The notes under the pieces: model-generated
What the model was told of the DNA's origin: nothing
What the model saw: the letters and a program-made list of their open reading frames with translations, nothing else
The model's database searches: none
From: Gammaproteobacteria bacterium
GTDB taxonomy: Bacteria; Pseudomonadota; Gammaproteobacteria; S012-40
Assembly (NCBI GenBank): GCA_015487785.1
Contig: WFPC01000029.1
Span: 1 to 64,000 of the forward strand
DNA length: 64,000 nt
Direction: 5' to 3'
Shown here: one piece after another, positions 1-64,000 of the stretch
How positions within the stretch are numbered: position 1 is the first letter of the stretch
How the letters are laid out: each line of letters begins with the position of its first letter
Program-made: the position numbers and the translations under genes

Positions 1-106
1 AGGATGTGCCCGTTCAGGGCGTGTTTATGTTGCGCCCTGTAGGGTGGGCGCTTGGGGAATTTGCCCATGCCCCAGGGCTGCGGTAAGATTTGTCGCCAGG
101 GACAAT

Positions 107-129
107 ACCGGTCGATCAGGCCGGTTTTT
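107..129 (+). terminator. weak hairpin followed by T-run, possible terminator of a gene upstream of the window
   Basis: ACCGG-tcgatcagg-CCGGT followed by TTTTA; only a 5-bp stem. Confidence 0.25.
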
Positions 130-165
130 ATTGTGCGGGCCGGATGGCCCCGAGGATGACGTTTA

Positions 166-693
166 ATGGTGGAAGAAGATTACCGCTCCGAGGAGCGGCG
201 GTTGTTGAAGTTTCTGGTGACCTCGGCGGCATTCTTTTTCGTCGGTACCGTGCACGGCGTGTTGCAGGTCATCAAGCCCATCCGGGAGTGGCTGGACTCC
301 ATCGGCAGTCCCTATGGTGGACCAGGGCACATGATCGACCCCCTGGCCCATGCGCACATGAACGTGGTCGGCGGCGTGGTGATCCTGCTGATGGCGGTGA
401 GTTATTACCTGTTTCCCCGCATTACCGGCAAGCGCCTGTATTCCTACAAGCTGCTGGAGCATTCCTATTGGTGGACCACCATCGGTCTGATCTGCTTCTA
501 TTCCACCCTGATGATTTTCGGTTACCTGCAAGGGGTCGAGCTGTTGCAGGAAAACTTCGAGCGCATGGAAGAACTCAACCGGATCTACAAGCACATCATT
601 CCCATCGCCGCCAACATCATGGGCATCGGCTTCTGGATCTATTTCGCCAATGTGTTTCTGACCTTCCGCAAGGTGAGAAGGGATCGTGGCTGA
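166..693 (+). CDS. short heme-copper oxidase subunit I-like (cbb3/NorB-like) membrane protein
   Basis: 175 aa; several hydrophobic segments; LAHAHMNVVGGVVILLMAVSYYLFPRITGKRLYS resembles subunit I of cbb3/NOR-type oxidases; much shorter than full-length subunit I. Confidence 0.65.
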   Translation: MVEEDYRSEERRLLKFLVTSAAFFFVGTVHGVLQVIKPIREWLDSIGSPYGGPGHMIDPLAHAHMNVVGGVVILLMAVSYYLFPRITGKRLYSYKLLEHSYWWTTIGLICFYSTLMIFGYLQGVELLQENFERMEELNRIYKHIIPIAANIMGIGFWIYFANVFLTFRKVRRDRG

Positions 694-1228
694 ACAGGAG
701 CGTTGCGCCTGTCCGGAGCATTACCCTGACTGGGACGGCCGCGACGTGGACCTGGGAGGCTGGTGCGTGCACCAGATGCCCATCAAGACCTTCTTCCACA
801 TGCCCGTCGCCTACGACATGTATCTGGCCAAGCAGGCGGAGAACGTGGCCCAGTTGGGCTTGCGGGAACGCTGGCCGGGCCTGGTGCTCACCCGCACCCG
901 CCTGTTCGGCGGCAGCCTCACCCGCCTACTGGAGGATGCCGAGTCGCCCTCGCGGCTGGTGCACTACCTGCCGTCGCCCTTCACTGTGAGCGTGTTCCTG
1001 CATCACGGCGGCATCGGCAGTGTGAGCAAGGCGGTGCACGAGCATCAGATCCGGTTGGTGGAGCAGGGGCGACGGCCCAAGGAACTCTATCTCGCCCATC
1101 TCACCTGTCCCTTGTGCGAGCAGCGCAAAGGGGGCGACAAGATCCTGGTGCTGCGGCGCTGGGTGGCCAGCCGCCGCATGGCCGCCAACGTGGCGGGCCG
1201 GGCGGGCGGTGAGCCAGCCGGCGAATAA
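686..1228 (+). CDS. conserved hypothetical protein with CxC...C...CxxC cysteines
   Basis: 180 aa; GTG start overlaps the previous stop by 8 bp; Cys pattern CAC..C..CPLC suggests metal binding. Confidence 0.6.
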   Translation: MAEQERCACPEHYPDWDGRDVDLGGWCVHQMPIKTFFHMPVAYDMYLAKQAENVAQLGLRERWPGLVLTRTRLFGGSLTRLLEDAESPSRLVHYLPSPFTVSVFLHHGGIGSVSKAVHEHQIRLVEQGRRPKELYLAHLTCPLCEQRKGGDKILVLRRWVASRRMAANVAGRAGGEPAGE

Positions 1229-1233
1229 TGCTA

Positions 1234-2556
1234 TCAGCCGCCGGCAGGCTCGCGCCTGCCGCTGGATCTGCGCCGGTGCCGCCGCGAGCCATTCTTGTCC
1301 CGGGCCTGCGATCGTTGGCGTGACTGTCCCTGGCGGCGTTGCTGGGAGCGGGCGCGGCGCGCGGGTTTCAGCGGTGGTTTGGGTTCTGCCAGCAAGTCCT
1401 CGCTGGCCACTTCCTGGGGAATCTTCTTGCCGATGTATTCCTCGATGTCCGGCAGGTAGAAGGCATAGCTCTCGCAGGCCAGGCTGATGGCGCAGCCTTC
1501 GGCGCCGATGCGCCCGGTGCGGCCGATACGGTGTACATAGTCTTCCGGATCCTGCGGCAGGTCGTAGTTGATAACATGGCTGACATCGGGAATGTGCAGG
1601 CCGCGGGCGGCTACGTCGGTGGCCACGAGAACCGGGAATTCACCCTTCTGGAAATCCAGCACCAGGCGCTGGCGCTTGCGCTGGGGCACGTCGCCGGACA
1701 GGGCCTCGGCCGGGATGTCGTTGCCCTTGAGATAGTTGCATACCCGCTCCACCTCGGCCTTGGTGTTGACGAAGACGATGGCACGCTCCGGCTGCAGTTT
1801 TCGGTAGAGACCGATGAGCAGGGGGATTTTCTCCTCGTTGGCCACGTAATAGATGGACTGGCGGATCTTGTCGGTGGTGACTTCCTCGTCCACCGTCTTG
1901 ATCACCTGGGGGTTGTCCATGTGCTCGTAGGCCAGTTCGATCACCCGGTAGGACAAGGTGGCGGAGAACAGCAGATTCAATCGCCGGGGGGGCGGCGGCA
2001 TGCGTCGCAGCAGAAAGCGGATGTCCTTGATGAAACCGAGATCGAACATGCGGTCGGCCTCGTCCAGTACCAAGGCCTGGATGCTCTTGAGATGAAACAC
2101 GCGCTGTTTGAAGTAGTCGATGATGCGCCCCGGTGTGCCGATCAGAATATCGACACCGCGCTCCAGTTGCCGGCGTTGTTTTTCATAGTCGGTACCGCCG
2201 TAGGCCAGGCCCAGCCGGAGGTCGGTGTGACGTACCAGTGCCTCGGCATCCCGGAAGATCTGTACCGCCAACTCCCGGGTGGGCGCCAGGATCAGGGCGC
2301 GGGGCTGACCGGGGCGATGGTCCTCGGGCGGCGGCTGGCGCAGTAGATGCTGGATCACCGCGATGAGGAAGGTGGCGGTCTTGCCGGTGCCGGTGCGGGC
2401 CTGGCCGATGACATTCTGCCCTTGCAGTGCCACCGGCAGGGCCTGGGCCTGGATGGGTGTGCAGTATTCGAAGCCGGTATCGGCAATGGCCCGCTGCAGG
2501 GGTTCGGCCAGATCGAATTGGGAGAAGCGATGTTCGGTTAAATGTTTTTCTGTCAT
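1234..2556 (-). CDS. rhlB: DEAD-box ATP-dependent RNA helicase RhlB
   Basis: ARTGTGKT, VLDEADRM, SAT, HRIGRTGR motifs; basic C-terminal tail; divergent from trxA-rho. Confidence 0.93.
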   Translation of the reverse strand: MTEKHLTEHRFSQFDLAEPLQRAIADTGFEYCTPIQAQALPVALQGQNVIGQARTGTGKTATFLIAVIQHLLRQPPPEDHRPGQPRALILAPTRELAVQIFRDAEALVRHTDLRLGLAYGGTDYEKQRRQLERGVDILIGTPGRIIDYFKQRVFHLKSIQALVLDEADRMFDLGFIKDIRFLLRRMPPPPRRLNLLFSATLSYRVIELAYEHMDNPQVIKTVDEEVTTDKIRQSIYYVANEEKIPLLIGLYRKLQPERAIVFVNTKAEVERVCNYLKGNDIPAEALSGDVPQRKRQRLVLDFQKGEFPVLVATDVAARGLHIPDVSHVINYDLPQDPEDYVHRIGRTGRIGAEGCAISLACESYAFYLPDIEEYIGKKIPQEVASEDLLAEPKPPLKPARRARSQQRRQGQSRQRSQARDKNGSRRHRRRSSGRREPAGG

Positions 2557-2773
2557 TGTCGAGAACTTATTCTAGAATTGAAGTTGAAGGGACATGGGCC
2601 AGTGAGGATCGGCTTGGAACGATTGTCGGGCGGCGGTTGCGTTTTTTCCGGCATGTAGGTAGAGTCCTAGAAATTCAATCATAAATATACCCTTTTAGCC
2701 CAGACCAGGCCACCGTTGCGCGCGACGGTGGTCCAGGCTGGCATATTCTATGGATACACGTGGAGGCACAGCA

Positions 2774-3100
2774 GTGAGTGATCGTATTGTCTACCTGACG
2801 GATGACACCTTTGAGGAAGAGGTTTTGAACGCACCGGAACCGGTGCTGGTGGATTACTGGGCCGAGTGGTGTGGTCCCTGCAAGATGATCGCTCCAGTGC
2901 TCGACGAGATCGCCGAGGAGTATCAAGGCAAGATCAAGGTCGCCAAGCTCAATATCGATGAAAATCCGGCGACACCGCCCAAGTACGGTATCCGTGGCAT
3001 TCCCACCCTGATGCTGTTCAAGAACGGCAACGTGGAGGCCACCAAGGTGGGCGCGGTGTCAAAGTCCCAGTTGACGGCTTTCATCGACAGCAACCTGTAG
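2774..3100 (+). CDS. trxA: thioredoxin
   Basis: [13 protein letters not shown] active site; GTG start at 2774 preferred over the ORF-track start at 2750. Confidence 0.93.
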
Positions 3101-3112
3101 CAGGAATGGCCG

Positions 3113-3142
3113 GCGCCACGTCCCTGGGGCTGGACGTGGCGC
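3113..3142 (+). other. strong hairpin in the trxA-rho intergenic leader, no U-tract
   Basis: GCGCCACGTCC-ctggggct-GGACGTGGCGC, 11-bp perfect stem. Confidence 0.6.
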
Positions 3143-3258
3143 GGCTAACGTGGTAGCGTACCGAGAATTCAGTATACCTTAATTCCCGACTCCGGTTTTT
3201 CACAGCCCAGGCGCTCGTCTGGGGTTCCCATTTCAATCCATTTGTTTCGCTATTCGCC

Positions 3259-4515
3259 ATGAATCTAACCGAACTTAAGAAAAAACCCGCATCAGAACTC
3301 TTGAGCCTGGCCCAGGAGATGGGCATCGAAGGCATGGCGCGTTCGCGCAAGCAGGACGTGATCTTCTCCATTCTCAAGGCCCATGCCAAGAAAGGGGAGG
3401 ATATCTACGGCGACGGTGTGCTGGAGATTCTCCAGGACGGTTTCGGTTTCCTGCGTTCGGCCGACAGTTCCTACCTGGCCGGCCCCGATGACATCTATGT
3501 GTCGCCCAGCCAGATCCGGCGCTTCGGATTGCGCACCGGCGACACGGTTTCGGGCAAGATCCGTCCGCCCAAGGAGGGCGAGCGTTATTTCGCCCTGCTC
3601 AAGGTCAGCGAAATCAATTTCGAGCCGCCGGAGAATGCCAAGGGCAAGGTGTTGTTCGAAAACCTTACGCCGCTGTTCCCCAGCGAGCGGCTGAAGATGG
3701 GAATCGGCAATGGCAGCACCGAGGATCTCACCGCGCGGGTGATCGATCTGGTATCGCCCATTGGCAAGGGCCAGCGCGGGCTGATCGTGTCGCCGCCCAA
3801 GGCCGGCAAGACCATGATGTTGCAGAACATCGCCCAGTCCATCACCACCAATCATCCCGAGTGCATGCTCATCGTGCTGTTGATCGACGAGCGGCCGGAA
3901 GAAGTCACCGAAATGGCGCGTTCGGTGCGTGGCGAGGTGGTCTCCAGCACCTTCGACGAACCGGCCAGCCGCCATGTGCAGGTGGCCGAGATGGTGATCG
4001 AAAAGGCCAAGCGCCTGGTGGAGCACAAGAAGGACGTGGTCGTCCTGCTGGATTCCATCACCCGTCTGGCGCGAGCCTACAACACCGTGATTCCTTCATC
4101 GGGCAAGGTGCTCACCGGCGGCGTGGACGCCAACGCGCTGCACCGGCCCAAACGTTTTTTCGGCGCCGCGCGCAATATCGAGGAGGGCGGCAGCCTCACC
4201 ATCATCGCCACCGCGTTGGTGGATACCGGGTCACGCATGGACGATGTGATCTTCGAGGAATTCAAGGGTACCGGCAACATGGAGTTGCACCTGGATCGGC
4301 GTATCGCCGAGAAGCGGGTCTATCCGGCCATCAACATCAACCGTTCCGGCACCCGGCGTGAGGAATTGCTCACCACGCCAGACGAATTGCAGAAGATGTG
4401 GATCATCCGCAAGCTGCTGCATCCCATGGATGAACTGCAGGCCATGGAATTCTTGCTCGACAAGCTCAAGGACACCAAGACCAACGACGAATTCTTCGAC
4501 TCCATGAAGCGCTGA
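3259..4515 (+). CDS. rho: transcription termination factor Rho
   Basis: [23 protein letters not shown]-terminus; [16 protein letters not shown]-loop; full-length similarity to Rho. Confidence 0.98.
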
Positions 4516-4527
4516 GGCAGCGTTTGC

Positions 4528-7014
4528 TCAACCCTCCGTCGCTGCGTCGACCTGCCAGATGTGCCGGGCGTATTCACGAATGCTGCGATCACTGGAGAAC
4601 GTGCCCATGTGGGCCACGTTGATGATGGCCTTGTGCCACCATTGCTTCGGTTGGCGGTAGCATTGGTCCACGGCTTGCTGGCAGCGCAGGTAGTCGCGAA
4701 AATCCGCCAGCAACAGGAAATGATCCTGGTTGAGCAGATTGTCCACCAGCGGGTGATAGCGCTCGGGCTCGGCCGGGGAGAAAAAGCCGTTGCGGATCAT
4801 GTCCAGGCACTGGCGTAACTCCGGGTCGCTCTCGTAATAGTCGCGCGCCACATAGTGTGTGCGCAGCTCGCTTGCCTGTGCGGCGGTGAGGCCGAAGATG
4901 AAGATATTGTCCTCGCCCACCTCATTGCCTATTTCGATATTGGCGCCATCCAGGGTGCCTATGGTGAGCGCGCCATTGAGCGCCAGCTTCATGTTGCCGG
5001 TGCCGGAGGCCTCGGTGCCGGCGGTGGAGATCTGCTCCGACAGATCGGCAGCGGGAATGATGATTTCCGCCAGGCTCACATTGTAGTTGGGCAGGAAGAC
5101 CACTTTCAGCCTGTCGCCCACCGCGGGGTCGTTGTTGATGATGTCCGCGACATCGTTGATCAGGCGAATGATGAGCTTGGCCATGGTGTAACTGGGGGCG
5201 GCCTTGCCGCTGAAGATCACCGTGCGAGGTACGATGTCGTCGTCCATGGCGGAGCGAATGCGGTTGTAGCGCGCGATCACATGCAACAGATTGAGCAATT
5301 GGCGCTTGTATTCGTGTATTCGCTTTATTTGCACATCGAACAATGACTGTGTCGAAACCTCGATACCCAGTTGCCTTTGAATGAGCTGGGCGAGCCGTTG
5401 TTTGTTGGCCTGCTTGATCGCCTGGAAGCGTTGCTGAAACGAGGGGTCGGAGGCGTATTCTGTAAGTTGTTCAAGTTTCTCCAGGTGAACCAGCCAGTCG
5501 TTTCCGATGTGCTCGGTGATGAGTCTGGACAGCTTGGGATTGGCCTGGTTCAGCCAGCGTCTTGGGGTGATGCCGTTGGTGACATTGATTATGCGCCCTG
5601 GAAAACAATTGTGAAAATCACGAAACACCTCTTTCTGCAATAGTTCGGTATGCAACTTGGCAACGCCGTTCACCTTGTGGCTGCCGACGATGGCCAGATG
5701 TGCCATGCGTATGCGTTTGGGTGGTCCCTCGTCGATCAATGACATGCGCCGGAGCAGATCCACGTCGCCGGGATGGCAGTGCATCACATGATCGAGGAAG
5801 CGGCGATTGATTTCATAGATGATGCCGAGGTGGCGTGGTAGAAGGCGCTCGAACATGCTGACTGGCCAGGTCTCAAGGGCCTCGGGCATCAGGGTGTGAT
5901 TGGTGTAGCTGAAGGTGCGCGTGGTGATATGCCAGGCTCGTTCCCAGCTCAGGCCGTGCTGATCGAGCAGGATGCGCATAAGCTCGGCTATGGCGATGGC
6001 CGGGTGAGTGTCATTGAGTTGTATGGCCACCTTGTCGGGTAGCTGGTCAAAATCGTCGTGGTATTTCTGGAAGCGTCGCAGGATATCCTGCAGGGAGGCG
6101 CAGACGAAGAAATACTGCTGTTTTAGACGCAGCTCTCGGCCGGCATTGGTATTGTCTGCGGGATAGAGCACCTTGGCTAGGTTTTCCGAGGCGGTCTTTT
6201 CCGCTACCGCCTGGATGTAATCGCCACGATTGAAATACTCCAGGTCGAAGTCGCGCGAGGCGCGAGCCGCCCACAGGCGCATGTTGTTGACCGTGTTGCT
6301 GGCATAGCCGGGGATGGGCGTGTCGTAGGCCATGGCCATGACATCGGTGGTGTCCTGCCAGTCATGGCACAGGCGGCCCCGGGCATCGTGGTAGGCCACC
6401 ACCCTGCCACCAAACTGGACCGGGTAGAGCACTTCCGGGCGGGCGAATTCCCAGGGATTGCCATAGCGCAGCCAGTTGTCGGGGTGTTCCACCTGCTGGC
6501 CGTTCTCGATACTCTGGCGGAAAATGCCGTATTCATAACGTATGCCATAGCCATAGCCGGGCAGGCTGAGAGTGGCGAAGGAATCGAGAAAGCAGGCCGC
6601 CAGTCGGCCCAGGCCGCCGTTGCCCAGGGCGGCATCCTCCTCCATTTCGATCAGTTGCTCGAAATCGATGCCGAGCTGGGCCAGGGCGTGTTCGAATTCC
6701 TCCAGGCAGCCGATATTCATGAGTGCGTTTTTCAAGGCGCGGCCCATGAGAAATTCCAGCGACAGGTAATAGACGCGCTTGACATCCTGTTGGTAATAGC
6801 GACGCATGGTTTCCATCCAGCGTTCGATCAGGCGATCGCGGGTGGCGTGTACCGCCGCGTGCAGCCAGTCGCGCTCGGTGGCGGTGAAACCGTCCTTGCC
6901 CACGTTGTAGATCAGGCGCTTGGCCACTGACTTGCGGATCGAGGCGCTATCCAGCCCCAGGCGATCGAAGCGCAGACGCCCGGGGCGTTTGATTGTGCTC
7001 TGGGCCATTGCCAT
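4528..7014 (-). CDS. glgP: glycogen/starch/alpha-glucan phosphorylase
   Basis: 828 aa; EASGTGNMKLALNGALTIGTLDGANIEI PLP-site region. Confidence 0.95.
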   Translation of the reverse strand: MAMAQSTIKRPGRLRFDRLGLDSASIRKSVAKRLIYNVGKDGFTATERDWLHAAVHATRDRLIERWMETMRRYYQQDVKRVYYLSLEFLMGRALKNALMNIGCLEEFEHALAQLGIDFEQLIEMEEDAALGNGGLGRLAACFLDSFATLSLPGYGYGIRYEYGIFRQSIENGQQVEHPDNWLRYGNPWEFARPEVLYPVQFGGRVVAYHDARGRLCHDWQDTTDVMAMAYDTPIPGYASNTVNNMRLWAARASRDFDLEYFNRGDYIQAVAEKTASENLAKVLYPADNTNAGRELRLKQQYFFVCASLQDILRRFQKYHDDFDQLPDKVAIQLNDTHPAIAIAELMRILLDQHGLSWERAWHITTRTFSYTNHTLMPEALETWPVSMFERLLPRHLGIIYEINRRFLDHVMHCHPGDVDLLRRMSLIDEGPPKRIRMAHLAIVGSHKVNGVAKLHTELLQKEVFRDFHNCFPGRIINVTNGITPRRWLNQANPKLSRLITEHIGNDWLVHLEKLEQLTEYASDPSFQQRFQAIKQANKQRLAQLIQRQLGIEVSTQSLFDVQIKRIHEYKRQLLNLLHVIARYNRIRSAMDDDIVPRTVIFSGKAAPSYTMAKLIIRLINDVADIINNDPAVGDRLKVVFLPNYNVSLAEIIIPAADLSEQISTAGTEASGTGNMKLALNGALTIGTLDGANIEIGNEVGEDNIFIFGLTAAQASELRTHYVARDYYESDPELRQCLDMIRNGFFSPAEPERYHPLVDNLLNQDHFLLLADFRDYLRCQQAVDQCYRQPKQWWHKAIINVAHMGTFSSDRSIREYARHIWQVDAATEG

Positions 7015-7071
7015 TCTCCGTGTGTGATGAAATCCTCCCTATAATAGCCGCTTTTCGGCAACGTGGAGCAA

Positions 7072-7800
7072 ATGATGCGCATACCGAGAATCTATTCACC
7101 GCAATCCTTGCAGGGTGTGACTCGCCTGCGGCTGGAATCCGCCGCGGCGCGTCATGTGGTGCAGGTGTTACGTTTGCCGGTGGGTGCCGAACTGATTCTG
7201 TTCGATGGCCACGGCGGACAATACCCGGCCCGGATCACCGAGGCGGGGCGACGCAAGCTGGTGGTGGAGGTGCTGGGGCAGCAGGCGCTGGAACGCGAGG
7301 CTCCGTTGGCGATACATCTGCTGCAAGGGATTTCCCGTGGCGAGCGCATGGACTGGGTGATGCAGAAGGCCACCGAGCTGGGCGTGGCGTCTATCATCCC
7401 GGTGTTCACCGCCCGTTGTGGCGTGAAATTGTCAGCACAACGCCAGGCCAGTCGCCTGGCGCATTGGCAGGGGGTGATCGTTGCCGCCTGCGAACAGTGT
7501 GGGCGCAATCGCCTGCCGCGCCTCGAAGCGGCGCAGGATTTCACCCGGGCCCTGGGCATGCTGCGGGGGGGCGGCCTGGTGCTGGACCCCGCGGCCGGGC
7601 GCCGTCTGAGTGAACTATCACCGCCAGGGGGTGAGTTCACGGTGCTGGTCGGCCCGGAAGGTGGCTTGAGCGCGGAAGAAATCCGGGCGGCCGAGGCGGC
7701 GGGTTTCGAGCGGGTGAGTCTGGGGCCACGGATTCTGCGCACCGAGACTGCGAGCCTGGCGGTGCTCGCGGCCCTGCAGGCGCGCTGGGGTGATTTCTAA
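7072..7800 (+). CDS. rsmE: 16S rRNA (uracil(1498)-N(3))-methyltransferase
   Basis: MRIPRIYS..., VGPEGGLS..E, LGPRILRTETASLAVLAALQ motifs; exact start uncertain (7063/7072/7075). Confidence 0.92.
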   Translation: MMRIPRIYSPQSLQGVTRLRLESAAARHVVQVLRLPVGAELILFDGHGGQYPARITEAGRRKLVVEVLGQQALEREAPLAIHLLQGISRGERMDWVMQKATELGVASIIPVFTARCGVKLSAQRQASRLAHWQGVIVAACEQCGRNRLPRLEAAQDFTRALGMLRGGGLVLDPAAGRRLSELSPPGGEFTVLVGPEGGLSAEEIRAAEAAGFERVSLGPRILRTETASLAVLAALQARWGDF

Positions 7801-7808
7801 GTCTCATT

Positions 7809-7833
7809 TAACTTGACTAAGTTTCTCTGGTAT
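7809..7833 (+). promoter_or_regulatory. IscR type-1-like operator overlapping the -35 of the Rrf2 gene promoter
   Basis: TAACTTGACTAAGTTTCTCTGGTAT compared by eye with the type-1 consensus ATASYYGACTRWWWYAGTCRRSTAT; TTGACT is followed 17 nt later by TACCCT. Confidence 0.5.
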
Positions 7834-7970
7834 TATACCCTAGTAATTCAGTCTGTATTTCCGCTGCCTCCGTAGGGTGACCGGCGTGGCCGGAACCCGT
7901 GGAGGGGGATACAGGATGTGCAGTATTCCCGGTGAGATTCCGGGTGCGGACTGAAACGAAGGGGGCTCCC

Positions 7971-8387
7971 ATGAGAATACCAGCCAAAGGGCGTTATGCC
8001 GTTGCGGCATTGATCGAGCTGGCCATGCAACCCAACGATCGTCCCATGACGATCGCGCAGTTGGCCGAGAAACAGAATATTTCCCTGTCGTATCTGGAGC
8101 AGTTGTTTGCCGAGTTGCGCAGGGAAGGCCTGATCCGGGGAGCCCGCGGGCCGGGAGGCGGTTATCGGCTGGCAAGGCCGGCAGAGGACATCAGCATCAT
8201 CGATATCCTAAAGGCCATCGATGAGCGGGTGGTGGAGACGCCGGCGGAAGACGAGGCCTATGTACCCTTCGTGCTGTGGGGGCGGGTGAGTCAACAGTTG
8301 CAGCAGTTTCTGGCCGATATCAGCCTGGCCGATTGTGTCGAGCAGAAGGATGCGCTTTTTGCGGCCCGGGCCAGCGAGACGGCTTGA
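7971..8387 (+). CDS. Rrf2-family transcriptional regulator (IscR-like, lacking Fe-S ligand cysteines)
   Basis: MRIPAKGRYAVAALIELAM..ISLSYLEQLFAELRREGLIRGARGPGGGYRL; only one Cys (LADC) near the C-terminus. Confidence 0.88.
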   Translation: MRIPAKGRYAVAALIELAMQPNDRPMTIAQLAEKQNISLSYLEQLFAELRREGLIRGARGPGGGYRLARPAEDISIIDILKAIDERVVETPAEDEAYVPFVLWGRVSQQLQQFLADISLADCVEQKDALFAARASETA

Positions 8388-8482
8388 CCCGGAGTATTGC
8401 ATCCGTCACCGGTTTGGCGTCGTGCGGCAGCATTGTGATGCTGGTGGGCGGATTCCGCCGGGATGCGGGTGAGATATTCGGG

Positions 8483-8511
8483 TTAACCTGGGGCGCAATC
8501 GGTGGTATATT
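8483..8511 (+). promoter_or_regulatory. putative sigma70 promoter for iscU
   Basis: TTAACC-17 nt-TATATT just upstream of the iscU RBS TTTAGGAGG. Confidence 0.45.
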
Positions 8512-8538
8512 AGCAAGTCGTTGTTTAGGAGGCCGAGC

Positions 8539-8958
8539 ATGGCATACAGTGACAAGGTATTGGATCATTACGAGAATCCCCGCAATGTCGGGACCTTGAG
8601 TAATGACGACAAGTCCGTGGGCACCGGCATGGTGGGCGCGCCTGCGTGCGGCGATGTCATGCGCCTGCAGATCAAGGTGGGCGAGGATGGAGTCATCGAG
8701 GACGCCAAGTTCAAGACCTATGGTTGCGGTTCGGCAATTGCCTCCAGTTCCCTGCTCACCGAGTGGGTCAAGGGCAAGACCCTGGAAGAGGCCCAGCAGA
8801 TCAAGAATACCGATATTGCCGAGGAGCTGGCTCTGCCGCCGGTGAAGGTGCATTGCTCGGTGCTGGCCGAAGATGCCATCCGCGCTGCCATCGAGGATTA
8901 TCGGCGCAAGCAGCAAGACACCAATGTCGGCGCCGGGGAGCGCACCGGTACCGAATAG
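8539..8958 (+). CDS. iscU: Fe-S cluster assembly scaffold IscU
   Basis: MAYSDKVLDHYENPRNVG; conserved Cys in ACGD, YGCGSAIASSS, HCSVLAEDAI; LPPVK HscA-recognition motif. Confidence 0.96.
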   Translation: MAYSDKVLDHYENPRNVGTLSNDDKSVGTGMVGAPACGDVMRLQIKVGEDGVIEDAKFKTYGCGSAIASSSLLTEWVKGKTLEEAQQIKNTDIAEELALPPVKVHCSVLAEDAIRAAIEDYRRKQQDTNVGAGERTGTE

Positions 8959-8972
8959 TCTAGCCTAGTCGC

Positions 8973-8994
8973 GCGGCGGCTTTCCGGCCGCCGC
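8973..8994 (+). terminator. GC-rich hairpin downstream of iscU (no clear U-tract)
   Basis: GCGGCGGC-tttccg-GCCGCCGC. Confidence 0.3.
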
Positions 8995-9044
8995 CATGTA
9001 GCGCATTCCATGCAATCCGGTCCGTTTTTGGCTACCATCGGCCC

Positions 9045-9830
9045 ATGAGTAGCGAGCTTGGCCGGGAACGCATCATTCATCGCAGCCGTGACGAGTTCGG
9101 TGAACTGACCGTCACCGACGGCGATTTCTTTCGCACCCTCTATTTTGGCAACCGCGACAAGCAGAGCTGCATGTTGCGGGATCAGCCGCACATCCTCACC
9201 CTGAAATATACCCAGGTCATGGCCAGTGCCCTGCTGTTCAAGCGGCATCCCGAGCGTGTGCTGGTGCTGGGCCTGGGTGGGGGGTCCTTGCCCAAGTTCT
9301 TCCTGCATGCCTGTCCACACACTCGGGTAGACGTGGTGGAGAGTCGTCCGGCGGTTATCCGGCTGGCCCATGAGTTCTTCCAGGTGCCACGTAAGCATCC
9401 CCGCCTGCGCGTGTTGCAGGGCGATGGCGAGGCCTTTGTCGAGAATCTTACCGGAGACAGGCCATACGACATGATGTTCGTGGATATCTTCGACAGTACC
9501 GGTCCTGCCGCAGCCCTGTCGCGGGAGCGTTTTCTGACCACCTGCTATGAGAGCCTGTCCGGCGATGGGGTATTGTGTCTCAATCTCTGGAATCGCACGG
9601 TGGACGACTTCGATCAGCGCTTCCGTCGTCTGGGACGCTTGTTCCCCGTGCGCCCTCTGAAACTGGTACTGGAACGGATCAACGGCAATGTGCTGGTGTT
9701 CGTATTGCGTGATCCTGCCCGGCTCGATGGGCTGGGCGGTCTGCGACCACAGGCCCTGGCCCTGCAGCACGAGCTGGGAATCAAAAGCCTGGAGCACTTG
9801 CGCTGGTTGCGTCAGCAGAATGCCTTGTGA
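9045..9830 (+). CDS. spermidine synthase-like methyltransferase-fold protein
   Basis: RVLVLGLGGGSLPKFFL, VDVVESRPAVIRLA, LRVLQGDGEAFV, YDMMFVDIFD motifs. Confidence 0.8.
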   Translation: MSSELGRERIIHRSRDEFGELTVTDGDFFRTLYFGNRDKQSCMLRDQPHILTLKYTQVMASALLFKRHPERVLVLGLGGGSLPKFFLHACPHTRVDVVESRPAVIRLAHEFFQVPRKHPRLRVLQGDGEAFVENLTGDRPYDMMFVDIFDSTGPAAALSRERFLTTCYESLSGDGVLCLNLWNRTVDDFDQRFRRLGRLFPVRPLKLVLERINGNVLVFVLRDPARLDGLGGLRPQALALQHELGIKSLEHLRWLRQQNAL

Positions 9831-9831
9831 G

Positions 9832-10305
9832 TCATTCGATGTCCATGCGAATCAGGGCATAGCCCTGGCGCTGGTAGGCGCGAATCTGTTCCGGGCCCGA
9901 GGCAGCCACGTCCACGTAATCGGGGAAATCCTCGCGGGAGAAGCCTTCCCAGGCGGCATGGGTGGCGCAGACGTGGACCGGCACGTCCTGGGTAACCAGC
10001 TTGCGCACGGCGTCGTGCACGGGGGCCAGGCGCTCGCGCCGGCTGCTGAGCAGGCCGAATTGTTCCGTGCCGTGGCTGACCACGGCGAAGCGCAGGTCGG
10101 GGTGGCGCTTGCGCAGGCGCTCTATGGCGGCGCGGATCCTGGGCAAAATCCGCTGTAGATCGTTCTCGCTGCCGGCGACGGTTTCGAATACCACGCCCTT
10201 GGGTGGATGCTGGGCCCGCAGGATGAAGGCGATACCGTGTTCACTGTCGCTTGCGGCAGACGGCAGGGTCCACAGCACACCGAGCAACAGGGCAAACAGG
10301 CGCAT
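9832..10305 (-). CDS. periplasmic DsrE-family protein
   Basis: MRLFALLLGVLWTLPSAASDS signal peptide; VCATHAAWEGFSREDFP; the ORF-track start at 11235 runs antisense through the aminotransferase and is rejected. Confidence 0.7.
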   Translation of the reverse strand: MRLFALLLGVLWTLPSAASDSEHGIAFILRAQHPPKGVVFETVAGSENDLQRILPRIRAAIERLRKRHPDLRFAVVSHGTEQFGLLSSRRERLAPVHDAVRKLVTQDVPVHVCATHAAWEGFSREDFPDYVDVAASGPEQIRAYQRQGYALIRMDIE

Positions 10306-10386
10306 GGTATGTTTCCCCAATGGCTGGTCAAAGTGGAAATAGTATAGTATAAGGCTAGGTTTTTGACCAATGAGAGAGATTGATCC

Positions 10387-11568
10387 ATGAGCGTGACTTC
10401 CTTCAACCCGCCGGTGCGGGTATTGATGGGGCCTGGCCCGTCCGACGTGCATCCACGCATCCTGTCGGCCCTGGCACGGCCCACCATAGGCCATCTCGAC
10501 CCCGCCTTCGTGGCCATGATGGACGAACTGAAAGGCTTGCTGCACTATGCCTTCCAGACCGACAATGCCCTCACCATCCCGGTGTCGGCGCCGGGTTCGG
10601 CGGGTATGGAGACGTGTTTCGTCAACCTGGTGGAGCCGGGTGACAAGGTGGTGGTGTGCCAGAATGGTGTGTTCGGCGGGCGCATGAAGGAAAACGTGGA
10701 GCGCATCGGGGCCACCGCCATCATGGTGGAGGATGCCTGGGGCGATCCGGTGGACCCGCAAAAACTGGAAGATACGCTCAAGGCCCATCCCGATGCCAAG
10801 GTGGTGGCCTTCGTGCATGCCGAGACGTCCACCGGTGCCGAGTCCGACGCCAAAACCTTGTGTGAGATCGCCCGGCGTCACGACTGCCTGAGCATCGTCG
10901 ATGCGGTGACATCCCTGGGCGGCATCCCGGTCAGGGTGGACGAATGGGGCATAGATGCCATCTATTCCGGCACCCAGAAATGCCTGTCCTGCACGCCGGG
11001 ATTGTCGCCGGTGAGTTTCAGCGAGCGGGCGGTGGAACGTATCAAGGCCCGCAAGCACCCGGTGCAGAGTTGGTTCCTCGATCTCAACCTGGTCATGGGG
11101 TACTGGGGGGGCGAGGGCAAGCGCGCCTATCATCACACCGCGCCCATCAACCCGCTCTACGCCTTGCACGAGTCGCTGGTGATGCTGCGCGAGGAGGGCC
11201 TGGAGAATGCCTGGGCCCGTCATCGGCGCAACCACGAAATACTCAAGGCCGGCCTTGAGGCCATGGGTCTGCGTTTCGTGGTCCGTGAAGAGGCACGCCT
11301 GCCCCAGCTCAATAGTGTGACGGTGCCCGAAGGGGTCGACGAGGCGGCGGTACGCCAGACCCTGCTGCAGCGCTACAACCTGGAGATCGGCGCCGGCCTC
11401 GGTGCTCTGGCCGGCAAGGTTTGGCGCATCGGGCTAATGGGCTACAGTTCCAACCTCAACAACATTATGCTCTGCCTGGGTGCCCTGGAGGCCGCCTTGA
11501 TCGAGCAGGGCGCGAAGCTGGAACAGGGCGCGGCCCTGGCCGCTGCACAACAGGCGGTGAACGCCTGA
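10387..11568 (+). CDS. class V aminotransferase (alanine/serine-glyoxylate aminotransferase family)
   Basis: PVRVLMGPGPSDVHPRIL; DAIYSGTQKCLSCTPGLSPVSFSERA PLP-lysine region. Confidence 0.9.
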   Translation: MSVTSFNPPVRVLMGPGPSDVHPRILSALARPTIGHLDPAFVAMMDELKGLLHYAFQTDNALTIPVSAPGSAGMETCFVNLVEPGDKVVVCQNGVFGGRMKENVERIGATAIMVEDAWGDPVDPQKLEDTLKAHPDAKVVAFVHAETSTGAESDAKTLCEIARRHDCLSIVDAVTSLGGIPVRVDEWGIDAIYSGTQKCLSCTPGLSPVSFSERAVERIKARKHPVQSWFLDLNLVMGYWGGEGKRAYHHTAPINPLYALHESLVMLREEGLENAWARHRRNHEILKAGLEAMGLRFVVREEARLPQLNSVTVPEGVDEAAVRQTLLQRYNLEIGAGLGALAGKVWRIGLMGYSSNLNNIMLCLGALEAALIEQGAKLEQGAALAAAQQAVNA

Positions 11569-11575
11569 CCTTTCC

Positions 11576-11605
11576 GGCGGCCGGTTTTTTCCGGCCGCCT
11601 TTACC
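11576..11605 (+). terminator. Rho-independent-like terminator after the aminotransferase gene
   Basis: GGCGGCCGG-tttttt-CCGGCCGCC followed by a short T-run. Confidence 0.65.
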
Positions 11606-11703
11606 CCCCTCTTTCAAACCACTTTGAAAAGAAGGTTTGTATCGCCTAGTTTTTATAGTATCCCTCGGTTTCGACGGGAATGGGCAGAGAGAGGAGGTGT
11701 GTG

Positions 11704-12648
11704 ATGAGAAGATGCAAGACAGCATGGCTGGGCCTGCTTGCCTTGCTGGTGAGCAATGGGGCCTGGGCCGGTTTCGAACACGGTAGCACCGTCACCGGCG
11801 AGGTCGTGCCTCAGGCTGGTGCCCGGATCGATGCGACCCTGGCCGGCGAACCCGTGACCAGAGGGTGGGAGCATGGCCGCCTGCTTCGGGATGGGGACCA
11901 TCGTCGGCAAGCGATCCTTGTGTTGGCGCAGAACAGTTCCCTGGATGGTGAACGGGGCAGTGACGCTTCCCGGGCTCGGCCCGATAGCGCGTCGGGCCTG
12001 CTGTGGGGGCTGTATCTGGCGCGCTACTTCGGCAGTGTGGGCGCCGAGCTGGGGCAGACGAGCAGTTTTCCAGCGCAGAAGGGATCCGATATCCGCCCTG
12101 CTGCCAATGTGCTGGGGGCGAGCATGTATTGGCGGCGGCCGTTTCCCAATCTTCTGTCCCTGGGCTTGGGGATGACCTTTGGTTTCGCTCTGGGCGACAC
12201 CCTGGCACGGGGCCTGGGGGTGGATCTGCACCCTCCCTATGGCGTGGCCGACACCTATCTCGGCTATGAGATGTCGTGGCGATTCAATCCCTATTTGAGC
12301 TATCAGATGACCCGGGTGGGCATGAATGCCGCGCCGATCGATCTGGCATTTCTGGTGGGTTTGCACCTTAGCGGCATGAACCTGCAGGCGATCACCGACG
12401 AGTCCGGTGGGGGTGGCATGCGCAACAGCCTCAGCGAGCGGCGCACCCTGTGGGGGCCGTCACTGGGCGCGGGCCTGTTCTACCGCATGGCCAACGACAT
12501 GTTACTGGTCAATGTGTTGCTCATGTTCGACTACGTTGCTGCCCAGAGTATGGAGTTCCAGACCTCGGTTTTTGGACTGGACTATGCCATGCGGGCCCAG
12601 GCCGCCTGGCTGCCGGTGTTCATGCTGAACCTGGTGAGACCGTTCTGA
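11704..12648 (+). CDS. exported hypothetical protein, possibly outer-membrane beta-barrel
   Basis: MRRCKTAWLGLLALLVSNGAWA signal peptide; alternating aromatic C-terminal half ending in F. Confidence 0.6.
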   Translation: MRRCKTAWLGLLALLVSNGAWAGFEHGSTVTGEVVPQAGARIDATLAGEPVTRGWEHGRLLRDGDHRRQAILVLAQNSSLDGERGSDASRARPDSASGLLWGLYLARYFGSVGAELGQTSSFPAQKGSDIRPAANVLGASMYWRRPFPNLLSLGLGMTFGFALGDTLARGLGVDLHPPYGVADTYLGYEMSWRFNPYLSYQMTRVGMNAAPIDLAFLVGLHLSGMNLQAITDESGGGGMRNSLSERRTLWGPSLGAGLFYRMANDMLLVNVLLMFDYVAAQSMEFQTSVFGLDYAMRAQAAWLPVFMLNLVRPF

Positions 12649-12664
12649 GGCCGACGGGGTTTGC

Positions 12665-13285
12665 ATGACGCTGGCGGCGGGCTTTCTGCTGCTGGTGGCA
12701 TGGCTGGGGTCGTGGTCTGCCGGGGGCGACCTGCGTGATTTGCTCGATCCCGCCGATACCCCGGCGGATTTCACGCATTGTCAGGGATATGGCTGCATGC
12801 AGCGTTTCCGCGTCAGCCTGGGAGAGCGGGACTGGCAGGGCTTGGTCCGCCCGCTGCGCACAGGTGCTGAGTCACCGATAGCGGAACGCCGTGCCGTGGC
12901 CGAGGTGATTGCGGCCTTCGAGCGCAAGGTGGGTGAACTCACCGGCAGTGGGCGGGACCACCCCCGGGCGCGGTTGTTCGAGACCGAGCCCGGACAACTG
13001 GATTGTGTGGACGAGACCGTGAATACCACTACCGTGTTGCACTTGTTGCAAGAGGCGGGCTTGTTGCGCTTCCATCGCCCGGCCGCGCCGGCGCGCCGCG
13101 GCTATGTCATCGATGGCCGCTGGCCGCACAATACCGCCGTGCTGGTGGAGCGGGACTCGGGGCGGGCCTTTGCAGTGGATTCGTGGTATCGCGCCAACGG
13201 GCAGGCGCCACACATCGTGCCGCTGGATCGATGGCTGGCCGGCTGGGAGCCTGCGGCGGCGCATCCGGCTCAGGGCACGCCGTAG
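12665..13285 (+). CDS. exported hypothetical protein
   Basis: 206 aa with N-terminal signal/anchor MTLAAGFLLLVAWLGSWSAGG; directly follows the preceding exported gene. Confidence 0.6.
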   Translation: MTLAAGFLLLVAWLGSWSAGGDLRDLLDPADTPADFTHCQGYGCMQRFRVSLGERDWQGLVRPLRTGAESPIAERRAVAEVIAAFERKVGELTGSGRDHPRARLFETEPGQLDCVDETVNTTTVLHLLQEAGLLRFHRPAAPARRGYVIDGRWPHNTAVLVERDSGRAFAVDSWYRANGQAPHIVPLDRWLAGWEPAAAHPAQGTP

Positions 13286-14091
13286 TTGCTGCAGCCGTTG
13301 GCATTGCGGTCGTCTTTGTTCATTCCCAGGCAATCGAGCGCCATTTCGGCGCTGTAGTGGAATTCCTGGGCCAGCATGGCGGCGAACAGAAAGACCAGCA
13401 AGGCTTCTTCTTCGTTTTCCTCCAGGGATTGTTTGATCTGCAACTTGTATACGGGCCCGCTGTAGGCGCTCAGGCCCATCAGATCGACCACCTGGGAACC
13501 GGTCAGCAGCTCGGCCTGCCAGCCGGCGTCGTTTTCCACCAGCGCCAGCGAGCCGGCGGGATACTGATGCCAGACTGTCTTGCCGCTCTCCTTGCGCTTG
13601 CGGGTTTGCGCGCCCCAGGATCGTGTCTGGCGATAGCGAAACCTGTGGGCGCCGATTTGTCCCTCCAGCAGCTCGCTGCGTGCGGGGAGATCGAGTCGGC
13701 CCAGCAGGGTGGCGGGCCCGGGTCTTTCGCGCACGACGTGTACGCCGTCGTCTCCGGTATCGCGCAAACGTGCCTGCAAGCGATAACGTTTGCCAGCGTA
13801 ATCCAGCGTGTCGGCCTGACTCACCTCGGTACCGCGCAAGGGCTTGAGCAGACCCTTGCGCTCGACCTGAATGGCGCCGGCCCGGTATTCGAAGGCCTTG
13901 TAGGTTTGTCCGCTGGCGACATCGCGCATGACATAGCTGCTGCCGTCGTTGAGGATCTCCAGCACCCGGCAGTTCTCGCAGGCATGCAGCTTCTGCTCGG
14001 CGTCGGCGGGAAAAGGGTGTAGCACCTGCTTCATGGAACAGCCGCCGAGCAGCAATGTGGCCAGGACGAGCAATAACGGTTGCAGGTACAT
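13270..14091 (-). CDS. hypothetical lipoprotein
   Basis: MYLQPLLLVLATLLLGGCS lipobox; 273 aa; convergently overlaps the previous gene. Confidence 0.65.
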   Translation of the reverse strand: MYLQPLLLVLATLLLGGCSMKQVLHPFPADAEQKLHACENCRVLEILNDGSSYVMRDVASGQTYKAFEYRAGAIQVERKGLLKPLRGTEVSQADTLDYAGKRYRLQARLRDTGDDGVHVVRERPGPATLLGRLDLPARSELLEGQIGAHRFRYRQTRSWGAQTRKRKESGKTVWHQYPAGSLALVENDAGWQAELLTGSQVVDLMGLSAYSGPVYKLQIKQSLEENEEEALLVFLFAAMLAQEFHYSAEMALDCLGMNKDDRNANGCSNYGVP

Positions 14092-14165
14092 GTCATCGTT
14101 CTCCCGTGCTGTTTTCCGGGTTGATTAAGTATGGCACAGGCCCCGTTTGCTGGCCAAGGCGCATG

Positions 14166-14193
14166 AAAAAACCCGGGCAGCTCGCTGCCCGGG
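14166..14193 (-). terminator. Rho-independent terminator of the RND efflux operon
   Basis: minus strand: CCCGGGCAG-cgag-CTGCCCGGG followed by TTTTTT. Confidence 0.85.
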
Positions 14194-14214
14194 TTTGTCT
14201 CGGCCAGGGACGCT

Positions 14215-17200
14215 TCAGTCGGCCTTGGCCGCCTTCTTGTAGCGGAAGGCGTAGTACATCACCGGGATCACCAGCAGGGTCAACAGGGTCGACACCAGGA
14301 TGCCGAAGATCAGGGCGATGGCCAGGCCGTTGAAGATGGGGTCGTCGAGAATGAAGAACGCCCCCAGCACCGCCGCCAGGGCGGTCAGCGCGATGGGCTT
14401 GGCGCGTACCGCGCCGGCCCGGATCACGGCCTCGTCGAAGGGTGTGCCGCGTGCCACCTGATCGTTGATGAAATCCACCAACAGGATGGAGTTGCGCACG
14501 ATGATGCCGGCCAGGGCGATCATGCCGATCATGGAGGTGGCGGTGAACTGGGCACCCAGCAGGGCGTGGCCCGGCATCACTCCGATCACCGTCAGCGGAA
14601 TGGGCGCCATGATGATCAGCGGTACCACATAGGAACGGAACTGCGCCACCACCAGCAGGTAGATCATGATCAGGCCCACCGAGTAGGCCAGGCCCATGTC
14701 GCGGAAGGTCTCGTAGGTGACCTGCCACTCGCCGTCCCATTTCAGGCTGTACTGATAGGGGTTGTCCGGCTGGTTGATCAGGTATTGCGGCATGGGTTCC
14801 TGTTGCCCGGCCAACTGGGCGAAGATGTCGAACATGCCATAGAGCGGGCTGTCCAGTTCGCCGGCCAGGTCGCCGGTGACGAACACTACCGGCAACAGGT
14901 CCTTGTGGTAGATGCTGTATTCCCGCTGGCTCTGCCTGACCTCGGCGATGGCCGACAAAGGCACCATTTCGCCGTTGTTGCCACGCAGTTTCAGGGCCAG
15001 TAGGCTTTGCAGCTCGGCCTTGTCGGCCACGCTGAATTCCAGCCGGATGGGCACCGGATACTTGACGTGCTCGTCGTGTATGTAGCCCACGTCACGGCCA
15101 CTGAGTGCGGTGCCGATGGCGCTGGTCACGCGGTGCTGGTCCAGTCCCAGGCGCGTGGCCTTGGCGCGGTCCACCTGGATGATCCACTTGGCGCTGGGTG
15201 TTTCCACCGAGTCGTCCACGTCCACCACGTCGGCGGTGTTTTCGAAGACCTGGCGCACCTGTTTGGCGATGGCGATCTGGCCCTCGTAGTCGATGCCGTA
15301 GACCTCGGCCACCAGCGGTGCCTGCACCGGCGGGCCCGGCGGTACTTCGACGATCTTCACATTGGCCTGGTATCTCGCGCCAATGGCCTGCAGGGGCTCA
15401 CGCACCGACAGGGCGATGTCGTGGCTTTGGCGCTCACGCAGGTGCTTGTCGCGCAGGTTGACCTGGATGTCGCCCACGCTGGCACCCTCGCGCAGATAGT
15501 ATTGGCGTACCAGGCCATTGAAATTGATGGGCGAGGCGGTGCCCACATAGGCCTGGTAGTCGGTCACTTCCGGCACCGTGGCCAGGTAGTCGCCCAGCTC
15601 GGCCAGGACGCGCGCGGTCTGCTCCAGGCTGCTGCCTTCGGGCATGTCCACCACCACCTGGAATTCGGACTTGTTGTCGAAGGGCAGCATTTTCAGCACC
15701 ACCAGCTTGGCGCCGGCCAGGCTCACCGAGGCGCCGATGAGTACCACGATCACCAGGCCCAGCAGGCGTCGTGGACTGCGTCCGGCACGGCCACGCAGGA
15801 AGGGGCGCAGACCCTTGTCGAACAGGCGGTACATGCGCGGATCCACTTCCTCCTCGCTTCCGCCGCCATGGCCGTCGGCGTGTTTGTGCTGTACGTTGCG
15901 CAGGACTTTCAGTGTCAGCCAGGGGGTGACGATGAAGGCCACCGCCAGCGAGATCACCATGCCGATGCTGGCATTGATGGGGATGGGACTCATATAGGGC
16001 CCCATCAGGCCGGTGACGAAGGCCATGGGCAGCAGCGCCGCCACCACGGTGAAGGTGGCCAGGATGGTGGGGCCGCCCACTTCGTCTACCGCCAGAGGAA
16101 TGACCTCGGCCAGCTTCTTGCCGCTCTGCTGCATGTGGCGATGGATGTTTTCCACCACCACGATGGCGTCGTCCACCAGGATGCCGATGGAGAAGATCAG
16201 CGCGAACAGCGAGACCCGGTTGAGGGTGAATCCCCAGGCCCAGGAGGCGAACAGGGTGATGGCCAGGGTGATGATCACCGCGGTGCCGACGATGAAGGCC
16301 TCGCGCCAACCCAGGGCGAACAGCACCAGCAGCACCACCACGCCGGTGGCGAAGAAGAGTTTCTTGATCAGGGTCATGGCCTTGTCGTCGGCGGTGGCGC
16401 CGTAGTTGCGGGTCACCGTGGCCTCGATGCCCTCGGGAATGAAAATGCCCTTCAGTTGCTCGAAGCGCTCGATCACCTGATTGGCGATGTCGATGGCGTT
16501 TTCGCCCGGCTTCTTGGCGATGGCCAGGGTCACCGCGGGATAGACACCCTGTTGGACGATGCCCTTGTCCGCGGCAGCGGGGCCGGTGCCGAACCACACG
16601 TATTGCTCCGCCTGATCGGGGCCATGGCTTACCTCGGCCACGTCACGCAGGAACACCGGCGCGCCTTCGCTCATGCCCACGATGAGATCGGCGATCTCAT
16701 CGGCGCTGCTCAGAAATACCCCGGCCTGAACCAGGATCTCCTGATTGTCGCGCACCACGCTGCCGGCATCCAGCGAACTGTTGGCGGCGGCCAGGGAACG
16801 TTCCAGTTGGGCGATGTCGATGCCGTAGCCGGCCATGCGCTGGGGATCGAGCAGCACATGCACCACGCGATCGGGACCACCGATGGTGTAGATGTCACGG
16901 GTGCCGGGCACGCGCTTGAGTTCGGCCTCGATGGCATGGGCCACCTGTTGTATTTCATAGGCGCCCCGGTTCTCGTCGGCCGACCACAGGGTCAGGGTGA
17001 CGATGGGCACGTCGTCTATGCCCTTGGGCTTGATGATGGGCTGGCCCACGCCCAGGCCCGGCGCCAGCCAGTCCTGGTTGGAGAAGATCTTGTTGTACAG
17101 GCGCACGATGGCCTGGGTGCGATCCTCGCCCACCTCGTATTGTACCGTCAGCACCGCCATGCCGGGACGGGACACGGAATAGACGTGTTCTATGCCGCTG

Positions 17201-17442
17201 ATCTCGGACAACACCTGTTCCGCCGGTGTGCTCACCAGGTTCTCCACTTCCTCGGCGCTGGCGCCGGGGAAGGGGATGAACACGTTGGCGAAGGTCACGT
17301 TGATCTGGGGTTCTTCCTCGCGTGGGGTCACCATCACCGCGAACAGTCCCAGCAACAGGCCCACCAGGGCCAGCAACGGGGTGATCTCGGAATGCAGGAA
17401 TTTCTTGGCGATGGTGCCGGAGATACCGAGCCGGGTACTCAT
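14215..17442 (-). CDS. RND efflux transporter permease
   Basis: 1075 aa; two repeats of TM segments; FPGASAEEVENLVSTPAEQ and GILVDDAIVVVENIHRHM motifs. Confidence 0.93.
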   Translation of the reverse strand: MSTRLGISGTIAKKFLHSEITPLLALVGLLLGLFAVMVTPREEEPQINVTFANVFIPFPGASAEEVENLVSTPAEQVLSEISGIEHVYSVSRPGMAVLTVQYEVGEDRTQAIVRLYNKIFSNQDWLAPGLGVGQPIIKPKGIDDVPIVTLTLWSADENRGAYEIQQVAHAIEAELKRVPGTRDIYTIGGPDRVVHVLLDPQRMAGYGIDIAQLERSLAAANSSLDAGSVVRDNQEILVQAGVFLSSADEIADLIVGMSEGAPVFLRDVAEVSHGPDQAEQYVWFGTGPAAADKGIVQQGVYPAVTLAIAKKPGENAIDIANQVIERFEQLKGIFIPEGIEATVTRNYGATADDKAMTLIKKLFFATGVVVLLVLFALGWREAFIVGTAVIITLAITLFASWAWGFTLNRVSLFALIFSIGILVDDAIVVVENIHRHMQQSGKKLAEVIPLAVDEVGGPTILATFTVVAALLPMAFVTGLMGPYMSPIPINASIGMVISLAVAFIVTPWLTLKVLRNVQHKHADGHGGGSEEEVDPRMYRLFDKGLRPFLRGRAGRSPRRLLGLVIVVLIGASVSLAGAKLVVLKMLPFDNKSEFQVVVDMPEGSSLEQTARVLAELGDYLATVPEVTDYQAYVGTASPINFNGLVRQYYLREGASVGDIQVNLRDKHLRERQSHDIALSVREPLQAIGARYQANVKIVEVPPGPPVQAPLVAEVYGIDYEGQIAIAKQVRQVFENTADVVDVDDSVETPSAKWIIQVDRAKATRLGLDQHRVTSAIGTALSGRDVGYIHDEHVKYPVPIRLEFSVADKAELQSLLALKLRGNNGEMVPLSAIAEVRQSQREYSIYHKDLLPVVFVTGDLAGELDSPLYGMFDIFAQLAGQQEPMPQYLINQPDNPYQYSLKWDGEWQVTYETFRDMGLAYSVGLIMIYLLVVAQFRSYVVPLIIMAPIPLTVIGVMPGHALLGAQFTATSMIGMIALAGIIVRNSILLVDFINDQVARGTPFDEAVIRAGAVRAKPIALTALAAVLGAFFILDDPIFNGLAIALIFGILVSTLLTLLVIPVMYYAFRYKKAAKAD

Positions 17443-18497
17443 AGGGAGCCCTCCTGCGCTTGCTTGAGCCGAATGCCGGCGGCAACCGGGTCGAGCACGA
17501 TGCGCTCACCCACCTCGAGGCCGGCCAGAACCGTGATGCGGTCGCCGTCGTGGCGGCCCAGGCGCAATTGGCGTAGGCGGATTCTGCCGTTGTCGTCCAT
17601 CACATAGACGGCGCTGACTTCACTACGCTGCACCACGGCCGCGGCGGGGATGCTGAGCACCTGCTCCTCGCCGATTTTGAAGGCCACCTTGACCAGCATG
17701 CCGGGATAGAGGTTACGCACGCCCTCCGGCAGGCGGGCACGCACCTTGAAAGTGTGACGGCGAGGGTCGGCATAGGGGAAGATGGTGAGCCCGGTGCTGG
17801 GCAGCAGGCGTTGCCCGACTTGTATCCGGGCGGCCTGTTGCCGGCGAATGGCATTGATAAAGCCCTGGGGCACGTCCACGCTCACCCGCAGCTTGTCCAG
17901 GGAAAGGCCGGTCATCACCGCCTGGCCGGGGCGCACGGTCTCGCCCACTTCCACGTGGCGCTTGACCACCACGCCGCTGTAGGGGGCGCGGATCACGGTA
18001 TTGGCCAGTTGCTCGCGGGCCTCGCTGACCGCGGCCTTGGCCGCGGCCACCCGGGCCTCGCTGGCCTTCAGTGCGGCTTGGGAGCGGTCGTAGTCCGAGG
18101 CGGACACGACTTTTTTCTGGAACATATCCTTGGCGCGATTGAAGGCGAGTCGGGCATCCTTGTGCTGGGCCAGGGCTTCCCGGAGATTGGCCTCGGCTTG
18201 TTGTAGCCGGGCCTTGTATTCCTGGTCGCGGATGCGGGCGATCACCGCGCCTTTCTCCACCAGATCGTCCACGTCGAAATTGATCTCGGTGATGCGTCCG
18301 GCAACCTGGGCCGAAACGGTGGACTGCATGATGGCTTCCACCACGCCGTCGAGCACCTGTTCCTTGTCATGCACATGATAACGAACCTCGCTGACGGGCA
18401 GCGTGGTTTCGGGGGCGGCCTGGCTGGTCAGCGGCAGCCCGCCGAGCAGTAGAAAGGACAGTATCCAGATGGGTCGCATGATAGAGTTCTCCCGCAT
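17439..18497 (-). CDS. RND efflux periplasmic adaptor (membrane fusion protein)
   Basis: signal peptide; VSAQVAGRITEINFDVDDLVEKGAVIARI lipoyl-like domain; overlaps permease start by 4 bp. Confidence 0.92.
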   Translation of the reverse strand: MRENSIMRPIWILSFLLLGGLPLTSQAAPETTLPVSEVRYHVHDKEQVLDGVVEAIMQSTVSAQVAGRITEINFDVDDLVEKGAVIARIRDQEYKARLQQAEANLREALAQHKDARLAFNRAKDMFQKKVVSASDYDRSQAALKASEARVAAAKAAVSEAREQLANTVIRAPYSGVVVKRHVEVGETVRPGQAVMTGLSLDKLRVSVDVPQGFINAIRRQQAARIQVGQRLLPSTGLTIFPYADPRRHTFKVRARLPEGVRNLYPGMLVKVAFKIGEEQVLSIPAAAVVQRSEVSAVYVMDDNGRIRLRQLRLGRHDGDRITVLAGLEVGERIVLDPVAAGIRLKQAQEGSL

Positions 18498-18551
18498 TTG
18501 AAGTTGATCCAGTGGCGGCCATAAAAAAAGCCTAGACCACGATTAAAAAGA

Positions 18552-18580
18552 AGAATATTATTATTTTCTAATATAGTCAA
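18552..18580 (-). promoter_or_regulatory. putative sigma70 promoter of the RND operon
   Basis: minus strand TTGACT-17 nt-TATTCT. Confidence 0.6.
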
Positions 18581-18634
18581 GCCGAATTTTTGCGCTTGCC
18601 CCGCCTGCTGTGCTGCGTTCGATGGCTTTTTTGT

Positions 18635-18651
18635 TAGTCTTAGACTATAAT
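18635..18651 (+). promoter_or_regulatory. palindrome overlapping a TATAAT -10 box of the sulP gene
   Basis: TAGTCT-T-AGACTA immediately overlapping TATAAT (18646-18651). Confidence 0.5.
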
Positions 18652-18691
18652 GAAAAGCTAATATTCAAAGCATTCACCATCAACGGAGCCT

Positions 18692-20500
18692 TTGTCGCCG
18701 ATGCAGCCCGCCCCAAATTGTCCTCTCTGGCTGGTTCGTTTGTTTCCTTTCATCAGATGGTGGCACCGGGTCAATCCGGACAGCCTGCGCAGTGATTTCT
18801 GGGCCGGACTCACTGGCGCCATCGTCGTCTTGCCCCAGGGGGTGGCGTTTGCCACCATCGCCGGCATGCCGCCGGAATACGGGCTCTACGCCGGCATGGT
18901 GCCGGCCATCGTGGCGGCCTTGTTCGGTTCGTCCTGGCACTTGGTTTCGGGGCCCACCACGGCGGCTTCCATCGTGCTTTTCTCTGGCCTGAGCGAGTTC
19001 GCCGAGCCTGGCAGCGTGGACTATGTGCGCTTGGCCCTCACGTTGACCTTCATGGTGGGGGCGATCCAGCTCACCATGGGCCTGGCGCGGCTGGGCACCC
19101 TGGTGAATTTCATTTCCCATTCGGTGGTCATCGGTTTCACCGCCGGGGCGGCCATCCTGATCATCGCCAATCAGGTGAAGCATTTCTTCGGCCTGGAGAT
19201 TCCCCGCGGCAGTCATTTCTACGAGGTGATCCTCTATTTCTTCTCCCACCTGGGCGAGGTCAATGTCTATGTCGCCGCGGTGGGGGTGGTGACCCTGGCC
19301 ACGGGGATTCTCACCCGGCGCTACCTGCCGCGGGTGCCCTACATGATCGTGGCCATGCTGGTGGGTAGTCTGGTGTCGGTGGCACTCAACGGGCTGCTGG
19401 GACAGGAGCATACCGGCATCGCCACCGTGGGCGCCCTGCCGGCTTCCCTGCCGCCCCTGTCGTCGCCGGATCTCAGCCTGGAGACCATCAAGCAACTGGC
19501 ACCCATCGCCCTGGCGGCCACGTTGTTCGCGCTCACCGAGGCGGTATCCATTGCCCGCTCCATCGCCATTCGTTCCGGCCAGCAGATCGATGGTAACCAG
19601 GAATTCATCGGCCAGGGGCTGTCCAATGTGGCCGGCAGTTTCTTTTCCGGCTATGTGGCCACCGGCTCGTTCAACCGCAGCGGGCTCAATTACGAAGCCG
19701 GTGGGCAGACGCCGCTGGCGGCGGTGTTCGGTGCTCTTCTGCTGATGCTGGTGGTCCTGGTGGTGGCGCCCTATGCCTCCTATCTGCCCAATGCGGCCAT
19801 GGCGGGCATTCTGTTCCTGGTGGCCTGGGGCCTGATCGATTTCCATCATATCCGGCGCATCATCCGGGCCAGCCGCTCGGAGACGGCGATTCTGGCAACC
19901 ACCTTTTTCGGGGTGTTGTTCCTGGAACTGGAATTCGCTATTTTCCTCGGCGTGATGCTGTCGCTGGCGCTCTATCTAAACCGCACTTCCCATCCGAAAG
20001 TGTTGTCGCGGGTGCCCGATCCCCGCCTGCCCAACCGCCGTTTCAATACCGATTCCACTCTGCCCGAGTGCCCCCAGCTCAAGTTGGTGCGGGTGGATGG
20101 TTCGCTGTTTTTCGGCGCGGTGGACCACGTGCGCGACCGGCTCAAGCATTTCGAGCTGACTCACCCGGGCCAGAAGCATCTGCTGTTGGTGGCCTCGGGG
20201 ATCAATTTCGTCGACGTGGCCGGGGCCGAGTTGCTCACCGAGGAGGCCAGGCAACGGCGCAAGCGCGGTGGTGGTCTGTATATCTACGACACCAAGGAAG
20301 GGGTGTGCGAGAGTCTACGCCGGGGTGGTTATATCGACGAGATCGGCCGCGATCATTTCTATTCTTCCAAGAAAGAGGCCATCAATCACATCGTATTGCA
20401 CCGGCTGGACCATGCCATCTGCCGCCGTTGCGACAAGCGCATCTTCCAGGAGTGTGCTCAGTTGCCGGGGCCGGAACAGGATCAGGACAGCGGCCGGTAA
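18692..20500 (+). CDS. SulP family inorganic anion transporter with C-terminal STAS domain
   Basis: DFWAGLTGAIVVLPQGVAFATIAGMPPEYGLYAGMVPAIVAALFGSSWHLVSGPT; C-terminal STAS region GINFVDVAGAELL. Confidence 0.93.
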   Translation: MSPMQPAPNCPLWLVRLFPFIRWWHRVNPDSLRSDFWAGLTGAIVVLPQGVAFATIAGMPPEYGLYAGMVPAIVAALFGSSWHLVSGPTTAASIVLFSGLSEFAEPGSVDYVRLALTLTFMVGAIQLTMGLARLGTLVNFISHSVVIGFTAGAAILIIANQVKHFFGLEIPRGSHFYEVILYFFSHLGEVNVYVAAVGVVTLATGILTRRYLPRVPYMIVAMLVGSLVSVALNGLLGQEHTGIATVGALPASLPPLSSPDLSLETIKQLAPIALAATLFALTEAVSIARSIAIRSGQQIDGNQEFIGQGLSNVAGSFFSGYVATGSFNRSGLNYEAGGQTPLAAVFGALLLMLVVLVVAPYASYLPNAAMAGILFLVAWGLIDFHHIRRIIRASRSETAILATTFFGVLFLELEFAIFLGVMLSLALYLNRTSHPKVLSRVPDPRLPNRRFNTDSTLPECPQLKLVRVDGSLFFGAVDHVRDRLKHFELTHPGQKHLLLVASGINFVDVAGAELLTEEARQRRKRGGGLYIYDTKEGVCESLRRGGYIDEIGRDHFYSSKKEAINHIVLHRLDHAICRRCDKRIFQECAQLPGPEQDQDSGR

Positions 20501-21291
20501 CGGTCGATGGCAAAGTCGATGGGCGTGTGTAGCCGCTCTAGCGCCAGTACCCGTTGCTGGCGCTGGTGGTCCAGGTGCCAGTAGAACGGCGTCATGCGCA
20601 GCAGGTCGGCGATGGCCTGGCGATCTTCCAGTACGTGTTCCCGTTGTACTCTCAGGCGTTGTTCCAGCCTGAAACCGGTCAGTTCCGGCGCCGCTTCCGG
20701 GTGTCGCCGAACTTGTTCGTAGATCAGTTCCTTGAGTCCCAGCAGGTGGTCGGGCCCCGGGCGTACCACCAGCAGTACGCCGTCCTTGGTCAGTACGCGG
20801 CGCAGTTCCTCCGCCGGGGCCGGGGCGTAGATGTTGATAACCAAGTCGAAGACATGATCGAAAAAGGGTAGATCGAAGCTGCTGGCCACGGCGAAGTGGG
20901 CCTGTGGGTCGAGCCGGGCCGCCAGGGCGATGGCAGGCTTGGAGATGTCGATGCCATGGACGAGTAGTTCGGGCCGGTGCCGGTGCAGTCGGGCGGTGTA
21001 GGAGCCCTCGCCACAGCCCACGTCGAGCAGGTTGCAGGCCGTACCGGCATGGGTATCGATCTGCCGGGCTAGGCTTGTCATCAGCTCATCGTAGTGGCCG
21101 GCGGCGAGAAAGGCGCGGCGTGCCCGTACCATGGCCTGGTTGTCGCCGGGGCGGCGGGAGTTTTTACGTTGTACCGGCAGCAGGTTGACATAGCCCTGGC
21201 GGGCACGGTCGAAACGATGGCCGCGTGCGCAGGCGAGGCCTCCGGCCTGGGCGAGCAGGGGCTGCCGGCACAGGGGGCAGCGGTAGTTCAT
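20482..21291 (-). CDS. rlmA: 23S rRNA (guanine(745)-N(1))-methyltransferase-like protein
   Basis: [39 protein letters not shown] motif [13 protein letters not shown]-terminal extension in the ORF track rejected. Confidence 0.88.
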
Positions 21292-22103
21292 GTCTGGCAA
21301 CGGCCGCAGTAGAAACTGTTGCGCTGGCCGATGACGCGGCTGCGCAGGGGTTGTCCGCACCCTGGGCAGGCCTCGCCGGCGCGACCGTACACCCGCAGTC
21401 GCTGGGCGAAATAGCCCGGCCGGCCCTCGCTGTCGGTGAAGTCTTTCAAGGTGGTGCCGCCTTGTTCGATGGCGGCGGCCAGTACCGTCTTGATGTGTTC
21501 GGCCAGTTGCCGGCAGCGCTGGCGGGAGACTCTGCCCGCCGCCCGCGCGGGATGGATTCCGGCTAGAAACAAAGCTTCGTTGGCGTAGATGTTGCCCACC
21601 CCCACCACGATACGGTTGTCCATGATCAGGTTCTTGATGGCACAGTGCCGGCCATGTGCCTGGCTGGCCAGATAATCGCCGTGGAAGGCCGCCGACAGGG
21701 GTTCCGGGCCCAGGGCGCGCAACAGTGGATGATCGAGCGGGTGTGCGCCGGCCCACAGGATGGCGCCGAAGCGGCGTGGGTCACGATAGCGCAGGCAGGT
21801 TCCGGACTGGAACACCAGGTCCACGTGATCGTGTTTTTGCACCGGAGTGTCTTCGTTCAGCAGGCGCAGGCTGCCGGACATGCCCAGATGAATCAACAGG
21901 CTGCCGCGCTCGAAGTCCAGCAGCAGGTATTTGGCGCGGCGTCGCACCCGGTGCAGAGTCTGGCCGCGCAGTAGGCCGTCCAGGCCCCGGGTCACCGGCC
22001 AGCGCAAGCGGCGCTGGCGAATCACCACTTGGCGCAGGCATTGGTTCTCCAGGTGGGGTGCGATGCCGCGGCGGGTGGTTTCCACCTCCGGCAGCTCAGG
22101 CAT
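21288..22103 (-). CDS. mutM: formamidopyrimidine-DNA glycosylase
   Basis: [15 protein letters not shown]-terminal zinc finger [25 protein letters not shown]. Confidence 0.97.
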
Positions 22104-22938
22104 CGTCGTCGTCCAGGCGGGTGAGACGCTGGCGCGTGTCGGGAGGGAAGTGATAGGCCAGGCCCAGGTCGTTGCGGATCAACAGCCACTCGCCTTCGGC
22201 CTCGGTCTGGTCGAAGCCCAGCCAGCGCCCGTCGTCCAGTTGCAGGCGTATACGGTCCTTGCCCGGCGAATGGCGACTCACTTGCATGGCCTGGGCCTGG
22301 CGCCATTGGTCCAGCAGGCGGTTGATGCGGTCTTGGGAAATGTCGCGTGGCGGCTGGAGCTGCCAATTGCCGTCTTCGTCACGTTGCAGACGCTGGCCGT
22401 CGGGCAGTTCCAGGGCCTCGATGCGGGTCTGCGCCGGCAGAGGAGCCGGGCGCAGGTAGTCGGTGTCGGCGGCCACCAAGTGAATATAGTGGCGGTCGTC
22501 GATCAGGTGGATGGTGTCGTCCAGCCGCACGTAACGACGGTGGGTCAGAGGTTCGCTGTCGCCGAACAGCAGTGTCACTGTGTCGAGGCGCAGGCTGATA
22601 CGGGGTTCAGCCAGGCCGTACTGGGCCAGCTCGGCGGGGGCGGGGAAACGCGTTTCGCTGGGGCTGCGTGCCAGTTCCAGCAGTTGGCGGATACGCCAGG
22701 CGTTGGCCGGCAGCCAGCGTTCGTCCAGCCGCAGTTGCCATTGATCACCCTGACGGCGCAGGACGATGGAGTCTTGTCGTGGGCGTTGGATCTCGATGCG
22801 CTGGATACGCTCCGGATCCAGCGTGGTCAGCGCCGGTTTGGCCGGTTTTTCTTCTTCCAGGCCGGGTTGCAGGAAGGCCACCACCCCCAGGACCAGTACC
22901 GCAGCGAGCAGGATCAGATTGAGCCGGTTGCGGTTCAT
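22096..22938 (-). CDS. DUF4340-type exported/membrane-anchored protein
   Basis: [22 protein letters not shown] anchor; repeated beta-rich segments; follows a GldG-like gene. Confidence 0.7.
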
Positions 22939-24311
22939 GCCCGCCGCCGCCTCCACCAGATGACCAGGCCGCAGCTCAGCAGTCCCAGGGGTAGCACCAG
23001 CAGGAAACCGAAGCCGATCACCGCCTGGGCGGTGCTGGAGAGCTGTAACTGGCGATCCGGCGCGGTCTTGGCCGGGATGTTGATCAGGGCATCGTCATGG
23101 CTGAGCCAGTTGACGATGTTCAGGCCCAGGTCCAGGTTGCCTCCCTGGCCCAGGTAACTGTCGGAGAGAAAATCGGCATCGCCGATCACCACCACCCGTT
23201 GCCGGCGTTCCGGGTGGTCTTGCTCCTCCTCGGTGTCGCTGGCGAGGTTGCGGTCCAGGGCCAGGCCCAGGGTCAGCGGGCCGGCGATGTCCTCGCCGGG
23301 ATCGAGGGTGATTTCGCCACTCAGTTCGCCGCTCTCGGCCCAGCTACGTGGCAGGGTCTCGAGGAAGGGGGTGCTGTCCCAGGCACCGGCATCGTTGGAT
23401 TCCAGGCCCCGCGCCACCGGGAACAGGGTCAGGGTGTCGAAGTCGCGGGTGATGGGGTGGAAGGGGTAGTCGGCCACCAGGGCCAGGCGCGGGTCGCCCA
23501 GGCCCAGCAACTGGGTGTTGGGGTCCACGATCACGCCGGGCAAGGGGTCCACGCCCAGTTGTTCGGCCAGGCCGTCGAGGCCGTGCAGGGGGCCGGGTTC
23601 CACCAGCCACAGCAGGTTGCCGCCGCCTTCGAGGTAGGCCTGAATCTGGCGCTGTTCACCTTCCAACAGTTCGGCCTGGGGATCGGCGATCACCAGCACC
23701 GAGGTGTTCTCGGGAATGGCGTTTTCACTGGCCAGCTTGAGTTCCCGCACCTGCAGGCCGCGATTGCGCAGTTCACGGGCAAAAGCCCGGTAGTCGTAAC
23801 CGGCATCGCCGTTGGGGCTGCGCTCGTCATGCCCGGCGAGGAACACCACCCAGCGTTCGCCACTGCGTCGCAGGCGTTGCAGGGCATTGGTGAGTGCTTG
23901 CTCCGACAGTTCCAGCAGGTGTTCCTTGCGCTCGCCATACTCCACCAGCAGCTCGCCCTCGCGGCTGATGCCCTGTTCCCGCACCAGGGCCGGCTCGGTG
24001 GCCGGGTCGATGAATTCCAGCCGGATGTCGGCCCCGGCGCGACGGTAACGATCCAGCAGGCGTTCGATCTGCTGGCGCAGGGCGGGATCTGCACCGCCGA
24101 CGAAGGCGCGTACCCGTATGGGCCGATCCAGGCCCGCCAGCACCGCGCGTGTGGCCTCGGAGGCGGTGTTGCGCTGGTTGGCGCTCCAGTCGGCCTGGTA
24201 GTCGTAGCGCAGGCTCAGCCAGCCCAGCAGGCCCAGCAGACTGAGAAACAGCAGCAGGAACACGGTGTTCTGCAGGCGCAGGCGGCGTTTGGTGCGGGCG
24301 TCGACTTGCAT
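22935..24311 (-). CDS. GldG-family ABC transporter auxiliary protein
   Basis: N- and C-terminal TM segments; VFLAGHDERSPNGDAGYDYRAFARELRNRGLQVREL typical of GldG/DUF4350-like region. Confidence 0.8.
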   Translation of the reverse strand: MQVDARTKRRLRLQNTVFLLLFLSLLGLLGWLSLRYDYQADWSANQRNTASEATRAVLAGLDRPIRVRAFVGGADPALRQQIERLLDRYRRAGADIRLEFIDPATEPALVREQGISREGELLVEYGERKEHLLELSEQALTNALQRLRRSGERWVVFLAGHDERSPNGDAGYDYRAFARELRNRGLQVRELKLASENAIPENTSVLVIADPQAELLEGEQRQIQAYLEGGGNLLWLVEPGPLHGLDGLAEQLGVDPLPGVIVDPNTQLLGLGDPRLALVADYPFHPITRDFDTLTLFPVARGLESNDAGAWDSTPFLETLPRSWAESGELSGEITLDPGEDIAGPLTLGLALDRNLASDTEEEQDHPERRQRVVVIGDADFLSDSYLGQGGNLDLGLNIVNWLSHDDALINIPAKTAPDRQLQLSSTAQAVIGFGFLLVLPLGLLSCGLVIWWRRRRA

Positions 24312-24312
24312 T

Positions 24313-25071
24313 TCAGTGTTGCAGGCGATCGTTGTCCAGGCGGCGGATGCCCAGGACCAGAAAAGCGATGATGAACAGCAGGTAGTAGACCACGTCGCTG
24401 GTTTTGAATACCCCTTCGAGCAGGGCCTCGTAATGGCGCAGCAGCGAGAGATAGCTCAGCACCGAGCGCCCCGCGCCCTCGAGACTGTTGCCGGCCCAGT
24501 CCAGCACCCATAACAGCAACAACAGGCCGAAGCTGGCCACGGCGGCGGCGGCCGGTTGACTGGTGAGCGTGGAGAAGAACAGGCCGGCGGCAGCGAAGGC
24601 TCCCAACAGCAGGCTCAGCCCCAGCAGGCCCGAGAACAGCACCCCCCAGTCCAGTGAGCCGCCCAGCAGCAGCGACAGCGGCATCAGGCAGATCAGGCCC
24701 AGCATCACGGCGAGAAAACCCATTACGCCGAGGAACTTGCCGAGGACGATCTCAGTCATGGACAGCGGCGCGCTGAACAACAGGCTCAGGGTACGGTTGC
24801 GACGCTCGTCGGCCACCAGGCGCATGGTGAGAAGGGGGATCACCAGCAGCAGTACGATGGCGGCATTGCCGAACAGGGGCGCGACCACCAACTGGGTCAG
24901 GCCGGGGGCGCCCTCCAGGCTGGCCAGTCGCGGCAGCAGTTGCAGGTAGAAGTCCACCTGGCCCAGGAAGAGATAGCCCAGCAGCAATTGCACTACCGCC
25001 AGGATGGTCCAGGCCAGTGGCGACAGGAACAGGCTGCGCAATTCGCGTCCGGCAAGGGTCAGTAGCATCAT
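24313..25071 (-). CDS. ABC-2 type transporter permease (GldF-like)
   Basis: MMLLTLAGRELRSLFLSPLAWTI; multiple TM; RLVADERRNRTLSLLFSAPLSMTEIVLGKFLG. Confidence 0.85.
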   Translation of the reverse strand: MMLLTLAGRELRSLFLSPLAWTILAVVQLLLGYLFLGQVDFYLQLLPRLASLEGAPGLTQLVVAPLFGNAAIVLLLVIPLLTMRLVADERRNRTLSLLFSAPLSMTEIVLGKFLGVMGFLAVMLGLICLMPLSLLLGGSLDWGVLFSGLLGLSLLLGAFAAAGLFFSTLTSQPAAAAVASFGLLLLLWVLDWAGNSLEGAGRSVLSYLSLLRHYEALLEGVFKTSDVVYYLLFIIAFLVLGIRRLDNDRLQH

Positions 25072-26018
25072 GCGGCCTCGGCCTCCTGGTCGTCTTCCCG
25101 GCAGGTGAGTTCCACGAAGACATCCTCCAGCGACAAGCGTTGCGGGGTGAGTTCGAACAGCCCCCAATCCTGTTCCACCGCGTGCCGGGCCAGGCTTTCC
25201 GCCGGGTCGGCCTCGGCGGCATAATGAATCTGCAGGTGTTGCGCATCGATTCGTTCCACCTGTTCCACCCCCGGTAGTGCTTCCAGCTCGGCCAGGGGCG
25301 GCGGCCGGCGCAGGCCGAGTATCAGTCGTCCGCCGCGCATGTTCTGTTCCAGGCCGGCGATGCTGTCACTGTAGACCAGCCGTCCCCGGTTGATGATCAG
25401 CACCCGGTCGCAGGTGGCCTGCACTTCCGGCAGGATGTGGGTGGACAGGATCACGCTGTGGTCATTGCCCAGCTCGCGGATCAGCGCGCGGATCTCGCGG
25501 ATCTGGATGGGGTCCAGGCCTACCGTGGGCTCGTCCAGGATCACCACGCTGGGGTTGTGGATGATGGCCTGGGCGATGCCCACCCGTTGCTGGTAACCCT
25601 TGGAGAGATTGCCGATCAGGCGTCGCCCCACCTGTTCCAATCCGCAGCGCTGCTTGGCGCGCGCCACCGCCGCTGTGCGCTCGGTGCGTGGGATGCGGTT
25701 GAGGCGGGCGCAGAAACGCAGGTATTCGTCCACCGTCAGTTCCCGGTACAGGGGCGGCTGCTCGGGCAGGTAGCCCAGGTGGGCCTTGGCCTGCCTGGGT
25801 TGATCCAGGATGTCGATCCCGTCGATGAGAATGCGTCCGCGGCTGGGCGCCAGGGTGCCGGCGATCATCTGCATGGTGGTGGATTTGCCGGCGCCATTGG
25901 GACCGAGAAAACCCACCACCTCACCGCGGCCGATCTCGAATTCCATGGCATCGACAGCCAGGGTGACACCGTAATAACGGGAAACCTGTTCGAGCTGAAC
26001 TAAGGGTTGGTACTTCAT
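25068..26018 (-). CDS. ABC transporter ATP-binding protein (GldA-like)
   Basis: Walker A GPNGAGKST, signature LSKGYQQRVGIAQA, Walker B VVILDEPTVGLDP. Confidence 0.93.
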   Translation of the reverse strand: MKYQPLVQLEQVSRYYGVTLAVDAMEFEIGRGEVVGFLGPNGAGKSTTMQMIAGTLAPSRGRILIDGIDILDQPRQAKAHLGYLPEQPPLYRELTVDEYLRFCARLNRIPRTERTAAVARAKQRCGLEQVGRRLIGNLSKGYQQRVGIAQAIIHNPSVVILDEPTVGLDPIQIREIRALIRELGNDHSVILSTHILPEVQATCDRVLIINRGRLVYSDSIAGLEQNMRGGRLILGLRRPPPLAELEALPGVEQVERIDAQHLQIHYAAEADPAESLARHAVEQDWGLFELTPQRLSLEDVFVELTCREDDQEAEAA

Positions 26019-26190
26019 GAGTGCCCTATATTATGGGCAATTTTCACGTTTTGCCAAGTCGTCGAGAGGTTTCCCGGTTTGAAAATGACTGGCCGGCAGG
26101 GCAGTATGCAGACAGATAGCGGATGAGGTGGAACATGCGGCGATATTGGTCAATGATGGTCTGCGCAGCCGGGCCGGGGAGGAGTTGAAG

Positions 26191-28158
26191 GTGCTGCTTG
26201 GCGTGGATACCGGTGGTACGTTCACCGATTTCGTAGTGTGGGACGGCGCGCATCTGCGGGTACACAAGGTTTTGTCCACTCCCGAGGCGCCCGAACGGGC
26301 CATCCTCCAGGGGATGGCCGAGCTGGGCCTGGAGCGGGAGGGCCTGTCCATCGTGCATGGATCCACCGTGGCCACCAACGCGGTGCTGGAGCGCAAGGGT
26401 GTGCGCACGGTGTTCATCACCAATTACGGTCTGCGCGACCTGCTCACCATCGGCCGCCAGGCCCGGCGTGAGTTGTATAACCTACAGCCGGCTCCCCAGG
26501 AGCCGCCGGTGCCGGCCTCCCTGTGTCTGGAAACCGGCGGGCGGCTGGGCGCCGACGGCCGGGTGGTGGAGCCGCTCACCGATTATGAGCTGGAATGCCT
26601 GGCCCATTGCCTGCGTCAATTGGAGCCCGAGGCGGTGGCTATCAATCTGTTGTTTGCCTTTCTCGACGACCGCTTCGAGCGACAGGTGGAAGCGGTAGTG
26701 CCACCCGGAACCTTCGTGTCGCGTTCCTCCGATGTGTTGCCCGAATACAAGGAATACGAGCGCGGCATCACTACTTGGCTCAATGCCTACGTGGGGCCGT
26801 TGGTGCAGCATTATCTGCGCCGCCTGGCCAGCAAAGTGGCGCCGGCCAGGCTGAGTATCATGCAGAGTTCCGGCGGTACCACCGAGGCGGAGCAAGCCGG
26901 TCGGCGGGCGGTGCACCTGCTGCTGTCGGGGCCGGCGGGCGGGTTGATGGGGGCGCGTTTCATCGGTCGGCAGGCTGGGTGTGAGCGCTTGCTCACTTTC
27001 GACATGGGGGGGACGTCCACCGACGTGGCCCTGATCGAGGGCGATATCCGCCTCACTAACGAGGGGCATATCGGCGAGTTTCCGGTGCTGGTGCCCATGG
27101 TGGACATGCACACCATAGGCGCCGGTGGCGGTTCCATCGCCAGCCTGGATGCCGGGGGGCTGCTGCGCGTGGGGCCGGAGTCGGCCGGGGCCAGCCCGGG
27201 GCCGGCCTGTTATGGCCGGGGCGGACAACAGCCCACGGTGACCGATGCCAATCTGATTCTCGGCCGGCTGCGCCCCGAGGCCTTTCTGGGGGGAGGCATG
27301 GCGCTGGATGAGGCTGCCGCGCGGGCCGCCATGGCGCCCCTGGCCGAGGGGCTGGGCTGTGGGGTGGAGCAAGCCGCCGAGGGCATTGTGCGTCTGGCCA
27401 ACGAGCACATGGCCCAGGCCCTGCGGGTGATATCGGTACAGCGTGGCGTCGATCCACGGGATTTCACCCTGATGTCCTTCGGCGGCGCGGGTGGCCTGCA
27501 CGTGTGTGCCCTGGCCGAGGCCCTGGGCATGCGCCAGGCCCTGGTGCCGGTGCACGGCGGGGTGTTGTCGGCGTTGGGCATGTTGTCGGCGCCGCGTTCG
27601 CGCGATCTCTCGCGTACCCTGGGCGGGTTGCTGGCGGACTATGCCGAGCCCCGTATCGAGGAACTGTTCGACGACTTGTTCCGCCAGGCCGCCGAAGCTC
27701 TGGCGCGCGAGGGTGTGGCGCGGGAGCAATTGCAGCGCCGTCCCTCGCTGGATCTGCGCTATCAGGGCCAGTCCTATACCCTCAACATACCTTGGCAGGG
27801 CCGGGCCGCCACGGCCGAGGCCTTCCATGCAACCCATGCCGCACGCTACGGTCACAGTCTGCAGGAGCCCATAGAACTGGTCAACCTGCGCATGCAGGTG
27901 CGAGGCCCGTTGCCGGAGCTGAGCTTGCCGGCGCTGACGCCTCGTTCGTCCAGCAGGCCACGCCAGCGATTGAGTCTGCCGGGTATCAGCGGGGAGGTGG
28001 CACTGTGGGAGCGGGCGGAGTTGGCGCCGGATACGGTTTTGCATGGTCCGGCGCTGATCACCGAGACAGTGTCCACCACCTGGCTGGCAGCGGGCTGGCA
28101 GGCGCGAATGGACACATGGGGTAATCTCTTGCTGCACAAGACGACACACACGGTATGA
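26191..28158 (+). CDS. hydantoinase/oxoprolinase family protein (HyuA-like)
   Basis: LLGVDTGGTFTDFV, STVATNAVLERKG, LLTFDMGGTSTDVAL, VDMHTIGAGGGSIA motifs; start approximate (26185 or 26191). Confidence 0.9.
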   Translation: MLLGVDTGGTFTDFVVWDGAHLRVHKVLSTPEAPERAILQGMAELGLEREGLSIVHGSTVATNAVLERKGVRTVFITNYGLRDLLTIGRQARRELYNLQPAPQEPPVPASLCLETGGRLGADGRVVEPLTDYELECLAHCLRQLEPEAVAINLLFAFLDDRFERQVEAVVPPGTFVSRSSDVLPEYKEYERGITTWLNAYVGPLVQHYLRRLASKVAPARLSIMQSSGGTTEAEQAGRRAVHLLLSGPAGGLMGARFIGRQAGCERLLTFDMGGTSTDVALIEGDIRLTNEGHIGEFPVLVPMVDMHTIGAGGGSIASLDAGGLLRVGPESAGASPGPACYGRGGQQPTVTDANLILGRLRPEAFLGGGMALDEAAARAAMAPLAEGLGCGVEQAAEGIVRLANEHMAQALRVISVQRGVDPRDFTLMSFGGAGGLHVCALAEALGMRQALVPVHGGVLSALGMLSAPRSRDLSRTLGGLLADYAEPRIEELFDDLFRQAAEALAREGVAREQLQRRPSLDLRYQGQSYTLNIPWQGRAATAEAFHATHAARYGHSLQEPIELVNLRMQVRGPLPELSLPALTPRSSSRPRQRLSLPGISGEVALWERAELAPDTVLHGPALITETVSTTWLAAGWQARMDTWGNLLLHKTTHTV

Positions 28159-29501
28159 AACGCGGGTTGTGGCCGCTGCTGGGGCTGTTTTTGCTGAGCG
28201 CCTGCGGGCAGAAGTCGGTGGAGAATCTCGACAGTACAATCAGCATCCAGAGCAATGCCTATTTCGTGGCCTTCCAGGATGGTGGGCCGGATGCTCCGTG
28301 GCAGGTGCGGGTGCGTGACAACAGTGACTACAGCCCACTGTCGCGGGGAGTGAGTGTGGACGACAGCAGCCGGCGTTTCGGCCTGGTATTCGTGTGTCCC
28401 TCCCTGGGCGGGGACGATGCCCACCAGGTCTTTCTCTACCTGGGTGTCACCAGCGAGATCCGTAGCCTGGATCACACCTGCCGCAAGGCCGATCAGGATC
28501 GCAGCCTGCAGCGGATCTATGGCAGTGTGCGTGGCCTAGCGGCCAACGACGGCATCAATCCCGGCGAGATGGCGATGGTGGCGCTGGCGCCGGAGGTAAG
28601 TCTGCGTGCCTACGAGGGGTATGCCGCCAAGAGCTTTCTGCGCCGGCGTGATGTGCTGGCCTTCAAGGGTCCGCTGGACCCCGCCAACAACCGCATCACG
28701 CCCAAGCGCTTCTATCGCCGCCTCAATACCGACAAGACCGAATTGGTGCGCGCCGACATCGATTTCGACGACACAGGCCTGACCGCCGATGTCACCGGCA
28801 AGATCCCGGGCCAGGTGAGCATCGACGGCCTGCAAGAGGGCGAGAGCCTGCATGCGGTGGTGGGCTTCATCAGCGAGCAAGGCAGTTTCCTGCCACTGAC
28901 CGAGGCGACGGATAGTGTGTTCGACTACTGGGGGGTGCCGCGGCTGCGCAAGAGCGGAGAGGCTTTTTATGGCGACGGGGAAGGGCACCAGTTGCGTGTG
29001 ACCGTGCGTGATGCCCAGGGTCAGGCCAATCGCAGGCTGGTGGTGTTGTTCCACCAGCAACAGGATGTTGATGTGACGATACCGCGCTTGCCGTCGCCGC
29101 AGGCCCGCTACACGGTGTCATTGCGTGACGCGGGCTCACGGCGCGAGGTGAATGCGCAGGTGCCCAGTTACTACGATGCCAATTATGGTGCCGGTATTCT
29201 CTACCGGCTCGATTTCCAGGGCCAGGCCAGCAGCGGTGGTCGGCCCTTGCAATGGACGGTGTACCTGACCCAGCAATGGCTGGGATCCACCCCCTCGCTG
29301 ACCCTGCGTCTGCCCAGCCTGGTGGGGCTGGCGGGCTGGGATCCAGCCTGGGAATTCAAGGCCGCCACGGCGGTGAGTTCGCAATTGTCCACCTATGCCA
29401 GCCGCGCCGAGGCCGGCGAGGTGCTGGAATACCTGCGCGGCGGGCGTTTCCGTGACGGCCTGGCCTATGCCGAGATCCTGCAGGCCGACGATGTTCCCTG
29501 A
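28155..29501 (+). CDS. hypothetical lipoprotein
   Basis: MKRGLWPLLGLFLLSACGQ lipobox; 448 aa; overlaps the hyuA-like stop by 4 bp. Confidence 0.65.
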   Translation: MKRGLWPLLGLFLLSACGQKSVENLDSTISIQSNAYFVAFQDGGPDAPWQVRVRDNSDYSPLSRGVSVDDSSRRFGLVFVCPSLGGDDAHQVFLYLGVTSEIRSLDHTCRKADQDRSLQRIYGSVRGLAANDGINPGEMAMVALAPEVSLRAYEGYAAKSFLRRRDVLAFKGPLDPANNRITPKRFYRRLNTDKTELVRADIDFDDTGLTADVTGKIPGQVSIDGLQEGESLHAVVGFISEQGSFLPLTEATDSVFDYWGVPRLRKSGEAFYGDGEGHQLRVTVRDAQGQANRRLVVLFHQQQDVDVTIPRLPSPQARYTVSLRDAGSRREVNAQVPSYYDANYGAGILYRLDFQGQASSGGRPLQWTVYLTQQWLGSTPSLTLRLPSLVGLAGWDPAWEFKAATAVSSQLSTYASRAEAGEVLEYLRGGRFRDGLAYAEILQADDVP

Positions 29502-29510
29502 GCCTGGTCC

Positions 29511-30290
29511 GTGGACGGCGTACTGCTGGTTCTGACGGGCGCACTGGCCGGCCTGTTGGCCGGTCTGGTGGGCATCGGTGGCGGCCTGGTGACGGTGCCG
29601 GCGATGGTCTGGTTGTTGCCGCATCTGGGGGTGGCGCCGCAGTGGGTGATGCACGTGGCGGTGGCCACGGCGCTGGCGGTGATCGTGCCCACTGCCCTGC
29701 TCTCGGCCCGCAGCCACCAGCGCCGCCAGGCCGTGGATTGGGCCTGGGTGTGGCGTCTGGCTCCCGTGCTGGCCATGGGCAGCTTGTTGGCGGTGATGTT
29801 GGCGGGTCAACTGAGCCGGCCGTTGTTGCAAGGGGTGTTCGCGCTGTTCGCCGCTGTGGTGGCGTTGCTGTTGTGGAGACCGATTCTTCCATCGGCCGGA
29901 CAGTGCCGCGTGCGCCCGGGTGAATCCTGGCTGGTGGGGGCGGGCATCGGTCTGTGGGCGGCGCTCACCGGTACCGGTGGCGGCACCCTGGTGGTGCCTT
30001 ATTTGCACTGGCGCGGCTTGCCCCTGCGCCGGGCGGTGGGTACCGCGGCGGCCTGTGGTTTGCCCATTGCCCTGGCCGGTGTCTTGGGGTTTTCCCTGTG
30101 GTCGCCTGCACCCGAGGGGTCGGGTCTGCTGGGCCTGGTGCACCTGCCCGTGGCCGGCCTGTTGCTACTGGGCTCGCTGGCCGCAGTGCCCTGGGGGGCG
30201 CGCCTGGCCCATCGCTTGCCGGTGGGTGTATTGCGACGCGTGCTGGCGCTGGTGCTGTTGCTGGTGGCCTGGCGTCTGTGGCCAGCGTGA
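29511..30290 (+). CDS. TauE/SafE family sulfite exporter-like permease
   Basis: GALAGLLAGLVGIGGGLVTVPAMVW and ALTGTGGGTLVVPYL repeats. Confidence 0.88.
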   Translation: MDGVLLVLTGALAGLLAGLVGIGGGLVTVPAMVWLLPHLGVAPQWVMHVAVATALAVIVPTALLSARSHQRRQAVDWAWVWRLAPVLAMGSLLAVMLAGQLSRPLLQGVFALFAAVVALLLWRPILPSAGQCRVRPGESWLVGAGIGLWAALTGTGGGTLVVPYLHWRGLPLRRAVGTAAACGLPIALAGVLGFSLWSPAPEGSGLLGLVHLPVAGLLLLGSLAAVPWGARLAHRLPVGVLRRVLALVLLLVAWRLWPA

Positions 30291-30341
30291 GGTGTGGCTT
30301 TCCTGTATAATCCGGCTTTCCCCTTGTTCGCCGAGCCCGTC

Positions 30342-32410
<2,069 letters not shown>

Positions 32411-32414
<4 letters not shown>

Positions 32415-33580
32415 AAGTCCTCGTCGCGCCCAATGCCTTCAAGGGTAGTCTGGGGGCAGGAGAGGCCGCCGCGGCCATGGCGGTGGGAGTGGCCGATGTC
32501 TTGCCCGAGGCCGAGATCGTGTCGTTGCCGGTGGCCGATGGTGGCGACGGTTTCATCACGGTACTGGCCGGGCCGTTGGGGCTGCGGCCGCGCTCCTGCA
32601 CGGTATCCGGCCCCCTGGGCCAGCCGTTGACGGCGCATTACCTGTATGACGAAGCGCGGCGCTTGGCCTTGATCGAGCTGGCCCAGGCCGCCGGCCTGGC
32701 CCACCTGGCGGAAACCGAGCGTCGGCCGCTGGCGGCGCATACCCTGGGCGTGGGGCAGCTGCTCGTCGCGGCCCTGGATGACGGCGCGCGTGACATCGTG
32801 CTGGGCTTGGGCGGCAGCGCCAGTACCGATGGTGGCATGGGGCTGGCCGTGGCGCTGGGGGTAGTGTTTCGCGATGCCGCCGGTGAGGTCCTGGCGCCGT
32901 CGGGCGCGGCGCTGGAACGCATCGCCAGCATCGACCTCGCGGGGCTGGATCCGCGTCTGCGCCAGACCCGCTTGCGCCTGGCCTGTGACGTGGACAACCC
33001 CCTGCTGGGTGCGCGAGGCTCGGCGCGGGTGTTCGCGCCACAAAAGGGCGCCGATGCCGACACGGTGCGGCGCCTGGAAGCCGGACTGACCCATTTTGCC
33101 AGCTTGCTGCGCGAGGCCTCGGGCCGCGACGTGGCCGGGCTGCCCGGTGCCGGCGCCGCCGGCGGGCTGGCGGCCGGCGCGGTGGCGTTGTTCGGAGCGC
33201 AATTGCGGCAAGGTGCGGAACTGGTGCTGGAACTGCTGGCATTCGATCGCCACTTGCCCGGGACCACACTGGTGCTCACCGGCGAAGGGCGGCTGGATGC
33301 CCAGAGCCTGGCTGGCAAGGCGCCGGTGGTGGTGGCCCGCCATGCGCGCCGGTGGGGTGTGCCCTGCGTGGCCCTGGTGGGCGAGCTGGCCGGACCGGCG
33401 GCGCCTTTCGTCGATGCGGGTATGGTGGGGGTCTATGCGCTTTGCCATAATGCCTCTGCCAGGAGGGAGGCCATGGTCGCGGCGGCGCCCCGCTTGCGAC
33501 GGCTGGCGGCCCGGGCGGTGTGGGCTTATTGTGCCGAGAAGAGTATCAGTACCACAACATCACCACAGGAAGATGCATGA
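32411..33580 (+). CDS. glycerate kinase
   Basis: [14 protein letters not shown]..., [34 protein letters not shown] motifs of the GlxK/GarK family. Confidence 0.92.
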
Positions 33581-34416
33581 TCAAGAAATGTCTGTTTCCC
33601 GCTGCCGGTTATGGCACCCGTTTTTTGCCGGCCACCAAGGCCATGCCCAAGGAGGTCCTGCCAGTGCTGGACAAACCCCTGATCCAATATGGTGTGGAAG
33701 AGGCCATGGCGGCGGGCATGCACAACATTGCCGTCATCACTGGCCGTGGCAAGCGCGCCATCGAGGACCACTTCGACATCAGTTACGAGCTGGAGCACCA
33801 GATCAGCGGCACATCCAAGGAAGGCCTGTTGCGCGACATTCGCCGCATCATCGACACCTGCACCTTTTCCTATACCCGGCAGATCGAGATGCGGGGCCTG
33901 GGACACGCCATTCTCACCGGTGAAACCCTGATCGGGCGGGAACCCTTCGGGGTGATTCTGGCCGACGACCTCTGCGTGGGCGAAAGCCAGGGGGTGATGG
34001 CGCAAATGCTGGAAATCTACGAGAAATACCGCTGCTCGGTGGTGGCCATCGAGGAAGTGGCGCCGGAGGAGGTGCACAAGTACGGAGTGATCGACGGCCG
34101 CCAGCTCGACGACGGTATCTACATGGTCAACGCCATGGTGGAGAAGCCCGGCCGCGAGGAGGCCCCCAGCAACCTGGCGGTGATCGGGCGCTACGTGCTT
34201 ACCCCGGATATCTTTGACATCCTGCGTCGCACCGAGCCGGGCAAGAACGGCGAGCTGCAGATCACCGACGCCCTGCAGACCCAGGCCCGGGAGAACATGG
34301 TGTTGGCCTACCGTTTCAAAGGGCGGCGTTTCGACTGTGGCAGTGTGGACGGTTTTGTCGAAGCCACCAATTATTTCTATCGCCAGCGTTGTGGCGCCGA
34401 GGACTGTGACCCGTAA
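33577..34416 (+). CDS. galU: UTP--glucose-1-phosphate uridylyltransferase
   Basis: KKCLFPAAGYGTRFLPATKAMPKEVLPVLDKPLIQYGVEEA. Confidence 0.97.
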   Translation: MIKKCLFPAAGYGTRFLPATKAMPKEVLPVLDKPLIQYGVEEAMAAGMHNIAVITGRGKRAIEDHFDISYELEHQISGTSKEGLLRDIRRIIDTCTFSYTRQIEMRGLGHAILTGETLIGREPFGVILADDLCVGESQGVMAQMLEIYEKYRCSVVAIEEVAPEEVHKYGVIDGRQLDDGIYMVNAMVEKPGREEAPSNLAVIGRYVLTPDIFDILRRTEPGKNGELQITDALQTQARENMVLAYRFKGRRFDCGSVDGFVEATNYFYRQRCGAEDCDP

Positions 34417-34437
34417 GCACGCCGTGAGGACTTACGG
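34411..34437. other. inverted repeat containing the stop codons of convergent galU and nhaA
   Basis: CCGTAAG-13 nt-CTTACGG; TAA stops of both genes lie in the arms. Confidence 0.4.
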
Positions 34438-35805
34438 TGCCTTTTCCGCGGCCATGCGCAGCCACAGATAGCCACCGATACCGGCGACCAGGGAGGCGAA
34501 CAGAATGCCGGTCTTGGCCATCAGCAAGAACTCCTCCTGCCCGGCGAAGGCCAGTTCGCCGATGAAGATGGACATGGTGAAGCCTATGCCACCGAGCAGG
34601 GCAACGCCGACGATCTGGCTGAAGCGGGTGCCTTCGGGCAGGCTGCCGATGCCGAATTTCAGGGCCAGCCAGGAAAAACCGGCGATGCCGATGAGCTTGC
34701 CACCGATCAGGCCGGCGATGATGCCCAGGGTGACGGGATGCCCCAGGCTGGCGCCGAGCTGGTCGAGTTCCAGCGGGATGCCGGCATTGGCCAGGGCGAA
34801 CAACGGAATGATGATGAAGGCCACCGGCATGTGCATGCTGTGCTCCAGGCGTTGCAGCGGCGTTTCCACCAGTTGCACGCCGTTTTCCAGGGTCTGCAGG
34901 ATGGAACGCTGTTCCTCGTTGCGCATAATGCTTTCACCCGGCCTGTAGCTGGCGTCGAAGCGATCCATGAGTTCGCGCACCCGTTGGCTGAAACGGCCGG
35001 GTTCGTATTTCGGCCGCGCCGGGATAGTCAGCGCCGTGAGCACACCGGCCAGGGTGGCGTGGACACCGGACTTCAGCATCGCCAGCCATAACAGGCTGCC
35101 AATGATGAAGTAGGGTAGAGGATGGCGTACGCCGGCGCGGTTGAGCAGTACCAGTACCGCCAGCATGGCTGCGGCCGCGGCCAGTGGGCCGAGAGCGATG
35201 TCTTCGGTGTAGAACAGGGCGATCACCACCACCGCGCCCAGGTCGTCGACGATGGCCAGAGCCACCAGGAAGGTGAACAGGGCCTTGGGGACACGGCCGC
35301 CCAGCAAGGCCATAACGCCCACGGCGAAGGCGATGTCGGTGGCCATGGGAATGCCCCAGCCCTGGATGCCTTCACCGCCCAGGTTGATGGCGGTGAAGAT
35401 CAGCGCCGGTACGATCATGCCACCGAGGGCGGCGATGATGGGTAGGCTGGCGTGGCGGGGATCCGACAGCTCGCCCACCAGGATCTCGCGCTTGATTTCC
35501 AGCCCCACCACGAAGAAAAACAAGGCCATCAGGCCGTCGTTGATCCAGTGGGCCAGGGATTTCTCCAGCACCCAGTCGCCCAGCTGCAGGGCCAGTGGCA
35601 GGTGCAGCACGTGCTGATAGACCGGCGCGAGGGAGGAGTTGGCCAGCAGCAGTGCCAGCAGGGCGCAGAGCATCAGCAGCAGGCCGCTGGTAGTCTCCTT
35701 GTGGATGAACTCCTCGAAGGGGGAGACGATGCGGTCGAAGACCTTTTCCAACGGGGCGTTGAAACGCTCGTCGTCCATGGAAGGCGGGGTGTGCTTGTGA
35801 GCCAT
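34432..35805 (-). CDS. nhaA: Na+/H+ antiporter NhaA
   Basis: WINDGLMALFFFVVGLEIKREILVGELSDPRHASLPIIAALGGM; WGIPMATDIAFAVGVMALLG; start set at MAHKHTPPS. Confidence 0.95.
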   Translation of the reverse strand: MAHKHTPPSMDDERFNAPLEKVFDRIVSPFEEFIHKETTSGLLLMLCALLALLLANSSLAPVYQHVLHLPLALQLGDWVLEKSLAHWINDGLMALFFFVVGLEIKREILVGELSDPRHASLPIIAALGGMIVPALIFTAINLGGEGIQGWGIPMATDIAFAVGVMALLGGRVPKALFTFLVALAIVDDLGAVVVIALFYTEDIALGPLAAAAAMLAVLVLLNRAGVRHPLPYFIIGSLLWLAMLKSGVHATLAGVLTALTIPARPKYEPGRFSQRVRELMDRFDASYRPGESIMRNEEQRSILQTLENGVQLVETPLQRLEHSMHMPVAFIIIPLFALANAGIPLELDQLGASLGHPVTLGIIAGLIGGKLIGIAGFSWLALKFGIGSLPEGTRFSQIVGVALLGGIGFTMSIFIGELAFAGQEEFLLMAKTGILFASLVAGIGGYLWLRMAAEKAP

Positions 35806-35852
35806 GCGTATCCGTATCCGGGTTGTTCTCGGGAGGCCCGATTCTAGCAAAG

Positions 35853-36845
35853 TTACGTGCGCGCTGCGCCGGCTTTCGATCTCTGGCGTAGTCGTCGGCT
35901 CCGCCGGGTCAACATGTGAATACAGGCGGGAGTGTCGTAACGCGGTGTCCAGTCCAGCAGGTGGCGGGCGCGGGCGCAGTCCAGGGCCAGGGAATGTGGC
36001 ATACCGTCCAACCAGCCGGGTTCCTCCAGTACGGCGGTGAAGCGCCACAGCCGGCGTTGACTCCAGCGCAGCAGGCCGAAGGGTAGAGGAATGGCGAGAC
36101 GATGGGCCTGTCGCTGCATGGCCTCGAAGCTCATGGCCGGTTCGCTGGCGAGATTGAAGGGGCCACGCACCGGCCGTAGCAGACTGGCCAGAATGGCCTC
36201 CACCACGTCGGTTTCCCAAATGCATTGGGTCAGCGGTGCCGGCGGTGCAAGGCGCGGATAGAAGGGCTGGCGCAGCAGGGCGGTGAGAAAGGGCTGGGCA
36301 TTGTGGCCAAGGATCACGTGGGGGCGCAGGCATACCACGCGCGGGGTCGTCGCCTGCGCTTGCAGTTCATCGAGCAGGTCTTCTACCGCGTTTTTGTCCT
36401 CGGCATAGCTGAAACCGCGCATCACCCGCCGCGGCTGGTTCTCGTCGAGGCGTGGCGGATTATCCGGCCAGGCGCCGTAAACCGCGGCACTGGAGAGGTG
36501 GATCAGGCAGTCCACGTCGGCGGCGCAGGCGCTGTGGAACACCGCCCGGCTGCCATTGACGTTGATGTCCCGGATCAGCGCACGATTGTGGCGCTGCTGG
36601 CCGAGCTGGCTGCGCAGGACCACGAAGGCCAGGTGGATCACCGCATGGGGGCGTTGTTGCCGGTGGATCCGTTCCAGCAGCCGTTGTTCCCGCACGTCGC
36701 CACGAATGTGAACGTAACGGGGGTGATGATAGCGGGCGGGCTTGAGATCCAGACCGATAACCCGCTCTACCGCCGGGTGCAGGCACAGCCTTGGCAACAG
36801 TACCGCCGCCAGGTGGGAGGCCGCGCCGGTGAGCAGTATCCGCAT
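35853..36845 (-). CDS. NAD-dependent epimerase/dehydratase (SDR) family protein
   Basis: MRILLTGAASHLAAVLLPRL; SAAVYG; YAEDKNAVE. Confidence 0.85.
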   Translation of the reverse strand: MRILLTGAASHLAAVLLPRLCLHPAVERVIGLDLKPARYHHPRYVHIRGDVREQRLLERIHRQQRPHAVIHLAFVVLRSQLGQQRHNRALIRDINVNGSRAVFHSACAADVDCLIHLSSAAVYGAWPDNPPRLDENQPRRVMRGFSYAEDKNAVEDLLDELQAQATTPRVVCLRPHVILGHNAQPFLTALLRQPFYPRLAPPAPLTQCIWETDVVEAILASLLRPVRGPFNLASEPAMSFEAMQRQAHRLAIPLPFGLLRWSQRRLWRFTAVLEEPGWLDGMPHSLALDCARARHLLDWTPRYDTPACIHMLTRRSRRLRQRSKAGAART

Positions 36846-36852
36846 GGCGTAT

Positions 36853-37971
36853 TCAGCGAAAGTGCGGCATCACCCGCTCGGCGATCAGCCGCAGCGAGGT
36901 CTGCACCTGTTCGCTGGGCAGGGCGCCGGCCCCCACCGCCAGCAGCACGTGATCCACTCCCGCCTTTTGCAGTTTTTTCAGCTTGTGCACGCAATGGGCC
37001 GGGTCACCGACGATGGCCATGCCCATGGTCTCCAGCACCTTGAGCCGGATGGTTTTGCTGAGCAGGGTGTGGAGATGCCCCATGCGCTTGTAATACTCAT
37101 AGCTGTCATAGAGTTTTTGCAAGATGGGTCGGGTCTGTGACAACAGGTTGTGGTAGAACCACTCGAAGGCGGGCTTGGCCAGTTGATGGGCCTGATGGGC
37201 ATCTTCCAGGCAGAAGATACCCACGGTCATGCCTACGCGGTTGTTGAGTCCGGCGGTGGGTGGGGCATCGCCATGCTGGTTCTGCCAGGCACGGCGATAG
37301 CGTTTGATGTCTTCCTTGACCATGAACCAGGGCTTGAACGGGCCGACCAATACCCCCACCCCCTGTTCGGCGGCCAGCTCGAAGCTTTCCGGGCTCACCG
37401 CAGCCGACCAGATGGGCGGGTGGGGCCGCTGGACCACCTTGGGTACGATGTCGATACCCTCGAGTTGGAAATGACGGCCCTGGTAGTTCACCGGCTCGCC
37501 GCCGAAGGACAGGCGCACGATGTCCAGCGCTTCCTGGGTGAGGCTGCGGCTGTGTTTCATCTCGGCGCCGAAGCTGGCGTATTCCTGGGGCGAGAAGCCG
37601 CGGCCATAGCCGAATTCGAGGCGGCCGTTGCTGAGCACATCAAGGCTGGCCAGGCGCTCGGCCACTCGCACCGGGTGAGAATAAGGCAGGGGTACAATGG
37701 CATGGCCCAGGCGCAGCCGGCGGCTGCGCTGGCTGGCGGCGGCGAGGAAGGTCTCCGGTGCCGAGCTGTGGGAATAGCCGGGCATGAAATGGTGTTCCAC
37801 CAGCCAGGCAGTGCGGTAGCCCAGTTCATCGGCCAGGGCCAGTTCGTCGAGGGCGTCGCCATAGAGTTCGGCCTCGCTGCGGGGATCGCCGGGGGGTAGG
37901 GAAAGTTCGTAGAAAAGGTCGAAGTGCATGCCAGGTATCGCCCAAATGCCGGTGTCGAGTAGTGAAATCAT
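36853..37971 (-). CDS. LLM class flavin-dependent oxidoreductase
   Basis: luciferase-like pattern: ELGYRTAWLVEHHFMPGYSHSSAPETFLAAASQRSRRLRLGHAIVPLPYSHPVRVAERLASLDVLSNGRLEFGYGRG; alternative start 37929. Confidence 0.88.
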   Translation of the reverse strand: MISLLDTGIWAIPGMHFDLFYELSLPPGDPRSEAELYGDALDELALADELGYRTAWLVEHHFMPGYSHSSAPETFLAAASQRSRRLRLGHAIVPLPYSHPVRVAERLASLDVLSNGRLEFGYGRGFSPQEYASFGAEMKHSRSLTQEALDIVRLSFGGEPVNYQGRHFQLEGIDIVPKVVQRPHPPIWSAAVSPESFELAAEQGVGVLVGPFKPWFMVKEDIKRYRRAWQNQHGDAPPTAGLNNRVGMTVGIFCLEDAHQAHQLAKPAFEWFYHNLLSQTRPILQKLYDSYEYYKRMGHLHTLLSKTIRLKVLETMGMAIVGDPAHCVHKLKKLQKAGVDHVLLAVGAGALPSEQVQTSLRLIAERVMPHFR

Positions 37972-38067
37972 AGGGTTTGTCGCGCGATTTGAATAGTGTA
38001 TTCTGATCGCCCCGCGTTTATTCGGGAGGCCGTCTGGACGGGGCCGGGCCCATGACAACGAGGTGAT

Positions 38068-38883
38068 ATGACGACGCAGTCATTAGAGACGGCCGAAGCC
38101 TTGGTGGAGTTGCGCCAGGTCAGCTTCGGCTTCGGTGGGCGCAAGGTGCTCGACGGGGTGGACCTGTTTTTCCCGCGTGGCAAGATCACCACCATCATGG
38201 GGCCCAGTGGTACCGGCAAGACCACCACCCTGCGTTTGATCACCGGGCAGCTAAGGCCCGATGCCGGCGTGGTGCGGGTGGCTGGGCAGGAGGTCTCTGC
38301 ACTGGATCATGCCGGCCTGTTCCGGTTGCGCAAGCGCATGGGCATGATGTTCCAGAGTGGCGCCCTGTTCGCCGATCTCGACGTGTTCGAGAACGTGGCC
38401 TTTCCCTTGCGCGCGCATACGGACTTGCCCGAGAGCATGATCCGCGATGTGGTTCTGATGAAGCTGGAGGCGGTGGGCCTGCGTGGTGCCAGCCGCCTGA
38501 TGCCTGCGGCCCTGTCGGCGGGCATGGCGCGCCGGGTGGCTCTGGCGCGGGCGGTGGCGCTGGACCCCATGCTGATGATGTACGACGAGCCGTTCACCGG
38601 CCAGGATCCCATCACCGTGGGCCGGGTGATGAAACTGATCCGGGAACTCAATGACAACCTGGGCCTGACCAGTATCCTGGTGTCCCACGACGTGAAGGAG
38701 ATCATGGCCATTTCCGATTTTGTCTACATCATTTCCCAGGGGCGGGTGATCGGCCAGGGCAGCCCGGCCCAGTTGCAGCGCTCGGATTCGCCCTGGATAC
38801 GCCAATTCATCCGCGGTGAACGGGAAGGCCCGGCGGCCTTTCACTACCCGGCGCCGGACTATGTGGAGGATCTGCTGGCATGA
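38068..38883 (+). CDS. mlaF: phospholipid ABC transporter ATP-binding protein MlaF
   Basis: Walker [35 protein letters not shown]; genomic context. Confidence 0.95.
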
Positions 38884-38893
38884 GGGCCTCGCG

Positions 38894-39673
38894 GTGAACC
38901 CCGTGCGGCGTCTTGGGCGGGCGGGCCTGAACTTTTTCGAGCGTCTGGGACGGGGGCACCTGTTCCTGTTGCGGGTGTTGCTCAATGTGCCGGGCCAGTT
39001 CTTGCAGCTTCGTCTGCTGGCCACCCAGCTCTATTCGGTGGGCGTGCTGTCATTGCTGATCATCGGGGTGTCCGGGCTCACCGTGGGCATGGTGCTGGGG
39101 CTGCAGGGGTATTACACCCTGGTGGATTTCGGTGCCGAGGAGTCGCTGGGACAGATGGTGGCCCTGTCGCTGGTGCGCGAGCTGGGGCCGGTGCTCACGG
39201 CCTTGCTGTTTGCCGGCAGGGCCGGTTCGGCGTTGACCGCCGAGATCGGGCTGATGAAGGTCACCGAGCAGTTGCCGGCCATGGAGATGATGGCGGTGGA
39301 CCCCTATCGCCGGGTGGTGGCGCCCCGTTTCCTGGCCGGCCTGATTTCCTTGCCGTTGCTGGCGGCTGTCTTCAGCGCCATCGGTGTGCTGGGAGGTTAT
39401 TTCGTCGGCGTCGGCCTGTTGGGAATAGATGGTGGTGCATTCTGGTCACAGATGCAGTCGAAAGTAGATTTCTACGATGATATCGCCAACGGTGTCGTCA
39501 AGAGCGTGGTATTCGGTTTCGTGGCCACCTGGATCGCGGTTTTCGAGGGTTACGATGCCGTGCCCACTACCGAGGGCGTGAGCCGTGCCACCACGCGCAC
39601 GGTGGTGCACACGGCCTTTGCCGTGCTGGGGCTGGATTTCATACTCACTGCGCTGATGTTTGGGGGCATATAG
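38894..39673 (+). CDS. mlaE: lipid asymmetry ABC transporter permease MlaE
   Basis: [57 protein letters not shown]. Confidence 0.95.
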
Positions 39674-39676
39674 ATC

Positions 39677-40141
39677 GTGCAAAGCAAAACGCTGGAAATT
39701 ACCGTGGGCCTGTTCGTCGCCCTGGGGTTGGCGGCACTGGTGATGCTGGCCATGAAGGTCAGCAATCTCAGTGACTACGGTGGGGGCGAGACCTACCGGC
39801 TCACGGCCCGTTTCGACAACATTGGCGGGCTGAAGGTGCGTTCGCCGGTGATGGTGGCCGGTGTGCGCATCGGCCAGGTCAGCGACGTGCGGGTGGACCA
39901 CGACACCTACGAGGCGGTGGTGAGCCTGGATATCTACCGCCGCTACGACAACCTGCCGGCGGACACCAGCGCCAGCATATTCACCGCCGGCTTGCTGGGG
40001 GAGCAGTACCTGGCGCTGGAGCCGGGGGGCGAGGAGGAGGTGCTGCGCGATGGTGACGAGATCAAACTCACCCAGTCGGCCATGGTGTTGGAGCAGGTGA
40101 TCGGTCAGGTGTTGTTCAGCAAGGCCGCGGGAGACGAATAG
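39677..40141 (+). CDS. mlaD: outer membrane lipid asymmetry MCE-domain protein MlaD
   Basis: TLEITVGLFVALGLAALVMLAMKVSN; MCE domain YRLTARFDNIGGLKVRSPVMVAGVRIG. Confidence 0.95.
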   Translation: MQSKTLEITVGLFVALGLAALVMLAMKVSNLSDYGGGETYRLTARFDNIGGLKVRSPVMVAGVRIGQVSDVRVDHDTYEAVVSLDIYRRYDNLPADTSASIFTAGLLGEQYLALEPGGEEEVLRDGDEIKLTQSAMVLEQVIGQVLFSKAAGDE

Positions 40142-40144
40142 CTC

Positions 40145-41500
40145 ATGCGCTGGTTGAGTGCGCTGCTGTTGGGCCTGGCCGTGGCAACGGTACGGGCGGA
40201 GCCCTTGACGCTGGACGAGGCCATCGAGCGGGCGTTGGAGAGCGATCCCCGCATCAGCGAGATGGAGCGCTGGGTGGAGGCCGCACGGGCGCTGCGCCAG
40301 GAGGCCGATGCCGCCCTCGGAGTCAAGCTGGAGATGAACAGTTTCATCGGCTTGGCACCGGCCATGGACGGGGGATTTTTCACCACCGAGGAATGTGGCA
40401 AGGATGTGAGCTGCCAGGTGCGCAACGACCGCTACGACCTGTCACCGGGCCTGTCCCTGTGGACCTACCTCGAGGCCCGCCTGATCAAGCCCTTGTATAC
40501 CTTCGGCAAGGTGGCGCACTACCGGCGTGCCGCCGAGGCCAATATCGAGGTTAAGCGTGGCGACGTGCGTCTGCGTCGCGGCGAAACCATATTGGAGGTC
40601 AAGCGGGCCTATTACGGCCATCTCACCGCGCGCAGCAGCCGCCTGTTCCTCACCAGCGTGCAGGAACGAGTGGAGGGCGCGCTGGAGCTGGTGGAGGGCT
40701 GGCTGGCGGATGGCGAGGGCGAGGCCAGCCAGGCTGACCTGTACGCCCTGCAATCGGCGAGGGAAGTGGTATCGGCCTATGTGGCCCAGGCTCGCGGTCT
40801 GGAGCAGGTCAGCCTCGATGGGCTCAAAGTGCTCACCGGCATCGGTCTGGACAACGAACTGAGTCTGGCCGAGCAGGGCATCCAGCCCCTGCCCTTGCCG
40901 GAGGGCGACCTGGCCAGTTGGCAGCGCCGGGCGATGGAACAACGTCCGGAAATCGCCCAGTTGGAACATGGGCTGAAGGCGCGTCGGGAGCTGGTGGCGG
41001 GCAGGCAGGCCATGAACCGGCCCAATCTCTATGCCGGAGTGGGAGGGATGATTTCCTATTCGCCGCGGCGTTCACGCATCGACAATCCCTTTGTCTACGA
41101 TGTGTTCAACGACTATGGCAGTACCCCCCTGATCGGTCTGCAGTGGAGCTGGGATCCGGCCACTACCTCGGCCCGCGTGGCGCGCGCCAAGGCCCAGCTC
41201 AACGCCCTGATCGAAAAGAACAGCTTTGCTCGCATGGGCATTCCCTACCAGGTGGCCGAGCAGTATCATCAGGTGCATGCCTATCATGATTCCATGCAGT
41301 CTCTGAAGCAGGGTGCACGCGCGGCGCGGCGCTGGATGATCAGCAGTTACACCGATTTCGAGGCCGGGCTGGAGACCAGCGACAAACTGGTGACTGCCTT
41401 TCAGGCCTATGTGCTGGCCCATACCGAGTACCTGAAGTCGGTGTTCGAATACAACATGCGCGTGGCGAGGTTGCAACAAGTGAGCGGAGTCTATCAATGA
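40145..41500 (+). CDS. TolC-family outer membrane factor-like protein within the mla operon
   Basis: signal peptide; LTLDEAIERALESDPRISEMERWVEAARALRQEADAALG and REEL-type coiled-coil repeats; 3 bp after mlaD and 4-bp overlap with mlaC. Confidence 0.82.
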   Translation: MRWLSALLLGLAVATVRAEPLTLDEAIERALESDPRISEMERWVEAARALRQEADAALGVKLEMNSFIGLAPAMDGGFFTTEECGKDVSCQVRNDRYDLSPGLSLWTYLEARLIKPLYTFGKVAHYRRAAEANIEVKRGDVRLRRGETILEVKRAYYGHLTARSSRLFLTSVQERVEGALELVEGWLADGEGEASQADLYALQSAREVVSAYVAQARGLEQVSLDGLKVLTGIGLDNELSLAEQGIQPLPLPEGDLASWQRRAMEQRPEIAQLEHGLKARRELVAGRQAMNRPNLYAGVGGMISYSPRRSRIDNPFVYDVFNDYGSTPLIGLQWSWDPATTSARVARAKAQLNALIEKNSFARMGIPYQVAEQYHQVHAYHDSMQSLKQGARAARRWMISSYTDFEAGLETSDKLVTAFQAYVLAHTEYLKSVFEYNMRVARLQQVSGVYQ

Positions 41501-42105
41501 ACAAGCGAATTCTCTGGATCTGCCTGGTGATGTTGAGCCTGTTGGCCGGCGGGGCACGGGCCGCCGTGGGCCCACAGCAACTGGTGCAGGAGACCTCCGC
41601 CAGGGTAATGGAAAAACTCAAGCAGGACGAGGCGCTGATCAAGTCTGATCCCAAGCATCTGATCGGTCTCATCGATCGCTACATCCTGCCCCATTTCGAT
41701 TTCGAGCGCATGGCGCGCTGGGTGCTGGGCAAATACTGGCGCAGGGCCACACCGGAGCAGCGGCAGCGTTTCGTCGAGGAGTTCCGTGCCCTGCTGGTGC
41801 GCACCTATGCCACCTCGCTGACCGACTTCGTCGACCAGCCCATCACCTATCTGCCGTTTCGGGATGACGTATCCAAGGGCGATGTCACGGTCAAGTCGGA
41901 GGTGGCCCAGCCGGGCGGCTTGCCGGTGCCCATCGATTATCGCCTGCACCTGAAAAACGGGGAATGGAAGGTCTACGACATCGTGATCGACGACGTGAGC
42001 TTGGTGGCCAATTACCGTTCCAGTTTTGCCCGCGAGATCAAGCGGCGGGGCATCCAGGGCCTGATCGAGCGTCTGGCCGAGCGCAACCGGAAAGTGAAGC
42101 AATGA
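41497..42105 (+). CDS. mlaC: periplasmic phospholipid-binding protein MlaC
   Basis: signal peptide; YILPHFDFERMARWVLGKYWRRATPEQRQRFVEEFRALLVRTYATSL. Confidence 0.95.
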   Translation: MNKRILWICLVMLSLLAGGARAAVGPQQLVQETSARVMEKLKQDEALIKSDPKHLIGLIDRYILPHFDFERMARWVLGKYWRRATPEQRQRFVEEFRALLVRTYATSLTDFVDQPITYLPFRDDVSKGDVTVKSEVAQPGGLPVPIDYRLHLKNGEWKVYDIVIDDVSLVANYRSSFAREIKRRGIQGLIERLAERNRKVKQ

Positions 42106-42407
42106 GTCAGCCCTCGCTGAGGTCTCACGGCGAGGGGCGTTATGTCCTGGCCGGTGAGCTGAGCTGGCAGACGGTGCCGGAGCTGTTGCGTCGGGCCGAG
42201 CTGCGCTTCGAACCCCAGGCCGGGCTGGTGATCGACCTGGCACAGGTGGAACGCTCCGACAGCGCCGGCCTGGCCCTGCTCACCGAGTGGTTGCGCCAGG
42301 CCCGTCGACAGGGTGCGAGGCTGAGTTTCGCCAATCTGCCCGAACAGATGCGCAGCCTGGCGCGGGTGTCGGGCGTGTTGGACATCCTGCCCCTGGAGGA
42401 AGCCTGA
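42102..42407 (+). CDS. mlaB: STAS-domain protein MlaB
   Basis: GLVIDLAQVERSDSAGLALLTEWLRQARRQG; overlaps mlaC by 4 bp. Confidence 0.9.
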   Translation: MSQPSLRSHGEGRYVLAGELSWQTVPELLRRAELRFEPQAGLVIDLAQVERSDSAGLALLTEWLRQARRQGARLSFANLPEQMRSLARVSGVLDILPLEEA

Positions 42408-42492
42408 GGCCGGCGCGGAAGTGTTGGCCGCTTTCCGCCAATCGGTGTTATCATCCCGGGTTTCCGCAAGTTTGAGCAATACAGCGTAGTCG

Positions 42493-44014
<1,522 letters not shown>

Positions 44015-44046
44015 GCCCCGGCCACACTGCAGGCAAGAGAAACACC

Positions 44047-44694
44047 ATGTCCGAGTCATTGACCATCGCCTTGTCCAAGGGGCGCATTTTCAAGGAAACC
44101 GTACCCCTGCTGGCGCGCGCCGGCATCGAGCCGGTGGAAGACCCCGAGCGCAGTCGCAAGCTGATCCTCGATACCAACCTGCCCCAGATGAAATTGGTCA
44201 TCGTGCGGGCCTCTGATGTGCCCACCTACGTGGAATACGGTGCCGCCGATCTGGGCGTGGCCGGCAAGGACGTGTTGCTGGAGCATGGTGGCGAAGGGGT
44301 CTATGAGCCGCTGGATCTGCGCATTGCGCGCTGTCGGCTGATGCTGGCCGAACGTCCGGGCCTGGCGCCACGGCCGGGGCGGCGGCGCATCGCCACCAAG
44401 TATGTGCAGTCGGCGCGGCGCTATTTCGCCGCCAAGGGCGAACAGGTGGAAATCATCAAGCTCTATGGTTCCATGGAGCTGGCCCCTCTGGTGGGGCTGG
44501 CCGAGGCCATCGTGGACGTGGTGGATACCGGCAACACCCTGCGCGCCAATGGCCTGGAACCCACCGAGCACATTGCCGACATCAGCTCGCGGCTGATCGT
44601 CAACAAGGCCGCCATGAAGACCAAGTCACGGGCGATCAAGGACTTCATCGCCCACATGCAGGCCGCAGTGGAAGACCTGAAGCAGAGCGCCTGA
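44047..44694 (+). CDS. hisG: ATP phosphoribosyltransferase, short form
   Basis: [18 protein letters not shown]; 215 aa without C-terminal regulatory domain. Confidence 0.96.
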
Positions 44695-44722
44695 TCCGCA
44701 GCAACCGTCAGAGAGAGTCAGC

Positions 44723-46021
44723 ATGATCGAACTGAAACAACTCGACAGCCAAAGCAAGGACTTCTGGCCCACCCTGGAGGCCCTGATCGATTGGGAGGGG
44801 GTATCCGATGCCCAGGTGATGGAGACTGTGAGCGCCATCCTGCGCGACGTGCGTCGTCGCGGAGATGCCGCGGTGATCGAATACACCAACCGTTTCGATC
44901 GCATGAACGTGCAGCGCATGGAGGAGTTGGAGATTCCGCGCGCCCGGCTACAGCAGGCGCTGGATGGCCTGGACGGCGAGCTGCGCCGGTTGCTGGAACA
45001 GGCGGCCGAGCGCATCCGTGCCTATCATCAGCGCCAGAAGGCCGAGTCCTGGACCTATACCGAAGCCGATGGCACCGTGTTGGGCCAGCAGGTCACTGCG
45101 GTGGACCGGGCCGGGCTGTACGTGCCTGGCGGCAAGGCGGCCTACCCCTCCTCGGTGCTGATGAATGCCATACCGGCCAAGGTGGCCGGAGTGCCGGAAC
45201 TCATCATGGTGGTACCCACCCCCGAGGGTGAACTCAACGAGCTGGTGTTGGCCGCGGCCCTGATTGCCGGGGTGGACCGGGTGTTCGCCATCGGTGGCGC
45301 CCAGGCGGTGGCGGCGCTGGCCTATGGCACCGAGACCGTGCCCCAGGTGGCTAAGATCGTGGGTCCCGGCAATATCTACGTGGCCACCGCCAAGCGCATG
45401 GTATTCGGCACCGTGGGCATCGACATGATCGCCGGGCCCTCGGAAATCCTGATCATCTGTGATGGTGGCACCGACCCCGACTGGATCGCCATGGACCTGT
45501 TCTCTCAGGCCGAGCACGACGAGGATGCCCAGGCCATCCTGGTCTGTCCCGACCAAGCCTACCTGCAGCGGGTGCGCGAGAGTATCGAGCGCTTGGCGCC
45601 ACAGATGGAGCGGGCCGAGATCATCGCCAAGTCCCTGGGCGCGCGCGCGGCTCTGATCAAGGTGCGTGACCTGGAGGAAGCCGCCGAGGTGGCCAATTTC
45701 GTCGCGCCCGAACATCTGGAGCTGTCGGTGGCCGATCCGCAGGGTCTGGTCAAGCGCATTCGCAATGCCGGCGCCATCTTCATGGGGCGTTATACCGCCG
45801 AGGCGGTGGGTGACTATTGCGCCGGGCCCAATCACGTCTTGCCCACCTCGCGCACCGCCCGTTTCAGCTCGCCGCTGGGGGTCTACGACTTCCAGAAGCG
45901 ATCCAGTCTCATCATGTGTTCCGCCGCCGGTGCCTCGGAGCTGGGCAAGATCGCCAGCAAGCTGGCCCGCGGGGAGGGGCTCACCGCCCATGCCCGCTCC
46001 GCCGAGTACCGGATCAAGTGA
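44723..46021 (+). CDS. hisD: histidinol dehydrogenase
   Basis: [45 protein letters not shown]. Confidence 0.98.
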
Positions 46022-46022
46022 C

Positions 46023-47132
46023 ATGAACGCGGACCTGGTACAGCGCTGGATTCGTCCGCAGCTCCGGGAGCTGCGGGCCTATCATGTGCCCGAGGCCAGC
46101 GGCCTGGTCAAGCTCGACGCCATGGAAAACCCCTATCCACTGCCCACCGAACTGGTGGATACCTGGCTGGAGACCCTGCGAGGCGCTGAACTCAACCGCT
46201 ATCCCGACCCCCAGGCGGCGGCGCTCAAGGCGCGGCTGCGCGAAAGCCAGGGCGTGCCTGCCGACAGCGGGCTGTTGCTGGGCAATGGTTCCGACGAACT
46301 GATCCAGCTCCTGGCGCTGGCGCTGGCCGGGCCGGGGCGCGGCCTGCTGACGGTGGAGCCCGGCTTCGCCATGTATCGCCTGATCGCCCGTTTCTGTGGC
46401 CTGGACTACCACGGGGTGAGCCTGCGGGAGGATTTCAGCCTGGACCTGCCGGCATTGCTGACAGCCATCGAACGCCGGCAGCCGGCCCTGGTGTTTTTGG
46501 CCTATCCCAACAATCCCACCGGCAACCTGTTCGATCGCGCGGCGGTGGAACACATCATCCAGGCCAGTCCTGGCCTGGTGGTGATCGACGAGGCCTATCA
46601 CGCCTTCGCCGAGGACAGTTGGCTGGCCAGGGTGAGCGAATACCCCAACCTGGTGGTGATGCGCACCTTGTCCAAGATGGGTCTGGCCGGCCTGCGGTTG
46701 GGCTTCATGGTGGCCGATCCGGCCTGGGTGGCTGAGTTTGACAAGTTGCGCCTGCCCTATAACATCAACGTGTTGACGCAGCTCAGCGCGGAATTCGCCC
46801 TGCGTCACGCAGAAGTGTTCCAGCAGCAGACCGCGCTCATCCGGGCCCAGCGCGACAGCTTGTTCGCGGCCTTGCAGGACATACCCGGCGTACAGCCCTA
46901 TCCCAGCCGGGCGAACTTCATCCTGTTTCGCCTGTCTGCCGGTGGAGCGGACGAGGTGTTCGAGGCCCTGCGGGAGGCCGGCATCCTGATCAAGAATCTG
47001 CACGGGGCCGGGGGCCTGCTGCGGGATTGCCTGCGGGTGACGGTGGGTACGCAAGAGGAGAATGCCGCCTTCGTGCGGGCATTGAAGACGATAATGGCGG
47101 GCCGCGATCTGGCCCGCGCAGGAGGACTGTAA
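46023..47132 (+). CDS. hisC: histidinol-phosphate aminotransferase
   Basis: LVKLDAMENPYPLP; RTLSKMGLAGLRLGFM. Confidence 0.96.
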   Translation: MNADLVQRWIRPQLRELRAYHVPEASGLVKLDAMENPYPLPTELVDTWLETLRGAELNRYPDPQAAALKARLRESQGVPADSGLLLGNGSDELIQLLALALAGPGRGLLTVEPGFAMYRLIARFCGLDYHGVSLREDFSLDLPALLTAIERRQPALVFLAYPNNPTGNLFDRAAVEHIIQASPGLVVIDEAYHAFAEDSWLARVSEYPNLVVMRTLSKMGLAGLRLGFMVADPAWVAEFDKLRLPYNINVLTQLSAEFALRHAEVFQQQTALIRAQRDSLFAALQDIPGVQPYPSRANFILFRLSAGGADEVFEALREAGILIKNLHGAGGLLRDCLRVTVGTQEENAAFVRALKTIMAGRDLARAGGL

Positions 47133-47135
47133 GCC

Positions 47136-47726
47136 ATGGCGCGCAAGGCAAGTGTCAGTCGCAATACCCTGGAGACCCAGATCGAGGTCAGCCTGGATCT
47201 CGACGGCGAGGGGCGTTCGCAACTGGATACCGGGGTGCCCTTTCTGGAACACATGCTGGACCAGGTGGCCCGCCATGGCCTGATCGATCTCGCCATCAGC
47301 GCCCGCGGTGATCTGCACATCGATGCCCATCACACGGTGGAAGACATCGGCATCACCCTGGGGCAGGCCATGGCCCGGGCGCTGGGGGACAAGAAGGGCC
47401 TGTGCCGCTACGGTCATGCCTACGTACCCCTGGACGAGGCTCTCAGCCGGGTGGTGATCGATTTCTCCGGGCGTCCGGGGTTGGTGTTCGCGGTGGAGTT
47501 TCCCCGTGCCAGCATTGGTGGTTTCGACACCGAGCTGTTCCATGAATTCTTCCAGGGCTTCGTCAATCACGCCCAGGCCACCGTGCACGTGGACTGTCTG
47601 CGCGGACGTAACGCCCACCATATCGCCGAGACGGTGTTCAAGGCCTTCGGCCGGGCCCTGCGCATGGCCCTGACCTCGGATCCGCGCATGAGCGGCGTGG
47701 TGCCATCCACCAAGGGCAGTCTCTGA
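47136..47726 (+). CDS. hisB: imidazoleglycerol-phosphate dehydratase (monofunctional)
   Basis: [35 protein letters not shown]. Confidence 0.97.
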
Positions 47727-47736
47727 GAGTTCAAAC

Positions 47737-48384
47737 ATGGGCAGTATTGCAGTGATCGACTACGGCCTGGGCAACCTGCACTCGGTGGCCAAAGCGCTGG
47801 AACAGGTGAGCGAGGGCGCGCGCGTGCGCATCACCTCGGACCCGGCCGAGGTGACGGCCGCCGAGCGGGTGGTTTTCCCCGGGGTCGGCGCCATTCGCGA
47901 CTGCATGGATGGCCTGCGTCGGCATGGCCTGGACGAGGCCCTGCGCGAGGCAGTGGCGGCGGGTAAACCCTTGCTGGGTATCTGCGTGGGCATGCAGGCC
48001 CTGATGCGGGCCAGCGAGGAAAACGGCGGCACCCAATGCCTGGGTCTGCTGCCTGGACAGGTGCGCTTCTTCGGTACCGGGCAGCGCGATCCACACACCG
48101 GCGCGCGGCTGAAGATTCCCCACATGGGCTGGAACCAGGTACACCAGACCCGCACCCATGCGTTGTGGACGGGAATCGAGCAAGACAGCCGGTTCTATTT
48201 CGTGCACAGTTATTTCGTGGACCTTCCCGCGGCCGACCAGGTGGCGGGTGAAACCCACTACGGCAGGCGTTTTTGCTCGGCGGTGGCCAGCGGCGCCCTG
48301 TTTGCGGTGCAGTTCCACCCGGAGAAGAGTCAGCATGCGGGGTTGAGACTATTGGCCAACTTCACCCGTTGGCAGGGCGACTGA
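47737..48384 (+). CDS. hisH: imidazole glycerol phosphate synthase subunit HisH
   Basis: [37 protein letters not shown]. Confidence 0.97.
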
Positions 48385-48399
48385 GGACGAGGCAAGGCG

Positions 48400-49137
48400 A
48401 TGCTGGTGATTCCTGCGATTGATCTCAAAGATGGCAAATGTGTGCGGCTGCGCCAGGGCGACATGGCCGACGAAACCATTTACGACGACGACCCGGTGGA
48501 AGTGGCGCGGCGCTGGGTGGAGGCCGGTGCGCAGCGCTTGCACCTGGTGGACCTCAATGGCGCCTTCGCCGGGCGTCCGGTCAACGGCGCGGTGATTCGG
48601 CGCATCGCCGACACCTTTCCCGAAGTGCCCATACAGGTAGGCGGAGGCATCCGCGACGAGGACACCGTGCAGGCCTATCTGGACGCTGGTGTGCAATACG
48701 TCATCATCGGTACCCAGGCCATCAATGCGCCGCATTTCGTCGAGGACATCTGCATGGAATTCCCCAGCCACATCATCGTCGGGCTCGATGCCAAGAACGG
48801 CAAGGTGGCCATCGACGGCTGGTCCAAGTTGTCCCATCACGATGTCATCGACATGGCCCAGCGTTTCGAGCAAATGGGGGTGGAGGCCATCATCTATACC
48901 GATATCAGTCGCGACGGCATGCTGAGCGGGGTCAATATCGAGGCCACCGTGGCCCTGGCGCGTGCCATTCGTATTCCGGTGATCGCCTCCGGCGGCATCA
49001 CCAACCTCGACGACATTCGCGCCCTGCTGGCGGTGGAAGACGAGGGCATCAGCGGTGCCATCACCGGTCGTGCCATCTACGAGGGTACCCTGGACTTTGT
49101 CGAGGCCCAGCAACTGGCCTCCGGTGGCGTCGGCTGA
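48400..49137 (+). CDS. hisA: phosphoribosylformimino-5-aminoimidazole carboxamide ribotide isomerase
   Basis: [22 protein letters not shown]. Confidence 0.97.
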
Positions 49138-49898
49138 TGGGATTGGCCAAGCGCATCATTCCCTGCCTGGACGTGGATGCGGGCCGGGTGGTCAAGGGCG
49201 TGCAGTTCGTCGACATCCGCGACGCCGGTGATCCGGTGGAGGTGGCGCGGCGCTACGACGAGCAGGGCGCCGACGAGATCACCTTTCTCGACATCACCGC
49301 CAGCTCCGAGCGCCGCGACACCATGGCGCACGTGGTGGAGGAGGTGGCCAGCCAGGTTTTCATTCCACTCACTGTGGGCGGAGGCATCCGCGAGGTGGGC
49401 GACATTCACCGCATGCTGCACGCCGGCGCCGACAAGGTGGCCATCAATACCGCCGCGGTGTTCCGCCCGGAATTCGTGCGCGAGGCCGCCGAGCGATTCG
49501 GTTCCCAGTGCATCGTGGTGGCCATCGACGCCAAGCAGGTGGGCGAGGCGCGCTGGGAGATCTTCACCCACGGTGGTCGCAAGCCCACAGGCATCGACGC
49601 GGTGGAATGGGCGCGGCGGATGGTGGAGCTGGGTGCCGGCGAGATCCTGCTTACCAGCATGGATCGCGATGGTACCAAGAACGGCTTCGACCTGGCGCTG
49701 ACCCGACGGGTAAGCGATGCGGTGTCGGTGCCGGTGATCGCCTCCGGCGGCGTGGGCAATCTCGATCACCTGGTAGAGGGGGTGTTGCAGGGCGGCGCCG
49801 ACGCGGTGCTGGCGGCGAGCATTTTCCATTTCGGCGAATACAGTATCGAACAGGCCAAGCGGCACATGCAGGCCGCCGGCATCGAGGTGAGGCTGTGA
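49137..49898 (+). CDS. hisF: imidazole glycerol phosphate synthase subunit HisF
   Basis: [48 protein letters not shown]; start overlaps the hisA stop. Confidence 0.98.
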
Positions 49899-50284
49899 GC
49901 GTGGCCTGGCTGGAGCAGGTACGATGGAGCGAGGCCGGCCTGGTGCCCGTCATCGCCCAGGATGCCCACAGCGGGCGCGTCCTGATGCTGGCCTGGATGA
50001 ATCGCGAAGCCCTGCTGGAGACCGCGCGCAGCGGCCAGGCGGTGTACTGGTCGCGCTCGCGGGGCCGCCTGTGGCGCAAGGGCGAGAGTTCCGGCCATCG
50101 GCAACAGGTGGTGGACATCCGCCTGGACTGCGATGGCGACGCCATCCTGCTGCAGGTGGAGCAGCGTGGCGGCATTGCCTGTCACACCGGGCGCGAGAGC
50201 TGTTTCTACCGTGGTCTGCGCGATGAGGCCTGGCAAACCCTGGACGCGGTGATCAAGTCACCGGACGAGATCTATTCATCATGA
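49895..50284 (+). CDS. hisI: phosphoribosyl-AMP cyclohydrolase
   Basis: [47 protein letters not shown] start. Confidence 0.95.
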
Positions 50285-50601
50285 GCGACATACTGGAACG
50301 ATTGGCAGCGGTGCTGGAACAACGCAAGAGTGCCGCTCCCGACAGCTCCTACGTGGCGGGCCTGTACCACAAGGGGCTGGATGAAATACTGAAAAAACTC
50401 GGCGAGGAAGCGGCGGAGACACTCATTGCCGCCAAGAACGGCGAGCCGGAGCAGATCATCTACGAAACCGCGGATCTGTGGTTCCACAGCCTGGTGCTGT
50501 TGGCCCAGCAAGGCCTGGGGCCGGGGCAGGTGCTGGCCGAGCTGGAACGCCGTTTCGGCCTGTCCGGGCTGGAGGAAAAGGCGGCGCGCGGAGGCGACTG
50601 A
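50281..50601 (+). CDS. hisE: phosphoribosyl-ATP diphosphatase
   Basis: [31 protein letters not shown]. Confidence 0.95.
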
Positions 50602-50664
50602 GCCGGGCATGATGTGCCGCGTATGGTATAGTTCACCGAATCGACAATTCTAGGAGATGAATTC

Positions 50665-50928
50665 ATGGGTGGAATTAGCATTTGGCAACTGCTGATCATC
50701 TTGCTGATCGTGCTGGTCCTGTTCGGCGCCAAGAAACTGCGCACCCTGGGTGGCGACCTGGGTTCGGCGGTCAAGGGTTTCCGCAATGCGATGAAGGAAG
50801 GCGAGGAAGACGAGATTGCCAAAACCCCCAAGGGCCAGTTGGAACAACAGGACAAGGGGCAGGTGATCAACGTCGAGGTCAGCAAGGAACAGGAAACCGC
50901 TTCTCCGCAGGACAAGGACAAGGCCTGA
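50665..50928 (+). CDS. tatA: Sec-independent protein translocase subunit TatA
   Basis: [43 protein letters not shown]. Confidence 0.96.
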
Positions 50929-50967
50929 GCGGGTCGCCGCCGAGCTGGCGGATGACGACGATGCATC

Positions 50968-51345
50968 ATGTTTGACATCGGATTCTGGGAAATCACCCTG
51001 ATCTGCGTGGTGGCCCTGCTGGTGGTGGGCCCGGAACGTTTCCCCGGTTTGGTGCGGGGTGCGGGTTATTGGCTGGGCCGTTTCCGGCAGATGGCCAGCA
51101 ACATGAAGGCGGAATTCCAGGCCGAACTGGACAAGGCCGAGCAGCTCAAGCGCCTGATGGAAGAGCAGGAAGAAATCATGCAGCGGCACATCCTGCCGCC
51201 AGACGAGGTGGTGGGCGAGGAGGACGAGGCCGCGCGCAAGCCACGGCCGGTGGCGGCCTCCGGCAGCCCGCCCAGCCCCGTTGCCGGTGAGCGTTCCGGT
51301 GGCGAGAGCGACAGCAAAGATGTAGACCGTGAGCGAAAAGCCTAA
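50968..51345 (+). CDS. tatB: Sec-independent protein translocase subunit TatB
   Basis: [40 protein letters not shown]. Confidence 0.95.
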
Positions 51346-52183
51346 ACTGCCTCCCCATACCCAGGACATGCCCCTGGTCGCTCACCTGGTGGAGCTGCGC
51401 GACCGCCTGCTGCGCGCCATTGCCGCGGTATTGGTGATTTTCCTGGTTCTGATCCCTTTCGCCAACGAACTCTACACCGCTCTGGCCGAGCCCCTGATGG
51501 CGCATTTGCCGGAGAACAACTCCATGATCGCCACGGAAGTGGCCTCGCCCTTTCTCACGCCCTTCAAGCTGACCCTGGTCTTGTCCATTTTTCTGGCCAT
51601 GCCGTTTCTGCTCTACCAGGTATGGGCCTTCGTGGCCCCGGGGCTCTACCGGCACGAAAAACGCCTGATGATGCCCCTACTGGTATCCAGCACCGTCTTG
51701 TTCTACGGCGGGGCGGCGTTTGCCTACTTCGTGGTGTTTCCGGTGGTATTCGGTTTCTTCACCAGTGTGGCGCCCGAGGGCGTGGCGGTGATGACCGACA
51801 TCAGCAAATACCTCGATTTCGTGCTGAAGATGTTCTTTGCCTTCGGCCTGGCCTTCGAAGTGCCCATTGCCACCATCGCCCTGGTGTGGATGGGGGTGAC
51901 CACGCCCGAGGCCCTGGCGGCCAAGCGTCCCTACATCATCATCGCCGCCTTCGTGCTGGGCATGTTGCTGACACCACCGGACGTGATCTCCCAAAGCCTG
52001 CTGGCGGTGCCCATGATCCTGTTGTTCGAGCTGGGTCTGTTCTTCTCCCGCATCGTGTTGCGCCAGCGTCGGCAGCGCGAGGCTGAGGAGGCCGGGGACG
52101 ACGAGCTGGAACAGGAATTCGAGCGTGCCCGCCGCGAGGAAGCCGGCCTGAACGAAGACGCCTCGCGCGACAAGGACGCCTGA
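51329..52183 (+). CDS. tatC: Sec-independent protein translocase subunit TatC
   Basis: [37 protein letters not shown]. Confidence 0.97.
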
Positions 52184-52201
52184 TCGACAGCGGCGCGCCT
52201 G

Positions 52202-53392
<1,191 letters not shown>

Positions 53393-53520
53393 ACCGGATT
53401 CCCCGTTGCGAGGGGGTAGGTTCGCACACTCACCGGGCATGTTCAAACGTGCCCGGGCATCGCTGGATTTCGTCGGGCGGATTACGCATGATCAGAGTTT
53501 TCGGCGAGGAGGAATGAGCC

Positions 53521-54279
53521 ATGGTTGCCTTGCATGAACTGGTGTCGCACTGCGACACGTTGCTGGAGGTGGAGCGCTTCAAGGACTACTGTCCCAATGG
53601 TCTGCAAGTCGAGGGACGTGCCCAGGTGGGCAGAATCCTGCTGGGGGTGACGGCCTCGCAGGCCCTGATCGACAGGGCGGTGGCCCTGGACGTGGACGCG
53701 GTATTGGTGCATCACGGATTTTTCTGGAAGGGCGAGGCGCAGCCCATCGTCGGCATCAAGGCGCGGCGCATCGGTGCCCTGATGCGGGCCAATATCAGTC
53801 TGCTGGCCTATCACCTACCCCTGGATGCCCATCCCGAGCTGGGCAACAATTACCAGCTTGCGGAACGGCTGGGATTTGAAGTGGAAGGTGTGTTTGGCCG
53901 CATAGGCGAGATCGAGATCGGGCTCTACGGCAAGCTGGCATCGCCCATGAGCGGCGAGAAGTTGGCACTACATATCAGCGAAAAACTTCAGCGCGACCCC
54001 GTCCATATTGCAGCCTGTCCGCGTCCTCTGCGGAAAATCGCCTGGTGCACCGGGGGGGCGCAGAGCTATTTCGAGGCGGCCATTGGTTTGGGTGTGGATG
54101 CCTTTGTCACCGGCGAGATTTCCGAGCCCAATTATCATCTGGCGCTGGAGCACGAAGTGGATTTCTTTGCCGCCGGTCACAATGCCACGGAGCGCTATGG
54201 CGTGCAGGCGCTGGGAAACTATTTGTCGAAACGTTTCGATGTGCAATGCACTTTTTTCGAGCTTGCCAACCCGGCCTGA
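53521..54279 (+). CDS. Nif3-like dinuclear metal center protein (YbgI family)
   Basis: DYCPNGLQVEGRAQVGRILLGVTASQALIDRAVALDVDAVLVHHGFFW. Confidence 0.92.
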   Translation: MVALHELVSHCDTLLEVERFKDYCPNGLQVEGRAQVGRILLGVTASQALIDRAVALDVDAVLVHHGFFWKGEAQPIVGIKARRIGALMRANISLLAYHLPLDAHPELGNNYQLAERLGFEVEGVFGRIGEIEIGLYGKLASPMSGEKLALHISEKLQRDPVHIAACPRPLRKIAWCTGGAQSYFEAAIGLGVDAFVTGEISEPNYHLALEHEVDFFAAGHNATERYGVQALGNYLSKRFDVQCTFFELANPA

Positions 54280-54427
54280 AGCGCGTCAGCCCTAAGCGGG
54301 AAAAATCTTTTCAGATCAATGGTGGTAGTGGGAATGATTGCGCTTTCGTTTTGTTTTCAATTCACTAAATCAGTGATTTCTAATATTTTTTTAGGCATTA
54401 TTTTGGTGCAAAAACCCAGCAAAATAA

Positions 54428-54477
54428 TTGACAACTTCCGTTGACAATGCGCTTTTGGATGGTCTAGCATCGGGACC
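54428..54477 (+). promoter_or_regulatory. putative promoter region of the act operon with tandem TTGACA boxes
   Basis: aaTTGACAacttccgTTGACAatgcgcttttggatggTCTAGCAT in an AT-rich intergenic region. Confidence 0.45.
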
Positions 54478-54519
54478 AATAGAATCTTTTGATGGCTAAT
54501 TTGAGCCAATTAATGATAC

Positions 54520-54535
54520 ATCAGAATATTCTGAT
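54520..54535. promoter_or_regulatory. 16-bp perfect palindrome upstream of the act operon
   Basis: ATCAGAATATTCTGAT. Confidence 0.6.
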
Positions 54536-54573
54536 ATAGAGATTTTGCATTGTTTCTTTGAGGGAGGAAATCA

Positions 54574-54636
54574 ATGAATCAGTCCGCGGCGGCTCTGCCC
54601 GCTCTCCTGGATGCTGGGAGTCTAGTCACTCGTTAG
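54574..54636 (+). CDS. putative 20-codon leader/upstream ORF with strong RBS
   Basis: AGGGAGGAAATCA-ATG; MNQSAAALPALLDAGSLVTR-TAG. Confidence 0.35.
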   Translation: MNQSAAALPALLDAGSLVTR

Positions 54637-54673
54637 CTGGGTGAGTCAATCACCGTTTTGTTGCGCTTCTACT

Positions 54674-54705
54674 GCAGAATGATTCTGCGGAGGGGTGGTT
54701 TTTTT
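54674..54705 (+). other. hairpin and T-run in the actA leader
   Basis: GCAGAA-tga-TTCTGC followed 10 nt later by TTTTTTT. Confidence 0.4.
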
Positions 54706-54756
54706 CTTTTGTGTTGCACAGGAAGTTTGTCAGCTTCAACCAATCGAGGTAAGGAA

Positions 54757-55407
54757 ATGCAATTTGCGAACCGAACCAGTCTGAATAATGCCGCTGCTGT
54801 CAGCATTAGAAGATTGCAGGCGAAATTAGTTCAATGCGGCAAGCCGTTCTACCTGCTGATGGCGCTTGCCGTCATGGCCTTGCTGCCGCTGACGGCCATG
54901 GCCGAGCTGCCGGTGCCCAGTCACATCACCCCGCCGCCGGGCGAGCACGAGGGCGAGCACGTGCCGCAGCCCATCGAGTTTCCGCACGACCGGCACGTGA
55001 AAGACATGAAGATCAATTGCATGTATTGCCACACCTATGCGCGTCGCAGCAAGGTGGCCGGTATTCCTCCCACCAGCAAGTGCATGGGATGCCACAAGGT
55101 GATCGCCACCGATCGGCCGCGCATCCAGAAGCTGACCGAATACTGGGAGAAAGGCGAGTCGCCGCGCTGGAAGAAGGTGCACGACGTACCTGACTACGTT
55201 CATTTCACCCACGAGAAACACATTCGCAAGTTCGTTTTCGATGCCGACTTTCCGGTGGAGGACGTGCAGCAGGTGTGCGGTGTCTGTCATGGCGAGGTTC
55301 GCGAGATGACGGTGGCGGAGAAGAAAAAACCGCTGAACATGGGTTTCTGTCGTCGGTGTCATGAGGCCAATGGCGGTCCTGGCGATTGCTGGAAGTGTCA
55401 TAAATAA
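54757..55407 (+). CDS. actA: Alternative Complex III pentaheme cytochrome c subunit ActA
   Basis: five CXXCH motifs (CMYCH, CMGCH, CGVCH, CRRCH, CWKCH); N-terminal TM/signal; operon context. Confidence 0.88.
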   Translation: MQFANRTSLNNAAAVSIRRLQAKLVQCGKPFYLLMALAVMALLPLTAMAELPVPSHITPPPGEHEGEHVPQPIEFPHDRHVKDMKINCMYCHTYARRSKVAGIPPTSKCMGCHKVIATDRPRIQKLTEYWEKGESPRWKKVHDVPDYVHFTHEKHIRKFVFDADFPVEDVQQVCGVCHGEVREMTVAEKKKPLNMGFCRRCHEANGGPGDCWKCHK

Positions 55408-55445
55408 GGCCGTGCTCTCGAGCAGAGAATGAACTGAGGATAAGG

Positions 55446-57659
55446 ATGAGCAAGATGAAAAGCGTAAAGATCGATCGCCGCAGCTTCTTGAAGATGCTCG
55501 GCTGGGGTGGTGCCGGCACGGCCCTGGCGGGATGTGACTTGCCGACCACCGTTACCCTGGAGGAAGGCAAGGAAGAAGTCGTTTCCTATCTGATGCCGGA
55601 GGAATACGTGATTCCCGGTATCGGCGTGTGGTATGCCTCGACCTGCCTGCAATGCGATGCGGGTTGTGGCCTGCATGGACGGGTGCGCGAGGGGCGGGTG
55701 TTGAAGCTGGAAGGCAATCCCGATTCCCCCATCAACCACGGCAAGACCTGCATGATGGGGCAGGCCGGCGTCCAGGCCCATTACAATCCCGACCGCGTTA
55801 CCTCACCCATGCTGCGCAAGAACGGCACGCTGCAAGCGGTGAGCTGGGACGAAGCCCTGTCTGAACTCAATGGCCGGCTTGGCGCGGTCAGTGGTGATCG
55901 CTTTGCCATGGTCACCGGTACCGTCAGTGGGCATCAGGCGGTGCTGGTCTCGGCTCTGATGGAGCAGATGGGCTCCAGCAATCACTTCGCCCACGAGACC
56001 ATCAACGCCAGGGTCTGGCGTCAGGTGTGCGAGGACATGCTGGGTGATCCCATGCCGCGCCTGCGCCTGGACAAGGCCCAGGTGATCCTGTCTTTCGGGG
56101 CCGATTTTCTGGGCACTTGGCTGTCGCCGGTGCACATGGCCACCGAATATGCCAAGTTCCGCTCCGCGCCGCGTGGCATGCTGGTGCAGATCGAACCCAA
56201 GATGACGCTGACCGGCGGCAATGCCGATCTGTGGCTGCCGGCGCGACCGGGCACAGAGGGTGCGCTTGCCCTGGGTATCGCCAATTTCGTCATCGAGCGC
56301 GGCTGGAACAAGGTCAATGTTACGCCGAATGTGCGTCGAGCCCTGGCCGAATACGATCTGCCCAAGGTGGAGGAGATCACTGGCATTCCCGTCAGCAAGA
56401 TCAAGCGCATCGCCAGCCTGTTGAGCGAGCGTTCCCCGGCTCTGGTGTTGGCAGGGGCCTCGGCGGCGGGTTTCGAGGATGGCTACGAATCGGTGGCCGC
56501 GGCCATGTTGCTCAACATTATCGTCGGCGCGGTGGGCGAGACCATCGAGGCGTCCGCCCAATTTCCCGAGGCGGCGCTTTTGGCCAGGCAGGGCAGTACC
56601 GCCGATCTGATCAAGTTCGCCAAGGGCCTGGAGAACAAGGCCTTCGATGTGGTGCTGTTCGCCAACACCAACCCGGTGTACACCGCGCCTGAGGCTCTGG
56701 GGCTGGAGAAGGGGCTGGCCGAGGTGGGTTTCAAGGTCGCAATGACCCAGTTCCCCGACGAGACCGCCATGCTGGCCGACCTGGTGCTGCCGCTGGCTTC
56801 GCCACTGGAGGACTGGGGAACCCATGTGGCGGCCTACCAGGCCGGTGGTGATCCGGTGATCAGCGTGCAGCAGCCGCTGATGGAGCCCATTCACAAGGAC
56901 GTGCGGGGTTTCGGCGATGTGATGCTGGGCCTGCTCAAGGCGCGCAACAAGGAATTCGAGCAGTTTGCCGACTACTATGCCTACCTGAAGACGGCCATGC
57001 TGAACATGCCGGGGTTGGCGGACAAGGACAACAAGAACGATGCCGCCTGGAACAACCTGTTGCAGAAAGGCTTGCTCAGCGCCAAGCCGGCCAAGGGCAA
57101 GCTGAGCATCAAGGCGCATACGGTGGAAGTGGCGGGTTACCAGCATTCCAAGGAATATCCGCTGCATCTGGTGCCTTCGGCGCGGCTGGGTCTGTGGGAC
57201 GGCCGTCACGCCAACATCCCCTGGTTGCAGGAAGCGCCGGACCAGATCGCCAAGGTGGTATGGGACTCTTGGGCCGAGCTGCATCCCAAGACCGCCCATG
57301 AGCTGGGTGTCAAGAACGGTGACATCATCCGGGTGAGCTCGGCCAGTGGCAGTATCGAGACCCAGGTCTATATCCACAAGGGCGTGCACCCCGACGTGGT
57401 GGCCGTGCCCATGGGGCAGGGACATACCGCCTATGGTCGCTATGCCAAGAATCGCGGCGCCAACCCGCTGAAGGTGCTCAATCCCATCACGGACAAGAAG
57501 ACCGGTGAGCTGGCAACCCATGCCACGCGGGTGAAAGTGAGCAAGGTTCCGCGCAAGAACATTCTGGTGAAGATGGGTGGCAGTGAAACGCAGATGGGGC
57601 GTCCGCTGGTCAGAACCGTATCTGCCGATCAGTTCCGACGTACTGAAGGGGAGGGCTAA
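55446..57659 (+). CDS. actB1: Alternative Complex III molybdopterin-oxidoreductase-like subunit (ActB1)
   Basis: Tat-like RRSFLK signal with LAGC lipobox; CLQCDAGC...C motif; molybdopterin oxidoreductase fold; separate from the Fe-S subunit. Confidence 0.87.
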   Translation: MSKMKSVKIDRRSFLKMLGWGGAGTALAGCDLPTTVTLEEGKEEVVSYLMPEEYVIPGIGVWYASTCLQCDAGCGLHGRVREGRVLKLEGNPDSPINHGKTCMMGQAGVQAHYNPDRVTSPMLRKNGTLQAVSWDEALSELNGRLGAVSGDRFAMVTGTVSGHQAVLVSALMEQMGSSNHFAHETINARVWRQVCEDMLGDPMPRLRLDKAQVILSFGADFLGTWLSPVHMATEYAKFRSAPRGMLVQIEPKMTLTGGNADLWLPARPGTEGALALGIANFVIERGWNKVNVTPNVRRALAEYDLPKVEEITGIPVSKIKRIASLLSERSPALVLAGASAAGFEDGYESVAAAMLLNIIVGAVGETIEASAQFPEAALLARQGSTADLIKFAKGLENKAFDVVLFANTNPVYTAPEALGLEKGLAEVGFKVAMTQFPDETAMLADLVLPLASPLEDWGTHVAAYQAGGDPVISVQQPLMEPIHKDVRGFGDVMLGLLKARNKEFEQFADYYAYLKTAMLNMPGLADKDNKNDAAWNNLLQKGLLSAKPAKGKLSIKAHTVEVAGYQHSKEYPLHLVPSARLGLWDGRHANIPWLQEAPDQIAKVVWDSWAELHPKTAHELGVKNGDIIRVSSASGSIETQVYIHKGVHPDVVAVPMGQGHTAYGRYAKNRGANPLKVLNPITDKKTGELATHATRVKVSKVPRKNILVKMGGSETQMGRPLVRTVSADQFRRTEGEG

Positions 57660-57661
57660 GC

Positions 57662-58510
57662 ATGTCCTTTAAGAATATTCTGGAGAATTTTTCGAAATAT
57701 CGCCGTGGTGCCGAGGAAGGCGGCCATCATGAGTACGAACATCGCTGGGGCATGGCCATAGACCTGAACCTGTGTATCGGTTGCAACGCCTGCTCCACCG
57801 CCTGTTATGCCGAGAACAACCTCGCCGTGGTCGGCAAGGACAAGTTCGAGAAGGGGCAGGCCATGCACTGGATGCGTATCGAGCGTTACTGGGACGATGC
57901 CGATGCGGGGCGTGACTTTCCCGAGCAGGGCGCCTTGTTTCTGCCCATGTTGTGTCAGCAATGTGGTGCGGCGACTTGTGAGCCGGTTTGTCCGGTGGCA
58001 GCTACCTACCACACGCCGGATGGCCTGAATGCCCAGGTTTACAACCGGTGTATCGGTTCGCGTTATTGCAACAACAACTGTCCTTTCCGAGTGCGTTATT
58101 TCAATTTCTGGTCCTATTACGAGAGTTCATGGCCGGAACCATTGAATATGCAACTGAATCCGGATTTGTCGGTGCGTGACAAGGGGGTCATGGAGAAATG
58201 TACCTTCTGTGTACAACGCATTCGCACCGCCAAGGACAAGGCGCAGCGAGAGAACCGGGCCATCGTCGATGGCGAGTTTCAGACCGCCTGTGCCCAGGCG
58301 TGTCCCACCGGGGCCATCGTGTTCGGTGACACCATGGACCCGAACAGCCGCGTGACCAAGCTCTGGCAGGAGCACGAGGTCGAACGCGGGCCCTACACTA
58401 GCAAGAAGCCCAAGCAGAATGCGGAGTTGCGTGGTTACCGCATTTTCGAAGAGCTGAATGTGGATCCCTCGATCATGTATCTCGAGCGGGTACGCGAGAC
58501 AGAAGTGTAG
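57662..58510 (+). CDS. actB2: Alternative Complex III ferredoxin-like Fe-S subunit (ActB2)
   Basis: CIGCNACSTAC, CQQCGAATCEPVCP, CIGSRYCNNNCP, CTFC and CAQACP cysteine motifs. Confidence 0.9.
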   Translation: MSFKNILENFSKYRRGAEEGGHHEYEHRWGMAIDLNLCIGCNACSTACYAENNLAVVGKDKFEKGQAMHWMRIERYWDDADAGRDFPEQGALFLPMLCQQCGAATCEPVCPVAATYHTPDGLNAQVYNRCIGSRYCNNNCPFRVRYFNFWSYYESSWPEPLNMQLNPDLSVRDKGVMEKCTFCVQRIRTAKDKAQRENRAIVDGEFQTACAQACPTGAIVFGDTMDPNSRVTKLWQEHEVERGPYTSKKPKQNAELRGYRIFEELNVDPSIMYLERVRETEV

Positions 58511-58551
58511 GACTTTGGCTAGGGCTTGATTAGTTTATAAAAGGAAACGAC

Positions 58552-59991
58552 ATGGCTCAGGTTATTCAAGACAAGATCATTGATGAAAATCTGAAATGGT
58601 CGCAAATCAATCAGGACGTGATCCGTTCCATGCAGGCGCCTGGCAAGGCCTACTGGATCACCTTCGCTGTCTGTGTGGCGATGTTTCTCACCGCCGTGGC
58701 GGCAGAGATCTATCAATACAAGGTGGGCATGGGGGCTGCGGGCCTGAACAATCCGCACATGTGGGACATGTATATCGCCACCTTCGTATTCTGGATCGGC
58801 ATGAGTCACGCGGGAACGCTGTTGTCGGCGATTCTGCACATCATCCATGCCCAGTGGCGCAAACCCATCTACCGTTTCGCCGAGGCGATGACCACCTTCT
58901 CGCTGATGACGGCGGGTTTCTTCCCCATGATCCACCTGGGGCGGGTGTGGAACCTCTACTGGGTGCTGCCCTATGTGAGTGATCGTGGCATCTGGCCGAA
59001 CTTCCGGTCGCCGCTGGTGTGGGACGCCTTCGCCATCAGTACCTATCTGTCGGCATCGGCCCTGTTCCTGGTCATCGGCATGATCCCGGATCTGGCCATT
59101 CTGCGAGACCACACCAAGGGTTGGCGCAAGAAGTTCTATGGCATTCTGGCTCTGGGTTGGCGCGGCGACGACCGCCAATGGCGCAACTTCCGCAAGACCT
59201 ACATGCTGATGGCGTGTTTTCTGATTCCGTTGGCGATCTCGGTGCATTCCATCGTATCGTCCGACTTCGCCATGTCCATCATGCCTGGCTGGCACGTAAC
59301 CACCTTCCCGCCCTATTTCGTGGCAGGTGCGTTGTATTCCGGTTGTGCGGCCATCATGACCCTGTTCATTTGTCTGCGCTACTTCTTCCACATGGAAGAG
59401 TACATGACCAAGAACATCATGGAGAAGACCACCAAGTTGACCTTCGCCATCGCCATGGTGTGGACCTACCTGAACCTGATCGAGTTCGCCTCTACCTGGT
59501 ATGGTCACAACATCTACGACAAGGAGGTGCTCATTTCCAAGGCCACCGGGCCCTATGCGGTGGTGTTCTGGACCATGATCATCTGTGGCTCGGTGGTGCC
59601 GTTCACCCTGTGCTTTCAGAAACTCAGGCGACACATGCCAACCATGTTCGTGGTTTCGTTGCTGTTACAACTGGGGATGTATGTGGAGCGCTGGATGATC
59701 GTGGCGCCGACGCTTTCACAAGCGCATCAGCCGCACCAGTGGGACGTGTTGTGGGCTCCGGTGGTACAGTGGGCCATCGTGTTCGGCAGCTTTGGATGGT
59801 TTGCGCTGTTGTTCCTGGTATTCGTCAAGCTGTTCCCGTCGGTTTCCATGTACGAGGTGAAGGAATTGACCTTCCATCTCCAGCACGAGGCCGAGGAGGA
59901 GAAATGGCTGGCCGATCAAGAAAAGCACGCGACACCTGAGGGTGCACGGGAGAAACCCGTGACAGGTCGTCCAGGATTGGAGGGAGCATAA
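58552..59991 (+). CDS. actC: Alternative Complex III NrfD/PsrC-like membrane subunit ActC
   Basis: 479 aa; multiple TM segments; FWIGMSHAGTLLSAILHIIHAQWRKPIYRFAEAMT. Confidence 0.92.
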   Translation: MAQVIQDKIIDENLKWSQINQDVIRSMQAPGKAYWITFAVCVAMFLTAVAAEIYQYKVGMGAAGLNNPHMWDMYIATFVFWIGMSHAGTLLSAILHIIHAQWRKPIYRFAEAMTTFSLMTAGFFPMIHLGRVWNLYWVLPYVSDRGIWPNFRSPLVWDAFAISTYLSASALFLVIGMIPDLAILRDHTKGWRKKFYGILALGWRGDDRQWRNFRKTYMLMACFLIPLAISVHSIVSSDFAMSIMPGWHVTTFPPYFVAGALYSGCAAIMTLFICLRYFFHMEEYMTKNIMEKTTKLTFAIAMVWTYLNLIEFASTWYGHNIYDKEVLISKATGPYAVVFWTMIICGSVVPFTLCFQKLRRHMPTMFVVSLLLQLGMYVERWMIVAPTLSQAHQPHQWDVLWAPVVQWAIVFGSFGWFALLFLVFVKLFPSVSMYEVKELTFHLQHEAEEEKWLADQEKHATPEGAREKPVTGRPGLEGA

Positions 59992-59993
59992 CA

Positions 59994-60518
59994 ATGAGTA
60001 AGTATCGTTTGCTTGCAATGTTCGATGGATTCGATCCGGCCATCGACACCATCAATGCCATCAAGGCGGAGAAGCTGGCCGGTGTGTCGGTGGACGACAT
60101 CACCGTGATGTCGCCCATCGAACATCCCGACATCGACGAGATTCTGGGCGACCGGCCGGTGAATATCCAGAAATTCACCTTTCTGGGTGCCTTGTTCGGG
60201 GTGACCTTCGGCTTTTTCTTCCTGTCCTCGGCCCAGGCCAGTTTTCTGGTACAGCCCCAGGGCGGCAAGCCGGTCATTCCCTTTCCGAGCAACTTCGTAT
60301 TGATGTACGAAATGCTGATTTTCTTCGGTGTCTGGACCACGGTCTTCGCCTTTTTGTGGATGTCGGGCCTGTTCCGCAAGCGCGGCACGCTCTACAGCGA
60401 AAAGCTGACTGTGGACCAAGTGGGAATCGTAGTTGAGGTCGAGGAGCACCAGTTGGAAAACACGCGTGCCTTTTTCAACGACCACAACGCGCTGGAAATA
60501 CGGGAAGAGAAAGCATAA
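59994..60518 (+). CDS. actD: Alternative Complex III subunit ActD (DUF3341)
   Basis: two TM segments; position between actC and actE; MLAMFDGFDPAIDTINAIKAEKLAGVSVDDITVMSPIEHPDI. Confidence 0.87.
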   Translation: MSKYRLLAMFDGFDPAIDTINAIKAEKLAGVSVDDITVMSPIEHPDIDEILGDRPVNIQKFTFLGALFGVTFGFFFLSSAQASFLVQPQGGKPVIPFPSNFVLMYEMLIFFGVWTTVFAFLWMSGLFRKRGTLYSEKLTVDQVGIVVEVEEHQLENTRAFFNDHNALEIREEKA

Positions 60519-61063
60519 TGAAACTAAGATACTTAGCTTTTATTGGTGCCGCTGCCTTGTTGCCGGCTCAGGTATATGCGTGGCCCTGGTCGACGGACAT
60601 GATGAACCAGCCCAGCATCAAGCCCCAGGAAGGGCCGCCGGCGCCATTTCCTTCGCGCTCGGTGCCGGTATCGGGAATCCCCACCATGGTGGCCGATCGC
60701 CAGGAGGCGGAGAGTTTGAAGAACCCGATTCCGGCGACACCGGAATCCATCAAGACCGGGCGCAACCTGTTCAAGATCTATTGCGCGGCTTGTCATGGCC
60801 TGACCGGCAAGGCGGATTCGCCGGTGTCGGAGAAGATCGGCGCCATCGACCTGACCAGTGATTATGTCCAGGGCATGCTGAGCGAAGGCTGGATATGGGG
60901 AACCATCACCTTTGGTGGCGCCATCATGCCGGCCTATGGCAAGCCCGGCGCCGGGGGCGGTTCCAACGACTTGTCGCCGGAAGAGCGCTGGCATGTGGTC
61001 AATTACGTGCGCAACCAGTTGGTGAAGGATGGCGCAGGAACCGCGACGGCAAGTGCGGAATAA
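60518..61063 (+). CDS. actE: Alternative Complex III monoheme cytochrome c subunit ActE
   Basis: signal peptide; one CXXCH (CAACH); PSIKPQE...P..SVPVSG region; operon context. Confidence 0.88.
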   Translation: MKLRYLAFIGAAALLPAQVYAWPWSTDMMNQPSIKPQEGPPAPFPSRSVPVSGIPTMVADRQEAESLKNPIPATPESIKTGRNLFKIYCAACHGLTGKADSPVSEKIGAIDLTSDYVQGMLSEGWIWGTITFGGAIMPAYGKPGAGGGSNDLSPEERWHVVNYVRNQLVKDGAGTATASAE

Positions 61064-61084
61064 AGAAATTAACAAAGGGTTGGA

Positions 61085-62128
61085 TTGAAAATGGAAAGCT
61101 TTGGAAGCTGGTCGGTATTGACAACAAACTTTCTGGTTATCCTGTACATGGCCATCAACGGGGTTACCTTGGCGTCGCTGCTGCATCTGGCAAATGCAAA
61201 ATGGCGTTTCAAGGTGCGCTTTTTGGCATGTTCGCTGGCAGGATTGTTACCGGTTGCCTTTATTTTGCTCTTGATCCTGCTGTTCAACGGCGAGGCAACC
61301 TTTCCGTGGCTGGCTACTGCGCACGATGATCCGAATCATCACCTGCCGGCATGGCACAACTATACGTTCCTGGTCTCGCGGGAGATTGGCGGCTTCCTGC
61401 TCATTGCCTTGCTCTATGGGCTGTTCATCAAGTATCAGCGCGAAGCCACCATCGACAGCAGCTATGAGGCCCAGCGCCGGTTTCGCAATATTGCCTTGTT
61501 GATACCGTTCGCCTATGTGTTGTATTCCACCATGGTGGCCTGGGATTTCGAAATGACCATGATTCCCAGTTGGCACAGTGCCAGCTACGGGGCCTATCAT
61601 TTCGTGAGCAATTTCCACTTCTTCTTGGCCTTCTTCGCGATCTTCCTGTATTTCGTGGTGAAGTCGGGCAAGCTCAAGGTGGAGGTGCCGCGTTATATCT
61701 TCAACTTTCTGGCCCAGATGATGCTGGCGTTCACCATCCTGTGGACCTACCTCTACTTCACCCAGTACCTGATCATGTGGTACGGGCGTTTGCCGGAGGA
61801 GATCGTGCGTTTCCGCAACATGATGGAGAACGACCTTTCGGTGATCTGGTGGACCTTCCTGGCGATGAAATTCGTGATCCCTTTCACCTCGTTGATCTTC
61901 GCCCGGGTGCGCCACACGCCGATCCTGATCATCCTCGTGGCCACCAGCATTGCGGTGGGCACCTGGCTGGAACGCTATACCTGGATCGCCGGTTCGGTGG
62001 ATCCCGAGTACTATCACCTGCCCATGACCTCGTTCTTCGACATCGTGGTCACGGCGGTGGTGGCGGCGGTGGCCCTGTTCACCATGAAGTGGTCACTCAA
62101 CCGCTACGGCTTGGTCAAGCAATCCTGA
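61085..62128 (+). CDS. actF: Alternative Complex III membrane subunit ActF
   Basis: 347 aa; multiple TM; distant ActC/NrfD-like; last gene of the act operon. Confidence 0.87.
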   Translation: MKMESFGSWSVLTTNFLVILYMAINGVTLASLLHLANAKWRFKVRFLACSLAGLLPVAFILLLILLFNGEATFPWLATAHDDPNHHLPAWHNYTFLVSREIGGFLLIALLYGLFIKYQREATIDSSYEAQRRFRNIALLIPFAYVLYSTMVAWDFEMTMIPSWHSASYGAYHFVSNFHFFLAFFAIFLYFVVKSGKLKVEVPRYIFNFLAQMMLAFTILWTYLYFTQYLIMWYGRLPEEIVRFRNMMENDLSVIWWTFLAMKFVIPFTSLIFARVRHTPILIILVATSIAVGTWLERYTWIAGSVDPEYYHLPMTSFFDIVVTAVVAAVALFTMKWSLNRYGLVKQS

Positions 62129-62155
62129 AAAAAGCGTTAGCTTATGCTATGATGC

Positions 62156-62184
62156 GGGCGGCTGGGAGACTGGCCGCCCGTTTT
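62156..62184 (+). terminator. Rho-independent-like terminator after actF
   Basis: GGGCGGC-tgggagactg-GCCGCCC-GTTTT. Confidence 0.65.
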
Positions 62185-62267
62185 CATGTAGGGGGGCCGG
62201 AAAAGCGCTGAAGGCCTCATTCCGTCGGGTGTGGCCTCCTTGGTTGAGGGTGATGAGAGGATGCACA

Positions 62268-62891
62268 ATGGCAGTTATGGCCAATAAACGTTCGGTAATG
62301 ACATTGTATTCTGGCGCCGTGGATGCCTATAGCCACCGTGCCCGCATCGTGCTGGCGGAAAAAAACGTGACCTATGAGGTGTTGGAGGTGGAACCGGACA
62401 ACCCGCCCCAGGACCTGATCGACCTCAATCCCTACCATTCCGTACCCACCTTGATCGACCGTGACCTGGTGCTCTACAACTCGCGGGTGGTGATGGAATA
62501 TCTCGATGAACGTTTTCCCCATCCGCCACTGATGCCGGTGGACCCGGTCTCCCGCGCCCGGGCGCGGTTGATGTTGCACCAGATCGATGCCGACTGGTAC
62601 AGCCTGTTGGATGACCTGGAGAGTGGCGACGATTCACGCCGGGCCAAGGCCGCCAAGGAATTGCGCGATTCCATCACCTCCATTGCCCCGGCCTTCGAGG
62701 GCAAGCCCTATTTCATGAGCGATGATTTTTCCCTGATAGACTGTAGCATGGCCCCCTTGTTGTGGCGGCTGAAGCGTTTCGGGGTCGAGCTGCCGCGCCA
62801 GGCCGCGCCGGTGAAAGCCTACATGAGCCGCCTGTTCGATCGCCCCAGCTTCCAGGAAAGCCTGACCGAGGCGGAAAAAGAGTTCGTCTGA
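62268..62891 (+). CDS. sspA: stringent starvation protein A
   Basis: GST-fold; SVMTLYSGAVDAYSHRARIVLAEKNVTYEVLEVEPDNPPQDLIDLNPYHSVPTLIDRDLVLYNSRVVMEYLDERFPHPPL. Confidence 0.95.
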   Translation: MAVMANKRSVMTLYSGAVDAYSHRARIVLAEKNVTYEVLEVEPDNPPQDLIDLNPYHSVPTLIDRDLVLYNSRVVMEYLDERFPHPPLMPVDPVSRARARLMLHQIDADWYSLLDDLESGDDSRRAKAAKELRDSITSIAPAFEGKPYFMSDDFSLIDCSMAPLLWRLKRFGVELPRQAAPVKAYMSRLFDRPSFQESLTEAEKEFV

Positions 62892-62900
62892 GCCTGTTGC

Positions 62901-63287
62901 ATGAATGAAGTCAGTATGAGTTCCAGTCGCCCCTATCTGGTGCGGGCGCTCAATGAATGGATCGTGGACAACGGTCTGACTCCCTATATCGTTTGCAATG
63001 CCGGTTATCCAGGTGTTGAAGTGCCACAACACTATGTGGAAAACGGCAAGATCGTGCTCAATATCAGTCCCCAGGCGGTGCAGGGTTTGAGCATGAACAA
63101 CGATGAAACTACTTTTTCCGCCCGCTTCGGCGGCGTGGAGACCTTCGTGCGGGTGCCCATGCTGGCCATCATGGCCATCTATGCCCGTGAGAATGGCCAG
63201 GGCATGGTGTTCGTGGACGAAGGTGGACAACCGCCGCCCGAGCCCGAGCCGGAGCCCCGCAAGCCCAGCCTGAAGCTGGTCACCTGA
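62901..63287 (+). CDS. sspB: ClpXP protease specificity-enhancing factor SspB
   Basis: SSSRPYLVRALNEWIVDNGLTPYIVCNA; VLNISPQAVQGLSMNNDETTFSARFGG. Confidence 0.95.
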   Translation: MNEVSMSSSRPYLVRALNEWIVDNGLTPYIVCNAGYPGVEVPQHYVENGKIVLNISPQAVQGLSMNNDETTFSARFGGVETFVRVPMLAIMAIYARENGQGMVFVDEGGQPPPEPEPEPRKPSLKLVT

Positions 63288-63317
63288 GTCGCGTCCCAAC
63301 CGGGTTTGCCCAAGGCG

Positions 63318-64000
63318 ATGAAAACCTATCTGGTCGGTGGCGCGGTGCGGGACGAACTGTTGGGCCTGCCGGTGCACGAGCGTGACTGGGTGGTGGTGGG
63401 GGCCCGTGAACAAGACCTGCTGGCGCAGGGCTATCGTCGTGTGGGGCGTGATTTTCCCGTATTCCTGCATCCCGATACCCACGAGGAATATGCGCTGGCG
63501 CGCACCGAGCGCAAGCGCGGTCACGGCTACACCGGCTTCGAAGTCCATGCCAGTCCCGAGGTGAGCCTGGAAGAGGATCTGCGGCGACGTGATCTCACCA
63601 TCAATGCCATGGCGCGTGATGCCGAGGGCCGGCTCATTGATCCCTACGGTGGCCAGCGGGATCTGGAGGCACGCTTGCTGCGTCATGTCTCCCCCGCTTT
63701 CGTGGAGGATCCCCTGCGGGTGTTGCGGGTGGCGCGGTTTGCAGCCCAATTGGCCATGCTGGATTTTCGCGTGGCACCGGAGACCCTGGAGCTGATGCGC
63801 GAGATCGTGCGCCAGGGTGAGCTGGAGGCTCTGGTGCCCGAGCGGGTCTGGTTGGAAATGCGCAAGGCCTTGTCCACACCGGCGCCGGCGCGGTTCTTCG
63901 AGGTGCTGCGGGCCTGTGGTGCGCTGGCGGTATTGTTTCCCGAGCTGGAGCGGCTGTTCGGTGTGCCCCAGCGGGCCGATTATCATCCCGAGATCGACAC
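63318..64000 (+). CDS. cca: CCA-adding tRNA nucleotidyltransferase (3' end beyond the window)
   Basis: [44 protein letters not shown]; no stop before the window end; not in the supplied ORF track. Confidence 0.95.

Follow-up and report, generated by a model that had tools for sequence, protein, structure and literature searches.

The genes for an Alternative Complex III (ACIII) lie, in the DNA analysed here, at a position where those of cytochrome bc1 (petABC) would be expected, which raises the question of whether one respiratory complex has taken the place of another. The window, a 64,000-nucleotide stretch of contig WFPC01000029.1 from a Gammaproteobacteria bacterium, had been read in a preliminary description as a clean non-orthologous replacement of respiratory complex III, with the flanking genes retained. 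Comparison with related genomes makes it likely, in our assessment, that an act operon with a split ActB displaced the native bc1 genes stepwise at their ancestral position and that a bc1 of another kind (type II) was kept elsewhere in the genome.

The window contains a complete seven-gene operon, actA-B1-B2-C-D-E-F (54658-62128), with tatABC-degS-nif3 to its left and sspAB to its right, and all genes of this order were found where the preliminary description had placed them, as confirmed by profile and PDB-chain matches. The outer left flank, part of a conserved block, starts with hisE (50281-50601, plus strand; PF01503, 5.4e-20) and continues through two tatA/tatB-like ORFs identified by eye (50665-50928 and 50968-51345), tatC (51329-52183, plus strand; PF00902, 3.9e-70), a gene for a degS/HtrA-type protease with a PDZ domain on the minus strand (52202-53446; PF13365, PF13180) and nif3/DUF34 (53521-54279, plus strand; PF01784, 4.8e-67), the final gene ahead of the act operon. 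In the act-free relatives G021, G026 and G031, nif3 is the last gene ahead of petABC. A promoter-like site 5′ of actA (54441-54470, plus strand; TTGACA-18-TAGCAT, 10/12) belongs to a class of sites whose regional count is not above that in shuffled sequences.

All act genes are on the plus strand. They encode a pentaheme c-type cytochrome, ActA (54658-55407; five CXXCH motifs; 6f0k_A, 4e-26; 8k9e_A, 1e-26), a molybdoenzyme-like ActB1 with a Tat-type signal (55446-57659; PF00384, PF04879 and PF01568; matches to 6f0k_B and 6lod_B), a separately encoded four-cluster ferredoxin-like ActB2 that corresponds to the C-terminal part of fused ActB (57662-58510; 8k9e_B, 2.5e-75; 6f0k_B, 1.2e-74), the NrfD-like membrane subunit ActC (58552-59991; 6f0k_C, 3.4e-109), ActD (59994-60518; PF11821, 5.6e-29, above the cut-off), a monoheme cytochrome c, ActE (60518-61063; PF13442, 1.6e-9; one CXXCH), and a second NrfD-like membrane subunit, ActF (61085-62128; 6f0k_F, 2.4e-24). 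A terminator-like hairpin (62154-62181, plus strand; 12 pairs, nine of them G-C) ends the operon and sits within the act-sspA spacer of 100-140 bp, where petABC stands in relatives. It is followed on the same strand by sspA (62229-62891; NF007016, 1.2e-93) and sspB (62901-63287; PF04386, 1.5e-33). Some of the listed start codons probably lie too far upstream: that of actA may lie near 54850, as the alignment of relatives begins at about residue 66, that of actF more likely at the ATG at 61091, and that of sspA at the ATG at 62268.

The pentaheme ActA, the quinone site of ActC, the ActD family, the monoheme ActE and the NrfD-like ActF identify the complex as an ACIII, and H128, S153, D158 and D238 of ActC align with the quinone-site residues H139, S164, D169 and D253 of Rhodothermus marinus (residues taken from PMC8076601). 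In the canonical complexes of R. marinus, Flavobacterium johnsoniae and Roseiflexus/Chloroflexus (6f0k, 6btm, 6lod, 8k9e), ActA, B, C and F are homologous to those of the window, but ActB is a single fused chain (6f0k_B, 6lod_B, 8k9e_B), whereas it is divided between two genes here; the cluster positions that lack cysteines in 6lod, 6f0k and 8k9e are occupied by cysteines in the window ActB1, in which C67, C70, C74 and C102 form a CX2CX3CX27C motif. This motif and the gene order A-B1-B2-C-D-E-F are those of the split-ActB ACIII reported from the iron oxidisers Ferriphaselus, Sideroxydans, Gallionella and Mariprofundus, where it frequently occurs alongside bc1 (PMC4643136), and the act operon of 'Candidatus Tenderia' (L152) falls among the gammaproteobacterial operons on the act tree. 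The operon thus belongs to the split-ActB form of ACIII already known from iron oxidisers and 'Ca. Tenderia'. What sets the window apart is that act stands ahead of sspAB, in the slot of petABC, and that the genome also encodes a non-native bc1, of type II. The menaquinone reductase Qrc (QrcABCD) was also considered: QrcA, QrcB and QrcC are matched by ActA, B1 and B2, but the scores all fall well below the equivalog cut-offs (73 against 180, 326 against 440 and 229 against 400 bits, respectively), and Qrc has four subunits and does not include ActD, ActE and ActF. A working molybdoenzyme was likewise rejected for ActB1, in which the molybdenum-ligand position has no cysteine in the alignment with ArrA.

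Function and the direction of electron flow are proposed here by homology and in the light of published studies of relatives. The window ACIII may run solely in the forward direction, transferring electrons from quinol to cytochrome c and so supplying an oxidase as a second complex III, a plausible reading from which we lean slightly away. It agrees with the conserved quinone-site residues of ActC and with the menaquinol oxidation that the relevant passage of PMC8552683 gives as the function of studied ACIII; against it, a split ACIII whose ActB1 bears the cluster motif is the form of iron oxidisers and 'Ca. Tenderia', in which expression ties it to reverse transport (Sideroxydans, PMC8788666; 'Ca. 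Tenderia', PMC5371394). A reverse (uphill) use of the window ACIII is possible.

As to what the locus contained before, petB immediately precedes sspA, in the same orientation and within 4 kb, in 74 of the 76 class members sampled for which both genes are listed, and the order degS-nif3-petABC-sspAB is intact in the three act-free relatives named above. Both adjacencies had been given as background in the preliminary description, and they support the view that the slot now filled by act held petABC ancestrally.

The description had further called for a search for petA, petB and petC throughout the genome, naming intact copies elsewhere as evidence against its reading, and all three were found: the genome of the window (G000) has a complete operon for Rieske protein, cytochrome b and cytochrome c1 on contig C41. 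The clean replacement thus fails for this genome because a complete bc1 operon is present. The C41 operon belongs to a bc1 lineage separate from the native one, as judged from sequence. In the cytochrome b tree, the type II bc1, including that of C41 and those of sister genomes, forms one clade (support 100), and its Qo motif is PEWY in 22 of 22 sequences, compared with PVWY or PLWY in all 35 sspAB-linked type I sequences. The same tree places the petABC linked to act within native gammaproteobacterial type I; L120, in which act and petABC are linked, was labelled there as one of the act-free type I sequences, which leaves the conclusions unchanged.

An alphaproteobacterial donor of type II is suggested by the free cytochrome b tree, which joins it to the alphaproteobacterial side (87), and by PEWY, which is common to all alphaproteobacterial sequences compared and absent from gammaproteobacterial type I and zeta-like ones; outside its own clade, type II also has its best identity to genomes of other classes (60-63%, against 52-59% to type I). 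Alternatively, type II could be an ancient gammaproteobacterial duplicate, an origin that we find possible but rather doubtful in view of these three observations, although a tree constrained to unite type II with gammaproteobacterial type I scores slightly better and is not rejected (AU test, p = 0.63). It is very improbable that the native petABC merely moved, with act filling the gap and no exchange of bc1. A full petABC does exist elsewhere in the genome, but the C41 cytochrome b is 72-79% identical to its counterparts in other act genomes and only 50-59% to every sspAB-linked gammaproteobacterial one, and the separate clade and different Qo motif would demand extreme divergence after the move. 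That ACIII replaced bc1 outright and left this genome without a bc1-type complex III is hardly credible given the C41 operon and the whole type II clade in sister genomes, for all that act fills the petABC slot and that some act-bearing relatives have no cytochrome b match. Since the C41 operon represents a different lineage, the native bc1 genes were displaced at the locus, but the cell probably kept a bc1 enzyme in the form of a divergent homologue.

Type II occurs in 13 of 25 genomes with act and in 2 of 205 without it (Fisher test, 9e-13, with kinship ignored). Type I and type II were found together in no act-bearing genome examined, each having type I, type II or no bc1. On the tree, a sign test of type I loss against type II presence has only one or two informative pairs and no power, and the gain of type II and the loss of type I could have come in either order. 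No cytochrome b match was obtained in act-bearing G116, G227, G078, G200, G147 and G197 or in act-bearing L166, L169, L171, L133, L134, L143, L144, L147, L150, L154 and L156; these lineages are candidates for a true replacement of complex III, gene absence being weaker evidence than presence because the majority of the compared genomes are metagenome-assembled.

The passage from petABC to act at the locus can be followed in relatives, among which act-free, act-petABC and act-only states at sspAB were all recovered by the comparison that the preliminary description had recommended. Within the window's family, one genome retains hisE-tat-degS-nif3-act-petABC(type I)-sspAB: the order act-petABC-sspAB is present in G005, and in G012 contigs L101 (hisE-tat-degS-nif3-actA-D, ending in actD) and L070 (actD-F-petABC-sspAB) share an exact overlap of 151 bases. 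The same order occurs in other families (L103/G045, L110, L114-L116, L119, L120, L124, L125 and L172/G072). Loci with act-sspAB and no petABC are scattered in a 100/100 clade of the act tree, where supported branches force four changes, so that this arrangement appears to have arisen at least four times on that tree, which served as a proxy for the species tree. A single loss or origin of the arrangement was rejected by the AU test on the act tree (p = 3e-90). In L122, which has act next to ssp, a decayed 3′ end of petC persists (84% identity over 283 bp to the petC-sspA junction of L119); no pet remnant was found in the spacer between act and sspA of the window itself. That act-sspAB is the older order and petABC was inserted later between them in some lineages is exceedingly unlikely, for although parsimony on the act tree alone does not distinguish gain from loss, act-free genomes throughout the class have petABC next to sspAB, the act-linked petABC is native type I, and L122 bears the petC stub.

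Intermediates, repeated losses and the petC scar thus support a displacement of native petABC in place by act. What stands of the earlier proposal is the slot, its retained flanks and its filling by act; a swap in one step does not hold, act having first stood between nif3 and petABC, and the donor of the act operon is not named by the tree, in which the gammaproteobacterial operons lie apart from the alphaproteobacterial (support 100) and the zeta-like f186/f206 ones. In the likely history, as traced by sequence comparison, an ancestor with tat-degS-nif3-petABC-sspAB received the act operon between nif3 and petABC, a step indicated mainly by the intermediates. At least four lineages, one of them ancestral to the clade of the window, then independently lost the petABC that separated act from sspAB, and the genome of the window, like most such lineages, kept bc1 as a divergent PEWY-type petABC at another site. 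The cell therefore has both an ACIII and a non-native bc1, which, both being present, probably divide the work. By homology, ActC would bind quinone or quinol, the Fe-S and heme subunits would link it to an electron carrier in the periplasm, and the divergent cbb3-like oxidase that the genome encodes would be fed by cytochrome c.

Among known cases, Gallionellaceae nitrite oxidisers, with ACIII in 100% and bc1 in 7.7%, exemplify ACIII as a stand-in for bc1 at the genome level; the Gallionellaceae passage in PMC10734462 gives no locus-level history, and the genome of the window, unlike most of those, retains bc1. Within the literature searched, the history of this locus and the exchange of bc1 appear to be undescribed. 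As a rule, a swap of a core respiratory complex is deduced only from which genomes have the genes and which lack them. Here the states before, between and after, together with a scar and several parallel losses, survive at one locus in living lineages, so that the sequence of events is directly visible. We tentatively propose that an ACIII beside the native bc1 may make the latter dispensable, leading to repeated deletion of type I petABC, after which the cell would rely on ACIII alone or on ACIII with a PEWY-type bc1 encoded at another locus, both complexes being specialised, for example with one working uphill and the other downhill. This would provide a testable link between the presence of ACIII and the kind of bc1 that a cell keeps, and it bears on the unsettled question of the role of ACIII in organisms that also have bc1.

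In the window, the seven genes of an alternative complex III (ACIII) operon (actA, B1, B2, C, D, E and F; 54658-62128) follow one another collinearly between nif3 (53521-54279) and sspA/sspB (62229-63287), as the preliminary description had proposed. To the left of nif3 come a minus-strand gene for a degS-type protease, tatC together with ORFs resembling tatA and tatB, and finally hisE. The genes present, their cofactor motifs and their homology all identify an ACIII: five heme motifs are present in ActA and one in ActE, ActA, B1, B2, C and F match the corresponding chains of solved ACIII structures, ActD passes the PF11821 cut-off, and in an alignment the window's ActC retains the residues that PMC8076601 gives for the quinone site of the Rhodothermus marinus protein. 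ActB is encoded by two separate genes, and ActB1 keeps a CX2CX3CX27C motif whose cysteines are lacking at these positions in 6lod, 6f0k and 8k9e. Exactly the same variant (split ActB plus this motif) has been described in neutrophilic iron oxidisers (PMC4643136). Considering the promoter-like site upstream of actA and a strong terminator-like hairpin 3' of actF (62154-62181), act is probably a separate transcription unit. Near the contig start, a 175-aa protein (166-693) matches only the C-terminal third of COX1 (PF00115, 1.2e-15); a similar short piece adjoins the cbb3-like oxidase on contig C18.

The expectation that petABC, encoding cytochrome bc1, belongs upstream of sspAB held across the class. 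Among 230 sampled genomes, 76 were listed with both a type I-like cytochrome b and SspA, and in 74 of them petB preceded sspA on the same strand at a distance of no more than 4 kb, the other two having these genes on different contigs; the order degS-nif3-petABC-sspAB is retained in G021, G026 and G031. A clean replacement of bc1 had also been suggested, which did not hold for this genome (95% complete, 2.44 Mb in 63 contigs): its single cytochrome b gene is found on contig C41, adjoined by Rieske and cytochrome c1 genes. This protein is 72-79% identical to counterparts in same-family act genomes vs only 50-59% to sspAB-linked cytochrome b. In a tree of 83 cytochrome b sequences, such type II proteins formed one clade (support 100) and the native gammaproteobacterial type I another (99). 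The two types are distinguished by the Qo motif even without a tree, being PEWY in 22/22 type II sequences against PVWY or PLWY in all 35 of gamma type I; PEWY is also present in other-class, mainly alpha-like sequences, and PVWY in 7/7 zeta-like ones. The free tree placed type II with the alpha side (87), and constraining it to join gamma type I gave an equally good tree. G008 (contigs C3 and C5), G560 (L105) and G563 (L108) each carry two or three cytochrome b genes of type II, so type II bc1 may have been amplified there or these MAGs may be mixed. The type II Rieske gene is preceded by a small ORF (L002:8740-9126) with homologues at the same position in 9/15 type II loci, at least one with a CXXCH heme motif.

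Act is present in all 13 genomes examined of the window's order, and nif3-act-sspAB in most of its family, in which G005 and G012 have act-petABC-sspAB with the native type I bc1; in G003/G010, nif3-act is found with type I petABC apart from act. Two contigs of G012, hisE-tat-degS-nif3-actA-B-C-D (L101) and actD-E-F-petABC-sspAB (L070), share exactly 151 bases at their ends and together give the whole intermediate arrangement. In named MAGs of other lineages, act-petABC-sspAB recurs (L103, L110, L114-L116, L119, L120, L124, L125 and L172, and up to the contig limit in L117, L118 and L123), as does act-sspAB (L105-L108 and L122). When ActB1, B2, C and F were concatenated for a tree, both states came out intermixed inside one 100/100 clade, with 4-5 changes required for act-sspAB, four of them forced by supported branches; constraining the act-sspAB loci together cost 754 log-likelihood units (AU p=3e-90). 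The actF-sspA spacer of L122 runs from the actF downstream region through the last, frame-broken petC codons into the native petC-sspA spacer; this is a deletion scar and tells which way the change went in L122's lineage.

Several further arrangements were observed. One MAG (HyVt-444) has two differing act-petABC copies (L116 and L117), by duplication or mixed binning. In Rhodospirillales MAGs (Alphaproteobacteria; L160, L163, L165 and L167), petABC with an alpha-type PEWY cytochrome b directly follows act; act may have become paired with bc1 genes on more than one occasion, or selection may favour the pairing. In L238 (about 2773-7700; G238, clustering with Ca. Tenderia), tblastn detected ActB1 and ActB2 stretches twice each in tandem, which suggests partial actB1-actB2 duplication or a frame problem, and in L139 a complete act operon (ActC at 5081) is closely followed by a second ActC match (9108).

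Genomes with act-petABC-sspAB keep type I only and the act-sspAB genomes L105-L108 type II only, while no cytochrome b match was found in L122. Type II occurs in 13/25 act genomes vs 2/205 others of the class sample, and none of the act genomes examined had both types. This association is a clear pattern with too few independent changes for a phylogenetic test. Cytochrome b matches were absent from six act genomes of the class sample and from 13 named MAGs, absences that MAG incompleteness inflates. They include G116 (L241) and G227 (L242) of f105, with act divergent beside sspAB; true replacement of bc1 by ACIII is more likely in these and the other act genomes without a cytochrome b match than in the window. 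In one lineage (L241, L242, L166, L169 and L171), which gave no cytochrome b match, act is inverted, divergent from sspAB and adjoins degS.

ACIII, its split form and coexistence with bc1 were already known (PMC4643136), as was ACIII in genomes without bc1 (PMC10734462). A search of openly accessible papers found no description of displacement at the petABC-sspAB locus or of type I/type II exchange. In the window organism, ActC would be the point of electron exchange with the quinone pool; ActB2/B1 and ActA/E would carry the electrons to or from a cytochrome c in the periplasm, and cytochrome c would pass electrons to a divergent cbb3-like oxidase. Fe(II) strongly induces act in Sideroxydans ES-1, where act was assigned to reverse transport (PMC8788666); here, either direction of flow through ACIII appears about equally probable. 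In Candidatus Tenderia (PMC5371394), ACIII shares an expression cluster with complex I, and bc1 shares one with complex II and cbb3 oxidase. With both complexes encoded, a division of labour between ACIII and bc1 is plausible.
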